This document shows, one piece after another, positions 1 through 64,000 of a DNA stretch of 64,000 nucleotides. The position numbers and the translations under genes were made by a program. Origin of the DNA: Onchidella celtica. Its lineage: Eukaryota > Mollusca > Gastropoda > Systellommatophora > Onchidiidae. The notes below the pieces were generated by a model that was given only the letters and a program-made list of their open reading frames with translations, was not told the origin of the DNA and did not search any database. Location: NCBI GenBank assembly GCA_963931925.1, contig OZ007567.1, positions 91,881,055-91,945,054 on the forward strand. The letters run 5' to 3'. The first letter of the stretch is position 1, and every line of letters starts with the position of its first letter.

Positions 1-277
1 TAAATCAACAAATGTAATACAAACTGCAACAACTAAAACCAGATACATGAATGATAGAGCCGAAATCGCATGTTTGTCTGTAATCAAGACAATAAACAAT
101 CTTGAAGAAAAAGGAAAATAGTTATAAATAATTATGAATAAGACAAAATCGCTTTACTGTAATAATAATACACGGCTCAGACACGATTACGCGCCCAAAC
201 AACAGAGACAGTCAACCCAGATCAAAATAAATAATGTTTGCTATTATCATGAAAATGTAACAGCAGCATCATGGTAA
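1..277. other. Unassigned AT-rich sequence
   Basis: Nothing recognisable on either strand before the first inverted-repeat element; no open frame of note. Confidence 0.5.
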
Positions 278-537
278 TATTCTCGAGGTGTATTTGCCAT
301 GTTGTGTGTGACTTTTTGCCGATTTTGAGATTTTGTCATGAAAGTGATTCTCTCACTCCTGATTTTATTATGAATAAATGTCATTCCAAAGGGTTCAAAA
401 CTTTTCGAGACAATTATGTGTTTGTGACGTAATGTTTTATGTGCCTTAACCCTTTTGCCGACCAAACTTCAATCCTAATTTTATTGAAAAGGCAAAGATG
501 CACATTCAACAATATGGCAAATACCCGACATTATATT
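278..537 (+). mobile_element. Miniature inverted-repeat element, family A, copy 1
   Basis: About 260 bp. The left end reads into GTATTTGCCATGTTG, and the reverse complement of the right end contains GGGTATTTGCCATATTG. The interior shares long blocks with the copies at 33829-34082 and 45190-45450, including TTGCCGACCAAACTTCAAT, the TTTTGTCATGAAAG block and GTGACGTAATGTTTTA. Inverted ends plus dispersed copies of equal length indicate a non-autonomous DNA transposon. There is no coding capacity. The superfamily is not assigned because the exact ends and target-site duplication are unclear. Confidence 0.75.
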
Positions 538-576
538 CTCTCAAAGGCTGGTGATATGACTACCGACTATGCATGA

Positions 577-727
577 AGTGGATGGATCGAATTATCAAAA
601 CTTTTTATAACATTCTAGAACACTCCGAAAGGTAACTATAGATTAAGGTACAACTAATGTGGAGTTTTTATTTCGGATCGCTCTGAAAATTTGATTACGT
701 GAGTTTTGATGATTCAATCCATCCAAT
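577..727. mobile_element. Small inverted-repeat element (about 150 bp)
   Basis: The left end contains TGGATGGATCGAATTATCAA and the reverse complement of the right end contains TGGATGGATTGAATCATCAA, followed in both by AACT. The roughly 24-bp inverted ends differ at only two positions in the compared part. The interior is non-coding. It is likely a MITE; no second copy was noticed and the target-site duplication is not clear. Confidence 0.6.
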
Positions 728-828
728 TTAGACCTTGAAGTTAGAGCAACTTTAAAGCTATTTTAAACTCACCAAAGATTCATTTGCTGACAAAAACACG
801 CGACTGAGCTACATTAACGTTGTTGCTT

Positions 829-963
829 TGTTTCAAGTGACGTCACAAAACTTGTGCTCCTACAAATTTTAGAATTTTATTTCGTCTTTTGTCGGAAGTT
901 ACAGGGCCATATTGCGTTTCGTTTTCCTATTAGTTTCGACTCTTCTTTTTTTGGATTATGGCT
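829..963 (+). repeat. Dispersed repeat, family B, copy 1
   Basis: The segment containing TGTGCTCCTAC, GAATTTTATTTC and CTTTTTTTGGATTA aligns block by block with 55801-55938. Both run TGTGCTCCTAC, then GAATTTTATTTC, then a GTCGGAAG or ATCGGAGG block, GGCCATAT, TTTCGTT and CTTTTTGGATTA. Divergence is moderate. Ends and class are unknown. Confidence 0.6.
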
Positions 964-1908
964 AACATTTGAGAGTTGCACATGCTCAGCCGCCGTGCAC
1001 TAGGGGACGGGCAGGCCGTGGGGTCATCATTACAGGTTTGGATAACTTAGTGAAATATAAACCAATTTACATATAGATGTCATTCAGCTGAAGTTTCCGC
1101 TGTTGTAAATAATTCCAGTTGTTGAAAGAGTACATTGTTTTGTTCAAGATCATTTGAAAACAAACAAACAAACTCGTCCTTTCGTGTTTCACTGATCCAT
1201 ATTTACTGTTATTTCATGTTTATTTCCTTCCCTGTCTTTCCATCTCGATTTCCTTACTTTGCAACAGAATAGTCTTCAAAAGGTATGTTTGCACGTTCTC
1301 AGACACACTTACTCGTCTCTAATCCTTCCCTCCTGTCTTCCCATCCCTATTCGTGTATGAGCTATGCCCTTTACAGAACACAGTCTACCTTATTAATGTA
1401 GAAAATCTAATATTGTATTTATCTTCCTTCTGTTGTGTTTTTATCCGTGTCAAGAGACGTGAAAAAACAACAACAAAAAACGAATACACTGTGCTCATTA
1501 TGTTGCGGATGTTTTGTTAATTTGTCATAGTTATCTTAAGAGGAAGCGTGGCGTTTGCCCCCAAAACTTGGCTCATAAACACACGCTACAAATTGAATTA
1601 TTCCTCCCTCCAGGGATAGAAGAGTGAGTGTATATAATACGATAGACAAAAGTCATCTGTTGAAACAGGAGTAAACGAGATTCCATAAATCAGTCTTTAA
1701 ACGATCGAGCTTCTCCCGGTAAATAGACGGACTTGACAGAGCCGATGCTTTAATTTGGAACAAAACATATTAGCAATCCTCGCATGCATTATCATATAGG
1801 GCTACGTTCAATCAGAGATCCTACAATAACAGATTCTCTGGTTCAATGTACATCTTTCTGTCCCATTTACTGAATAAACGTCAAAGTAACGGTTTGTCGC
1901 AACGGCCC
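964..1908. other. Unassigned sequence
   Basis: AT-rich with short oligo-A and CAAA runs near 1160 and 1460. No gene, RNA or mobile-element signature recognised. Confidence 0.5.
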
Positions 1909-2019
1909 TTGTTAAGGAAACGTTGTCTATGTACAAAGCCGAATAAGAGAAAATATTGAGCTGGGTTCATTATTCAGTTGTAATTTGCAATGTTAAAATG
2001 CCACGCACCCCTAACAACA
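1909..2019. mobile_element. Small foldback element, family C, copy 1
   Basis: Begins TTGTTAAGGAAACG and ends GCACCCCTAACAACA, an imperfect inverted pair. The interior (ACAAAGCCGAATAAGAGAAA, then TATTGAGC and TATTCAG) matches the copy at 20131-20234 in the same order. About 110 bp, non-coding, immediately upstream of a C-rich run and a CT array. Confidence 0.65.
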
Positions 2020-2087
2020 GAGTAGGGGACGGAAAACTGACAAGAACAGACACAGTTTATCCCCCACACCCCACCCCCACCCCCACC

Positions 2088-2090
<3 letters not shown>

Positions 2091-2175
<85 letters not shown>
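2091..2175. repeat. (CT)n microsatellite
   Basis: About 85 bp of uninterrupted CT, preceded by CCCCCAC repeats. It yields spurious long Ser-Leu and Arg-Glu translations on both strands. Confidence 0.98.
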
Positions 2176-2179
<4 letters not shown>

Positions 2180-2242
2180 TAATGTATGGGCAAAAATTGG
2201 ACATTTTTTTCTTCTTTTTTCGTAAAAATAACTCATGGATAT

Positions 2243-2478
2243 TTGTGAGTGGATCTGGCAAACTCGGGCCTAGGTTGAAAAGACAAATATTCCTGAGAAA
2301 ACCACTCCAGAAGGAGAACAGTTTTCTATGGAAATTGTGAAGTCAAAGATTCGCCACTTTTCTGCATTCTCAGTTAAAATATTTTGCTTGAAACCGTCTG
2401 AGAAATATTCTATTTTGATTTTTTAAAGAGGTATAAAAATTTCACATCGAGCCCGATTTCGCCAGATCCACTCACATT
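2243..2478. mobile_element. Inverted-repeat element (about 235 bp)
   Basis: The left end TGTGAGTGGATCTGGCAAAC and the reverse complement of the right end, TGTGAGTGGATCTGGCGAAA, are near-identical, and both continue into TCGGGC. The interior is non-coding. The terminal symmetry is strong and the size typical of a MITE. Flanking T-rich sequence makes the target-site duplication ambiguous. No second copy was noticed. Confidence 0.7.
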
Positions 2479-3189
2479 TTTTATGTCATTACAGTATCAT
2501 CCACTGTCAATAAATGTTTATATCTGACGCTTCTTCAGGCCTGTTCGCTCAACATCAGTCAACGAAACCTGCACAATCTGTACCATCAGAATCTGTTCCC
2601 AACATTGTTAGTTCAAGCACCCTGCAGTAAGATTTATATGGTTATTGTTAAGTTCAGGGTAAAAATTACATAGCTCAAAAGAGAGTAAATACTTTACACT
2701 GTCAACAGGAACTTGGAACAGGAAATGAGAAGTGACTAGAAAATTGAGACAACCATTTTGTCCTATTCTGAAACTGACCTTCCCCCAAGATTATGCCAGG
2801 TTTATCTCATCGTCCTACGTTAAACAAATAGTCAGTTTAGACATCTTCATTATATTTCTTTCTGGAAAGGCCTCACTAAACAGATTTTGCAAATTAAATT
2901 GTGATCAAATTAGGCTTTTTTTCCTCAGAAAGTTGGATGACAGAAAAATTCTGCAATAACCACCACAAACTGCATATTTACTATCTCAAAAGTTATAGAA
3001 GACTCCAAAATATCTAACTGTAGGCCTACATTCTTTATTATGAGTAAATCTGTAGGTTCCTTTGTCCCAAGAGAATTTGGATAATGAGTGGAAGTCTTAT
3101 AGCAGCGACCGGGTCACAAGATCGAAATTTCCGGACGCCTATCCGAGAAGCAACTGTTACTGTCTAATGATGAGGGGAAAGAAAACCCC
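2479..3189. other. Unassigned sequence
   Basis: No supported gene or repeat family seen until the first copy of the 51-bp direct repeat at 3190. Confidence 0.5.
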
Positions 3190-3240
3190 GATAATACCCA
3201 GAATTATTTCTGCCTCCATCCCGATATCGATCTGTAGCTC
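3190..3240 (+). repeat. 51-bp exact direct repeat, copy 1
   Basis: Identical over 51 bases to 3718-3768 (starts GATAATACCCAG, ends GATCTGTAGCTC). Sequence on either side of the two copies is not similar. In one frame both read DNTQNYFCLHPDIDL then a stop. Confidence 0.95.
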
Positions 3241-3470
3241 TGCGACTGTTGACACTTTCCATTACTTCCGCAGACCAAAAAAATTTCTGTAAGTATGTCA
3301 GAGAGGCAGGAAGCGAAAACAAGGGAAAATCTGTCTGTATCACAGAGTCTTAGGAAATGATAATCATTTAGTCTGTCTTGGCTGATAGATTACTGACTGC
3401 CTGGACTGATATAGTGTCTGATGGTCTGTCTGTTCAGTGACAGCCTGGCTAAATGTCTATCTTTTCTTCA

Positions 3471-3594
<124 letters not shown>

Positions 3595-3606
3595 CGACTG
3601 AACAGT

Positions 3607-3768
3607 GCAAGCGCCGTCCGCACAGAGATTTTCAAAGAGTGGTTTGGAGATATTATCACAGAAGGGTACTTTAAGTATGCTGAGGCTACAGAGGACCGTA
3701 AGAGAGCAGAAAGTGTAGATAATACCCAGAATTATTTCTGCCTCCATCCCGATATCGATCTGTAGCTC
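3607..3768 (+). other. Possible terminal exon remnant (weak)
   Basis: After the CT tract and the sequence ending AACAG, the frame reads hydrophilic residues (RTEIFKEWFGDIITEGYF, then KYAEATEDRKRAES) and ends at a TAG inside the second 51-bp repeat. The upstream pyrimidine tract plus AG resembles a 3' splice site. No domain is recognised and the frame is only about 55 codons. It may equally be chance or part of an unclassified transposon. Confidence 0.25.
3718..3768 (+). repeat. 51-bp exact direct repeat, copy 2
   Basis: Exact match to 3190-3240, 528 bp apart, on the other side of the CT tract. Confidence 0.95.
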
Positions 3769-3910
3769 GATGTACAGATATTATTTCATGGACTTCTTTT
3801 CTCTCAACAAGTTATGTTGTGCCATTTTCAAGTCTTTACTCCAGTACTATTAATTCAGCCAAAAATACACGCATTCCCTGTTTAATATAATGTATCCATA
3901 TTGCAATGAA

Positions 3911-4112
3911 GGTGGCCCAGCGTCTAAGGGGTCAAAGTGTTCGATCCAAGTTCGCAAGGGCCTGGGTTCAAAACCCACTTAATACCTCACGATGTTTCGA
4001 ATTCACTCATTCGTCAGTGGCCTGAAAAGGAGAGGGGGGGAGGGAGCCTTAACGACCCTGAGATAACTTGTCTGCTCTGAACAGGGAAGTTAAATCCCAA
4101 CTTAAGCAACAA
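3911..4112 (+). mobile_element. tRNA-derived SINE
   Basis: The head reads GGTGGCCCAGCGTCTAAGG, tRNA-like in the A-box region, and about 50 bp on carries a B-box-like GGGTTCAAAACCC. The tail ends GTTAAATCCCAACTTAAG followed by CAACAACTA. A pol III head with an A-rich tail is the SINE pattern. The cloverleaf is too degenerate for a functional tRNA. Target-site duplication is not clear. Confidence 0.6.
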
Positions 4113-4795
4113 CTACGAAGGAAAGCAAAACAAAACAAAGTAATTATCATACATTGATAATGTGCAGTAAGCACAATAACAGAAAAGCCTGAGGCACCCT
4201 GGTTTCCGAAAACAAAGAACATATTAATAAGGTATTATTTTTACACCAAAAATAACGAAGTTAAATATATTGTTTACTTCCTCTTTTGTATGTCCGCCCA
4301 ACGGGCACGAAGGCAGACCGGAAAAATTTCGCAATTCGTTGAGCGAACTCCTTTAATAAAATAAATCACAATCACCCACACTGAACATCTATAGGCCTAG
4401 AGAGATCATTTAACCGTGAATTCTCTAGTTGTCCGATGTTCTAGTCAATTCTTTCTTTCCCCATTTGGCGTGATTTATTGTTCAAGGTCTTAAAATACTT
4501 GTCTTTTTTATTACTTGAACCCCCTTGAGATTTGCCAGCAGCAGCTATGCTATTTAGATTGTAGTTTTGCCTTTTAAGACGCGACAAGAATAACATCAAA
4601 CTTTCCATTTAAAACTCGCCGCCAGAAATTTCACACTTATAATGATCTCATTCTTCGTCCTAATTTAGAGCGAACTGCCCTTTCCTCAAAGAGCTCAAGC
4701 TTCAGATTTTTAAAAAATGAAACCTCTCGGTGAGTTAAAATATGAGTTTCACTGGAGATGCAACTAGCAAGAATTTAAATAACATCTCTACATAC
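4113..4795. other. Unassigned sequence
   Basis: No recognised feature; short CAAAACAAAA run near 4127. Confidence 0.5.
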
Positions 4796-4908
4796 AGACA
4801 GACAGAGAGAAAGGGGGGGGGAGAGAGACAGAGACTACTTAGAGACAGACAGAGAGAAAGAGGAGGAGGGAGGGAGAGGCACAGAGAGAGTAAGAGAGGG
4901 GGGGGGGA
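4796..4908. repeat. Imperfect purine-rich (GACA/GA/G) simple repeat
   Basis: Mixed CAGA, GAGA and G-run tract on the plus strand, interrupted. Confidence 0.9.
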
Positions 4909-4933
4909 ACTCCTCGAATCGTGAGTCACAATA

Positions 4934-5034
4934 TGGCTAACAGAAAAAGTTGTATGTAGTAAGACCTCGCGTAAGAAATAAAACCGAAGCGACACAATAA
5001 AACGCAAAGGAAAAGTGAAGACAAATCAGACTTT
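4934..5034. mobile_element. Family D repeat, single arm
   Basis: AAAAAGTTGTATGTAGTAAG, then CCTCGCGTAAGAAATAAAACC, a CGA-rich stretch and ATAAAACGCAAA, matches each arm of the foldback element at 37551-37820. It looks like one arm, or a copy lacking its partner, since the inverted partner is not seen nearby. Confidence 0.6.
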
Positions 5035-6189
5035 CGGTATATAGAAGCCTTCATCGAAAGGTGACAGCGTAGCAGCACGGGTTAACGATGGAATAGTACA
5101 TAGCAATATATCTCGCACACAGTTTGGTCCAACTCATAGGTGGACTGTATCGCTGGTGATCGCTGAGTGATACAGTTCAAAGTACTGGTATGAACGTTTG
5201 CTAATGGTAAACGCCTAGAGCTGGAGGTGTCAAAATGTTAAAATTATTTCACCAGACACTGAAGAATATTTTCTTAACCAGGTGGCCGTAGAAATGTCGA
5301 TTGGTGCCATAGTTCGCAGGTAGTTATCTTACACAGGTGGTGGAATGTCCAGGTTTAGGAAAGCAGTGTTGCTAATAGCGTGTACTTAACTATCTGCTGA
5401 CATGGACCAAGTAAATAAACAGCTGCTTAAGTAGCAATATCCAGCAACATGGTTCGTGCCAAACTCTTTAATACTGGAAAATGCTAAACGTGTGGTCTGA
5501 GAAAATCCCCTTTCAATCTCCACATGTGGAAAGTTCTGATTCCGGTGGATGCCAGATTTTGACGCGCGTGTAGGCTAAATTAAGTCCTGAAACATACATT
5601 AACATTACATCTGACCCTATTTTTGCACATGTATACGGCTAAAACGCATGCCATGGCAGGGGCGAAAAAGAAATTTAAAAACAACCATGAAATGAGAAAG
5701 GGGGCATTTCGTTCTCTTTATAACTTCCCGGGGTGCCCAAATTAACAAAGAAAGCAGCCAATGTGCCCACTTTAAATAATAAGACGAATGAAGAACCACT
5801 GGCTTCTTGTGCGTAAATTAGTCGAAGTGCCACTCCAAGAGCGAAAATATCATTAATTCTTTTCACAGTGGGAGTAGTATTGTGCAAACATTTTTTTTTT
5901 TTTACACGAGTCTTAGTTAGTACATGTAAAAATATAATTTGAGATTGTGTATTACCAAAAACATGTAACAACAACAATGACAGCATATATAATAGTAACA
6001 GAGACTTAAGAGTGCGGAATACCAATCCATAACCATGATAATTACAGAGAGACGTTATTGGACAGCAGCAGCTGATGAAGACAGCGGAGAGCAATGTTTG
6101 ATACAATGACATGAAATAAGACAAATACAGTTTTACTGATTTTCAGTTAAGTTGTCTGCTGTTTTGCTGGGATTTAATGTCCATTTTCA
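5035..6189. other. Unassigned sequence
   Basis: A minus-strand open frame of 149 codons spans 5675-6124 but shows no motif or domain and runs through poly-T/A. I see no supported gene. Confidence 0.5.
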
Positions 6190-6370
6190 GCTCAGAGAGG
6201 TCGTGTTAGAGAGGTGGCTCGGACCCTTGTCAGACAGCAGACGGGCGAGGGCCTTATATGCACCTCCCGAGAAATTACTTTGGATCTGATCATAAATGGG
6301 ATTTGACCCATGGACCTCTCGCACCCAGGAGCAAGAGCTCTAACCACTGCACCATTGCACCGGCTGAGGC
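6190..6370 (-). mobile_element. tRNA-derived SINE, minus strand
   Basis: Reading the minus strand from about 6366: GCCGGTGCAATGGTGCAGTG, then GTTAGAGCTCTTGCTCCTGG, a tRNA-like D-arm and anticodon region, then B-box-like GGGTCAAATCCC. A non-tRNA body follows, ending near 6190 (GGTCCGAGCCACCTCTC). This is the standard head and body of a pol III SINE. Just right of it, CTACACC...GGTGTAG at 6385-6423 forms a small hairpin. Confidence 0.65.
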
Positions 6371-9239
6371 CTTTGGTATAGCTGCTACACCGTCTATGCA
6401 ACACGACCCACTTTGGTGTAGACAGCGCGGCTAAAACGACCAGCCGTGACCTTTGACTATAGAATAGCAAAGTCTGTCTTACGAGACATCAGTGTCGGGC
6501 TTTATTCAGAGGGTTGTAACTTATACATGCTCATATTTATATTACACATTACTATATATACATCAAGGAGTTTCCCAGAGGCATGTTTATAGTTGCCATA
6601 AATATTTGGTCAAGTTATTCCCCTTACCTGTTGTAAGATGCCAGGGAAACCTGTAGATTTTCAAGGCAATTCTGCAACAAAAAGCGCTTTGACTAGCGTT
6701 TCCTGTCGGAATTTCCAGCTCCAGTATATTTATTGTCAACCTAAATAATGAACAAGGATAGATTAAAAATCGATCTAGCTCTCCTACAGCCATGTAAAGG
6801 AAGATTCACTGACACATGAAGAATAATGATTACAAAAACGCTATTCTGACCTCAATTAAATTTTGGTTAACACACAAGACATTCAACTGAACACTTATCG
6901 ATTTATAAAGTGTTATGTTAAACAAGCCTGTAACAATTGTTTTTAGCCTAAATTGAAAAGAAACAACAACACTTAATACACATTAAAACCGAGTAAATAC
7001 ACCTTAAACAATAGATTGGCAGACTGGCGTCCAAATTTTAGGTAAGGCTGATGGCCATCTGAGCTACGTCTATTTTGTCTCTGCTTTTGACTCAGTGTGT
7101 GACGTCTCTCCTTCCATCACCTGATTCAAGACAGTTTTGATGCACCCGAGGCTTGGGTTTCGGTCTTGCCAGTGCGGGGGCACCTTACAACACCACAATT
7201 CTCATCTCACACTATAACCGAGACAAAAAAGACTGCGCTGCCTGCCTGAATATTTGAAAGATTCAGTTTCATGTTTGCCTGAGGCATCTCAGCTTTCGTT
7301 CAACAGTCCAATTCTCTGGCCTGGGGGGGGGGGGGGAGACCTTATTGTAGTATGTGAAGTAACTGCAGTAAGACTAAGCTTTATAGCTTTATGCTGTGTC
7401 GCAATACGCAATACCAGATAATGATCAAAACAATTCAGTAGTTGACGCAACAGGACCTCCTAACCTACAAGTCAATTGTGCCAGACCATATTCTATTTCC
7501 AGGCGGTACGTCTAGACAGAACTCTGGGACCTTTTGAAGCCCTTGGCGTGTCTTGGTGACTGTATTATATTTGGTACATAACAGAGGAGTTTCCATTCTA
7601 TCACGTCCGGAAAGGGCTCATACACTAGGGATGACCAGACGTACACCATGACAAAAACCGGGATAAGTCAAATATGATAATAGTCCGTTGTCATATCCTA
7701 CAGATTTTAAACAACTGTACCAAGCTCGTAAGTTGTTTATATATGTGTTGCTAATTACTATATTTCATGCCTGGCCATAATAACAGTATGTGCAGAGCAT
7801 TTTTAGTACTGTCTTGCTGTTTTCTTTGCCTTTTATACCGTGCTTTGTCACAGTCTACGTAAACCTATATATAGGGCAGTGTCTCACATTATTATGGCAT
7901 AGGGCCTCCAGCAAGAAAGATCACCGATGTTCACCAACTCCGAATGCTTCTCTATCATGAATACGGTGGAAAGAACTCGCTTTTTGTTCCCCATCCATCA
8001 TCAGTTTTGCTAAATATCTCCCCATTGAAATAAGATAATACAAAGAGTTATTTTTATTCCTAATTCGTCATTCTGTGATAAACATAGAACAGGAGGCATT
8101 GCTTAGAAACTTATGAAATAACAAGTAATTTCTTGTCTCTGAGCTCAAAGAATATTCGTGATATGAGAATAATAAAGTTACCACAACTTTTTGTCAAAGT
8201 CGAAAGTTAAACTCGTTTTTCTCATTTCACGCCTAATCGATTTATTCGCTCAGCATGGCTGAAAAAAAGAAGGAAAAAAAGCCAAATAATAAAAAACAAA
8301 CACCAAACCCCTTAGGAATGTCATGGCATCAGGCACGAAGGTTTTACATCAATTAGATCTATCATGTTTCATGTTTATCAAAGCTATCTCTTCTCAGTTT
8401 TTTAAAACTGAACCGCACCAATTCAGAGGTAAAGAGCTTAAAATAAACTTACAATAATCGTAACTCACAATTTTAGTGGCCGTCCTCGACAAATCGACAC
8501 CAGAGACAAAAATACTGAACATCTCAAATACCTTAAGTTACTCTTGGGATAGTCTCGAAGTTACAATATTATGTAGGGTCGGTTAAATAAAAGTTTAGAT
8601 ATTTGGAGGTCTTTTATTTGGCTCTCTCGGTAATCTTACACTGTCAGGCTCCACACTCCAGCTGTATATCCTATTTATGATTAACTTTCTCAGTCAACAA
8701 CATGACGTAAAAACCTGAATGTTGTTTGGCTAAATATTTAGGTTGGGCATCTGCGAGTCACTGCTTGCTAATGAATCTCGTTTCTGTAAATTTTGTTGTT
8801 TATTTGTTTATTTTGAGCTCATTTTACCAGATTTTTTCTCTTTTCAAACGCGAGTTGTTTATGGAAGTGCGTTTGGTATGACACACTTCGTCCACGAGAT
8901 TTTGGCGAAGCTGATAACCTAAATTTCATGCTCTGTTTCTTCTGGCGTAAACTCTCACAACAAATACTCGTATAAGCAAAAAGCAAATAATTTCAATCCC
9001 TCGTTCACTTATTCTATTACATCTTACAGCTGTTATCTGCGAATCCCACACACGACACAGGTAATGTTCAATATTTCAAAATGTACATCAGAAATATAAA
9101 ATTTTTCTCCCATCTTTTCAAGAAGGTACGAATTATCCCTAGACTCAGATTTCAACTTTTCAATCTCGAGTTTTGTTATACCTTACAGCTGTTGTCCATA
9201 AATCTCACACATGACATTGATTACATTCATCTTATAAAA
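6371..9239. other. Unassigned sequence, 2.9 kb
   Basis: Holds a 14-base G run at 7323-7336. A short segment at 7627-7665 (TAGGGATGACCAGACGT, then ACCGGGATAA) resembles the start of known animal DNA transposons, without a matching right end. A diverged local duplication lies at 8990-9232. No gene recognised. Confidence 0.45.
8990..9232. repeat. Diverged tandem duplication
   Basis: TTTCAATC...TTACAGCTGTTATCTG...CCCACACACGACA at about 8991-9070 is repeated in order as TTTCAATC...TTACAGCTGTTGTCCA...CTCACACATGACA at about 9158-9232. Confidence 0.5.
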
Positions 9240-9440
9240 CAGGGGATCTCCCACCTGGGTCCCAGGATCCCTTGAGAATCCATAACCTGTTTCAGGGATC
9301 CCAGAATATGGAGCTCCATTCTGTGTGGTTGAGTGCACAGGGGGCCAACTGCATTTTTTTCTCGACAGGTATCTGTTGTCGATAGCTTTCGTTATATTCC
9401 CAAAGTGCTACGTGAAACATGAAAAGGTTAGGAACTCTTG
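9240..9440 (+). mobile_element. hAT-type miniature element
   Basis: The left end CAGGGGATCTCCCACCTGGG and the right end AAAGGTTAGGAACTCTTG match the general form of hAT termini (CAGGGGTTCTCAACC-like, inverted at the other end). The flanking octamers are TTATAAAA (9232-9239) and TTACAAAT (9441-9448), an 8-bp duplication with two mismatches, the length expected for hAT. The 201-bp interior has no transposase sequence, so this is a non-autonomous copy. Confidence 0.75.
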
Positions 9441-10696
9441 TTACAAATCAACGTGACCTAGTGACTTCTGAATCTCGCTCAATCATGGGTAAGTTTTCAT
9501 CTGTTGAAATCATTAACCCGTGTACCTACATACCAGGTGATGCTTGCCTATTTTCCTTGGATCTCCTCCCCCACAAGGCTCAGATCAATCTATCGGGGAC
9601 AAGAGAGATGTTTATTGGTACAGGATTGATATGGTCGGCATGTTTATGAGCTAGGTAAGGGCTGTGATGAAAGATGCTCTAATAGTACACGTTCACCTGG
9701 AGAGCCCATATAGCAAGTTCAACAAACATGTTTCACTGAAACGTCATATAGTTTGTCAGGATGAGCCGTGACAACTAATCTCAACGTGTTTTCTACGAGT
9801 GTTTCACCACGAAATCACTAGGTAACTTGGAGTTGGAATTATACCTCCCCAAAGAAAATTCCTTCCCAACCTATACTTAAGCCATTAACAACAAGATCCA
9901 TGCCATCATGCGATAAACAACAGAGGAGAACTAACTTCCCTGTGGTATCTCTTGGGCCAAGTGAAGATGTGAATAACATACATGTACGTGTATAGAGTTT
10001 AAACTGCAGACTCTTTTTGGAAAAGATGTGCCACTCAAAACCCAATGTGCATCGATGATCATCTGCAAAATGAGTTGGGGTAAAATTCTGAGCTTTACTT
10101 TAAAACCTGGATCACATTGTCCTCTCTTTCAATTCTCTCTCTAAAATATCCTTATCTGTGACTCACAGTCATGACATATTCAACATAATACCAGTGTATT
10201 ATTTCTGTTTGCGCCCCTGCCACAAATCATTATTGGCTGTTTTAGATACCATTATCCTCTGTTGTTTTATTAGTTGTCAGCAGCTTTCCTGACATTTCCT
10301 CAGCTGATCTAGTATAAATTATTCCTTTCTATTACTACCAGTCTGTACACCCATCTCACTTATTGATTTCCAGGGCAGGTGATGTAATAAATCAGATAAA
10401 CGCTGTTTAGTTAATTTAATTTATCCATAAGACTACAAGAGTGAAAAGATCACTGGCGAGCGTAGTGAGAGGTGAACATTTGCTTTATGATTCTGCCAGG
10501 TGCAAATTTGCTCGGTACTGATTTTGAAAGTGAACGACCTGGAGATAGTTCTATGAACAGTCCCCAACATCTTCGTGAGATATGATCGCCGTGGTAAACC
10601 ATTGAGAATCATGAGCCGTGGTCACGTACACAGAAAGTATTTATAATGGTAATTGCATGCTGCAGTTTGTGATTTGGATCTATTTCTTTTTGAGTG
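9441..10696. other. Unassigned sequence
   Basis: No recognised gene or repeat. Confidence 0.5.
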
Positions 10697-10780
10697 TTGT
10701 TAGGGGCGCGTAGACTAATAATTACAAAAAGCCTGTTCAGCAAAGGCTTATATTGTAAAATACCACGCATCCCTGTGTTA
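10697..10780. mobile_element. Possible family C foldback copy
   Basis: Starts TTGTTAGGGGCGCGTAG and ends ATACCACGCATCCCTGTGTTA, an imperfect inverted pair similar to the tips at 1909-2019 and 20131-20234. The interior is only loosely similar. Confidence 0.4.
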
Positions 10781-11184
10781 TTTAGTTGCCATCTGTGGTG
10801 GATTCGCGCCATGTCAGCATCGGTGTGATGATAAGAAGGTTTATTAATTGACGTGAGCAACACTGGTATGACAATTACGTTCCAAGCTAATCGTGAACAA
10901 AAAAAAAAAGATTAAATAGGATGTGTGCCATGTAGCTATTCGTACTCTTATATTACCAGTTAAAAATATTGATTACCAACGTGGATCAGCGGCTTCAGCA
11001 ATAGCAATAAGAGTAACAACAAAGCTGGGGACTGAAGACGTTGTCAGCCTATGCGGGTCTACATGTCATTTTCCAAATCAGAGTTTCGGTGACACGGTGT
11101 AAGACCGCGCTTTGTCCAGAATGAAACACATAGCCATAATGATGTTTACTGCGGCGCCAATCAATACATAGCTTCACTGTGTGA

Positions 11185-11515
11185 TAGATCCTACGTACGC
11201 TGATGCTCATTCTCCAACTAACGTCTGGTTAGGGAATGCTCATGTATTCATTTATTCTGGCGACAACCAACATCGTAGTGCAAGATCTCGCGGACGCTGG
11301 GTACGCAGATGTTCACTCTACTACCAGTTTGGGGAGGAAGGCTGATGCCGTTCTAGACACAAGCAATAATAATACTGTCATTCAAAATTAAGTAAACACT
11401 ACGTACGCCAATCTTTACTCTGCAGTGAACAAAAAAAGGAGCCGTGCGAACAAGAGACATTAACTCTACAATGAAAGATAAGACATAGAGGCGGCTGCAT
11501 CACGGACGCCTAATC
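11185..11515. repeat. Diverged approximately 100-bp periodic repeat
   Basis: Related blocks recur: CCTACGTACGCTGATGCTCA (11190), GGGTACGCAGATGTTCACTC (11299), ACTACGTACGCCAATCTTTA (11399) and a weaker CACGGACGCCTAATCC (11498). Spacing is about 95-108 bp. Confidence 0.4.
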
Positions 11516-12521
<1,006 letters not shown>

Positions 12522-13036
12522 TCTCTCATATGTAAAAGCACAGACACATCAAGTTTACCGGAGAATCTTTCTTTTGTTGTTGCTGATGAGATACTCGGTT
12601 TAATTTTGATAATGACATTTGATTCTCTCAACAAGGGACATCCAGAAACCTGAAAATAATTGGATGATGACTCTATGATGGTTAATTTTTTCATGAAATA
12701 TTCTTGTCTAGACGGGCAAAGTACTCATGTCTACACGACTTGATGATATTGAACAATGTCAAGAGCTTAAAACTTCTGGAGTTGTTTTGTTTGTTTACAG
12801 GCCAAGTCAGAGAGAAGAAAAAAAAAAAAAAAACACAAGGTTTGGCTGAAGACTGGGAAATCATAGGAGGAGGGATTTCCCTCCGCGGAACTAACGTTTG
12901 ATGTGGGCTACGCTTGGAAGACAAACCACAGAATGCAAACCTGGAGTTGTTTTAAGGGGACAAGGTGGTCTAGAGGCAAGGTGCTCGCCTCTCATGCCAA
13001 GGGTCCCGGGTTCTAAACCCGGGCAGTGCAGGCATG

Positions 13037-13166
13037 TTGGAAAGTGGATTTTTCTCATATTTTCAAGTCCCTGGTCCTATTGGGGGGTAGGATCGAGTAG
13101 TTCTTGGAAATTGGATTTTTCTCATATTTTCAAGTCCCTGGTCCTATTGGGGGGTAGGATCGAGTA
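13037..13166 (+). repeat. 67-bp tandem duplication inside the SINE
   Basis: Two consecutive units start TTGGAAAGTGGATTTTTCTC and TTGGAAATTGGATTTTTCTC and both end GGGGGGTAGGATCGAGTA; almost identical. Confidence 0.95.
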
Positions 13167-13325
13167 CCTAGTCTTCTCGGATAAGGACGAAAAAATTCGG
13201 AGGGCCCGTGTGCACGTTGCGCACGTTAAAGATACCTTGGCAGTTGGAAATCGTAAAGAGCAGGCCGAAAGGCCGCTGCCCGGGCAAAATTGAAATTAAT
13301 AGATTAAAATTTATACATATCATCT

Positions 13326-13343
13326 CCCCCCCCCCCCCCCCCC
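13326..13343. repeat. Poly-C run
   Basis: Eighteen consecutive C within the SINE tail region. Confidence 0.95.
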
Positions 13344-13442
13344 GCCAGAACAAGAAATAATAAAACAAGTAAAGTGAGGTGTAAATGCCAAGGGCAGCGA
13401 ACCTCCTAAAATAAAGACCTCAAATCCATGGAGTTGTTTTAA

Positions 13443-14894
13443 CAATCAGCTTGTATTATTATTGGTGGTAAACAGTGAATTACTTTCCTTTACAGTGGAT
13501 CTCTGATACCCCCTCCTTCCCCTTGTGCAAAATTTAATACGCTTTGGGCAAGCCCAACCCCCTCCGACTTCCCAGAGTCTCGTATGTAAGAGTTGGAAGT
13601 TGGCATTAAAAAAAAATATGGTACATGTGTTTAAATATTAAAACTTTGATTAATTTAATTTCCCAATTTAAACGGGAAAATAACGTTCCCTTGGGGTTAT
13701 GTCAAGCTGTTCGCACTTATATCACAGAGAGAAGTTTTAGTTGAAGGCTATAATAAATTATTCCCCTGTTAGACAGACAAGTGTTTACATGAAGTTGTAG
13801 CAGATGAAGGGGATAACATTGAAGCGGGTTGTGCCAGTGGGTGTCTGTAAATCCCTGTGTCTGAGAGAAATTTGCACTTGGACAGCAAAATGAGGCAATG
13901 TATCATGCTACTGACTCTCTGAGCGATGAGGCATTTAGAGCGTTGACAGAAAATCATACAAGCATTTTACAGTCGGAACAAAATTTAACCATTATCTCGA
14001 CTCATTTGATCGACATTGGACCACACGTCTCATTGGTCTTGACAGTTTTACGATTTGGGGGATTATTATATTGATGATTTTTTTTTATCTTAAATAATGG
14101 TTGTGGGCTGTAAATGATTTCTTTCTCTCATGGGCGGGACATGAAATTGACGTTATCAGCCTGAAACAATAGCTGTGCACGCTCATGCACTATTTTCTTT
14201 CCATTTAACCAGCGGTATTGGATGTACCCGAGGTTTATTATCATTTTGCTGCATGTCTCCGCCTCTGCATCCCCTGACCTGCTTCTGTGGTGTTTATTTA
14301 AACTGCAGCAGCAAGAGTGTGTCGAAACCCTGACTTGTCTGGTGGCAGCTAGTTCTTATTCTAGAGGTCTCTTAATTTAATGGTAAAATCTGATACCTGG
14401 AATTCTCATGGAGTTACTCGGAATTTTCGCCCATCGAGTCATGCGACAGATCGTTGGCACTGCCTTTATTGCGACCTCCGTTATAATTTGTTCAAACTCC
14501 ACTTTTTTGAACAACTGAGAAGTCCGACGTTAAACCTTTGCTGCTTTAGTTATTATGATAAGGAATTAGAATAAGTGGGCATTGTGAATCAGCTTGCTAA
14601 GTGCCCCACAACGCATTTTATACAAGTGTCAAAGTGTGCATTTGTTATACCTCTTCTACAGACTAAAAGATCTCGTTTTTGAGAAAATGGAAATAAAACA
14701 AACAAGAACTAATGTCACTTTAGGTGAAGATTTGTCAAAAACAATGTATTCTGCAATACCCATATTAAAAATAATGAGACAGCAAAGTTCTTCCTTTATT
14801 TTCGTGCAAACAGTCTTTTTCTTTCTTTTAGAATTCACTGCATATTGGGAGGGGGGGGGGAGGGGTATGTAATTCATGTAGGACTGGAAAATAC

Positions 14895-14896
<2 letters not shown>
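13443..14896. other. Unassigned sequence
   Basis: No recognised gene or element; a short G-rich run lies at about 14849-14864 just before the next CT array. Confidence 0.5.

Positions 14897-14971
<75 letters not shown>
14897..14971. repeat. (CT)n microsatellite
   Basis: About 75 bp of perfect CT. Confidence 0.98.
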
Positions 14972-14974
<3 letters not shown>

Positions 14975-17900
14975 ATCTAAACTTGACAACAGCAGTAGCT
15001 GCAGCAGTAAAAGTGTTACTGCTCAAGCTTTGTTGGTAAATAATGTTATTTATTGTTATTCATTATTCAAGTCAGCAGATTTGGAACGTTTAACATTAAC
15101 TTACAACATTTTACAAGGAACGTAAAACCATACCGATAAGAAAATACAAACACCAGGTTCTGTCTGAAAATAAAGATTTCTTCACTGAAGCGAACCCCAT
15201 TTTCCTCCGGCAACAACGTAAAAATCTGGGAATGTAACGGTGTCTTGGTTTTTACGAACCATTAGCCTGAGCCGCTGGAGAATCATCTGAGCGGTTTCTA
15301 TGACAAATGGCTTTGATTGTTGACGTTAAGAAAAATCGTAAATCCCATCTGTACAATCTCTCAGATTGGTATGTACTGGTTCGCCCTCCAACTGCCTGTT
15401 TCACTGACTAAAACACTCTGACTTACATGAACTCACCATCAACAAGGGGAGAGGCCACTTGAGAGACCGCTTGCTTTCTATTTTCTGTATAAACCAATTA
15501 AGAGCTCTCACATATCCGGCCCTCAGGTATAAGACATTTATAGAGCTCCTGCAAAAAACCTAACATTTCTGTTTTTCTCATCAATCGGTTTGAGTAATTG
15601 CAACAATAACTAGCTCGACTCTTTAGGGAAAAAATCCTGGCGTTGTGACATGGTTCAGTTCACCAAGGACGGTAGGTACTAACAAAGGGTGAAGCGTGGA
15701 AAGCAAATGGTTAACCCAGCCATGTAGTCATGACCTAGGCGAGTCATCCCACGCAACATCCGTGTCTAGCAGAGTGCTCGGACATTCTTGGGGTTTCATT
15801 TAACCCTTTATTTTCAACCTGTTAAATATTTACAATGTAAAACACAGTTTGAAAAGTAAGAATGATATTGAATGTGTGTAGAATGCACGTTGTCATTCAC
15901 ATAATATTTCTGCGAGTAATCTTACCACAGATGGTACAAAACATGTTTTGTATGGAGTTTTCAGTGAGGATAAGACTCCAAGATACCGTTAGTAGACAAT
16001 TTCCAATAATTAAAGAGCCACTTACATTTTAACTCAGTGTTAAACAATTAACAAGACGAACAATTTTAGAAACTGGGTTGTCGCAACAGCGTGGAAGGAA
16101 GAAAATGATGTTATCCAATCATTCTTATCCCCAGCTACAAATGCATTTCTTTATGTCCTAAATAGTTGTTGTCTGAAGAGAACGGTGACTTAGAGACCTG
16201 GCTGAACAAAGAAAAAGAAGCCGCTATCTGTAGCTGGTACAGATTTAATAGAATGTACCTCCAAGATCACAGCAAAGGAAAGATCTGGTCAGGCTGGGCT
16301 CTCGGAAAGTTTTTTTCCGGCGCTGGCTTGGTGGAACTCGATTCACTAAATGACCCAAGCGGAGGCTTAATAAAAAAACCCTGGCCTCTTCTTTCGGGAT
16401 ACGAATCCCAAGGTCTCAACCTCACGGATACTCGAAAGCAGACCGAGTTATGAGTTTGGAGTAAGAAATGTGCAGATAACATCTCTGTTGATACCGAAAT
16501 TTCCTACGGTTCAACCATCGTGGGACGTACCCAAGTCCGGGAAAGATACTGCTGAGCCAGCAACGTTCGACTTTAGAGAACGTACATTTTTATTTTCAAA
16601 AAGAAAAAGCAAACTTACCGATACAGGAAAATGTATAGCTTAAAATAAAATGATCTCTATTTACATACAGTTTTTGTTATCGTAACATGCACACAGGAAC
16701 CAGTGATACTGAACGAGGCAGGGGCATTCAACGTTCTTACCAGTATTATTAGGCTATTTCTTTCTATTTGCACACACCTCCCGAATGTTACAAATCTGAT
16801 AATCTATTATCTGTTGCATTTCTAGACAATTCAGCAAGAATTCCAAGACTAAACCAACATTGATTTTTAGGCTACTAAACCGGAGGGTGAAATGTGAATA
16901 TTCTCCCGAAATGTCTTAATAAAGTAGACAAGATGACTTCTTAACAAATCTAGATGTTGTGATCATCCAATTTAAATACCATAATATTTATGATTCAGGT
17001 GAAAATGAAATGTAAAAGCGCAACGTAAGATTCTTCAGTAGGGCAAAGTGGAAATAAATGGACAAGCGCTAGAGCGCGGGAACTCTTTTTTTATATTATT
17101 ATTCAGAATTATCTGAGCGTTCAAATGTATCGAAAATGTGCATATTCTTTTTAGCCTCCAGTCAAATGTAGGTAATCAACCTGAATGCAACGTAAACCCT
17201 CTCAATGATGCATAAGAAATCGTAAAGCAGTTCATTACTACAGGGCCAAAATTGTCTCAGCCCTCACTTACTGGAATCATTCATATCTTTATGTATTTCG
17301 TGTGTTCCTGCAATAAACAAAACCATGTTCTCTATTTAAGTCCTTTTTAACATACTTATGTTAAGTTACCAATCTCTGCTTCTCCAACACATCATCCACA
17401 CCACAAAATTTACAGCGAAACGAGAATAACAAAAGACGTTGTTAAATCAGCCAAGAGCCCAGATGAAATTCATTTCTACGGGACGTATCTCTTCAGCACG
17501 GGCTTAAATCAAGTAGAATCTCAAAATGAAATTTGTTTCTTAAAGACATTTGTCGTGAGTTGCAAAATGTGCATGCGCTCACAGCTACTGTAAACTGAGA
17601 ATGCCCTAAGTCACCTGCTGCGCTGCAGCTGGCAACATCTTAGAAATGTGGAAGTTACTTTTGGTCCCGTTCCAAGGGTTTTCAGACCAGTGCACGAGGG
17701 GGGGGGGGCGGGGTGTCGTGGGGGCGGGATTCCTCTTTACGAGAAAGTTTCTTCTGGCGTATTTCAAGATTTTATTTGCCTGAGAGTTAAAATTCATTTG
17801 CGCGGACATTTCTTTCGTACGTTACAGGAGTTTTCAGCCCAAGAAATTGCCACGACACACAATTCAGCTCTTGTCTTAAGAATACAAATATTATAAAAAT

Positions 17901-18469
17901 GAGTGCGATAATCAAAAACCTACAAGATAAATACAGTAGCTGGACCATTTAAACAACGGCGATTGTTGTTGTTTTTTTTCCACAGTTACTTAAAGAAAAA
18001 ATACAAAAGAGATTAACAGAGAATAAAGAGACAAATCCTAATGTAGCTTGGGGGAAGAGGAGGCGGATACGAAACAATTTAACAGGCGTGGATTGGCAAG
18101 GCAGGCCAACAGCACGGCATGAAAACCATTCAGTACCATGGCAAAAAGCGTGTTGCAATAACCACTCCAGAAGGTACCCAGTCACCTTCAGTGGTAGCTT
18201 CAAGATGCTTAAGTTCTCCGGTTCATGTTTCGGTACTAACACATAAATCAGTGCACTGACATACTGAGATACACTCTACACCACTATTAATATCATGTTT
18301 ACAAAGATTACGACATGATGACTTGAAAGCACATCTCTTATAAACGCCGAGGTAATCTATCTATTTCTAGGGCAATGTATAAATTTTATATATTACATAA
18401 TAAAAGTGAATCTACTTATGACTTTAGCCGATGAAAAGTAAATGATTAAGTAAAAAAAAAAAAAAACAA
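14972..18469. other. Unassigned sequence, 3.5 kb
   Basis: Contains an 11-base G run and G-rich patch at 17698-17728. A weak minus-strand tRNA-like segment lies near 16390-16440 (B-box-like GGGATTCGTATCCC). No supported gene. Confidence 0.45.
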
Positions 18470-18588
18470 GAAAGAAATAAAAAAAAGAAGAAAGACAGAA
18501 AGGAAAGAAAGGAAGACCAAAAGAATGAATGAAAGAAAGAAAGAAAGGAAGACAAAAAGAATGAAAGAAAGAAAGATGAAAAGAATGA

Positions 18589-18620
<32 letters not shown>

Positions 18621-18621
18621 A

Positions 18622-18720
<99 letters not shown>
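18470..18720. repeat. (GAAA)n microsatellite
   Basis: Imperfect GAAA/GGAA repeat from about 18470, near-perfect from 18587 to 18720. The translations on both strands are artefacts. Confidence 0.97.
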
Positions 18721-19027
18721 TGAGGTAAAGATAAATTATGACTTGTATCACATGTCTGTGCTTAATTATGACATTGTTTCATAATAGATCAAAGCCTGTC
18801 AGAAAAGAAACCAAAATATTTATGTACGTTTGAATATTTTGTCACGCCAGTGGTTTAACTGTAAAAAAAAAAAAAATAGTGTGCACAGGGGGAAAGTTGT
18901 TTGGGAATTTCTTGTTGTCAATTTGCAATCTTTCGACGTTTCTATCACAATGGGTCGCTGGTGAGGTAATAAATAAGAAAGATCAGAAATTTAAAGTCGC
19001 GAATCGTCAATTGTTATTATCATACAG

Positions 19028-19380
19028 CAGCGGCTCTAAACCTTCTTAGCTCCAGACTGATCCATCCTTGCCCATCCATATTATCACGCCCTGCACAAGA
19101 GCAAGACTTTCTGAAACCGCTATAAGGGGTAAAACAGACAAAGGCTGGTGTAGGCGCGAGGCCAGTGGCTAGCCGCCCGTAAAGTTTGCTCCACCGTAGC
19201 ACAATAGTGCTGTATCCCACTTGGTTGCCGTGTGGGCAGTGCCTGTTGTGCTAATGTGTAGCAAAATGTATGGGCGGCGAGCCATTGATCTGGCACCTAC
19301 ACCTGGCCTTGGTCTGTGTCACCCCTAACGCATAGAAATGCTTTTATTATCGGGCACTTCTACCGGTTAGAGAATCCATG
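19028..19380. mobile_element. Possible hAT remnant
   Basis: The left sequence CAGCGGCTCTAAACCTTCTT resembles a hAT terminus. At the right, CTACCGGTTAGAGAATCCATG is roughly the inverted counterpart. I could not find a convincing 8-bp flanking duplication and no transposase is visible. Confidence 0.35.
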
Positions 19381-20130
19381 AACGTGAGGTAAAATACGAG
19401 TTGTGTATCAAGGCCGGTAATCTTGAACTTCCAAGTTTAGTCATTCGCGTCATCTCGTTCACCATTTTCAATTTCACAAGGCTCTGTTAATCTTTATGGG
19501 GTCTTTAAATACCTAGACATCTTTCAGTGTTCCGTGATCTTCCATTCTTTTGTATAATGAATAGCCGGTGTACTCTGACGTAAGTGTTTTTCATCAGTGA
19601 TTTGCTGAGGTTGTTACCTTCCTTTATGACTGTCTAGAAGTATATCCGTTGTCAACGAGGAAATGCCGTTTTGGGGCAATGGAATGGAATTGATATATTA
19701 ACTTAATGTTCCGCCTGGTCTTTAATGATGCAAGTTGAACCAGTTTAAAATAATTTGTGAGATCAAATCAGCAACTTCCAGACCGAGCTCAGCCCACAAA
19801 TGAGATCTAAAACCTTACAGAATTTTGCATCGCGAGACGTGCATTAATCATGCCGCTATCTGTACGGGACATCAGCGCATTTGTCTACCTTTGTTTAGAG
19901 TAATCAGCTTTAAAACTGAACGCTGTGTAAGTTTTTTTTTAACGTAATAAGCAATTTGATGTAATTAATTCCGTCGGGAAATTATTTCCAGTCAATTTGG
20001 CCCCCTGGTAAAGCTTTCTGTTTTTGTGGAAGAGTGCGTCCACTGACGCCAGCCAGAATGTGGCTGTCTCTTGCTGAAGCTGATATAGACCTTAGGGTAT
20101 AGTTAAAGCCAATATATCGTCGTTTGGATT
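19381..20130. other. Unassigned sequence
   Basis: No recognised feature. Confidence 0.5.
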
Positions 20131-20234
20131 TTGTTAGGGGACCGTAGTATAAATACAAAGCCAAATAGAGAAAATACTGAGTTCACTGCTCAGCTATAGC
20201 TTTCTATGTTACATACTACGGTCCTTTAACAACA
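20131..20234. mobile_element. Small foldback element, family C, copy 2
   Basis: The left tip TTGTTAGGGGACCGTAGTAT is the inverted partner of the right tip ATACTACGGTCCTTTAACAA. The interior, ACAAAGCCAAATAGAGAAAA followed by TACTGAG, matches the copy at 1909-2019. Confidence 0.75.
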
Positions 20235-20850
20235 GGCTTTGAAGTTTAGTTCTAACGAGGTTCCAACAGCTGTTGGAATGATGATATGGACTTTCTGCCT
20301 CTCTACTCTTGGATGAACTGGTTTTACTGTGAGATGTCGGCTACGAAGTTAAACCAGACCTCACGTGTGATGTGAGAGAGGATTTAATGTTCTTGAACAA
20401 AATATAACAAACAAGAATTTTGAGCAACTCGCTTGGCATTAAGTTTATTCTCTACTAATTTAGTAACTACAGTTCATAACAGGAGTGATACTTTCTTTGA
20501 GGCTGAAATTGTAACTACTACCAAAGAAGAGACCCCGCCCACTGAGTCAAAACTGAGACATAAAACAGATCTGACTCAGCCCACTGCAAGTTTGAGAATG
20601 ATGATCAGACAGGTCACGGTGACCATGGAAAAAGTTCAAAATGACCCCAATAAACGTTCCCAGGTGGTCTTTGATCATATGGACTTCACGTAATATCATC
20701 TCAAGAACTGCACACTTGTGTACTCTAATTCTTAATATTATACCTTTTAATCTGATGGAAATGACACTGCTATATCGCCAGACAATTATTATGAATCCCC
20801 TGACATTTTCCATTTGATATTACATGACAGAACATTATGCCATGTTGGAT
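20235..20850. other. Unassigned sequence
   Basis: An 86-codon plus-strand frame at 20433-20693 is hydrophilic but shows no motif; not supported as a gene. Confidence 0.45.
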
Positions 20851-20899
20851 TAAAGGGAGATCCTAAAGCAGTAATCATTCTTTATGAATTTTTGCTGCA

Positions 20900-21172
20900 C
20901 CCGCAGAAGGAGAGAAAGAGACAGTGAACGTGTGAGAAAGACAACGCAGAACGGAGAGAGCGGAGAAAGAAAACATGGGTGCGAAAGAGGCACAAAGAGA
21001 AATGGACAGTGGAGAAAAGCAGGGGGAACGGAGGATGAAAGACAGAGAAAGAAAGAGAGGGGGGGGGGGGGAGGCGGGGGGTAAACCAAGAAATTGAAGA
21101 GAAAGATAAGAAAAAAAGAAAAGAAAGATGGGGAAAGACGGAAAAAATGAAAGCACGGAGAGTATGTGTGTG

Positions 21173-21232
<60 letters not shown>

Positions 21233-21250
21233 GAGAGAGAGAGAGATGAA
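20900..21250. repeat. Purine-rich region ending in (GA)n
   Basis: GA/GAAA-rich plus strand with a 13-base G run (21059-21071) and an interrupted GA array from about 21172 to 21247. Long translations here come from low complexity. Confidence 0.9.
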
Positions 21251-22196
21251 GAGAGATTTCCAACATTGACATCTCGGGTGTATTTTCAGTCTCAGGTATG
21301 GGTTAACAACACCTGGTTGTCTAGGGGGTATCAACAGCTGCTTCTTCAGCTCCCCACACCGGTGCCGGTTGTAAAAGCAGCTTCTTCCTGAATGGCCAAA
21401 CACAATATTGAACAGATCAACAATTTTTTTTTTCAGTTTAAAGAAAACAAAAATATTTTCAAGATAAACCATCTGCTGTTTTCCTTGCAATATGTTCAGT
21501 CACACAAACCCAAAACAAATAAACAAACGGAAGATTAAATCAATATTTTGCTGTCAAAAAACACTCGAGCGAGACAATTATCAGATTTTTCGTTTGATTT
21601 TGATTTTACATCATGATTTTCATTGTTGCCAGCCTGACCCGCTGGTCAGTCTGACCTGGTGAGTGTTAACCTTTGGGAATTTTGCCTCTGGGGGCAAATT
21701 TTTTTGAGATTTCATCTCCATAGGGAATAGCGGAGAGGGGATAACTAGGGCATCCTTGTTAAGTTATTGTTAAGTTATGCACACCACATGCATGGTGAAA
21801 AAACACAGGGACGTTTAACTGTTTCTTATGCCAGATTGGTGCATAATAACTTCATTTCCTTTAATACGATTTGCTTTATCAATGCTGCCAAGTTTACGGA
21901 ACGAAATCCGCCAAATGTCTCAAAAATAGCTAACGAACTTCGTAATACGAAGAGGCGGAGAGAAATATTCTGTAAAAACCTTCCAAAGTGGCCCTCGAGT
22001 GTACAAAAACAAACAAACAAAGGCAAGAAAAACACATTTGAATACAAAATGGATCCACCTAGAACCGCAGCGAAAATTTCCATGAAATGGATTTTAAGAT
22101 AATAAACAGGCCAGGGGGTGTTGTTGTTTTTTTTCAGGGGAAATAAAGCCAAAAGATACGAATGAATGGGGGAAACAGATTTTAAAATATTAAGAA
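21251..22196. other. Unassigned sequence
   Basis: A 111-codon plus frame (21767-22102) has no recognisable domain. No repeat family noticed. Confidence 0.45.
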
Positions 22197-22396
22197 TTAA
22201 GCTGGGTTTTCATGTGTACCGAAACGGAAACGGCAATGGGAACGTCAAAAAAACCTTTGAAGTAACGAAATAGACTGTATTCATGTCTACGGAAACGCCA
22301 TTTCCGTCCAATTTGGAAACATTCTTTCTTTTTGCTACTTCATGTATTTTTGCCGTTTCCGTTTCCTTTTCGGTACACATGAAAACCCAGCTTTTA
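22197..22396. mobile_element. Foldback MITE, family E, copy 1
   Basis: Ends in TAAGCTGGGTTTTCATGTGT and, inverted, ACACATGAAAACCCAGCTTTTA. Both arms continue into CGGAAACGG/CCGTTTCC runs. About 200 bp, non-coding. Flanking TA at both ends fits a TA target-site duplication, as in Tc1/mariner-type MITEs (inference). Confidence 0.8.
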
Positions 22397-23673
22397 CTGA
22401 ACCAACCTGACATTCAACCTAGAGTCACAGATAATTATTATACCGTTATATTTCAGTCTGTGATACCTGCTAATGAATTGCCTACGTACACCAGTTGTAC
22501 CCTGGTGGGTATCTCAATCCTTCTACCCATGTCTCTACCCTTAACTCCAGATGTTTCAAAGGCATAAAACGAAAATACAAGCATGACCACATGGAGGAAA
22601 GTGGAAGTTGTTGGAATATTAATGTCCCAAAACGGAATTCAAACCAACGGCAGCTTATTTCACATTTCGAATGTGAGATCCTTTCGTAGGAAATGCTATA
22701 GACTTTACACTTTTCCATCATCTGACGCAAAGTTTTATCGAAACTGCCATAGGATACGGTGTCTCTTCAGTTACTTCGTAATATTTCACACTGAGTCTTT
22801 GGGAAGGGTGAGAGTGTCACGGTTTAGTGGTCAGTCAGCTGTATGTTGTTGTTGTTGGGTTTTTTTTTTTTTTTTACGAACGGGGGGGGGGGGGGGGGCA
22901 CGACCAAATATGAATTAAGAACCCCAAAAGTTTCAATACCAAGCGTAGTTTTCAGAAAAGTTGGGGCCTTTCAAGATCTCAGTGGGTCTTAATTTGGTGT
23001 CTCCAGTGCCAGAACCAGTGCTATGGTACGAATAAGTAAGTCTCACGCTCGAACTGCCCCCCCCCTCCCCACACACACTCTGCTCCAACTGCTCTCTCCA
23101 GTCTGTTCAAACTGGCCCCTTTCCCCTCTGCTCAGACTATCCCCCGCACCCCCCGCCCTCTCCCACCAACCGCTAGTCCCATACTTCTCTTGAGTACTTA
23201 CACCTTTGCTAGTCTCATGGCGGTCTCTTCAGAGAGCCCACAACTTTACAGGCGCGTGTGTTGCAAATGGCTTTCTGTGGGTGAAAGACGCACTTCGCAC
23301 CTGCTTTAATGAAAATGTGGTTTGCTTGTGTCATCATCCGCAGCTCAGTGTTTAGTCTGAAACAGTGCGCACTCTTTAGCGCGTTCAGCGGTGAACAGCT
23401 TATCAAAATATGATTTTGCCCTGTACCTCTTTCCCTTCCACACATTCGCCAAACGTTCCATCTGTTGAGGGATTACTTCGCATAGGGGGAGAAATAAGTG
23501 TGAAAACAAAAAATCCAATCTCGCAATGATGGATCTGATCTGTCATGCAGATAAAGACGAACAAATGAAAAACACATTTGGTGTAATACAGAATTCTGAC
23601 AACACATTCCAAGCACACGGCAAAGCTCGGCTTTCTTATTTAACGCCTTAACGTGCGCATATAATATCCATAG
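22397..23673. other. Unassigned sequence with homopolymer runs
   Basis: T run at 22861-22875 and a 17-base G run at 22882-22898. C-rich low-complexity patch at about 23058-23165. No gene recognised. Confidence 0.5.
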
Positions 23674-23825
23674 TTAATCCATCCATCCATCCATCCTTCC
23701 ATTCATTCATCCATCCATCCATCCATCCTTCCTTCCATCCTTTCATCCATCCATTCATCCATCCATCCTCCATCCATGCATCCATCCTTCCTTCCATCCA
23801 TCCATCTATCCATTTATCCGTCCAT
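23674..23825. repeat. Imperfect (ATCC)n repeat
   Basis: ATCC/TTCC tetranucleotides with frequent interruptions. Confidence 0.95.
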
Positions 23826-24877
23826 TAAACGAACTGACAACATAGATTTCTAAATAATCCATCTGGTGGCTTCCAACACCCCCACCTCCCACCTCTTTTT
23901 CCGAGAGTGCATATTTATGGGCATTATAAACAAGATTTTTAAATAATTCACTTGCTTTTTTTTGTTGAAAAATAACAGCAATAACTTTCCTTTCAATTCA
24001 TCGTTCACAGTTTTATTGGAAAGCGTAGGCTCCTCAAGCCCTTCCTAGCTTTTTTCGCCACGTGTACGTTTTTGCAACACCCCCACCCTCCCTTTCCGAA
24101 CATGCACACTCTGTGGACGCCCCCCCCCCCCCGCCCCCACCCTGGTAGTTCTTTGGTTTCTATGCTTTGGTTGAGAAGTAGACACGAGATATTCAGATTT
24201 TACTTCCAGCTGTCAAGACTGCCAAAGGTCCTGGAGCATCTAAATGTATTTTTCCGCACGTTCACATTTCAGACAGTTATTGATCAGCATTCTGGAAGCT
24301 TCTCTATCCACAAGTGACCCAGACTGGTGAGGCTTTGCGACTGGAGACAGGACCTGTTAAAATTCATTTGATGGTTGAAAAATGCCAAGCCTTTCATCTT
24401 TTTTTTTTTTTTTTTTGCATCTTCTGTCTGACAAACATCAAAAGGAATCTCAATGTTTGCCTGGGATGAGAGGACAATCTATTTCTTTAGAAGACTGATC
24501 TGTAGCTGGTGTGATTCCTTGATTATCAATTTATTTATTTATATATTCATTATTTATGTATTTATTTTATGCCCACTTTCCCCTGTAATATCTTCTCTTG
24601 ATGACACAGTTTGAAAATTTGGATTCAAAACTGGAAATGCTTCACTCTTCTTCATCATCTTCCATATTTATGGACACTTTAAAAAAAAAAAAAATCAATA
24701 TTAAATATTTGGCCTGCAAACGAAGAGACCACACATTAAAATCCCACGCTGCCGAAATAATTTTCACCCGTCCGTGCTAAAAAACCATTGCTTTGAGAGA
24801 GAATGAAATGATCATGAACGAGACATCATCATTACCTCAAATCCCCTCCCTCCCCTCTTTCCTCAACGCAAACCCCA
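23826..24877. other. Unassigned sequence
   Basis: C run at 24120-24132, T run at about 24401-24416 and ATTT-rich tract at 24525-24570. No gene recognised. Confidence 0.5.
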
Positions 24878-25231
24878 ATAGGTAGAATGCGCATATCCAC
24901 CATCTTGTCTGTCCGGACCCACTTAAGGCGTCGCGAACCAATCGGCGGCAACTTCACTACTGTAAACAATGACACGTGTGTATACGCACATGGGAGACGT
25001 TCGGTCAATTCTTTCACTTCCTTTCTCTTGTTTACACGGATGGTAGGGAATCTGACCAGCCTGGATACATCCTTTCCACCCTTGTCATAACAGTCAACTG
25101 CAGTGCAACCAGCAGGCATTTTAACTGCTTAGACATATCTCGAAGTTACACTCATCAGCTGATCCACCGGCCATCTTGTTTGGCGGAAGTACAAAACAAA
25201 AACTCTGTGACGTCATGCGCATTCTACCTAT
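24878..25231 (-). mobile_element. Miniature element carrying a THAP-domain start
   Basis: Terminal inverted repeats ATAGGTAGAATGCGCAT at 24878-24894 and the exact inverse at 25215-25231, giving a 354-bp unit. A second inverted pair just inside (CCATCTTGTCTG on the left, ACAAGATGGCCGG on the right read inverted) keeps the symmetry. The right half encodes, on the minus strand, the start of a THAP protein. THAP domains are the DNA-binding heads of P-element and related transposases, so this is probably an internally deleted derivative. No duplicated 8-bp flank is obvious (AAACCCCA against ACAGGGCT). Confidence 0.7.
25009..25119 (-). pseudogene. THAP zinc-finger domain, N-terminal fragment
   Basis: Starts at the ATG ending at 25119. 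The protein begins MPAGCTAVDCYDKGG, the MPxxC-x4-C opening of the C2CH THAP fold, and continues with a basic and aromatic RFPTIRVNKRKEVKE segment. This matches the FP and R/K-W region of the family, with the usual W replaced by other residues. The later C and H of the C2CH set are not present before the frame degenerates, so the domain is truncated. Upstream on the minus strand, GCGGAAGT and AAGATGGC resemble ETS- and YY1-type promoter motifs. A host THAP exon remnant is the alternative; the flanking inverted repeats favour a transposon. Confidence 0.6.
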
Positions 25232-25327
25232 ACAGGGCTAGAGCCAGGTTCTAAACTTAGGGGGAGCAAGCACATACTAAATAAAGGCGGCCTGCCCTAA
25301 TAACCTCCCCTATTTCACTTAGCTCCC

Positions 25328-25484
25328 TAAAACTGTGTTTTCATTCATGTGTACGGAAAAAATCGAAATTCCATGAAGTAGTAAAAAAGTACTGGAATGG
25401 TGTTTGGTACACGTTAACACATTCTTTCTACTTTGTTATTGAAGGGTTTTCGCCATTTCCGTACATTTGAAAACCTCTCCCTAA
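25328..25484. mobile_element. Foldback MITE, family E, diverged copy
   Basis: AAACTGTGTTTTCATTCATG with TGTACGGAAA at the left, and CCATTTCCGTACATTTGAAA with ACC at the right, are the family E tips in a decayed form. Confidence 0.5.
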
Positions 25485-25893
25485 ACCCCACTCCAAACCT
25501 GCTCATATGAACTGCAAGACCCGCACACAAACACAGACTGCTAGAACAACATCTCATGCAGTAAACGACCACGGTATACGGCCTGTAGGAAAGAGATAAC
25601 CCCGACTTATCACAAACACAGTGCCGTAATGATGCTGATCATTACAAGCCTCCTGTTACCAAACAGGCTGAGAAAAGCCAGGGATAATCAACTGGAGCCG
25701 GCCAATAATATTATTCTTGCGGCATTGACAATTACAGAGCCAGAAAATTATACTGGGCCGACAGTGAACACATGATCGCTGCGTGAACACCATCTCAGTC
25801 GATACCAGGAAGGGTTGCTCATTATGATAGAGTCGGAATCGAGCGAATAATGGAACCAATATCTTCGATATTCCTCTTCGGAATTATAATCAG
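25485..25893. other. Unassigned sequence
   Basis: No recognised feature. Confidence 0.5.
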
Positions 25894-25894
25894 A

Positions 25895-25918
25895 GTATGT
25901 ATGTATGTATGTATGTAT
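25895..25918 (+). repeat. (GTAT)n microsatellite, short
   Basis: Six TATG-type units immediately before the first retrotransposon 3' end. Confidence 0.95.
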
Positions 25919-26141
25919 CTAGGCATGGAAGCAGCGATGTAAACACCATTTCAAAGCTATTGATTTTTAACACCTTACTGAACAAGCCCTACTGTGCAAC
26001 TCTTGAGTTCCCATCTTTCACAGACAGCCTTCCATCTACTCCTAGCCTATCACAGCCACAATTTCCACACAGATGCAATGTTTATTTATATTGTATCAGT
26101 ACATGCAATTGTAATGTATTTCAGTGGAAATAAAGACCCTA
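25919..26141 (+). mobile_element. LINE 3' end inserted in TATG repeat, unit 1
   Basis: A 223-bp unique block bounded on both sides by TATG repeat. It ends TGTATTTCAGTGGAAATAAA then GACCCTA before the microsatellite. The ending parallels the 3' end of the endonuclease-coding unit (TGTATTTTATGGAAATAAAC at 27373-27392). That pattern marks it as a heavily 5'-truncated copy of a related element. Confidence 0.6.
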
Positions 26142-26213
26142 GTATGTATGTATGTATGTATGTATGTATGTATGTATGTATGTATGTATGTATGTATGTA
26201 TGTATGTATGTAT
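26142..26213 (+). repeat. (TATG)n microsatellite
   Basis: Eighteen perfect tetranucleotides between LINE-like units 1 and 2. Confidence 0.98.
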
Positions 26214-26393
26214 TTCTCATTACAATGCATGTTGGTTACTCCATACACTATATTACTATTATACAGTTTCATTGCATTACACTATTTAGGTTGTTGGTAT
26301 GCTTGTAAGCTGATATATTATGTTGAATATGTGATTATGCAATTGGATTGTTCATTGCATGTAAAAAATCATATAGTCAATAAAATTCTCGAA
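26214..26393 (+). mobile_element. LINE-like 3' end in TATG repeat, unit 2
   Basis: A 180-bp block between two TATG arrays. It ends CATATAGTCAATAAAATTCT then CGAA before the next array, an AATAAA signal shortly before the microsatellite as in units 1 and 3. No coding sequence. Confidence 0.5.
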
Positions 26394-26467
26394 GTATGTA
26401 TGTATGTATGTATGTATGTATGTATGTATGTATGTATGTATGTATGTATGTATGTATGTATGTATGT
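26394..26467 (+). repeat. (TATG)n microsatellite
   Basis: Perfect array abutting the 5' truncation point of the coding LINE fragment. Confidence 0.98.
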
Positions 26468-27225
26468 GGAAAGCCAAGAAATCTCAGGGACGTATTTTAC
26501 GGGAATCCGCCAACATCGATCATTCTCTCTCGAACTCATTCTGGACAAACCACAACATTCCGGACAAAATAAGAACTTTTATCACTAAGGGACGATTACA
26601 ATTACTTCCATGTGAAAGCTTAATGAGTCTTTACTATCCTAATGTGTATTCCAAAAAATGTAAACTTTGTAACCATCCTACAGAAACTGCCTCACATATT
26701 TTAAATGGATGCACAAAATTCAAGACCATGTATCAGAAGCGACACAACAGAATTGTTAACTTTATAACAAACAAAATTAAAGGAAACAGCATCAACAATA
26801 AAATTGTCCTTTTGGGTACGCCCCTCACGCCAGCAATTTTTCAGTCTAGTAATACATCCTTCAACCACTCACAAAACAGACCGGATATCACAGTCATAGA
26901 CCCAGATAATAAGGCAGTAAAGCTTGTTGAACTATCTATCCCATTCGATGCCTTCATTGACAGGTGCTATCAGTCGAAATTTGATAAATACTATCCCTTG
27001 TCTCTGGAAATTAATTCACTAGGATATCATTGTGAAATAATTCTTTTGATCTTTGGTTCATTAGTTCACGTCCACAAGAGAGTAAAAAGTGGACTATGTA
27101 AACTTGGCCTCAGTAAAATTGAAGCAAAATTTATAGCAAAATACTGCAGTGTTGGCAGTGGCATAGGCTCTTTTAACGTATGGAAGCTGAGAGCAAGAAA
27201 GTACGACAGAGGTAGTTTAGCATAA
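26468..27225 (+). pseudogene. LINE ORF C-terminus: CCHC motif and PD-(D/E)XK-type endonuclease
   Basis: About 252 codons without a stop, after a run of Met-Tyr-Val-Cys codons that come only from the microsatellite. Counting from 26404 as residue 1, it shows a C-x2-C-x8-H-x4-C knuckle (C86, C89, H98, C103), then KRHN (112-115). The endonuclease signature follows: R159-P160-D161, then fourteen residues to E176 in the VELSIP stretch, and KYYPL further on. This order is the C-terminus of R2-like retrotransposons, where the endonuclease nicks the target DNA. Reverse transcriptase and the N-terminal DNA-binding part are missing. The intact frame and catalytic residues suggest recent insertion. Confidence 0.8.
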
Positions 27226-27401
27226 AGTGAAATAATATTGTATTAACTCTAATATTTTACCAGAGAAGAAGATTTGGAGAGCAAGAATGAAAAGGACCAT
27301 AGCATGTATTTCCGCTTCTGTACAATGTGAAGTTTTGTTTTTCCAATAAGATATTGGACGGGTACATTTGACATGTATTTTATGGAAATAAACAAATTTG
27401 A
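26468..27401 (+). mobile_element. 5'-truncated LINE with restriction-like endonuclease, in TATG repeat
   Basis: The unit starts in mid-ORF directly after a TATG array. It carries the C-terminal part of a retrotransposon polyprotein to 27225, then a 3' UTR with GGAAATAAAC, and ends in a second, longer TATG array. There is no poly-A tail. The arrangement fits target-primed reverse transcription into a TATG site, using the microsatellite as the tail. The coding motifs place it with the R2/NeSL/R4-type LINEs that have a restriction-like endonuclease; the clade is not assigned. Confidence 0.75.
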
Positions 27402-27620
27402 TATGTATGTATGTGTGTATGTATGTATGTATGTATGTATGTATGTATGTATGTATGTATGTATGTATGTATGTATGTATGTATGTATGTATGTATGTAT
27501 GTATGTATGTATGTATGTATGTATGTATGTATGTATGTATGTATGTATGTATGTATGTATGTACGTATGTATGTATGTATGTAAGTATGTATGTATGTAT
27601 GTATATATGTGTATATATGT
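27402..27620 (+). repeat. (TATG)n microsatellite, long
   Basis: About 219 bp of TATG with few interruptions, directly following the LINE 3' end. Confidence 0.98.
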
Positions 27621-27643
27621 ATGGATGGATCCATCCATCCATC

Positions 27644-27732
<89 letters not shown>

Positions 27733-28087
27733 ATATCTATCTATCTATCTATCTATCTACCTATCACATGAATCCATCCATCCATCTTTTAGTCATTCTA
27801 TCCATTCATTCATCCATCCATTCATCCACCCATCCATCCATCCATCCATCCATCCATCCATCCATCCATCCATCCATCCATCCATCCATCCATCCATCCA
27901 TCCATCCATCCATCCATCCAACCATCCACATGAATCCACCCATACATCCGCTCGCGCACTTATCCGTCTGTCCATCAAATGGATCCACCCATACATTCAT
28001 CCATTCTCTCACCTATCTGTCCATCCAATTATTCATCTGGCTGTCTCTCAATCTATCCGTCCATCCATCCATTCGTCCATCCATCTA
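27621..28087. repeat. Compound (GGAT), (CTAT)n and (CATC)n array
   Basis: GGAT/ATCC short palindromic switch at 27622-27643, then CTAT repeats to about 27765. CATC repeats follow from 27771, perfect between about 27832 and 27920 and imperfect to 28087. Together with the preceding TATG array it makes a continuous tetranucleotide block of nearly 700 bp. Confidence 0.97.
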
Positions 28088-28800
28088 ATCAGCCAGCCAG
28101 AATTTTAATCAAGTAGTTCAGGGTAAATTTTAAAGTTTACAAACATTCTCAGGTTACATTGTTATGTCTAATCCTATTCCATCCCCGAGCTACTGCAACA
28201 TGAAACATGATATTCAAACCATTTCATGGTTCGCCGAATCGATATGGCCACTGCCAGACACCAGACCTATGCATAGTCTGGGCACGGTTTAATTAAGCTT
28301 GATTAAGAGGTGTGGCTAACACGCCCCGATTCCGCTGCGCCAGAAATGGTACCCGACTCTCGCTAGAATAACAAAACGAAGATTGGGTAATCACTACGCC
28401 CGTTGTGGAGCTGAATACAGAGTTGGTAACAGCAACTGAAGGCGCGAATACTGAAATGCTGAGAATAGAGTTCATGCCCTGAAATCCTAATGACTACAAG
28501 CGCTCTCTTGTGCTGTGGTTATCTCAGAAACTCACGGGTCTGGAGACTTTGAATGTCTGACATGTCCGTTTCACTTTCCCGTCAGTCATCAATGCACTCA
28601 TATCTTCTAGTTTCAGCTTATCAATCCGGCTTTTCATCCACACAGTGTATACATCCCTGCAGTTGCTTATATTTAACCTCTCCCTCTCCCCGCCCTTCCA
28701 GGCACCCGACATTGATCCCACCCATACATTCCTTTACCAAGTCTATTTCTCCAAGTATCTGTTTCAGTATTTTTACTCCAACATCCCATCATCCATTCCT
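28088..28800. other. Unassigned sequence
   Basis: No recognised feature. Confidence 0.5.
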
Positions 28801-28912
28801 CCTGTCCTCCATCCATCCACCCATCCGTCCATCCTCCCCCTCTCCCTTCCTCCATCCATCCGTCCACCCCCTCCCTCCCTTCCTCCATCTGTGCATCCAT
28901 CCATCCACCCAG
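28801..28912. repeat. Imperfect (CATC/CTCC) repeat
   Basis: Low-complexity CCATCC and CTCCCT mix. Confidence 0.9.
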
Positions 28913-29910
28913 CCAACAGTTCTTGACTTCATTCATTTCTCAAACTCCATTTTTATGGTTCCATTTTATTTTCATAATAGCACCTCCCCGAACCAAAAAT
29001 CTATGCCCATTAAAAAAAATCCTCTGATAAAAATTTGAAAAAATATAAGGACAAAATCAAAGGAAAATTCCAATTTGCAAAGCCAGAATCAATCAGTGAG
29101 TAACAAGTTACAAGTAAAATACAAGTGAGACACCAGATTAACAATGCCCAGTCTTGCGCAAGGGCAATTATTATGATCTTTGGCTATGTGTCTCTCTGAC
29201 ATTCGTATCACAAAGCCCAGCTTGCTACCAGAATACACAGAGAAAATGAACGCGACTTTCAGATCTATTCGTTGTCGGGTTATCTCCATTTTTTCCGGCA
29301 CGAGAAAGACCTGGTTACCATCTGTTAAGACATGCCCAAACATAACAGTAGGAATTAGTGGGTGTGAAAAAGACCGGATATGTTTATGTTAAGACTCGGA
29401 TGACGGATAAGAGAAATCGAATATCACATATAAAGGAAATGCCTTTCCACTAAGCCACACCTTACTTATCAATGAAGTTAATACCTATCCTTATCCTCGT
29501 CAGTGTATCGGTAACACGGATATTGCGTAGATGTTTCCTGTACATAAACAAAACATTAAGGAAGAACATTGACAAAACACAGCAGAACAGAATTACTAGA
29601 AATTTATGGGGTTTTTTCTTTTCTGTTTTTCTTCTTTTTCTTCCTATTCCAGTTCTTTGTCCCCAGCCCACCCCCTTTTCTGTTTTTGTCCCTCTCTCTT
29701 CCTCTTTCATTTGGAACAGTCTCTGACTACCTTATGTTTACTTTGACTGTCTCTGACTCACTCCTTTTGACTAGTATAGTGCTCTGTCCGACTCTCTCTC
29801 TCTCACTCTGGCCCACTCTCTGTCTCTGTATCTCTCTCCTCGTTTTACTTGAAACAGTCGCTGACTAGTCTACCTCATGCTTACTTTGTCTCTCTTTGAC
29901 TATTCTTCTG
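28913..29910. other. Unassigned sequence, pyrimidine-rich at the end
   Basis: Opposing open frames at 29089-29392 show no domain. From about 29620 onward the plus strand is T/C-rich. Confidence 0.45.
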
Positions 29911-30012
29911 TCCGACTCTCTCTCTCTCTCTCTTCCTCTCTCTCTCTCTCTCTTCTTGTCTGTGACGTCTCTCTCTCTCTCTCTGTTTCTCTCTGTCTGT
30001 CTGTTTGTCAGT
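29911..30012. repeat. Interrupted (CT)n / CTGT repeat
   Basis: CT-rich tract with TTCC, TTGTCTGTG and GTCT interruptions. Confidence 0.9.
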
Positions 30013-30213
30013 TTGTCTGACCCTCATTTCTCAAGAAAAAAACAAACAACCAGCAACAACGGCAACATGTTCTCACTTGTGTATTAACGTCTTCTAGATT
30101 CATCGCTAAAGCACAGTAAAGGATATCTCATAATGTTTTGTCAGTTTGTTTATACCACTTGACCATACGGCTTCCAAACATTACAAAAGCTGGCCTGAAT
30201 GAACAAAGCACTG

Positions 30214-30387
30214 TTAATCTGGGTTCTCATGTGTACGGAAACGGAAACGTCAAAGAGCCTTCAAGTAGTGAAATAGAAAGAATGTTTCCGCACGCCGTTT
30301 CCGTACACATGGAAACACTGTTTCATTTCATTATATGAGGATTTTTTTGCCGTTTCCGTTTCCGTACACATGAGAACCCAGCTTTAG
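30214..30387. mobile_element. Foldback MITE, family E, copy 2
   Basis: Left TTAATCTGGGTTCTCATGTG, right (inverted) CACATGAGAACCCAGCTTTA. Both arms extend into GTACGGAAACGGAAACG. The centre holds a smaller inverted block (GTTTCCGCACGCCGTTTCCG and GTACACATGGAAAC). This block also occurs, in opposite orientation, in the copy at 54426-54612. Confidence 0.85.
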
Positions 30388-32165
30388 ACGTGAAATGTAT
30401 CCTGCTGGTCTGCGACTGCGAGTATCTATCTATACGTCAATTGGTTCCATACACTGTTTTTACTAGCTTGAATCTCCGCAGACAACCTCAGCTCAGTGGT
30501 GTTAATCACTTAGCGGATGTTTGCTGTAAGTAGACAGCGACACTTGCTGTGGGAACTTTTTTTTTTTGCTGACATTTTATAGATATAATAGTTTAAGAAT
30601 ATACTGATGTCGTAAACGTCCCAAATTGCCCGTAAGCTCTGGTACTGCTCATGTACTTAATGTTCTACAAACAAGAGACAGCTGGCTCATTCTCAATTTG
30701 ATATTATGATTCATTTTACATGTAAAGATTCAAATGTGCTAGAAATGAAGCATTATTACCCTTTCAGTTCAAACCATACTGTTCTTGAAGCATTATTTAA
30801 TAATCTCTTGTATTCTACTTTAAAATCTTTTTTGTTTCATTGTTCATTTTTTTTTTTTTTTGATAGCCTGGTGATTTTTGTAATGTAGTGGTTCGTCTTT
30901 TAGTTCTTTAAGAAAATCATAACGTGTATAGTATTTAGCCACTGTTTTACCATATCTCTACAGCCACAATCTCTCTGTCACAAATTTTATCTCTCCATTA
31001 ATTAAGCCCGAGACGTTTGGACAAAAAACAAATCTGGTGTGTCTAAACAATCCCCCTGCCTCAGGTAACGCCATGCCTTTCACCAGTTTTCAAGACTGCA
31101 GATTGTAATTTCCTCATTAAACTCAAACTCATCAAAATAAACTGCTGCTCGGAAGAGAACGTAAAGATAATTAAATGTGGAATTTGGCGTCCACGCCGCC
31201 GCAGAAGAAGGAAATGTTGTTGTTGAAGGCAGGAAATTACACAGAAATAACAACAGCACAGAAACAACATATACAGCACAGCCTTTTCTCGAAACAAAAC
31301 TCTTAATTGTATATTCTAGAATCCATATATCAAACTCTTCGGCGCTGAGAAGGGGACAAGAGTACCAAATAACTGGTTTGTATAGCACAGGACAAGCCTC
31401 CGGAGAGCAACTCCTTCTTCCTCTTCATTGACGCCCGCCAGCGCCTCAAGCCTTTCGCTCATTCATTTCTCATTATCTTTCTACGCCCACGGTGTGGCTG
31501 AAGGTCGGAATCATTAATATTTCAAACATTCTGGCCACACGTACAGTGAGTCTCAAGCTATTGTTGACAGTGATAGCTCTCACACTGCTGTCATAAACAG
31601 GAAAAGGGATAAAGGAGACATGGCGATAAGCAGACCGTTCACAGTGTGAATGTGAAAGAAAATCAGTGATTGCACCGAAAAGTCACTGTCTGATATCATT
31701 TGGGGTATAATTATTATACTAGATGTCAATACTGTTGTCAACTCCATTGTTAACATCGCAAGGTTGGTTTAGGGAAAAAATTGACTCTAACGACTATTTC
31801 TATGTATCCATTTTTTTAAATTTCTGAATAAAGAAGTGCCGCCACTCTTTGGCTTTCCAAGGGTTTTATAAATTCCTTGAATAATATATCATATAATAAT
31901 GGAGCTTGGGCCCAACTTTGTTCCCGCAAAGGCTTTTTTACTACGCAACGTAGAGAAATGAAACTTGGCACATGTATGTAAAATTTATTGAGCCTGTACG
32001 TGTCGAACTCATTTTTTCCCGAAACTCTTTACTTTTCCCAGAAATTCAGTTATAATTATCAGTTATCAATTCATGATTGCGAATACGACGTGATAATGTA
32101 CTTCCGTCAATTTCGTCATTTCCGCCTCTTACCGGAAATGTAAACTAGAGTTCACGATCCAGCCA
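30388..32165. other. Unassigned sequence, 1.8 kb
   Basis: Poly-T patches at 30549-30560 and 30847-30860. Open frames on both strands near 31060-31430 lack any motif. Confidence 0.45.
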
Positions 32166-32345
32166 CGCCAAGAAAACTTTGATACCGAGTATATTGTTAT
32201 ACAGATGAGGTGAGTGCCATTCATTCATACCAAGAAAACTGTGTAGAAATATATAGAGTGTGCTTCAAGCTCGGAAGGAAATATTTTTATTATAGACTAG
32301 GTCTCGGAGTGTCAGTCATGCCAAGAAAACTTTGTCGAAAGGCTA
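32166..32345 (+). repeat. Three spaced copies of a GCCAAGAAAACT motif
   Basis: ACGCCAAGAAAACTTTG (about 32166), ATACCAAGAAAACTGTG (32228) and ATGCCAAGAAAACTTTG (32318). The last two are also preceded by similar GAGTG..CATTCAT/CAGTCAT sequence, which suggests a decayed tandem repeat. Confidence 0.4.
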
Positions 32346-33828
32346 GATCTAGGCCTCTCACGCCTCGAGGGTCGAACTAGAGCTAATGCTCAAAGTAGTC
32401 AAAGAAAGGAAAATGTAGATCTAATAATAATATTTAAAAAAACCACGTGACTTTTAATAAGACCTACTGCCGCTCACACAGCTCGGGTTTGCGTGACATT
32501 TTACATGTGCCCTCCCTTCGACCCAAAAAAGGTTCTTTTTCAGATTTGGAGTCTTGAAAAGGTGAGGAAGTATTTTTTTGAGTTTGGGGTTGCTTTATGC
32601 CGCTAATTGACTACCTCCGATTCTTCATTTTTACGAACACATGGACCCATGAAAAATTCTCGGTGCGCACTACTGTGCACTGCATACTACTGTGATACTA
32701 TCCTATCTATCTTTTGATCTCCGATTTTATGTGGATGACCCAAAGTCTCTCGACATCAATGTCTTTGTGCTGATTCCTTTCGGTCTGGACTGGTGAGCTC
32801 TGTTTTTTACCATTCGAAGAATGGGACGGTTACTAGTACATATAATTTTTGTTTCTGTTGTTGTTTCTTGTGACACCTGCGTCGGTTTTCACTTCCTTCA
32901 TCTAATTCTGAGCCAAATCTTAGGCATAAACTATATCTTTGAAATCTTACACTGGCCATAGCCTCAAACATTTACGTTTTAATTCGCTACTGGTGAGTAA
33001 CTGGACATGACGTAGACTATCAGTCTCAAGCCTTGCCAAAGTATCTCCCAAGGACCAATTTTACGAGTTCTCGCGCTAGAGGCTGGAGATCCTGCGACTT
33101 ACAACACAACTGATCTGAGTAATCAAGACACTTTTTGACTGAAATACAAGGCGTAAAATCATCACCAAACAGGAAATAATAATAATAATGATATCTCATC
33201 TACATTTCAAAGGCGGCAATGTCTAGGCCAGGGACCACTGACCCTTCGGTGAACATATTTGGTACCAGTGACATCACAACTTGAGAACCTTTCGGGGACG
33301 ACCTCCAGGAAGTTTGTTTACCCCAGAGTAAACATTGCTTTTCTTGCAAAATGTATGCTTATTTATTCTCTTCTTTTCTTTTCTGCAGATCTCACCCACT
33401 CTTTCCACCGACCGACACGCACCACTGCACTGGATATCGACAAGGCTTACATTCCCCACTTATCTAATCTAAGCTATATGAAACAGAAACAAAGAATTTC
33501 CACTGCTCTTTTATGCACAAACAAATCATTAACACTTTGTATTCGGGACAAAACATCACAAGGGGATGTTAATTATTCATTTTAATGTATCATTATATTT
33601 TTGGAGTATGGATTGATGTGTAAAGAACGCAACTTACGATGACATTAATTAAACACATTGTCATTATTCATGGTTATTGATTGCTTTGTAAACAGACCAG
33701 AGCAATACAATGTTATTCAGGCCTATTTTACACGTCATACTTATTCCTCACTGTCAAGAACACTGTCATAGCTGAGCTCTTAAAACAGTAGCTTTCATTT
33801 TTACATACCTATTCAGTTTCTAACATCA
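32346..33828. other. Unassigned sequence
   Basis: A good splice-acceptor-like CTTCTTTTCTTTTCTGCAG at 33371-33389 opens a 65-codon frame to 33585 with no recognisable domain. Nothing else noted. Confidence 0.4.
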
Positions 33829-34082
33829 AATATTCTCGGTATGTGCCAAATTGTTGTATGTGCAGTTTTACCTTTTCGAGAGAATGAGGATTGAAGTTTG
33901 GTCGCCAAAGGGGTAAAACACGTAAAACATTACGTCACAGACACATATTTCGAAAGTTTTGAATCGATGGGAATGACACCTATACAGAATGAAATTAAGA
34001 GTTGACAGAACCACTTTCACGACAAAACCTCAAAATCGGCAAAAAGTCGCATACAGCAATATAGCAAATACCCATCGATATA
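33829..34082 (-). mobile_element. Miniature inverted-repeat element, family A, copy 2
   Basis: Inverted relative to the other two copies. On the minus strand it starts TATCGATGGGTATTTGCTAT and ends with the inverse of AATATTCTCGGTATGTGCC. It shares TTTTTGCCGATTTTGAGG and GTGACGTAATGTTTTACGTG. About 254 bp, apparently full length. Confidence 0.75.
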
Positions 34083-34920
34083 AGCCTATTTGTTTTACTC
34101 TCACAATGCACGGAGACTTCATATAATCCATTTTCAGGTGCGCATCGTGTGGGAAACTAAACCAGGTACTGATAATCGACGGCGTGTAGATTATTTACCT
34201 GTTCATATTTCAAAGGCCCATCCTCACAGCGCCTCACCTGCTAGCTGTAAATGCAGACATAAATACACCGTGATTATCACGTTCCAATAACGGATGATTA
34301 TCGAACGCCGCCAGACATTTTTGCTTTTTTATTCTTAATTTTTTGTTGTTGTCTGGTTTAAAGTGAGGGATTATGCAAGATGGAAGTGCTGTATACCAAG
34401 AGATGATGCTTTATATACGTAAAGGAATCCCTGCTGTAACAGGGTGATATGGCAGCTAGTGAGCTAGATGCTTTTTCATAAATGATGGAGGAACAAGGTG
34501 AGGAGGGAAGAGGAGAAACGAAAAAAAAGAAAATAACTAAACAAATGCAATTAAAGTGAAAGTAAGAAAGAAGTAAGATAAGGAAGAACAGGGACAGAAC
34601 ACAGATGAAAAGAAATGTGAAGAGCAAAAGACTGAACGACAAACAAAATAAACAGAAAGACAGGCAGAAAGACAGAAAGAAAGAAAGAAAGAAGGAAGGA
34701 AGGGAGGCAGACAGAAAGAAAGAGAGAAAGATAGGAAGAAAGAAAGCAAGAAAGAGACGAAATTACCCAGATCTCTCTCAACGTATGTCTGTTTTCTTAT
34801 GTTTGTCTGTCTGACTGAATCAGCTGAACCAAGAACAAACTATAATGGCCATCGGATACCAGGAACTCCCTGCAGTCATCGGGCCAGGCACAGCATGTAA
34901 ACAAGATATTGGTTTACAGA
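34083..34920. other. Unassigned sequence with a (GAAA)/(GACA) patch
   Basis: Purine-rich low-complexity patch at about 34655-34755 on the plus strand; otherwise nothing recognised. Confidence 0.5.
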
Positions 34921-35130
34921 ATAAAGACCCCAATGGCCTTGCAAAAAACAATACAACAACCACATAACCAAACAAATAAATCTAAAACAGAACAAAGACC
35001 ACATTGGCCTTGGAAAACAATACAACATCCACATAACCAAACAAATAAATCAAAAACAGAATAAAGACCACATTGGCCTTGGAAAACAATACAACATCCA
35101 CATAAACAAACAAATAAACTATTAAAAAAC
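34921..35130. repeat. Minisatellite, three units of about 70 bp
   Basis: Units begin ATAAAGACCCCAATGGCCTT (34921), ACAAAGACCACATTGGCCTT (34992) and ATAAAGACCACATTGGCCTT (35061). Each has CATAA(A/C)CAAACAAATAAA near its end. The last two are nearly identical. Confidence 0.9.
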
Positions 35131-35286
35131 ACGGTCGTTTCAACACAATAAGAAAACAATTTATAGATAACACAAAACATCTCAAGGATAAAATACAGCT
35201 GAAACAGCGGTTAAAAACCGTATGTCCATCTATTTATGAGGCCAGCTAGGCCATGAGAAAGCATTTGAAGTTACTCGATATTTTAC

Positions 35287-35414
35287 CATTATGCAAATCC
35301 GGATCATCTTTTCCCGTCTGGGAAAATGCGTTCATGATTTTCTTTCGAAATAAAAACCGCAAACTGGAGGCAAATGACTCCATAACCTCATACACTTTTA
35401 CGTGCCGGTGGCAT
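35287..35414 (-). other. Possible internal exon (weak)
   Basis: On the minus strand, TTTACCCCTTACCAG precedes, and GTAAAATATCG follows, a 128-bp segment with an open frame reading HRHVKVYEVMESFASS then LRFLFRKKIMNAFSQTGKDD. Splice-like borders, mixed codon use and a plausible composition are the only support. No domain is recognised. Confidence 0.2.
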
Positions 35415-37550
35415 CTGGTAAGGGGTAAATTTACCTGTTTTGCCTGCATTGTTTTTACTTTAAAGTTTGTTTTTTTACTGTAAAATCATTACCTCATTCA
35501 CGTTACTATGTACCGGACACTAATGCATGAATTTGAATCAACGAAAGAAAAAAATCAAAATCACCGAATCCAAAGACTCCTCATCCCCCCCCCCTCCCCA
35601 GACCCTACCCCAACAAACACAGGCACAAACACCATACTAATACACATGTCCCCGTTCAGGGAACAAATGAAGAATGGAATGAGATTTTTTTTTTCAACAT
35701 AATGATTGTACATACATGTGTATACGCAGTACCACAGTTGTTGGCAGCATGAACAAGCATTGGCCTCTACATCAACACTGCTTTGGTTGTCAGCTGAAAG
35801 ACATGCTTTCTATTGACCTCAAAACAAGAGGAGTTGCAAAATTAGGCCGAATTAAACTAGTTTCAGGATTTATTCGCAGTCGCTGGAAATTCCAACGTCT
35901 CCATTTGTCCTTGCTAAAATATCTTACAAGTTGATCCCATTATACACGTATTTCTTTAAGAAATACTTGTGAATACAGGTCTGGCTTGGATCTCTAACTC
36001 GTTTGCAATTGCGAGATTTTGTCATTACGATGTAACTAGAGGTGCGTCTACAATTCGTCTCATTCTCACAGCCACTGCATTGATTTCTTTCATAAAAAAT
36101 AAATGTCCACTTCTCTTGAAAAGTCCATGCTAGGATTAATCGAAATAAAGAACACGGCCTTAAATTGCAAGCGTGAAGTAAACACATTGTCACGTGGTTT
36201 TTCCATGTCCCAAGATCGGCTTTAGGTAACACGAGATGGGCGTGGTCAAACTGTGGAACTCCGGTTACCATGAAAAATTCAAGTGTAGCTTAGTGTGAAA
36301 CACGACACGTCAGCCCCAGGCAGATTAAGTGCGTTACCTATGGCTGGGTACGGTCTAGCACCACATTCTAATTATTGCTGTACAGAAGATATGGGGCTTA
36401 CATTATACAGACGCCACGTAAAAAAAAAAAAAAGCCAAAAAAACCAAACAAAACAAAACAAAACAAAAATCGTGCCGCAAGTGTTGAATAAGAGCATTCC
36501 AATAAACAACAGGAAATTTGACATGATGAGAATAATGAGGGGCACAGTCTCTGATTATAATTATGTTTACATTTCCGACTCGAAAAGTAAACATAAAAGA
36601 AGTTCATTTCTTCGCACTTCCTATCAACCGAATATCTGAAATTAAAATAAAGTAATCACAATTCTGGGTGATCCAACTGGTCTCTCCATGTGTGAAAGGA
36701 ATTGATTTTTCAGTCAATGTTGAGGCTGCAAACAAGGAAATGAAATGGCAGCAATTTTCATTATATTTGTATCGTTGAAAGTGCTGCAACTTTGCCAGTA
36801 TTCGATAACTGGTAATTAAGCTGGAAGAGCTAAAGAAAATATGGAAGGCATGTAGACGTTATTCCTGATTTCAGATCCGTCCAAACAAAGTTTTACGACC
36901 CGACATTTTTTTTTTTTTCTGTTACCACACATCCTGTTATAGTTTAAAGAACGCTCAAAGAGACACATCCAAACTCCGCACGGCAAATAACCGCAGCTTT
37001 ATCAAAATTCTGGACAGTTCAACCATCTGCAGAGAACATTTATTGTGACGTATGTATAATTATACATGGAAGTGGGGAAATCCCTCACAAGTTGGCTTGA
37101 CAGCGCGTAGGACGCTGAGCTTTCACATAAAGAATGAACAACAATTTACGAACATATTTATGAGCGAATCAGCTGTCCGCTAACTCACGTGCAACAATAA
37201 CACCATCAACACAGCAGACACTATAAATCGCACAAGAAATATAACCGGGGACTGATATAAATTTGTTGATTTATTTCAAACCGAAAATCACGGATTCAGA
37301 CCTAATATTAGTTATACCTCCACGGCGAAAAATACTTCAGAAACTACTATACTGTTCATAGCGGACAAATGTGAAAAAAAAAAAAAAAAGCTGCCTGGGA
37401 AACATAGGTGTCTTAGCAAAAGAACACGTCAATATGGAATTTTTAATTTTTTTTTCAAAAAAATTTACCTTAAAACGAAATACAGGGTTAGTTAGAACAG
37501 ACTGACATCGTCATATTATAAAAATCACAGAAAAACTGTGGGGTCACGGC
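35415..37550. other. Unassigned sequence, 2.1 kb
   Basis: Poly-A or poly-T patches near 36419-36433, 36907-36920 and 37374-37389. No gene or repeat family recognised. Confidence 0.5.
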
Positions 37551-37820
37551 AATGCTATAAGCAATGTCAAAAATTAGCACAAAAAAAAAAGTTGTATGTA
37601 GCAAAGCCTCGCGCGAGAAATAATACCCAAACGATATAATGAAACGCAAACTACAAGAGAAGACAGAAGATGGCCGATATTTCGGCAACAGCCATCAGCC
37701 ATTTTCTGTCCTCTCTTTCAGTTTGCTTTTCATTGTATCGTTTGAGCATTATTTCTTACGCGAGGATTTGCTACATACAACTTTTTCTTTTTGCCAATTT
37801 TTGACATCGTTATATTTTTA
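37551..37820. mobile_element. Large foldback element, family D
   Basis: Two arms of about 120 bp in inverted orientation around a short centre (CCGATATTTCGGCAACAGCC at about 37673-37692). The left arm has GTCAAAAATTAGCAC, GTTGTATGTAGCAAAGCCTC and ACGATATAATGAAACGCAAA. The right arm has the inverses TTTGCTTTTCATTGTATCGT, GAGGATTTGCTACATACAAC and CCAATTTTTGACAT. A single arm recurs at 4934-5034. Confidence 0.8.
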
Positions 37821-40800
37821 TTTTATATCCATTAGCACCATTCAGTTGGTGAATACAGTTTTAAATAGAGTAAAATCACGGTATCTGCAGCCATCACATT
37901 TAAGAAAATACAAAGAAATAAGACGATGAAGAAATTAAAACAGAATAAAACAAGAAACTGCCATGAGAGTGGAAAGACATATTGCCATTATCTTCATCAA
38001 CATCATTATCACATTTACAAACAAGTTCACAAGTGATACGAATTGTCAGCTGTTTTAATTACCTTAAATATAAATCGTCAGTTATTTCTGGCCTAATTGG
38101 TATTCTGTCAGAACAGAAACTGTTGAACAAAGAGCCGTTATCATCATCATTATCATAATCAGCACCACCATCTTGAAGAAAGAGGGTAGGATACAGCCAA
38201 GCACAATCAGAATTAGTGCCCACAAAGCAGGTGGAAGGGAAGACATTATCGTTACGCCCGCGGACGCCAACATACATGCCAAAGACGCCTTTACATACGC
38301 ACAGTTTCCTTTCATCAAGCCAGACACTGCTATGCAAACGCTTCATAACTCAGGAATGAGAGCTACGTTACATCCGGATAACAGGCAGGCACTGAGCACT
38401 TTCATTACTGGCTATGAAACCGCTGGACCCGCAGGAAAGGGAGATCATTCTACTGTGCGCAATTAGAGTTTCACTTTGCATCTGGTTCGAATCGCCTGCC
38501 CCCAATTTTTGTTCTCCCTCGCACGTGCATCTCATGACGAGCAAGAATGCCCTTTCATCTCCCTAAACCTGGTAGAATGAGCCTCACTGCAGACCCCTCG
38601 CCCCCTTCCAACCACCCTTTAACTAGTCCATACGTTAGAGGAGGTCAAAAATCTGAAAAGAATCATAACCGGGAATGGTTCAATTTGCGTGCCCCAGGCC
38701 GGGCCCGTATCTCCACCCCGGGTATTTTGATTGACTGATTAAGTTGCTTCTGGTTTCTCTTACTTACCAGAGCTGGGCAAGGCGATAATACTCTTAAGTA
38801 AATAGGTCGGGAGAAAAATCTCCTACTTCGCATTCCATCTAGGATAAACCTTGGTTTCTGGACCCGTCTTTCTACATGTATTCTCATCAGGCCAACTCCT
38901 CCGAGATTTCAAGCCGGCCACTAACGTCCTGACTAAACACACATGTCACCTATTATTCTTTCTCTTTCTTTTTTTTTTTTCTTCAAAGACCTGTAGAAAA
39001 ATTGTGAGTTCTCATGCATGTGTACGTCCGTTGTGTCTGGATATGTTTTTACGTTGCTTTCATTTCTGAGGCAGGTGGATACAACCCCCCCCCCTCCCCC
39101 CCCCCTTCCCTATTTCAAATCTTGTGTGGCGGAAAGTGATTTTGTGACGTTTAATGTATCCTCCTTTGAGTTTCATCTTTCTTGATTATAACAGCTGCAT
39201 TTTTATGTTATATTCCCTGACACAGCCTCTTTCAGAGTAATAAAAATTTAAATTACCAAGTTATTATGCATCTTGCCGAGGTCATTATCAAGCCTTTGAT
39301 GCTGTAAGATGTCAGGTGTCTGGGAAACTACTGATCAAAAGGAGCTGATACTTCATCAAAATAACTTGAGAATCATTTAACGGTGGCAAATACTCGTGTA
39401 CCACATACCACTATAATGTATTAAAACTGACAAAGACAAAGATCCTCCATGATCAACTCGTCCCTGGGGGGTTAATGAAATATTTTGGGCGATTAGATTG
39501 GTCACATGGAGACTCAAGAAAACTGCTTCACCTCAGGAAGAGAAGCAGAATATTTAGTAGTGAGATGTTCGTTAGAAAGTGCATCATATCATCATCATAA
39601 GAATAAGAATAATATTATTAACGGGGTTTAGACTTGTCAGACAGTAAGTGCATTGAAAATTGCTCGGGCGCTGGTACACAGGTTCCCTACGGATGCTTTA
39701 AAAACATTAGGGCTAGAACTAAACGTGATTGTTAGGAAGAACATATGAATGTTGATGGGCTAGTGGATTCATTCAATTAGGAAGTGGATAAAAATATTAT
39801 TAAACATAATATTAACCTATTCATCATGAACTACAAAAAAATAATAATAATAATAATTCTCTATGTGCATGGGTTTCTTCAGAAACATGCTTTTCCCCAT
39901 CTACTGTGACCTCAGCGCTACTGGTACAGATGTGGATGCCGTGGCGTCCTTATCGCCAAAGCAGTTTTATTCCCACTGATGTTATTAGAGATACAAACAT
40001 TATTTTTGGCACTGAATTTGAGGCTCAGTTGGAGTTTTCCGGAATGTCGGTATGATAAATTAATGGCGATACGGCACCCGGAAGAAATCTAAGTGCTGAA
40101 ATTATGAAATGATATTATAAACATAATAGAATGGCCCTAAACTGGCCAAGGCAATGAACTCACGGTCAAAGAGGAACGTGTTCAACTGTTTTAGGGACCT
40201 GTAGTAACTGTCATCTCTGACATACGGTTCGCGAGAAGGAACAACATAGAAGAAAAACGTAACAAATACCAAATAGGATATTACTTTCACACGTACTTTA
40301 TACACCTTGCAACCTCAATTGCTGTTTTAAGATATTGGCCCATATTGTCAACAAGATAGGGAAGGCAGCAAATGGTACATCAAACTCCCTGTGGAAACCG
40401 AGCTGCAAAACCATTACGACATGGACATCTATTAACGACTGAAGTTAATGGTACCTTTTCAGTGTGTTCAGAAAACAGAATTCCTTCTCGTTGGAACACG
40501 CAATGGGATCAAAAGACTAGTTATCATCAGTATAATAATGTCAGATATCAGAAATTAGGGTCAACAGATAAACTTTTCTCTTAACCCACTGAAGCCCAAA
40601 GTTCCATTCACAAAACACTATTCAGGTATAAAAATATGACTTTCGAGCACAAACCAAAACAGTGCATGCAGGACCTTATACTTTTCACCTATGTCAGTTT
40701 GATTTTCCACAGGCATGGAGGAACATGAAAGAACATTCTGGCAATGAATCCGCAATTAATTTGTTTTTCAGGTACATTGTAAAATTTGTTCTTCCCAGTC

Positions 40801-41736
40801 CTGCAGCTTAAAGGGTTAATACAGACCCGAGGACTCTGTTTCGCACATACGTTTTGAGTCATGGACAAAATTTCGCCCAGACCATAGCCGGCAACTTCCT
40901 GTCTGAAGAGCACCCATTAAGTTCGAGTTTGTGACCCTAGCCTTGCTCGGACACTCATCAACGTCTCGAGATTGTCAGAGAAGAAAGATCAAATTCTGTT
41001 TTGCGCTCTGCACCACATATTCTCGGCTTATTTCGCATCGAACTTTTTTTTCCCTGTCCACTAATTCTCAATGGCAGCAACTCCAGAATGTCAGCAGTTG
41101 TCTCGGTACATGAATTACAATGATGGATGGCCTGTCGGTGTGGAGGCATTCTTTTATTTTTCTCCCTACTTGCCCTCAAGATTCCGGTCCTCCCAAAAAC
41201 TTGCCTTTCTTTTTTCTTGAAGGCCGTATGGATGTTAGCTTTGTTCTTTCAAATTTGTGTTGTTTTTTCTTTCTTGTATTCTTTCTCGTCATTTTTCTCA
41301 ATTCACTTTATTATTTTTTAGTTCCATTCATTCGTTCATTCGCATTAATTAACATTTATTCCACTCTTCAATTTACTGGGTATGTCTATATTTTACAGGT
41401 TGTTTTTCTAAACATTTTCTATTCACTGTTTTTCTTGTCTTTCCCTTTCCGAGTTTCACTTTCATCGTCTTCTCCACAATATGATAGATCTATATCGCTG
41501 CCGGGCTGTGGTTCCTACTTCATTCTCTCTTTCTCTATGTTCCATCAGCCGTGACGATGAATATCAGAAAACGTCACAAAGATCTGTTGTAAACATTTCT
41601 GATGGATTTACAAGGTGTGTCATAAGTACTCTCGTGGCTCTGGGCTCCATCCTTCACTGCATTTTTGATAACCTGTTTCACGTCTCAAACCTTAAAACAA
41701 AACTGCCGTACTATGACAAAACACATTATCAAATAA
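37821..41736. other. Unassigned sequence, 3.9 kb
   Basis: Overlapping frames on both strands at 38059-38466 include a hydrophobic minus-strand stretch but no convincing gene. C-rich run at 39086-39108. From 41200 to 41480 the plus strand is very T-rich. No element recognised. Confidence 0.4.
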
Positions 41737-42516
41737 ATACAAAGCTATCTTTATCGACACTAAGCTGAAAGTGTACAATGCTGTGGTCCTTCCCACCCTA
41801 CTCTATGGGGCTGAAACCTGGACAGTGTACCAATCGCATGCCAGAAAGCTAAATCACTTTCATCTGGCCTGCCTTAGAAAGATCCTAAGGATCAAATGGC
41901 AGGATAAAATTCCAGACACTGAGGTCCTCAATCGTGCCAAGGAATTGAGCATCTTCTGCCACCTGAAAAAAATTCAGCTACGTTGGGCAGGACATGTTGT
42001 CAGAATGCCCGACTCCAGACTCCCTAAGCAAATCTTCTTCTCTGAGCTCTCCAATGGAACGAGGAATGTTGGGGCCCCAAAGAGACGTTACAAAGACACT
42101 CTCAAGCAATCACTGAAGGTCTTTGCGATTGATGTGAGTGAGTGGGAAAAGCTCTCGCTTGATCGTGCAAATTGGAGGGCGGCCCTTACCAGAGGCAGCA
42201 AAGCATGGGAAGCTGACAGAGTCCAGCAAGCTATCAAAAAAAGAGAACGGCGCAAGAAAAGGCCCAGTGGTACTGAACCAACGGAGCACTCTTGTCATTT
42301 ATGCGGAAGGGTCTGCAGGGCAAAAATAGGACTTATCAGTCACATGAGAAGCCATAAGTCATGAAAGAACAGTCTTTCCATTCTGTCCTCTGTGTCCTTT
42401 AGTTCTCTTTATTGTCCATGTGTTGAAATTCTCAACAATTTCTGTTCTTTATTCCTCTGGTGTTGTTAAGGTCATCATCATACCTGATGGACGAACTATT
42501 ATTATTATTATTATTA
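41737..42516 (+). mobile_element. 5'-truncated LINE with ATT tail
   Basis: The C-terminal end of a non-LTR retrotransposon ORF, then a 3' UTR of about 150 bp, ending in (ATT)n at about 42497-42516 instead of poly-A. Reading begins in frame near 41737 and is open to 42364. The 5' part, including most of the reverse transcriptase, is absent. Confidence 0.8.
41771..42364 (+). pseudogene. LINE reverse transcriptase C-terminal region with C2H2 zinc finger
   Basis: About 198 codons, open. The conserved LYGAETW (residues 11-17, counting GTG at 41771 as 1), the CLRKILRIKWQDKIPDTEVL region (34-53), LRWAGHVVRM (70-79) and GAPKRRYKD further on form the thumb and tail signature. This signature is shared by a widespread group of animal non-LTR elements. 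The end has C-x2-C-x12-H-x3-H (C175, C178, H191, H195). The GTG at 41771 is not a start: the frame continues upstream. The fragment is degraded only by truncation, so insertion was fairly recent. Confidence 0.85.
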
Positions 42517-44472
42517 TCTTTATCATTAATAACAGAATGTTAAAATCTGTCAGACTCGCTCACATCAATTCTTTTATCGGTAGTTATCAGATTACCGACT
42601 CCGACCCAAAGTTAACCTTTTCCTGACCTCAGCAAGAGAAGAAAAAACAACAACAACTAATTTTCAAAGCAAAAACATCGTTTCATTATTAAAGACACGT
42701 CCTGCCGGGCAAACTTAAGTTGAAAATCCCCAAAATTTAAGAATTAGGGAATTGGACACCCAGGTCGTTACCATTTAAGTATATGTATTTCTGCAAGAAT
42801 TCGAACGGATGCCTAATGGAAAGGTTAGTTGTGATAGTTGACCATTTCTCGTATTTGCTCCATGCTGGGTTTTATCACGGAGCAACGACCAGCAGAGACA
42901 CCATGGCCCCGGTGAAGAAGTTTCATGTGATATTTATAGTTGTCTAGAGGCAGGAAAGTTGCAATGTTTCAAGTGTTATATTTAGCCATCATCTCCATTT
43001 TCAACAGAAGAACTTAATTTTTATTCTGACTCAGTTTAAATTGATATGAAAGGTAAAGGGAAAGTTTCTTTCTTTTTTTTCTGCTTTGTTAAGATATATT
43101 GGGTTTAATACAATTTGAACCTACCTTTCAAACCGCGTTTCTGCACCTTAACTGTTGTGATAAGAAAATAATTAGGTTGTGTGAAATGAGATACTGGAGT
43201 TTTCTTATTAGATTTTTTTTTTTTTAATTTTCTTGTCCAGATTAATTTTCTGATAGGATAATGTGAGCTAGAAAGAACTTCGTGAACAGAGAAAACCAGT
43301 ATAAAATGTTACGTCAGATAAGTGTTTTCAGTAAAACTGACTTGCGATAGACACCAGTGGATTGGCATGTTCTTGCGTTGTGCATTCATTTTGCTCTATA
43401 GAAATCGCCCTTTATTGAACTCCTGTCAAACGCAGTCTTTTTGCAGATTGTTGCGTCGCCACCTTTCGGCCAAGGTAAAATTCGGTGCCACACACCGATT
43501 CTCCAAACTCCACTTAAGAACGAAGGTGTAGTGCAACTACAGTCCCTGATCTCCAGTTTTGTCTAGCCTAGCGACTCGTCCCCACGTTTCGTCCATACTC
43601 ATGTAAAACAGTTCTTTGGAGGAGGCAGAAGTGAGGAATCTCGAAATAGCCTTTGACTACTTTAAGAAATTCATAGCTTGAACATGAAAGCCTTGCTCGC
43701 TGTGATGAGAAAACCAAATTGTGAAGCAGATTAGGGTGCTTTTCGGGTTGTTTGTTTTGTTGTTGTTTTTTTTCCTTTAAATTACTTTGAATAACCTTAC
43801 AATTATTTTTCATCATTTCGAGCTCTCTAATTCAGACCAGGATAAATTCCGTTGAGTTTGTTTCATGTTCTTCTTCCGAGGATGGAAAAGGCCATTTTTC
43901 CCAGCCGTTGAAAGATAGGATAAATGTGGGAGGTATGGAGGAGGCTTCCAATGGTCCTCAGCAGTCTCGTCGGGGGGCGCCGGGTGGGGGGGGGGTGGAG
44001 AAAAACTCACTTAAAACAGGGGGTAAAGTCGAAGTAATTACGGCTCGTAAGCAGAATGCCATGTGTATGAAGTCAGCCCTACGCCAAAGAGTAAGCAAAG
44101 CTTGATTCAAATTTCAAGCCGAGGGAGCGCAAAGGAAATACATACAGGACCTCAAAGAAAGCTATCATAGCCAGGAATTTTGACCAACAGAGTTAATAAA
44201 TTCAGTTAGTTGAATATGGTAAGAGGGATCAGTGCGCCTTGATTAGTCGGGACCACTTAATATGCTCCTGGCGGACTACCTAATCAACATCCTTCAAGTA
44301 TTCATGAATAAACCCCATGTTGTGTATACAAAAATTCTGAACTGCTTCCCTTATATCACCGTCTCTTGCTCTCCCAGGTCAGCTAAGATCCCCGGTCTTG
44401 ACATCCCCGCCAATACTTCATGTCCGCAGCAGCAAGGAATCCAGAGACTGTGCTATATAGTGCTATTTGTAA
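42517..44472. other. Unassigned sequence
   Basis: T run at 43212-43226 and a G-rich patch at about 43973-43998. No gene recognised. Confidence 0.5.
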
Positions 44473-45135
44473 CAGCATTATATTTTCGTTCAACCAGATC
44501 ACATGATTATGATTATTTTGGCATCGCCTAATGAATCTGGCTATGAGTTTGAATTTGGAAAAAGCACGACGGCACGGTAACGATCATGTTGTGCTAGGAT
44601 GAAGAAAGACGATAGATAGAATATAACAGAATGAGAGGACAGAAGGAGACCCTCTCAGAAGCGCCCACCAACCACATGCAATTAATCTGGCACTGTTTCC
44701 TTCACAGATTTAGTCACATATAACATTTTGAAAGGGAAACATTAATTTGGTCAATATGGGAATACTGTTTTCCTCTGTTGAGAATTAATTTACCAGAACG
44801 CAGCAACAAAAACCTACGCTAATGATCCTATGAAAGGTTGACTCTGGGTCACTGGTTTGCTCTTGCTGGAATGTCATTTTGCTATTAATAAATGCATTAT
44901 ATTTTCGTTCAAGCTGATAATTATGATATGATTATTTTACCACCAACAAATTATATTGACAGTTTCTTGTACAAAATCAACCATATAAACATTTTGAAAG
45001 AAAAACATTATTTCAGTTGCCAATCTAGAGAATTTGAAGAAAGAAAAAAAAACCTACGCCAATTTATTTTTCGCTACACTTTGGCATGTTGTCTTTAAGT
45101 CGTGGTTGTTCTTGCTGACCAGACATTTTGCCACA
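44473..45135 (+). repeat. Diverged local duplication
   Basis: GCATTATATTTTCGTTCAA occurs at about 44473 and 44893. It is followed in each by ATGATTATTTT, ACATTTTGAAAG, AACATTA and AAACCTACGC in the same order, then TTCTTGCTG near the end. The first copy contains about 180 bp not found in the second. Confidence 0.65.
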
Positions 45136-45189
45136 ATTCAATTCTCCAAATCTCCATCCAGTCCTTGTTCTTCCCTTATTCATTTTAAT

Positions 45190-45450
45190 TATATCGAGGG
45201 ATATTTGCCATATTGCCATATTATTATGTGACATTTTTCCGATTTTGAGGTTTTGTCATAAAAAGCGGTTCTCTCATTCCTAATGTCATTATGCATAAGT
45301 GTCATTCCAATCCTTAAAAACTTTTCGAGATATGCGTTTGTGACGTAATGTTTTATACATTTTAGCCCTTTTGCCGACCAAACTTCAATTTTCATTTTCT
45401 TGAAAAGGCAAAAATGTACATACAACAATTTGGCAATACCCGACGATATC
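45190..45450 (+). mobile_element. Miniature inverted-repeat element, family A, copy 3
   Basis: Left ATATCGAGGGATATTTGCCA; the right end read inverted is GATATCGTCGGGTATTGCCA. The interior shares TTTTTCCGATTTTGAGGTTT, TGTGACGTAATGTTTTA and TTGCCGACCAAACTTCAAT with the copies at 278-537 and 33829-34082. Confidence 0.8.
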
Positions 45451-47274
45451 TTGGAAAAAAAAATATATAAAAAGTTTAAGGACATAAATTTTCAGACCGA
45501 TGTAACCGCCCCTGCAGATAGTCTTTCTGACAGATTTCCCGCCATCTTCAGAATCACTGCAGCTTTTCATTATGTCGTTCAACATCTTTGATTAACGTCC
45601 TGCCGTGGTACTGAGTAAAACAGTTCACAAGTTATCACCATGACGTCTTGATAAACCCTACACGAAGACTGAGTTCAGATAATGACTATTAATACCTATG
45701 AAAAGCCCCGCGTGGTGCTGAGAGAAGCAATTTCAGATAAATTGTCGTCCGGGGACAAAAGATACACTGAGATCAGCTCATAATAGTAAGTGATAACATC
45801 GGCGTAAAGTTGAGTGCCACTTTCACAATAAAAAATAGTAGTGCAAGGATGTTCAGCTTAACAAAGTTAAAGTTTGTGAGATACACCATCCTAGGATGAT
45901 CGTTAATCTCCCTCTCGCTATCAGCAACTTCTTCACGCGTGCACACAAGCGTACATGCAGATCCATAGTCAAGCTGCAAGTGACAAAAAGACTCATGAAC
46001 CAAACATTGAAATTATCAGTGACATTAGCCGATAATGCACTGGGTTATAAATATATACCTAGAAAACACATTAATCTTGCTGCTCCAGAATACTGCGTTT
46101 TGAACTCTTCTCACAGCTGTTTGTACTATGCCTAACTGAACAAGCTTCATATTTCTACCGTCCAACACAAGTCAGCATTATTGTTTATCAAGCTGTTTCA
46201 TATCGCTTTCTAACACTGAATCTCTACATCTTTACTTTAAAAAAAAAATGAAAAACCTCATCTCCATCCTCCACTAATCCAAAATCATAAATTTCCATCT
46301 GCAGTGAATAAACTATGAAGTGTGACGTTACACATAGCTCACCTTTTCGTGCACGTTTTTTTTTTTTTTCTTATAATCCAATTACCAAAAATAGCAAGGT
46401 TAAGAGAAGGGGGAGGAGTAGGGGAATTTTTATTTCATGCGATGGAAATACTTGGCTGGAAGCAACGTCTTTAAGACATGTGTTGGGTGTTATCTGTCCG
46501 TACCGAGAAAGCAATCAGGTGAGAGAGACAAAGGGTTGGGAAAGTCTGTGTTTCCACAGAGCAAATCTCTAGTGACTTGCGCGCGATAACAAGTCCGTGC
46601 CGTGCTCCGCGCGTGAGTTCACACCAACAAGATGAGACTCACTCCAGACGCGGGGGGTGCCGGCACTACTCCAAGCGGGTGGTCCGGCTAGTGAGATAGA
46701 GCTTGCAACCACAAAAACTTGGACCGCGGAGTCAATGAACGCATGTTGCTACGTGTGGCCAGCAGGGGAAAAAAATCACGGGTGGGAGGTGAGTGAATGG
46801 AACAATCCATGTACATTACTGGAGTTTGAGCACAGAGAATGAACGAGAGAATGAGATTGAAAGGAGAGAGAGAGAGGGATGGAGAGAGACAGAGAGAGAG
46901 ACAGCGTGAATTGGAGCACAGACAATGGGTAAATATATTACCAAAACACACAGAGAAAAACAAAAAAAGACGAATGCAGAAAGATAGAGATAGACACACA
47001 CACGCAGGGAAAGAGGCAGTGGCAGACAGACAGAACTATCCAACGAAAGAGGGGAAAAGACGTAGAGGATACAGCCTGCAACAAAAAGAACTAAGACAGG
47101 TGATAGATAGCATTTGGAGCAGTACAAGTAGCCTGAAAAAAAAAACAAATTAAAAAGGGACCTGAAAAAAAAAAAACATTCATTGATAAATAGTTGGAGA
47201 ACGATAGAAAAAAAAAAGTAACCAAAAAGCAGCTACAGATGTCGATGATAAACAGTGTAACCACATTTTTGGCG
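45451..47274. other. Unassigned sequence, with CpG-rich patch and GA-rich stretch
   Basis: A short CpG-rich segment (about 46575-46690) with GCGCGC, CGCGCG and GCCGGC stands out from its surroundings. A GA/GACA-rich stretch lies at about 46858-46910. No gene recognised. Confidence 0.45.
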
Positions 47275-47360
47275 GATAATATCGACAGGGGTTCGTCCTG
47301 CCTCAGCTAACTTGCGGGCGGCACCTTAGTAACACAATCACCGCTAGACCAACGATAACT
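47275..47360 (-). mobile_element. Possible SINE head, minus strand
   Basis: The minus strand reads GTTGGTCTAGCGGTGATTGT then TACTAAGGTGCCGCCCGCAA, with a B-box-like GGACGAACCCCTG. This is tRNA-like; no body or tail was identified. Confidence 0.4.
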
Positions 47361-47740
47361 CACACATGGCCAGCTTTTCACCGCGCTCTACCGCTCACCC
47401 ACAATCTGCTTTTCAATTTCCTACTCCAGTCTCTTCCCATATTTTATACCATATCCGTGACGCCCCTATCATTTTGCCCTGGACTTCAACTTTCTTAGAG
47501 ACAAAGATAAAGGCAAAAAAAAAAAAAAACACGCCTTGCAGTACAGGCAAAAAGAAACAGGTAAAAACAAAAACAACAACAAAAAAAAACTTGGGACCTG
47601 CATAATGTGGGGAGTGTTTGGCTGTGCATGTGTACTCAGCGAACTCATACCACAAAGGTGTCAGAGTGGGCTACACTGCATGTGCATTAAAGTGTTGGAA
47701 TCTAATGACGTCGTATTTGTTTCCTCCTAGCCTCTCTCTT
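47361..47740. other. Unassigned sequence
   Basis: Poly-A patches near 47515-47529 and 47581-47590. Nothing else. Confidence 0.5.
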
Positions 47741-47854
47741 TTTTCTCACCCCCCCCCCACCCCCACCCCAACTCTACTCTCTCCGTATGTCTCTCTGTCT
47801 GTCTGTGTGCCTGTTTTTCTCTCTATTACTTCCCCATCTCTGTCTGTCTGTCTG

Positions 47855-47909
<55 letters not shown>

Positions 47910-48256
47910 GTATTTTTACTCACTCTCCCTTATTTTTCACTTCACCTTACACTATGTAATACACATTCGTTGTTTTTTTTTCCCTCTCTCTCCCACCCAC
48001 AATCTCTCATTCTTACTTTCTCTCTTTCTCATGCTCTCTCTCTCTTTCACTCATTCTTTCTCATGCTTTCTCTGTCTTCCATGTCTCTCCCCCTCAAGCC
48101 CTTCTTTTTGTTTTCTCACAGCTCCTTGTGTCCATTAACAGCTATTCCTCCCCTCATGCATGTTGTTGTTGTTTTTACAGCCCCTGTTTTAATTTCCATT
48201 ACGTTGACAAGTTCGCCCTCTTCTCTTTTTCAGCCCGACTTCCCCTTTCAATTGTA

Positions 48257-48347
<91 letters not shown>

Positions 48348-48570
48348 TCTCTCTCACACACACATACATACACATACACAAACCCACCCGCTCATTCTCT
48401 CTCTCCATCCTTCACTCAATCACTCTCTTTCTCTCTCTCTCTCCCTCTCTTTCACTCACTCAATCTCTTTCACTCTTTCTCTCTCTCTTTCACTCATTCA
48501 CTCACTCTTTCACTCTTTCTCTCTTTCACTCTTTCTCTCTCTCTCTCTCTCTCTCCCTCCTTCCCCCTAT
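47741..48570. repeat. Pyrimidine-rich low-complexity region with (CT)n blocks
   Basis: A C run at 47749-47758, then CT blocks at about 47855-47910, 48258-48350 and 48420-48560, with CTTT and CACA interruptions. The 332-codon frame through here is an artefact of composition. Confidence 0.93.
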
Positions 48571-51500
48571 CGTCACTATCATCCACACATCACCTCCTCG
48601 GCTCCTTGTACTTCCAAATGCGACCAAAAAAAAACTCTCACAGAAAACCATTCCATTTCAGACAAAATCCAACATCCCAGAATTTCCAATACTACAAAAC
48701 ATTCAAAACCAAAGTGCTAGCTACTCCGCTGAAGGAATCCAATGGTTGTCCAGTAAACACAAGCCACTTCTCTGATGGAATGTAACACAATCGTGGAGAC
48801 AGTGTTAAATGTCACAGACAGTTTTGTACTTGTGTCCCGTGCCCGGGCTAATGGGTACAGGCGGGCAGAGAATATCACTAAGCAAATGTAAGCATTACTA
48901 TTCTGTTTGATGAGTTGTGAAGGACATCTCCTGGATTTTCTATCTTTCTCCTAGGCTCTGTCTCTTCCTTTATCCCTTCCCGTTTCTGTATCATCCAGTC
49001 TACCCTACGTACCACTCCAGCCCCGCCAATCTAGATGGAACATTTGACGGCATCTTTTAGAACAAAACATTTCGTCACAAAATCACTGAATGATCTCTTC
49101 AAAGAACAATATTGTGCGCGTGTGTCTTTGTGTCCTGAGTGTGCGTGTATGTGTTTATGTGCATATACATAATTATGTACGTGTGTGTGCGTGTGTTTGT
49201 GGTTTCTCTTTATAAAAATGGAGTGGGGTATTCGCAACACTTTCTCCTTCCCAAATTCAAAGTTCTTCAAGCTTAAATAATTATGATGCTTATGATAAAG
49301 AGTTAACATTAATTTGTCCGTTCAAAAGACTCACGACGAAGACCCATTCATCATGGATAAAAGAAATTATATTCCTCCAAGTAGTCAGTATCAGACGCTC
49401 ATCAAAACAAATATTTCAGTCTATCAGCTGAGATAGTACTTGTAAGTAAGTGTGTGTGTGAAAGAAAGAGCGTATTACTGAAGACCATTAAACAGTGAAT
49501 TTCAGTGCCAAAGTTTGAAGCAATACAGAAGAGTTCCCATCTTACGGACGATAAAACATTCCTCAGACTCTCGTCCTGGGACAAATTCTTCACACTGTAT
49601 TCTTCCCGCTCTTATTTTTCTACTTCCGACCTCTCTCGCCCATCACTTGGATTCTCTGCCCCATTTCCCATGTCCACATTTCCATTCACTGCACTGTCTT
49701 GAAGTTTGCGCATTATCCCGGGACAAGATGTTTGGAACAAATCAACCCCATAAAAAATTTAAATTAAAAGTTGGTGAATTTGGGGTAATAATTAAAAATG
49801 CAACCCATAAGGGTTATTACCTCTGCAGTTTCTCCCTGATCACGTTAAACTGGTTTTCCTGACTTCTCGTCACTAGATTTGATTCCTCATACTTTCCAAT
49901 TTGGGTCTTGAATTAAGGTAACATTAAGTTGTTTCGAGCACCAGTACCTTTACCTCACGCCACCCCCCCCCCCACTCCCCAATCTCTGTCTCTCTCTCTC
50001 TCTCTCCCTCTGTCTGTCTCTCTTGTACATTTAAACACACACACACACAACATGCACTCACGAACGCACCTACTCTATTTCTCCTTTTATCATTGGTCCT
50101 TTGCGACCAAATTAGTATCCGGTAACGACGTTGGTCCTAGCGCCATCGCTAATTTACCCCGGTCATTATATTATGGATCAACATTAACCTCTATACCGTG
50201 TCATATGAAACCGAGGCCAATCTGTGTCAACGCTATCGCCAGCCAATCACAGAGCTGCTTGCATTACAAGCTAATTAATCTGACACAGATCACATAGGGT
50301 TTGTTTCTTTGCCAGCTGTTGGTCCAATTTATAATTTTGGTCTTATATACTGACACAACATAATCACAGTGAAATGAAATGCCCTGAAAAGCGTCTATGG
50401 TTTTCTATCAGTTCAATCAACTTGAAGTTCATACGATCCAAAGGACATTCTTTGAAGATTGTCTAGCTTACAGAATGAAGTTCCTCAAATTCACATGACA
50501 GCTTATTGAATCGTCTGGGTAACAATTATCGTGCTGTAATTTTGGGCAGTGCCTGCGATGTGTTCACTTGCCAGAGTGACATTTCAAAGTTTGTTGGAAT
50601 AGCTAGTGGAGAGAAGTCATTTCAGATGAAAAGCAAACAAAACAAAAAATGGGCTCCCAATCTTCTGTGCCATTTGATACTTATAAAACTTCCCCATCCC
50701 AAATTTGCCTCAAAATCTCCGGAACGCCAGGGTACCATGACAACTTTGAATAAAACATTCGTATGAACAGTGAAAGGAGAGATGCCATTTTATAATCCAC
50801 GGTATTAAATTAGCATCTGTAGTGGTCAGCTCTGGATTCTGTACAGATGAAAAAATTCGTCATTCAGGCCATCATAGGAATGGATGTGATTCAGTTTGAC
50901 GTGAATATGATGCAAATGGCCGGGCAATTTAAACGGACTCGACATTATGAAGTTGTGCTTTTGAAATGATGCTCAGATTATCACATTTTGAGTGGAATCT
51001 TGCACTATCGGGCTCAATCTTAAATGTATTCATACACTGAACATTAAACACAGGGTTGAGTAGCAACGTTATGTGCTGAATCTCTAAATTTAGCGGACAG
51101 CATATGACACGGGGCGAAATAATGACGTCAAACTTGATAGTATGTTGCCCGCCCACGGCAAATATTACTTTCGTTTACACAGCATCTTCTGTTTGCATTT
51201 AGTATTTGCTCATTACGCCGAGACAAGGAGACATTAGTGCTCACACTTGTTCACCCCAGTGACACGAGCTGTTCTCCATGACAAATTATATGATCGACTG
51301 CAGGGCTGATCAACTATTGATTTGGAAATCCCAAGCCGAATTTCATTAAGATTTCGCATTGTGAGTTGTTCATAATGGGATTCTCACTGGATTCTTGAGG
51401 TGTTCGGGTTTTTTTTTCTGTACAGAGTAAAGACTTAATACTAGAGTGAATTGAGAATTTCTGATTGCCAAGTAAACAGAAGGCATTACTTGTTATAAGG

Positions 51501-53404
51501 AAATAAAGGCAGCTTTGGCGTTCAGCGTTCTTTCATGAATAATGAATTCCAGCGGTCTGTGTTGTTTATCAAGGTTTTGTTGATGGCACTGGAAATGTTT
51601 TACGAAAGATTGCACAATTTTCTGTCAGAGTTTATTCGTAACTTAAAGCTTTGAGTGTGGTAATGAAAGTTTTATTATCTCCGTCTCTTTTCATAGAAGC
51701 ACAGTTATCTATCTGAGATTGTTCCTGACAAGGAAGTTCGTTTTGTTCTTGATGTATTAATTTATTTCTGCCTGTATTCTGTTTTCTGCGTTGGAGGTGA
51801 TAGGTAATTGCCTCCTTGAGATGGTTCCAGACTAAAATTAGATTCATTATTGTCAAGAATGTATGTCATCATTATCACTATCTTTGGTATGTCTTTACCG
51901 ATACTCCTGATTATCTGCAGTTGACATGGCGATGGTGTCACAGCATTATTTTGAAAGAACAAAAGATTAGATGCCATTAGACATGGCATTACCGGCGTAA
52001 TCAGTAGCATAAAACGTTCAACTGTTATCGTCGACCTCCATCTGTGATATTTGACTTTATACAAAAATAAGCTACACAAGCAACTTGTACTGTTTATCTC
52101 CTTCTTTGTGAATATAGAGATAATCACTTCTTGTGCTGAACTGACGATATTTCTGTTTGCATAAAAGGTTCAACACAGACTGGTCAGCTTGTGCAGGTTC
52201 TTCCTAATACTCCCCAAAACAGAAGCTACCACCAGTTAATTTGCCCCGCCTGAAAAACGGATTTGCATCGGTCGTTCAGTTCGGAAATGATTAGCTTTCG
52301 CGAACTTTCACAGACCTTTGAGATCTATCTCTATAGGCAGGGGGAACTGCAGGTAAATCTGTCACGTGCGCTGCCAGGCTCCCTTGTGATGTTCGTTTAT
52401 GAGCCTTTCTCTTGTTCAGTGACTCACTTAGGCAAACATGCTCTCTTGAATGACCGATCGCCTACGTAGTAATATGAGCTGAGTAATCCTCCGTCATTGC
52501 TCTAAATGTTCTCATGAAGGAGAGGAAATTAAAGGACAGCTTGTAAGAGGATATCTGCTGGGCAGATGAAAAAAGAAAAACAAAGAATGGAAAAATTCTG
52601 GAGAGAGGTAGGGGAAAAAAATCAAAATCGCAAGATTTTTTTCATGATTTTCAAGGTAACAAAGTTGAAGACCTACTTAAGGTAATGGCCCAGAGGATCC
52701 ATGTCTCTCAATTTAAATCATAAGGGAAAGAAACTACAGAGCAGGATATGTGCATGGTTGTTAAGGAATGATTTAATACAATGTACGTGTCTTCAATCTG
52801 TTATTGAATTGATCTTCAGGGGCTAGGGGAGACTTAATAACAATGGATTCATTTCCTTATTTTAAGATTTTATATTTGTTTTGTTTTAGATTCAGCATAA
52901 GAAGAAAAATGTGATGCAAATAAAGATAAAAAGAAGAGAAAGAACGAGAAGAAGAGGGGGGAAAAGGACTGTAGAAGGTTACGGAGAAAAGATAGCGTGG
53001 AAAACGTGTGCAGGATTGGCAGATGGAAAATTAGAAGTCTAGCACAACAAGAAGAGAAGACAATGAATAAAAGCATAAACGGTGAGTCGTAATGAAAAAC
53101 GAAACAAAGTCATCGTTAACACAATTCCGTATGCATCTGCAACTACTGTTTCCTCCGGCCGTACAAACATTTTGTTGCAGATTTTCACAAAGTATTGGCG
53201 ATATTATCAGAAGATATACGACATCGCCAGTTGTTGATGTTGTTGTTTTTTGTTTAATTTTTATTAGCTCTGTTTTCCGGCAAACCCTTAAAATGTTATG
53301 AATTGAAGTTGTAACTTGACAATTTTTATTGAAATATTTGGACCAGCTGTATTGTCACTGGAACTTTCAAATTCAAATACTAACGAGCGTGAGCTCTTTC
53401 AAAT
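48571..53404. other. Unassigned sequence, 4.8 kb
   Basis: A GT/GC-rich patch at 49108-49200, and C run, CT and CA patches at 49960-50050. A 121-codon minus frame at 51762-52127 has no motif. No gene or repeat family recognised. Confidence 0.4.
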
Positions 53405-53426
53405 ACACACACACACACACACACAC
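53405..53426. repeat. (CA)n microsatellite
   Basis: Eleven CA units. Confidence 0.97.
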
Positions 53427-54425
53427 GATCGTTAATTTTTCAAATGACAGAGAAAGGGTAATATTAAGTAGTTTCACACTTCTTTTCTATAATCTTCCTT
53501 TGATTTTTTTTTAAAAAGTAGGTCATTTTTAATTCCTTGTGTCTTGATATGATAAAAAAAAAAATACGGGGATGTAGAGATCTACATTCATATCGTGAAC
53601 TTGGGAAACGTGGCTCATTTGTACACACAGTGATAGTTATTGATTTCACAGAAGCTCAAACTGACAGATTGGTGACCTGGCTCATTTCATCCTATTATAT
53701 GAGACATAACGGTGCAGGGTCTGGAACAAGAATGTGACGTTCGTTTTGCAAGCCTGGCACAGATCTGCCCTATATTGTCAAGGTTCAGTTTGGCATAATA
53801 TGTGACCGCGCATCACAAAATGCAGATTACCACCAGAGACGTAACTGCGGTTGATTTTTGACTACAGCAAGTAAAAAATGGCACCCCTTATAATCTGCTT
53901 CTTTAAACTTCTAACTGAATTGTTACATAACAATATTTGGCCCAAATCAGGTGTCCAGGGAAGTGCCCAAAACCTGCCCTATCCTGGTTACACCCTTGAT
54001 AAGCATACACGTTTTTCAGCCAATGAGCAAAGGCCAAATATTGGACGTATTTACTGGCTGACGAAAGTACGAAAGATGTAGGAATATTTTGTTTGACTCA
54101 AAGCTCTAGTACATCGGGCCAATTGATCTTCAAGAGCTAGGGGTCCGAACTTGATCTGCATGCCTGATATCCAAGGAATGCAGAAGCTGAGCAGCTGATC
54201 CAGCGTACAACAAGGAGCACATGTCTACCGGATCTACAGTCCGTGGAAAAGCAAGCATTGGGTGGCGGAGTTTCAGGCCTGAGTCCAGTGAACGTGGATC
54301 AGTGAACATTACGACATAGTTTCAACGGCAATAAAAAAAGCAAGTAGGCTTGTGGGGTCTCCATGAAACTCTCTGTTGTCTATCCCAATAAGTTGGCCGA
54401 TCAAAATCGGTGGTGGGTACACGGG
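53427..54425. other. Unassigned sequence
   Basis: No recognised feature. Confidence 0.5.
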
Positions 54426-54612
54426 CTAAAGCTGGGTTCTCATGTGTACGGAAACCGAAACGGCAAAAAATCCATCATACAGTAAAAAGAAAGAGTGTTT
54501 CCATGTGTACGGAAACGGCGTGCGGAAACATTCCTTCTATTTCACCACTTGAACGGTTTTCGACGTTCCCGTTGCTGTTTCCGTTTCCGTATACATGAGA
54601 ACCCAGCTTTAG
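54426..54612. mobile_element. Foldback MITE, family E, copy 3 (best preserved)
   Basis: The ends are exact inverses for the first stretch: CTAAAGCTGGGTTCTCATGT at the left and ATGAGAACCCAGCTTTAG at the right. Each arm continues into GGAAAC(C/G)GAAACGG. Flanking TA at each side (inside CTA...TAG) fits a TA target site. About 187 bp. Confidence 0.88.
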
Positions 54613-55208
54613 AGTCTGACCACCGTTTATAGACTCACTCACTCACTGACTCACGTGCTTCCTAAACTTAAAATGGTTTGGTGTTGTTTTTTTCACCTAG
54701 ACACAAACTAGTGTATTCTAAAGAAAACGAACAAAGAAAGAAACAAACAAACAAAAAGTTCCGAGACAACGAACTTCGTTGCTATGGCGATGAACGACAG
54801 AGAAGGTACATCAAAAGGGCACAGAGATATAAAAGGAACCGTTTCGCACCGGTTCTCTGATATCTCACAATTGCACCTCAAATTACCATATCATAAGAAG
54901 ATTAGCGCTGTTCTCTGAAGACCGTGAGAACAATCACACAGCAAAGTCTCTCACAAAGCCTTTGAGATTTTTATGTTGGAAGTTTCACCAAAAAGTTCTG
55001 GTTGCATGCAGGCACGACACCGAGGCCTTGATTTTCTTTTGTATTCTGTAATCCAATCTGACAGGGTTGTAAATGAATTTCAGAGTTCAGACATTCATTA
55101 AAAAAGTGAACTTTTCACTCTCAAACTGCTACGACAGCTTCCTTGCAAAACTTGTGCACACTCATAAATGGGATAGCTCACATATTGATTATATTATAAA
55201 GGAAATAA
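54613..55208. other. Unassigned sequence
   Basis: ACTC repeats at about 54637-54655 and a CAAA-rich patch at 54735-54757; nothing else. Confidence 0.5.
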
Positions 55209-55240
55209 GCCCCCCCCCCCACACACACACACACACACAA
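55209..55240. repeat. Poly-C followed by (CA)n
   Basis: Eleven or twelve C then about ten CA units. Confidence 0.95.
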
Positions 55241-55800
55241 TCACGAAAGGCGTTTTAACAGTTGAGCCTCAAATTCTACAAAATATCGTATTACCCATAG
55301 ATGGAGAACGGAGAAGTGTAGTGGGCATATTTTTGAAGGTCTTGAAGTTCGCACAATTTTTAATACTTTCGTTGATTTTGAGCAACAGCTGAGTTGAACC
55401 AGACTCATGCTACTATTATATAGGTCACTGAGTTGAACAGAAGAAAGTTTTTGAGCCGGAAAAAAAGACACATTATTTTCGAGTGGAATTGAAAAGTATG
55501 ACAGGAAATTCCGTTCTGCTCCTAAATTTATACAGTGGTGATCGAAACTCAACTTTCAAAATCACATCTGTGCATTCCATTAGTCAGCGGGCCAACTACT
55601 ACTATTAATTAAGCAGAAAACAATGTTATTATGAAAAATCGTGTCTCGGTCAGTGATTTCTGAAGGAGCTGCATGATATCATATCACAGTGTCAGCCCAA
55701 AAACGCAGATGAACTTAAGCAATCTCCAGCTTACTGCGTGACTGCATGGTTTCCTTTGGGTATTCCCGCAAGAAAGTTTGGACCATTGATGATGACATTG
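55241..55800. other. Unassigned sequence
   Basis: A 103-codon minus frame at 55241-55552 shows no motif. Confidence 0.45.
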
Positions 55801-55938
55801 GTTTGATTCATTTGACTTCCCAGAATGTGTGCTCCTACCGAATTCTGAATTTTATTTCTTCTTCCATCGGAGGTTCCAAGGCCATATGTTTCGTTCTCCC
55901 ACAGGTTTCAATCCTTCTTTTTGGATTACAGCCAAGCT
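55801..55938 (+). repeat. Dispersed repeat, family B, copy 2
   Basis: Aligns with 829-963 through TGTGCTCCTAC, GAATTTTATTTC, GGCCATAT, GTTTCGTT and CTTTTTGGATTA in order. Confidence 0.6.
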
Positions 55939-57422
<1,484 letters not shown>

Positions 57423-57689
57423 CAGTGTAAACTGAGTGGATCCGATTTCCTCTCCGTTCCCGCTTGTCCTCAGCTTGACCTTTAGTCCCAGTTGCCGAAT
57501 CACCGGAAGCGTCTCAATATTTCATCATCGCAGACTGAGTGCGCCAGTTTCCCTTTCGTGACCCTTCCCTGCCACTCCCAGTTGCTGAACCGATCACGAA
57601 GGTTTTATCTCGCAATTAAAATTTCTTCCAGTTTCCTTCCAGCAATTTCATTACTACACACGACCTAGCTAGCTACGCCTTCAGTTACA

Positions 57690-57782
57690 ATGGATTCCGT
57701 TTCACAAAACGAAGCTCTTATTGCTGCGGTTAAAAAAAGACAACCTCTGTATGACAAAAGTGATGACAATTATTCAAATCGA
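57690..57782 (+). pseudogene. MADF-domain protein, N-terminal fragment (Harbinger accessory gene)
   Basis: ATG at 57690. Residues 1-31 end in EALIAAVKKRQPLYDKSDDN then YSNR, the opening of a MADF/Myb-like domain (LI..V...P.LYD....Y..R). PIF/Harbinger elements encode such a protein to bind the element ends and carry the transposase to the nucleus. The rest of the domain, including the expected W-x2-I segment, is gone. From about residue 32 the frame runs antisense through the transposase fragment. Confidence 0.7.
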
Positions 57783-57911
57783 GTGTACATCACAAAAGAT
57801 GATGATGTTGACCGAATTCCTCTCTTCGTTGAAATCTTCGTGAGTCCAGTAACGTCTTGTATGGCGTCTTCCTTTCACCCAAAACAAAAACAATAGTTGC
57901 AAAGCCTCCAT
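57774..57911 (-). pseudogene. PIF/Harbinger transposase, N-terminal fragment
   Basis: On the minus strand the ATG ending at 57911 opens MEALQLLFLFWVKGRRHTRR then YWTHEDFNEERNSV. A hydrophobic start, a basic run, then W-x-H...N..R is the typical beginning of DDE-type Harbinger transposases. The catalytic DDE part is missing, and the frame stops at 57774, inside the antisense of the MADF gene. The fragment reads inward from the right end while the MADF gene reads inward from the left. Confidence 0.65.
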
Positions 57912-58378
57912 TGTTCTGAGATTAAAAGACTGGTGTGTCCCGTCAGTTCTTACCTCCAGCCCAATGTTCACGAGCGGAGAGCAAGCTGAATCAAAAACGT
58001 GCAGCATTCGTTTTCCTGCCATTTTACGCCCATTCAGTTAAGGGTTGCGACACGAAGAGGAGTCTAAATCGGACCCACTCAGTTCACACGTTAACGCCCT
58101 TGACAGACGAGCTGTAAAAAAACGCAGCAGTAATTACTGCGCAGTCTGGAGATACACTGTGCTAAATGAGTGCGGTCACACGAGCGACACGCAGTTATTT
58201 CAGTCCTGGCGTAGCAGATGTGTGTCGCTCACATTCCGCGACACATCAGCGCATTGGTGAAGCACAGAATTCAATGGACGCGGACACACGAACTGCATTT
58301 TCTGCCGGCGCATTTCTACAACAACTGTTTTTTTTTCCCTCTCGCCTCACTCCCCACGACAATATTTCCAGCGTGACC

Positions 58379-58510
58379 ATGTCATCTTATCACGAAACAG
58401 AGAATTTGATTTTGGAAATAAAGAAAAGAAACATTATTTGGGACAGCACAAGTGAAGAATATAAAAATAAAATTTTTAAAAACGATATAAGGTGTAAAAC
58501 TGACCTCTAA
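58379..58510 (+). pseudogene. MADF-domain protein, N-terminal fragment, second copy
   Basis: ATG at 58379. Reads ETENLILEIKKRNIIWDSTS then EEYKNKIFKNDI, again the LI..I...IWD....YKNK opening of a MADF domain. It stops at TAA after 43 codons. A possible continuation, ICEKLWDEPEIF, in the same frame just past the stop suggests a recent nonsense change. It differs clearly in sequence from the MADF fragment at 57690. Confidence 0.62.
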
Positions 58511-58584
58511 GTAATCTGTGAGAAACTATGGGATGAACCCGAGATCTTCTTAGTCCCTTTCATTTCTTAAGATTCTTCTCATCA

Positions 58585-58626
58585 CTATAACAAAATTAAA
58601 TCCAACCTTACTCTCGGATCGTCCAT
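58585..58626 (-). pseudogene. Possible remnant start of the transposase gene of element 2
   Basis: A 13-codon minus-strand frame (MDDPRVRLDLILL) sits where the transposase start would be by analogy with element 1. The sequence alone does not identify it. Confidence 0.25.
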
Positions 58627-58741
58627 GTTGAAATGAGCTGTGTAGCGTTAAATATCGCCCGTGTGGGCGGCACACAAAGTAAGCGACACTTACTGCGAAC
58701 TAATTATTGCTGTGTTTTTTACACCTCGTCTGTCAAGGGCT

Positions 58742-59523
58742 TTACTGTGAAATCTATTTCTTCCGACCCCCACCTCTTTCGTCTCCGGATATCAGTCCAT
58801 GTCTTCTTCAAGAGTTAAGATCTTTCCACTCCTCCACCTTTTTCATCCTGCTGGAAACCGCTGTTCTATTTCGCACATTTTCAAATCCTGTCTTTCTTCT
58901 ATCCCAGAGTTTTTCCAGGCCAGGTGAGGACGGTTCAGTTAGATCACTATTCACGCCAGCTGTCCTGCTGAGGTACGCTGACCTTTCCCCGGAGATTCCA
59001 TCAGGTCTGGATATCATGAGAAATGGATGCTTTCTCTGACTTGGATCATTTGTTTACTTGTTTGTTTCAAAGATTCCGGGTATAACAATCGGATTAGACA
59101 ATCATTTGAGAATTTGGCATCGAAACATTTGTACCCAGGAAAGCGGCCAGTCGGTCTGTCTGTCTCCGTATGTGTGGCCATGAGTATCTGAAATGACATT
59201 GACGTATGTCTGCCTGCTAGATTTGTCTTGATACAGAGAAGTTATAATAATATACATTAAGTAACCGTGCCTTTTAAAGATATGTTAAGTCTGTACAAGT
59301 TGAGAAAGTTGGTAATGGGCATTTGAGAAGGTTTGTGAGATAGTTAGTCTTGGCATTACTGTCATCAAGAACTAAATAAATTTGATCGCAATTTTACATT
59401 ATTTTAAACACAACATCTACCATCGCCGCTTTCGTCTTTATGTTCTTGATTTTATTGGAAATGAGCTGTCTGAAGAATGAAGCTTTGTTTTGATTAGCGG
59501 AGATAAGAAGGTGTAAGGGAGTA

Positions 59524-59527
<4 letters not shown>
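58742..59527. other. Unassigned sequence
   Basis: No recognised feature beyond the element boundary. Confidence 0.5.

Positions 59528-59554
<27 letters not shown>
59528..59554. repeat. (GA)n microsatellite, short
   Basis: About thirteen GA units. Confidence 0.97.
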
Positions 59555-59557
<3 letters not shown>

Positions 59558-59859
59558 TAGCACAGGAGTAGGAAGTGTAAGAGTTAAAAGTTTCCATATT
59601 CTTCGCTTGAGCGTATCGCTTACATCACGGGCTCTGGCTTGTTCAGAAACGATTTTGTTCTGAGAAGAATTGATGGCAACTGCATGAATGAATGATGAGA
59701 TTGGAGAAAAGCAGTGACTGGATCAATGAACCGTGGCAATAAACGAAAAATAGAACAGCACAAATGATTCCATGTAGAGAACAGGCATACATGAATGATT
59801 GAACGATTGAGCAATTGAAGCATTGCGGGGAGAGAGATTGAAATCAAAATTACAGGCGA

Positions 59860-59981
59860 GAGAAGGAGGGGGGGTGAGAATGAGGGAGATGGAGAAAGGG
59901 GAAAGAGGGAAAGAGAGAGAATGGGAAGAAGGGAGAAGGCCACATACATACAATAGACACACACAGAAAGAGGGAGGGAGG

Positions 59982-60043
<62 letters not shown>

Positions 60044-60047
60044 GACC
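59860..60047. repeat. Purine-rich region ending in (GA)n
   Basis: GA/GGGA-rich from about 59860 and a near-perfect GA array at about 59985-60047 with one interruption. Confidence 0.95.
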
Positions 60048-60936
60048 ATCAGAATTCAGGCTGAGAGAAAAATGGCAGGAATTATAGAATTTTTTATTTT
60101 TCCTGTAAAAAAAAAAACGTCCGGCTATGGGAGAATCCACTGGTTCTGTCCCTAGCAAGCTGAACTGTCCACTTTCACCCAATCATCATTTGGCTACTTT
60201 TATTTACGGCACAACCCCCCCCCCCTCCCCCCCCGAGACGAAAAAAAACCCACAACAGCTGTATATCTGCAAACCTGCATAATTATGTCCTAGAAACACT
60301 TCAATACTCTGGCATTAGACTCCCAATCACCAAAGAACCACGGCCAACGACCACTACTCCACGCTGACACTGAAAGAAACGTACACCTGGTAAATATTTA
60401 ATCGATTTGTTTGTTACAGAATTGTTTCTCTCTACTAATTGTAATGCTAATGCTGATCGTTTACCGCTTTGCAATCAATCTCCACTGAAAGCCTCAGCGT
60501 TTTTGTTTTTTTCACCGGCACATCTATAAATTATCTGGAGGGAGTTTTATCATGCAAAGGGTGCCGAGACTTTAGCGGTAAATGACCTTTAAAAAAAAAA
60601 GGAAAGTAAATTCGTACTCATGTGTTTATAGATATCAAATGCAGGCGAGTATTAGTAATTTCTACGGCTACTTCCAAACCCCCGGAAGGACACTGAAATT
60701 ATTTTCATGGTACATCCTGATTCACATATTTTTATCTTTTCGTTTACCCTTCCATTCGGCCTCCTATGAGGCACTGTCACAGCTCTACGAACAGTCTTTC
60801 ATTTTGTTCTAGTTCGACTGAGATAATAATTATTAGTTTATTAGTACACATTTATATATTTTTTTTTAACCTTTAATAAAAGCACTTTATCTGTAGACTA
60901 TACAGTTAGTTTTAGATTAGAAACCAGACATTATCA
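60048..60936. other. Unassigned sequence
   Basis: Poly-C patch at 60216-60234; no gene recognised. Confidence 0.5.
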
Positions 60937-61324
60937 CGAGGGTAGGGTTCCAAATTGTCGCATCTGAAAATGGCTACTTTTCAGGAGGCGAAAAAAACTG
61001 ATTCATTTTTACACGGTTAGAGGTAAAGGTGTTATTTTTTGCATGTGAGCTTTAAAACACAAAGCGAGTAAATGTTCATGGTTCATTTTTGGCTGTTAAG
61101 TAAGGAATTCATGCACTAAGAGTTACGATTAATTGTAAAGTCGAATCTTGAAGATGCTCCCAAGCATGAGATACGCCCCAAATATATTATTTCGTGTCTT
61201 TCTTGGTATTTGATCAATCGACTCGTCGTTTTGACAGCATATGAGTATTGCATTGCTCTTTCATATATGTTTCAGTTCCAAAAAATCGTAACTTGAGTTA
61301 CGGCGGTTTGGAACCCTACCCTCG
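60937..61324. mobile_element. Inverted-repeat element (388 bp) with 4-bp flanking repeat
   Basis: The left end CGAGGGTAGGGTTCCAAA and the exact inverse TTTGGAACCCTACCCTCG at the right. ATCA lies directly before (60933-60936) and directly after (61325-61328), a candidate 4-bp target-site duplication. The interior is non-coding. The 18-bp perfect ends suggest recent activity. The superfamily is not assigned from this alone. Confidence 0.78.
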
Positions 61325-63625
61325 ATCAGTAGATTGTGCTGGATGCAATACAGTCATTATATCATTATTGCTAATGCCAGCTCATATCTCATATCAGTTC
61401 TAAATTTTTGTTCCGGCCCTGTGAGAATTAACACAATATCGTTACCGTGTCAGTCTGCAGAGCTCAGTGAAACCTGCCACAATTTAACTCCTGGTCTCAG
61501 CAGGCAATCCAAGTGACAGTCTCTTCTATCTTGCTATCACCACCAAGAACAGTTAAAATCAATTCGGTTTCTTTGGCTCCATGTTTTTAATGACAACATA
61601 ACTAATTCAACCGTCGCCTCATCGTTTAACAATTCCGTTTTTTTTTTCCTTTGGAGCCGAGGAACTATTTATGCTTTAAACTGCTTTCAAATTATCCCGT
61701 CATGTCTGGATAATGGGCCCATAGCCCGGCCAGCAGTGGCAGAAACAACAAGCAACAACAACAAACAACAAGACGATAAAAACCAAGGTCATTTGGGAGA
61801 CAAATTACAGCAAACTATCGCGTCAGTAGGAAAATAGTGAAAGACAAGCGGGAAATTGTGACATCTATTCGAGTTAGTACTCAATGGTTCATTGATAGCC
61901 CACAAGTTCAACCCATTTAGATACCACTGTAGCAAAATGAGTACTGGGCTTTTGCTGCTACTGATCGGTAAATAGGCCATGGCTATTTGAGGAAAGCCAC
62001 GATAACACCACGGGTACTGTCTTGCAAATTGCCGACATGTCTCTGTGAATGCAGGAAATAATTTATTCAGAATGCAGCAGTGTAGCTGTAGGCACAAGCG
62101 GTGCTCATTGATAACTCTCTCTGACCATCTGCATTCAGGAACGATGATGAATGAAATTCTCTAACATCGCCACATTTGTATTCCCGGGTTTCAGATATCA
62201 CTGTCTTGTCTCCGTATTCATACACATACATTTCCCCCAATCAGGCTTGAAAGGTGAAGGTCACCTATTAAGAAACTTTCTTGGGTCCCATGAGATTTCC
62301 AATACTGGGTGTATCTTTATGGGGGAAAAGGGGGCAGGGGGGGGGGTCAGGGGACGCAAGAAGAAGACGAGAGGGAAAATGTAGAACATGGAATAGAATT
62401 ATTGAATTATTGTGTCTTGACGCAGTGCATGAGAATTGTCCATTGGCTAACTGGTTTTGCTAAATGCGCAAGTATGTGTGTGTATGTGTGAGAAAGGCGT
62501 GTTGTTCCATTATTTGATCTTCACTGGCTCCAGGTTACTGTCTGTTGTCCTGCAAATTTCATGCTCTGGGCGTCTGTAGAACAGTGCGTTGTTTGGATAA
62601 GCCTTCGGCATATTACAAGAGTGGCCAGACGCTTTATTCATTAACGTAAAAGCTACCTGATAAATAGAATAGTCTACAGATGTTTGAGAGTCACAAGACA
62701 TGGCTCAAGCGCCACAGGGCTCTTCTCTAGTTCACGCGCAACCACACTTCCATTTTATACTTCAAGCACCTGCTCCATTTTTTAAAGCAAAACTGGAAAT
62801 TTGAACATTTTTACAGTTTACTTTCTACATTTATTATTTTATTGTTACGCAAAAAAAAAAATGTATGTATAAAACTTCACGAGCCGCCCAATGAATGTTG
62901 AAAAACAAAACGCGCCATGTGATTCGTGTCTCAGGATTTGGCCATCCCTGGCATAGAGTATCAAGTTACGTACATCTCCACACAAGCTCAGTCATCAGTC
63001 TTATACATTTCTTTCCAGATCCCAAGATATCTTGGCGTGTATCTGCTCACACGGTGCGCTCAGCTGGCCACAGCTTGTACCTCATAAACCACAGTCTGGG
63101 CATCACATTTGAATGGTTCGTCTTGACACGAAATGGCTTCAATGATAATCAGTTTACTTTTCGATCTGCAAACGATTGTTTTATTGAGCACAAACGAGCG
63201 GTTTCTGGCTGAGGCATTCTCCGTTTCCATGAGACGCTAAATAGGACGCCACTGAGTAAATCTGAGCCCAGCTGAAGAAAGGCCTGAAATCACACCATCA
63301 CCATTCACCCTTACCAAACATTTGAGGATTGGACCGCTAAATACGGTGCGTGAGTTTCTATGGCACTTGCCACTAGCAGGCTTGGTGACAGAATACCTCG
63401 CACATATCAAGTAAATGGCGCATTTTGTATTAGCGTTATGGTTCCTGGGTGTCAAATTAATACAACACTATAGCACCCATACTTACAGCCATGAGTGATA
63501 AAAGTATTATGTTTCCCTGAGACAGCAGTAGATCTATTAGAACACTTCAGGTTAATTCATAAACATATACTTGTATATTAAGTGCAAAGTTGAGACCATA
63601 CACTGATATCGACATTAAATTTTTA
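61325..63625. other. Unassigned sequence, 2.3 kb
   Basis: CAACAA-rich patch at about 61745-61775, G run near 62336-62346. No gene or element recognised. Confidence 0.45.
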
Positions 63626-63729
63626 AACCAACCAACCAACCAACCAACCAACCAACCAACCAACCAACCAACCAACCAACCAACCAACCAACCAACCAAC
63701 CAACCAGCCAACCAGTCGACCAACCAACT
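63626..63729. repeat. (CCAA)n microsatellite
   Basis: About 104 bp of AACC/CCAA repeat with a few substitutions near the right end. The minus strand translates as a Trp-Leu-Val-Gly run without meaning. Confidence 0.98.
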
Positions 63730-64000
63730 AAACAACACTCACACAAGCACACACGCAAATCCTTCGTGATTTCGATGATTATGCGTCCAGCCCACCTTGG
63801 AATGAAGGATGTTTGGAAAAGCATTAAGCCCACCTGTGTCCCACCGTAATACCTATTATATCCTGCTCACGCTAATACCAAATAATAATATACAGGAATC
63901 TCGAGATGTGGGCGTTTGAGAATCCTTGCAATGGCCAACCTGCTACCTTCTTCTTTCCCTGAGGGCGAAGTCTTGCCTCCCACCGATTCCCAGTGACAGG
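63730..64000. other. Unassigned sequence
   Basis: Nothing recognised. Confidence 0.5.

Follow-up and report, generated by a model that had tools for sequence, protein, structure and literature searches.

The window copy and its surroundings

The window, by which we mean the whole stretch of DNA analysed (64,000 nucleotides, C1:91881055-91945054), contains a truncated copy of a LINE family that we call A, lodged between two arrays of TATG (Table 1). The original prediction had described an ORF broken off at its 5' side directly against a TATG array, with a second array adjoining the element at its 3' side, and both statements were borne out: the copy begins at an internal position of the full-length element (Table 1), and the first codon of its open frame overlaps the array. 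The further statement that there was no other flanking DNA held only in part; TATG does adjoin the element on both sides, but just upstream lie fragments of two other families, D2 and B, each set between TATG arrays. Downstream of the copy (window 27629-27928), the TATG units give way to TATC and ATCC arrays; a TATG-to-TATC transition was seen again at several other copies. The DNA upstream of the arrays (25400-25895) had other matches in the genome of at most 74 bases, at 80-84% identity; since the genome lacks a long second copy of this left flank, an empty site of the window copy itself was not found.

Table 1. Features of the window around the family A copy
Feature	Position	Strand	Basis
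Short TATG array, read as left remainder of the target microsatellite	25896-25920	+	Repeat reading
Family B LINE 3' end, 5'-truncated	25921-26140	+	98.6% to B copy L083
TATG array separating families B and D	26142-26213	+	Repeat reading
Family D2 LINE 3' end, 5'-truncated	26214-26393	+	98.9% to D2 in L021
TATG array, 5' flank of family A copy	26394-26467	+	18.5 perfect copies
Family A LINE copy, 5'-truncated, without poly-A	26468-27401	+	Corresponds to positions 2603-3542 of 3542
C-terminal ORF piece (zinc knuckle and predicted restriction-like endonuclease), including stop	26467-27225	+	Open frame
CCHC zinc knuckle, residues 65-82	26659-26712	+	Motif, alignment of relatives
RPD...E signature of predicted restriction-like endonuclease, residues 138-155	26878-26931	+	Motif, relatives, profile
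TATG array, 3' flank of family A copy	27402-27627	+	57 copies, 93% matches

The encoded protein and its kinship

The ORF piece had been predicted to carry a CCHC knuckle and an RPD...E endonuclease signature. Both are there, the knuckle as C-x2-C-x8-H-x4-C and the signature from residue 138, and C65, C68, H77, C82, P139, D140, and E155 were invariant in six relatives. Pfam gave zf-RVT for the window piece with an E value of 5.4e-5, under the curated cut-off. When the window protein alone was compared with PDB, pyranose oxidases (E 0.006) and R2 (E 0.007) scored about equally, and only the profile separates them; the profile of CCHC plus restriction-like endonuclease (RLE) matched R2Tg (PDB 9dou) with E 1.4e-8, and 9nl3 as well, in agreement with the endonuclease type originally proposed. 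The reverse transcriptase (RT) is absent from the window copy, lost through truncation. That of family B matched PF00078 (RVT_1) with E 9.9e-27, and in PDB its best match was R2 (E 8.9e-23), with LINE-1 ORF2 at E 5e-10. Judged from these sequence matches, a CCHC knuckle and a predicted PD-(D/E)XK endonuclease lie downstream of the RT, as in the R2 group, a group name that here implies no placement relative to R4, NeSL, or HERO, R2 being the only RLE-group reference proteins used. A single-sequence structure model of the window protein (pLDDT 32) was left unused.

The long copies that we translated (L022, L028, and L083) have broken frames, and the order of their pieces suggests a single ORF. 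The zinc-finger motif C-x2-4-C-x6-20-H-x2-6-H/C was absent from the N-terminal 330 residues of family A (L028) and 337 residues of family B (L083), and no Pfam domain was found in the family B N-terminus. A Rfam search for an HDV-like ribozyme at E up to 1, which divergent ribozymes can escape, gave no match in L022 or L028; L083, scanned without its first bases and hence not over its 5' end, gave none either. Families A and B have a common 5' start, CAAGATGGCGG, which we take to resemble a YY1-type initiator as in human L1.

Copies of family A

The genome (1.14 Gb, 43 contigs) was searched with a 758-base coding piece of family A. This yielded 523 first-look candidates, of which 40 were scored; among these 40, the long matches were 96-100% identical to the query. 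Our copy sample consisted of the 20 top copies after the window copy, ranked by the score of the coding-piece match with their flanks ignored. A full-length family A element has 3542 bases (about 3.54 kb) in L022; in this copy, in the other full-length copy (L028), and in an interrupted one (L012), the element starts with TTCCGGTTCAAGATG directly behind a TATG array. An 88-bp unit comprising the stop codon and the start of the 3' UTR is present once in the window (27190-27280). Elsewhere, motif counts give up to 16 tandem units, with arrays of them at about 6740-8160 in L025 and about 6740-8430 in L027 (element orientation); the copies that differ in this way have coding parts about 97-98% identical.

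5' flanks

Among the 19 assessable copies of the sample, 17 had TATG at the 5' junction, so that the surroundings of other copies were mostly not the random sequence that would have spoken against the original prediction. L019 was left out of this count for an assembly gap of 5000 N at its junction; at that locus (2-5714, element orientation), a TATG array of 712 bp leads into the gap, as if the microsatellite had broken the assembly. TATG was found in L010, L011, L012, L013, L015, L016, L018, L020, L022, L025, L026, and L028. The others were a degenerate array (L014), one unit behind a family-D end (L017), TATG with a 13-bp filler (L021), an array of 11 bp only (L027), and one reached by tracing the copy over two interruptions (L024). 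L009 and L023 had no TATG at the 5' junction. Three additional family A 5' ends were read outside this count: about 30 bp (L069) and about 8 bp (L070) separated TATG from the element, and L071 lay within a TAGG array.

Family B was found at 67% identity. Each of its 12 exact 5' starts in the genome lies at TATG, 11 of them directly so, some with an imperfect last unit. In the twelfth, at L018, a 67-bp piece of family A stands between TATG and the B start. This piece (8625-8693) is perhaps a template-switch filler.

3' ends

The 19-mer at the 3' end of family A occurred exactly 204 times in the genome, and in 112 of these it was followed by ATATGTATG; with the pattern read backwards, both of these family A searches gave 0. 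Family D had 335 exact ends, 250 of them followed by R and TATGTATG. We examined 99 of the 100 sites listed on C1-C9 (C9:30930116 was unread) out of the 204. At least two TATG units lay within 40 nt at 84 of the 99 (52 by pattern and 32 of the 47 that were read), so that the 3' flanks of other copies agreed with what had been predicted; the background rate, measured over window positions on both strands, was 1.3%. The remaining 15 comprised eight with a single TATG unit, among which L063 and L064 have an identical flank, two running into TATC arrays, and five with no clear unit. Poly-A was found behind none of the family A ends whose flanks were read, and poly-A endings of other copies, another observation that would have contradicted the original prediction, were thus not seen among the 3' ends read; insertion primed on poly-A was rejected on the same ground.

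The linker between the terminal TTTG and the first unit, in the 47 ends read, was A in 24, G in 10, T in four, nothing in four, C in one, TG in one, and something else in three. An array of fixed phase joined through a variable base is better accounted for by a nick at one phase of the repeat than by a copied tail. Array lengths, measured in 16 of 21 copies, had medians of 43.5 bp on the left and 38 bp on the right; the two sides being alike in length is unlike what a grown tail would give.

Orientation, stacking, and related families

In the 20 loci and the window together, TATG was on the sense strand of the element in all 59 merged arrays. Exact TATG runs of at least five units were 52 sense versus 0 antisense in the 20 loci and 4 versus 0 in the window. 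TATC runs were one-sided too (22 versus 0 in the 20 loci), but they often adjoin TATG and therefore provide no independent control.

Behind many TATG arrays lies the truncated start of another, related element, and in this genome TATG stands at the end of at least seven related families. Pairwise identity of the endonuclease domains was 36-71% among families A, B, D1, D2, E, F, and G, leaving aside row A_L015, which had been read in a wrong frame. In L083, the TATG array behind B is followed by the start of a further family, C. Clustering was assessed with 81 of the 84 A ends listed on C1-C7 and 99 of the 100 D ends listed, with a cut near C7:49.4 Mb. A D end lay within 6 kb of 24 of the 81 A ends, where random placement expects 0.18 and reached a maximum of 4 in 2000 trials. 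Close pairs were on the same strand in 58 of 59 cases (A-D 32/33, A-A 6/6, and D-D 20/20), the exception being one A-D pair on opposite strands; a single local tandem repeat at C3:4.697 Mb accounts for three of the six A-A pairs.

An empty site

Arrays were also sampled without regard to elements, by means of a left flank GCC(TATG)5, which occurs 11 times in the genome. An A or F element followed directly in six of the 11, including L088 and L094, which are one duplicated insertion; in the other five, no match to the eight-piece family library was found in the approximately 900 bp read. At C14:52.52 Mb we found an empty site; in its filled paralogues at C7:54 kb and C15:604 kb, the TATG array contains about 2 kb of a truncated family-F element. 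Empty and filled left flanks were 96.7-96.8% identical over 841-845 aligned columns and right flanks 99.2-99.3% identical over 834 columns, with the first 300 bp past the simple repeats identical in all three paralogues. The left flanks of C7 and C15 are 99.9% identical and the 5' truncation is common to both, indicating that they represent one insertion that was later duplicated. The paralogues belong to a segmental duplication near contig ends, with members L093/L097/L100 (C14, 60 kb from the end), L088/L095/L098 (C7, 54 kb from the start), and L094/L096/L099 (C15, 0.6 Mb from the start).

The presence of the same array in the empty paralogue indicates that, for family F, TATG is a pre-existing target and not only a tail. 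The filled/empty pair found belongs to family F; none was found for family A. Together with the 5' and 3' flanks of other copies, the family-F site supports the proposal, put forward in the original prediction, that the family targets (TATG)n.

Proposed mechanism and alternatives

We conclude, with a probability of about 0.9, that the window copy is a 5'-truncated RLE non-LTR retrotransposon of the R2 group, belonging to a lineage specific for TATG microsatellites and inserted in the following manner. The endonuclease of the element would nick the bottom strand of (TATG)n at a fixed phase, 5'-CATA^CATA-3', with some part of the protein presumably recognising TATG, and the freed 3' end would prime reverse transcription directly at the non-polyadenylated 3' terminus of the RNA, the joint often gaining one extra variable nucleotide. 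Where reverse transcription was incomplete, the copy would be truncated at its 5' side and joined there to the array's other half. With array remaining on both sides the target would not be consumed, so that related families could re-insert in the same arrays and in the same orientation, producing head-to-tail stacks. For the top-strand cut, microhomology at truncated joints allows several phases, and a target-site duplication is unreadable inside a repeat.

If, instead, elements had inserted at random and carried or grown a (TATG)n tail at their 3' ends, the 5' arrays would be the tails of older elements. Such tails would account for the fixed phase at which the family ends seen meet TATG and for the many 5' arrays that do follow the 3' end of another family, and LINEs ending in simple repeats exist, TAA in the I element and TGTAA in UnaL2 according to PMC3747384. 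They would not account for the TATG array in the paralogue that lacks the element, which contradicts this explanation for family F, nor for 5' arrays behind DNA without a recognised element 3' end, as in L013, L015, L024, L026, and at window 25896. Moreover, the array is preceded by different bases (A, G, T, C, or none), as in a joint and unlike a copied tail, and right arrays were not longer than left ones at the median. We therefore consider tails of this kind very improbable as the source of the arrays.

An explanation by survival, in which TATG arrays are merely the places where otherwise random insertions persisted, or by open chromatin, seems to us scarcely credible. Microsatellites are probably harmless sites, and counts of fixed copies are compatible with selection against insertions elsewhere; neither selection nor open chromatin, however, would yield an orientation fixed relative to the repeat in all 59 arrays, close pairs almost always on one strand (58 of 59), or a fixed 3' phase. 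Trans-mobilisation, in which the enzyme of one family cuts for several, is a variant compatible with the mechanism proposed above and not a competitor of it. The 3' phase common to the families and the 5' start that A and B have in common would suit it, but copies with an endonuclease-coding region of the family's own exist in every one of A, B, D1, D2, E, F, and G; cross-use is compatible even with this, and we regard trans-mobilisation as unlikely, though less so than the two preceding explanations.

To a broader picture we give an even chance: in this one genome, a minimum of seven R2-group LINE families would form a guild specialised on one tetranucleotide microsatellite, with a large part of the TATG arrays of the genome occupied by them. 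Target recognition would need no N-terminal zinc finger, the two strands would be cut at one phase of the repeat, and the niche would stay open through the usable target that every insertion leaves on both sides.

Relation to known elements

Telomeric-repeat LINEs of the TRAS/SART type, too, have a short tandem repeat as their target, and their copies stack there without exhausting it. They resemble the present families in these two respects and differ in having an AP-type endonuclease, a poly-A tail, and a telomeric target. In RT and in the CCHC-plus-RLE part, the closest counterpart that we aligned is R2 (e.g., R2Tg, PDB 9dou). R2 inserts in 28S rRNA genes, a target not encountered here, where the flanks are TATG, and one to three zinc fingers can be present at its N-terminus, as stated in PMC7650587, whereas no such motif was found in A or B.

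Insertion of RLE LINEs in microsatellites is itself a known mode; the likenesses that follow concern endonuclease type and target. Microsatellite repeats are given as the insertion sites of DongAg and DongBg (PMC3636483), and the 5' junction of Bombyx Dong was amplified with a TAA-repeat primer (PMC3774820). Dong, of the R4 clade, is thus like family A an RLE LINE in a microsatellite, but its target in Bombyx is TAA and not TATG, and its RNA self-cleaves by an HDV-like ribozyme at the 5' end (PMC3774820); the Rfam search, which divergent ribozymes can escape, showed none in the loci with full-length family A copies. Togen of fish, an RLE LINE specific for (TG)n, likewise shares microsatellite specificity but not the repeat, and its position relative to NeSL and HERO is left unsettled in PMC4640811. 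The same paper describes HERO elements, also RLE LINEs, as including some microsatellite-specific families, citing a report on a leech family, and many without site specificity. A LINE with a TATG target was not found in the open-access literature searched. What sets the present elements apart from those known is the TATG target, the sharing of that target by several families, and the lack of a recognisable N-terminal zinc finger.

The system offers a microsatellite-specific RLE retrotransposon in many similar copies, with fixed orientation and 3' phase and a filled/empty pair. Target recognition without the N-terminal zinc finger of the R2 type thereby becomes testable, and the system is a useful case for the study of target choice by enzymes of this kind. 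In part, it also accounts for the repeated sequence that flanks (TATG)n arrays in this genome, which is relevant to marker design and assembly.

Other matches at TATG arrays

Rfam matches to mir-297 were located on TATG arrays, under the gathering score, and were rejected. A tRNA-like short repeat with a box-B-like GGTTCGAAACC, recognised by eye, was seen at about 300-460 in L086, at 1-200 in L073, and at 13037-13166 in the window. In two loci it is close to TATG, and its tail is similar to the 67-bp tandem repeat of the window.
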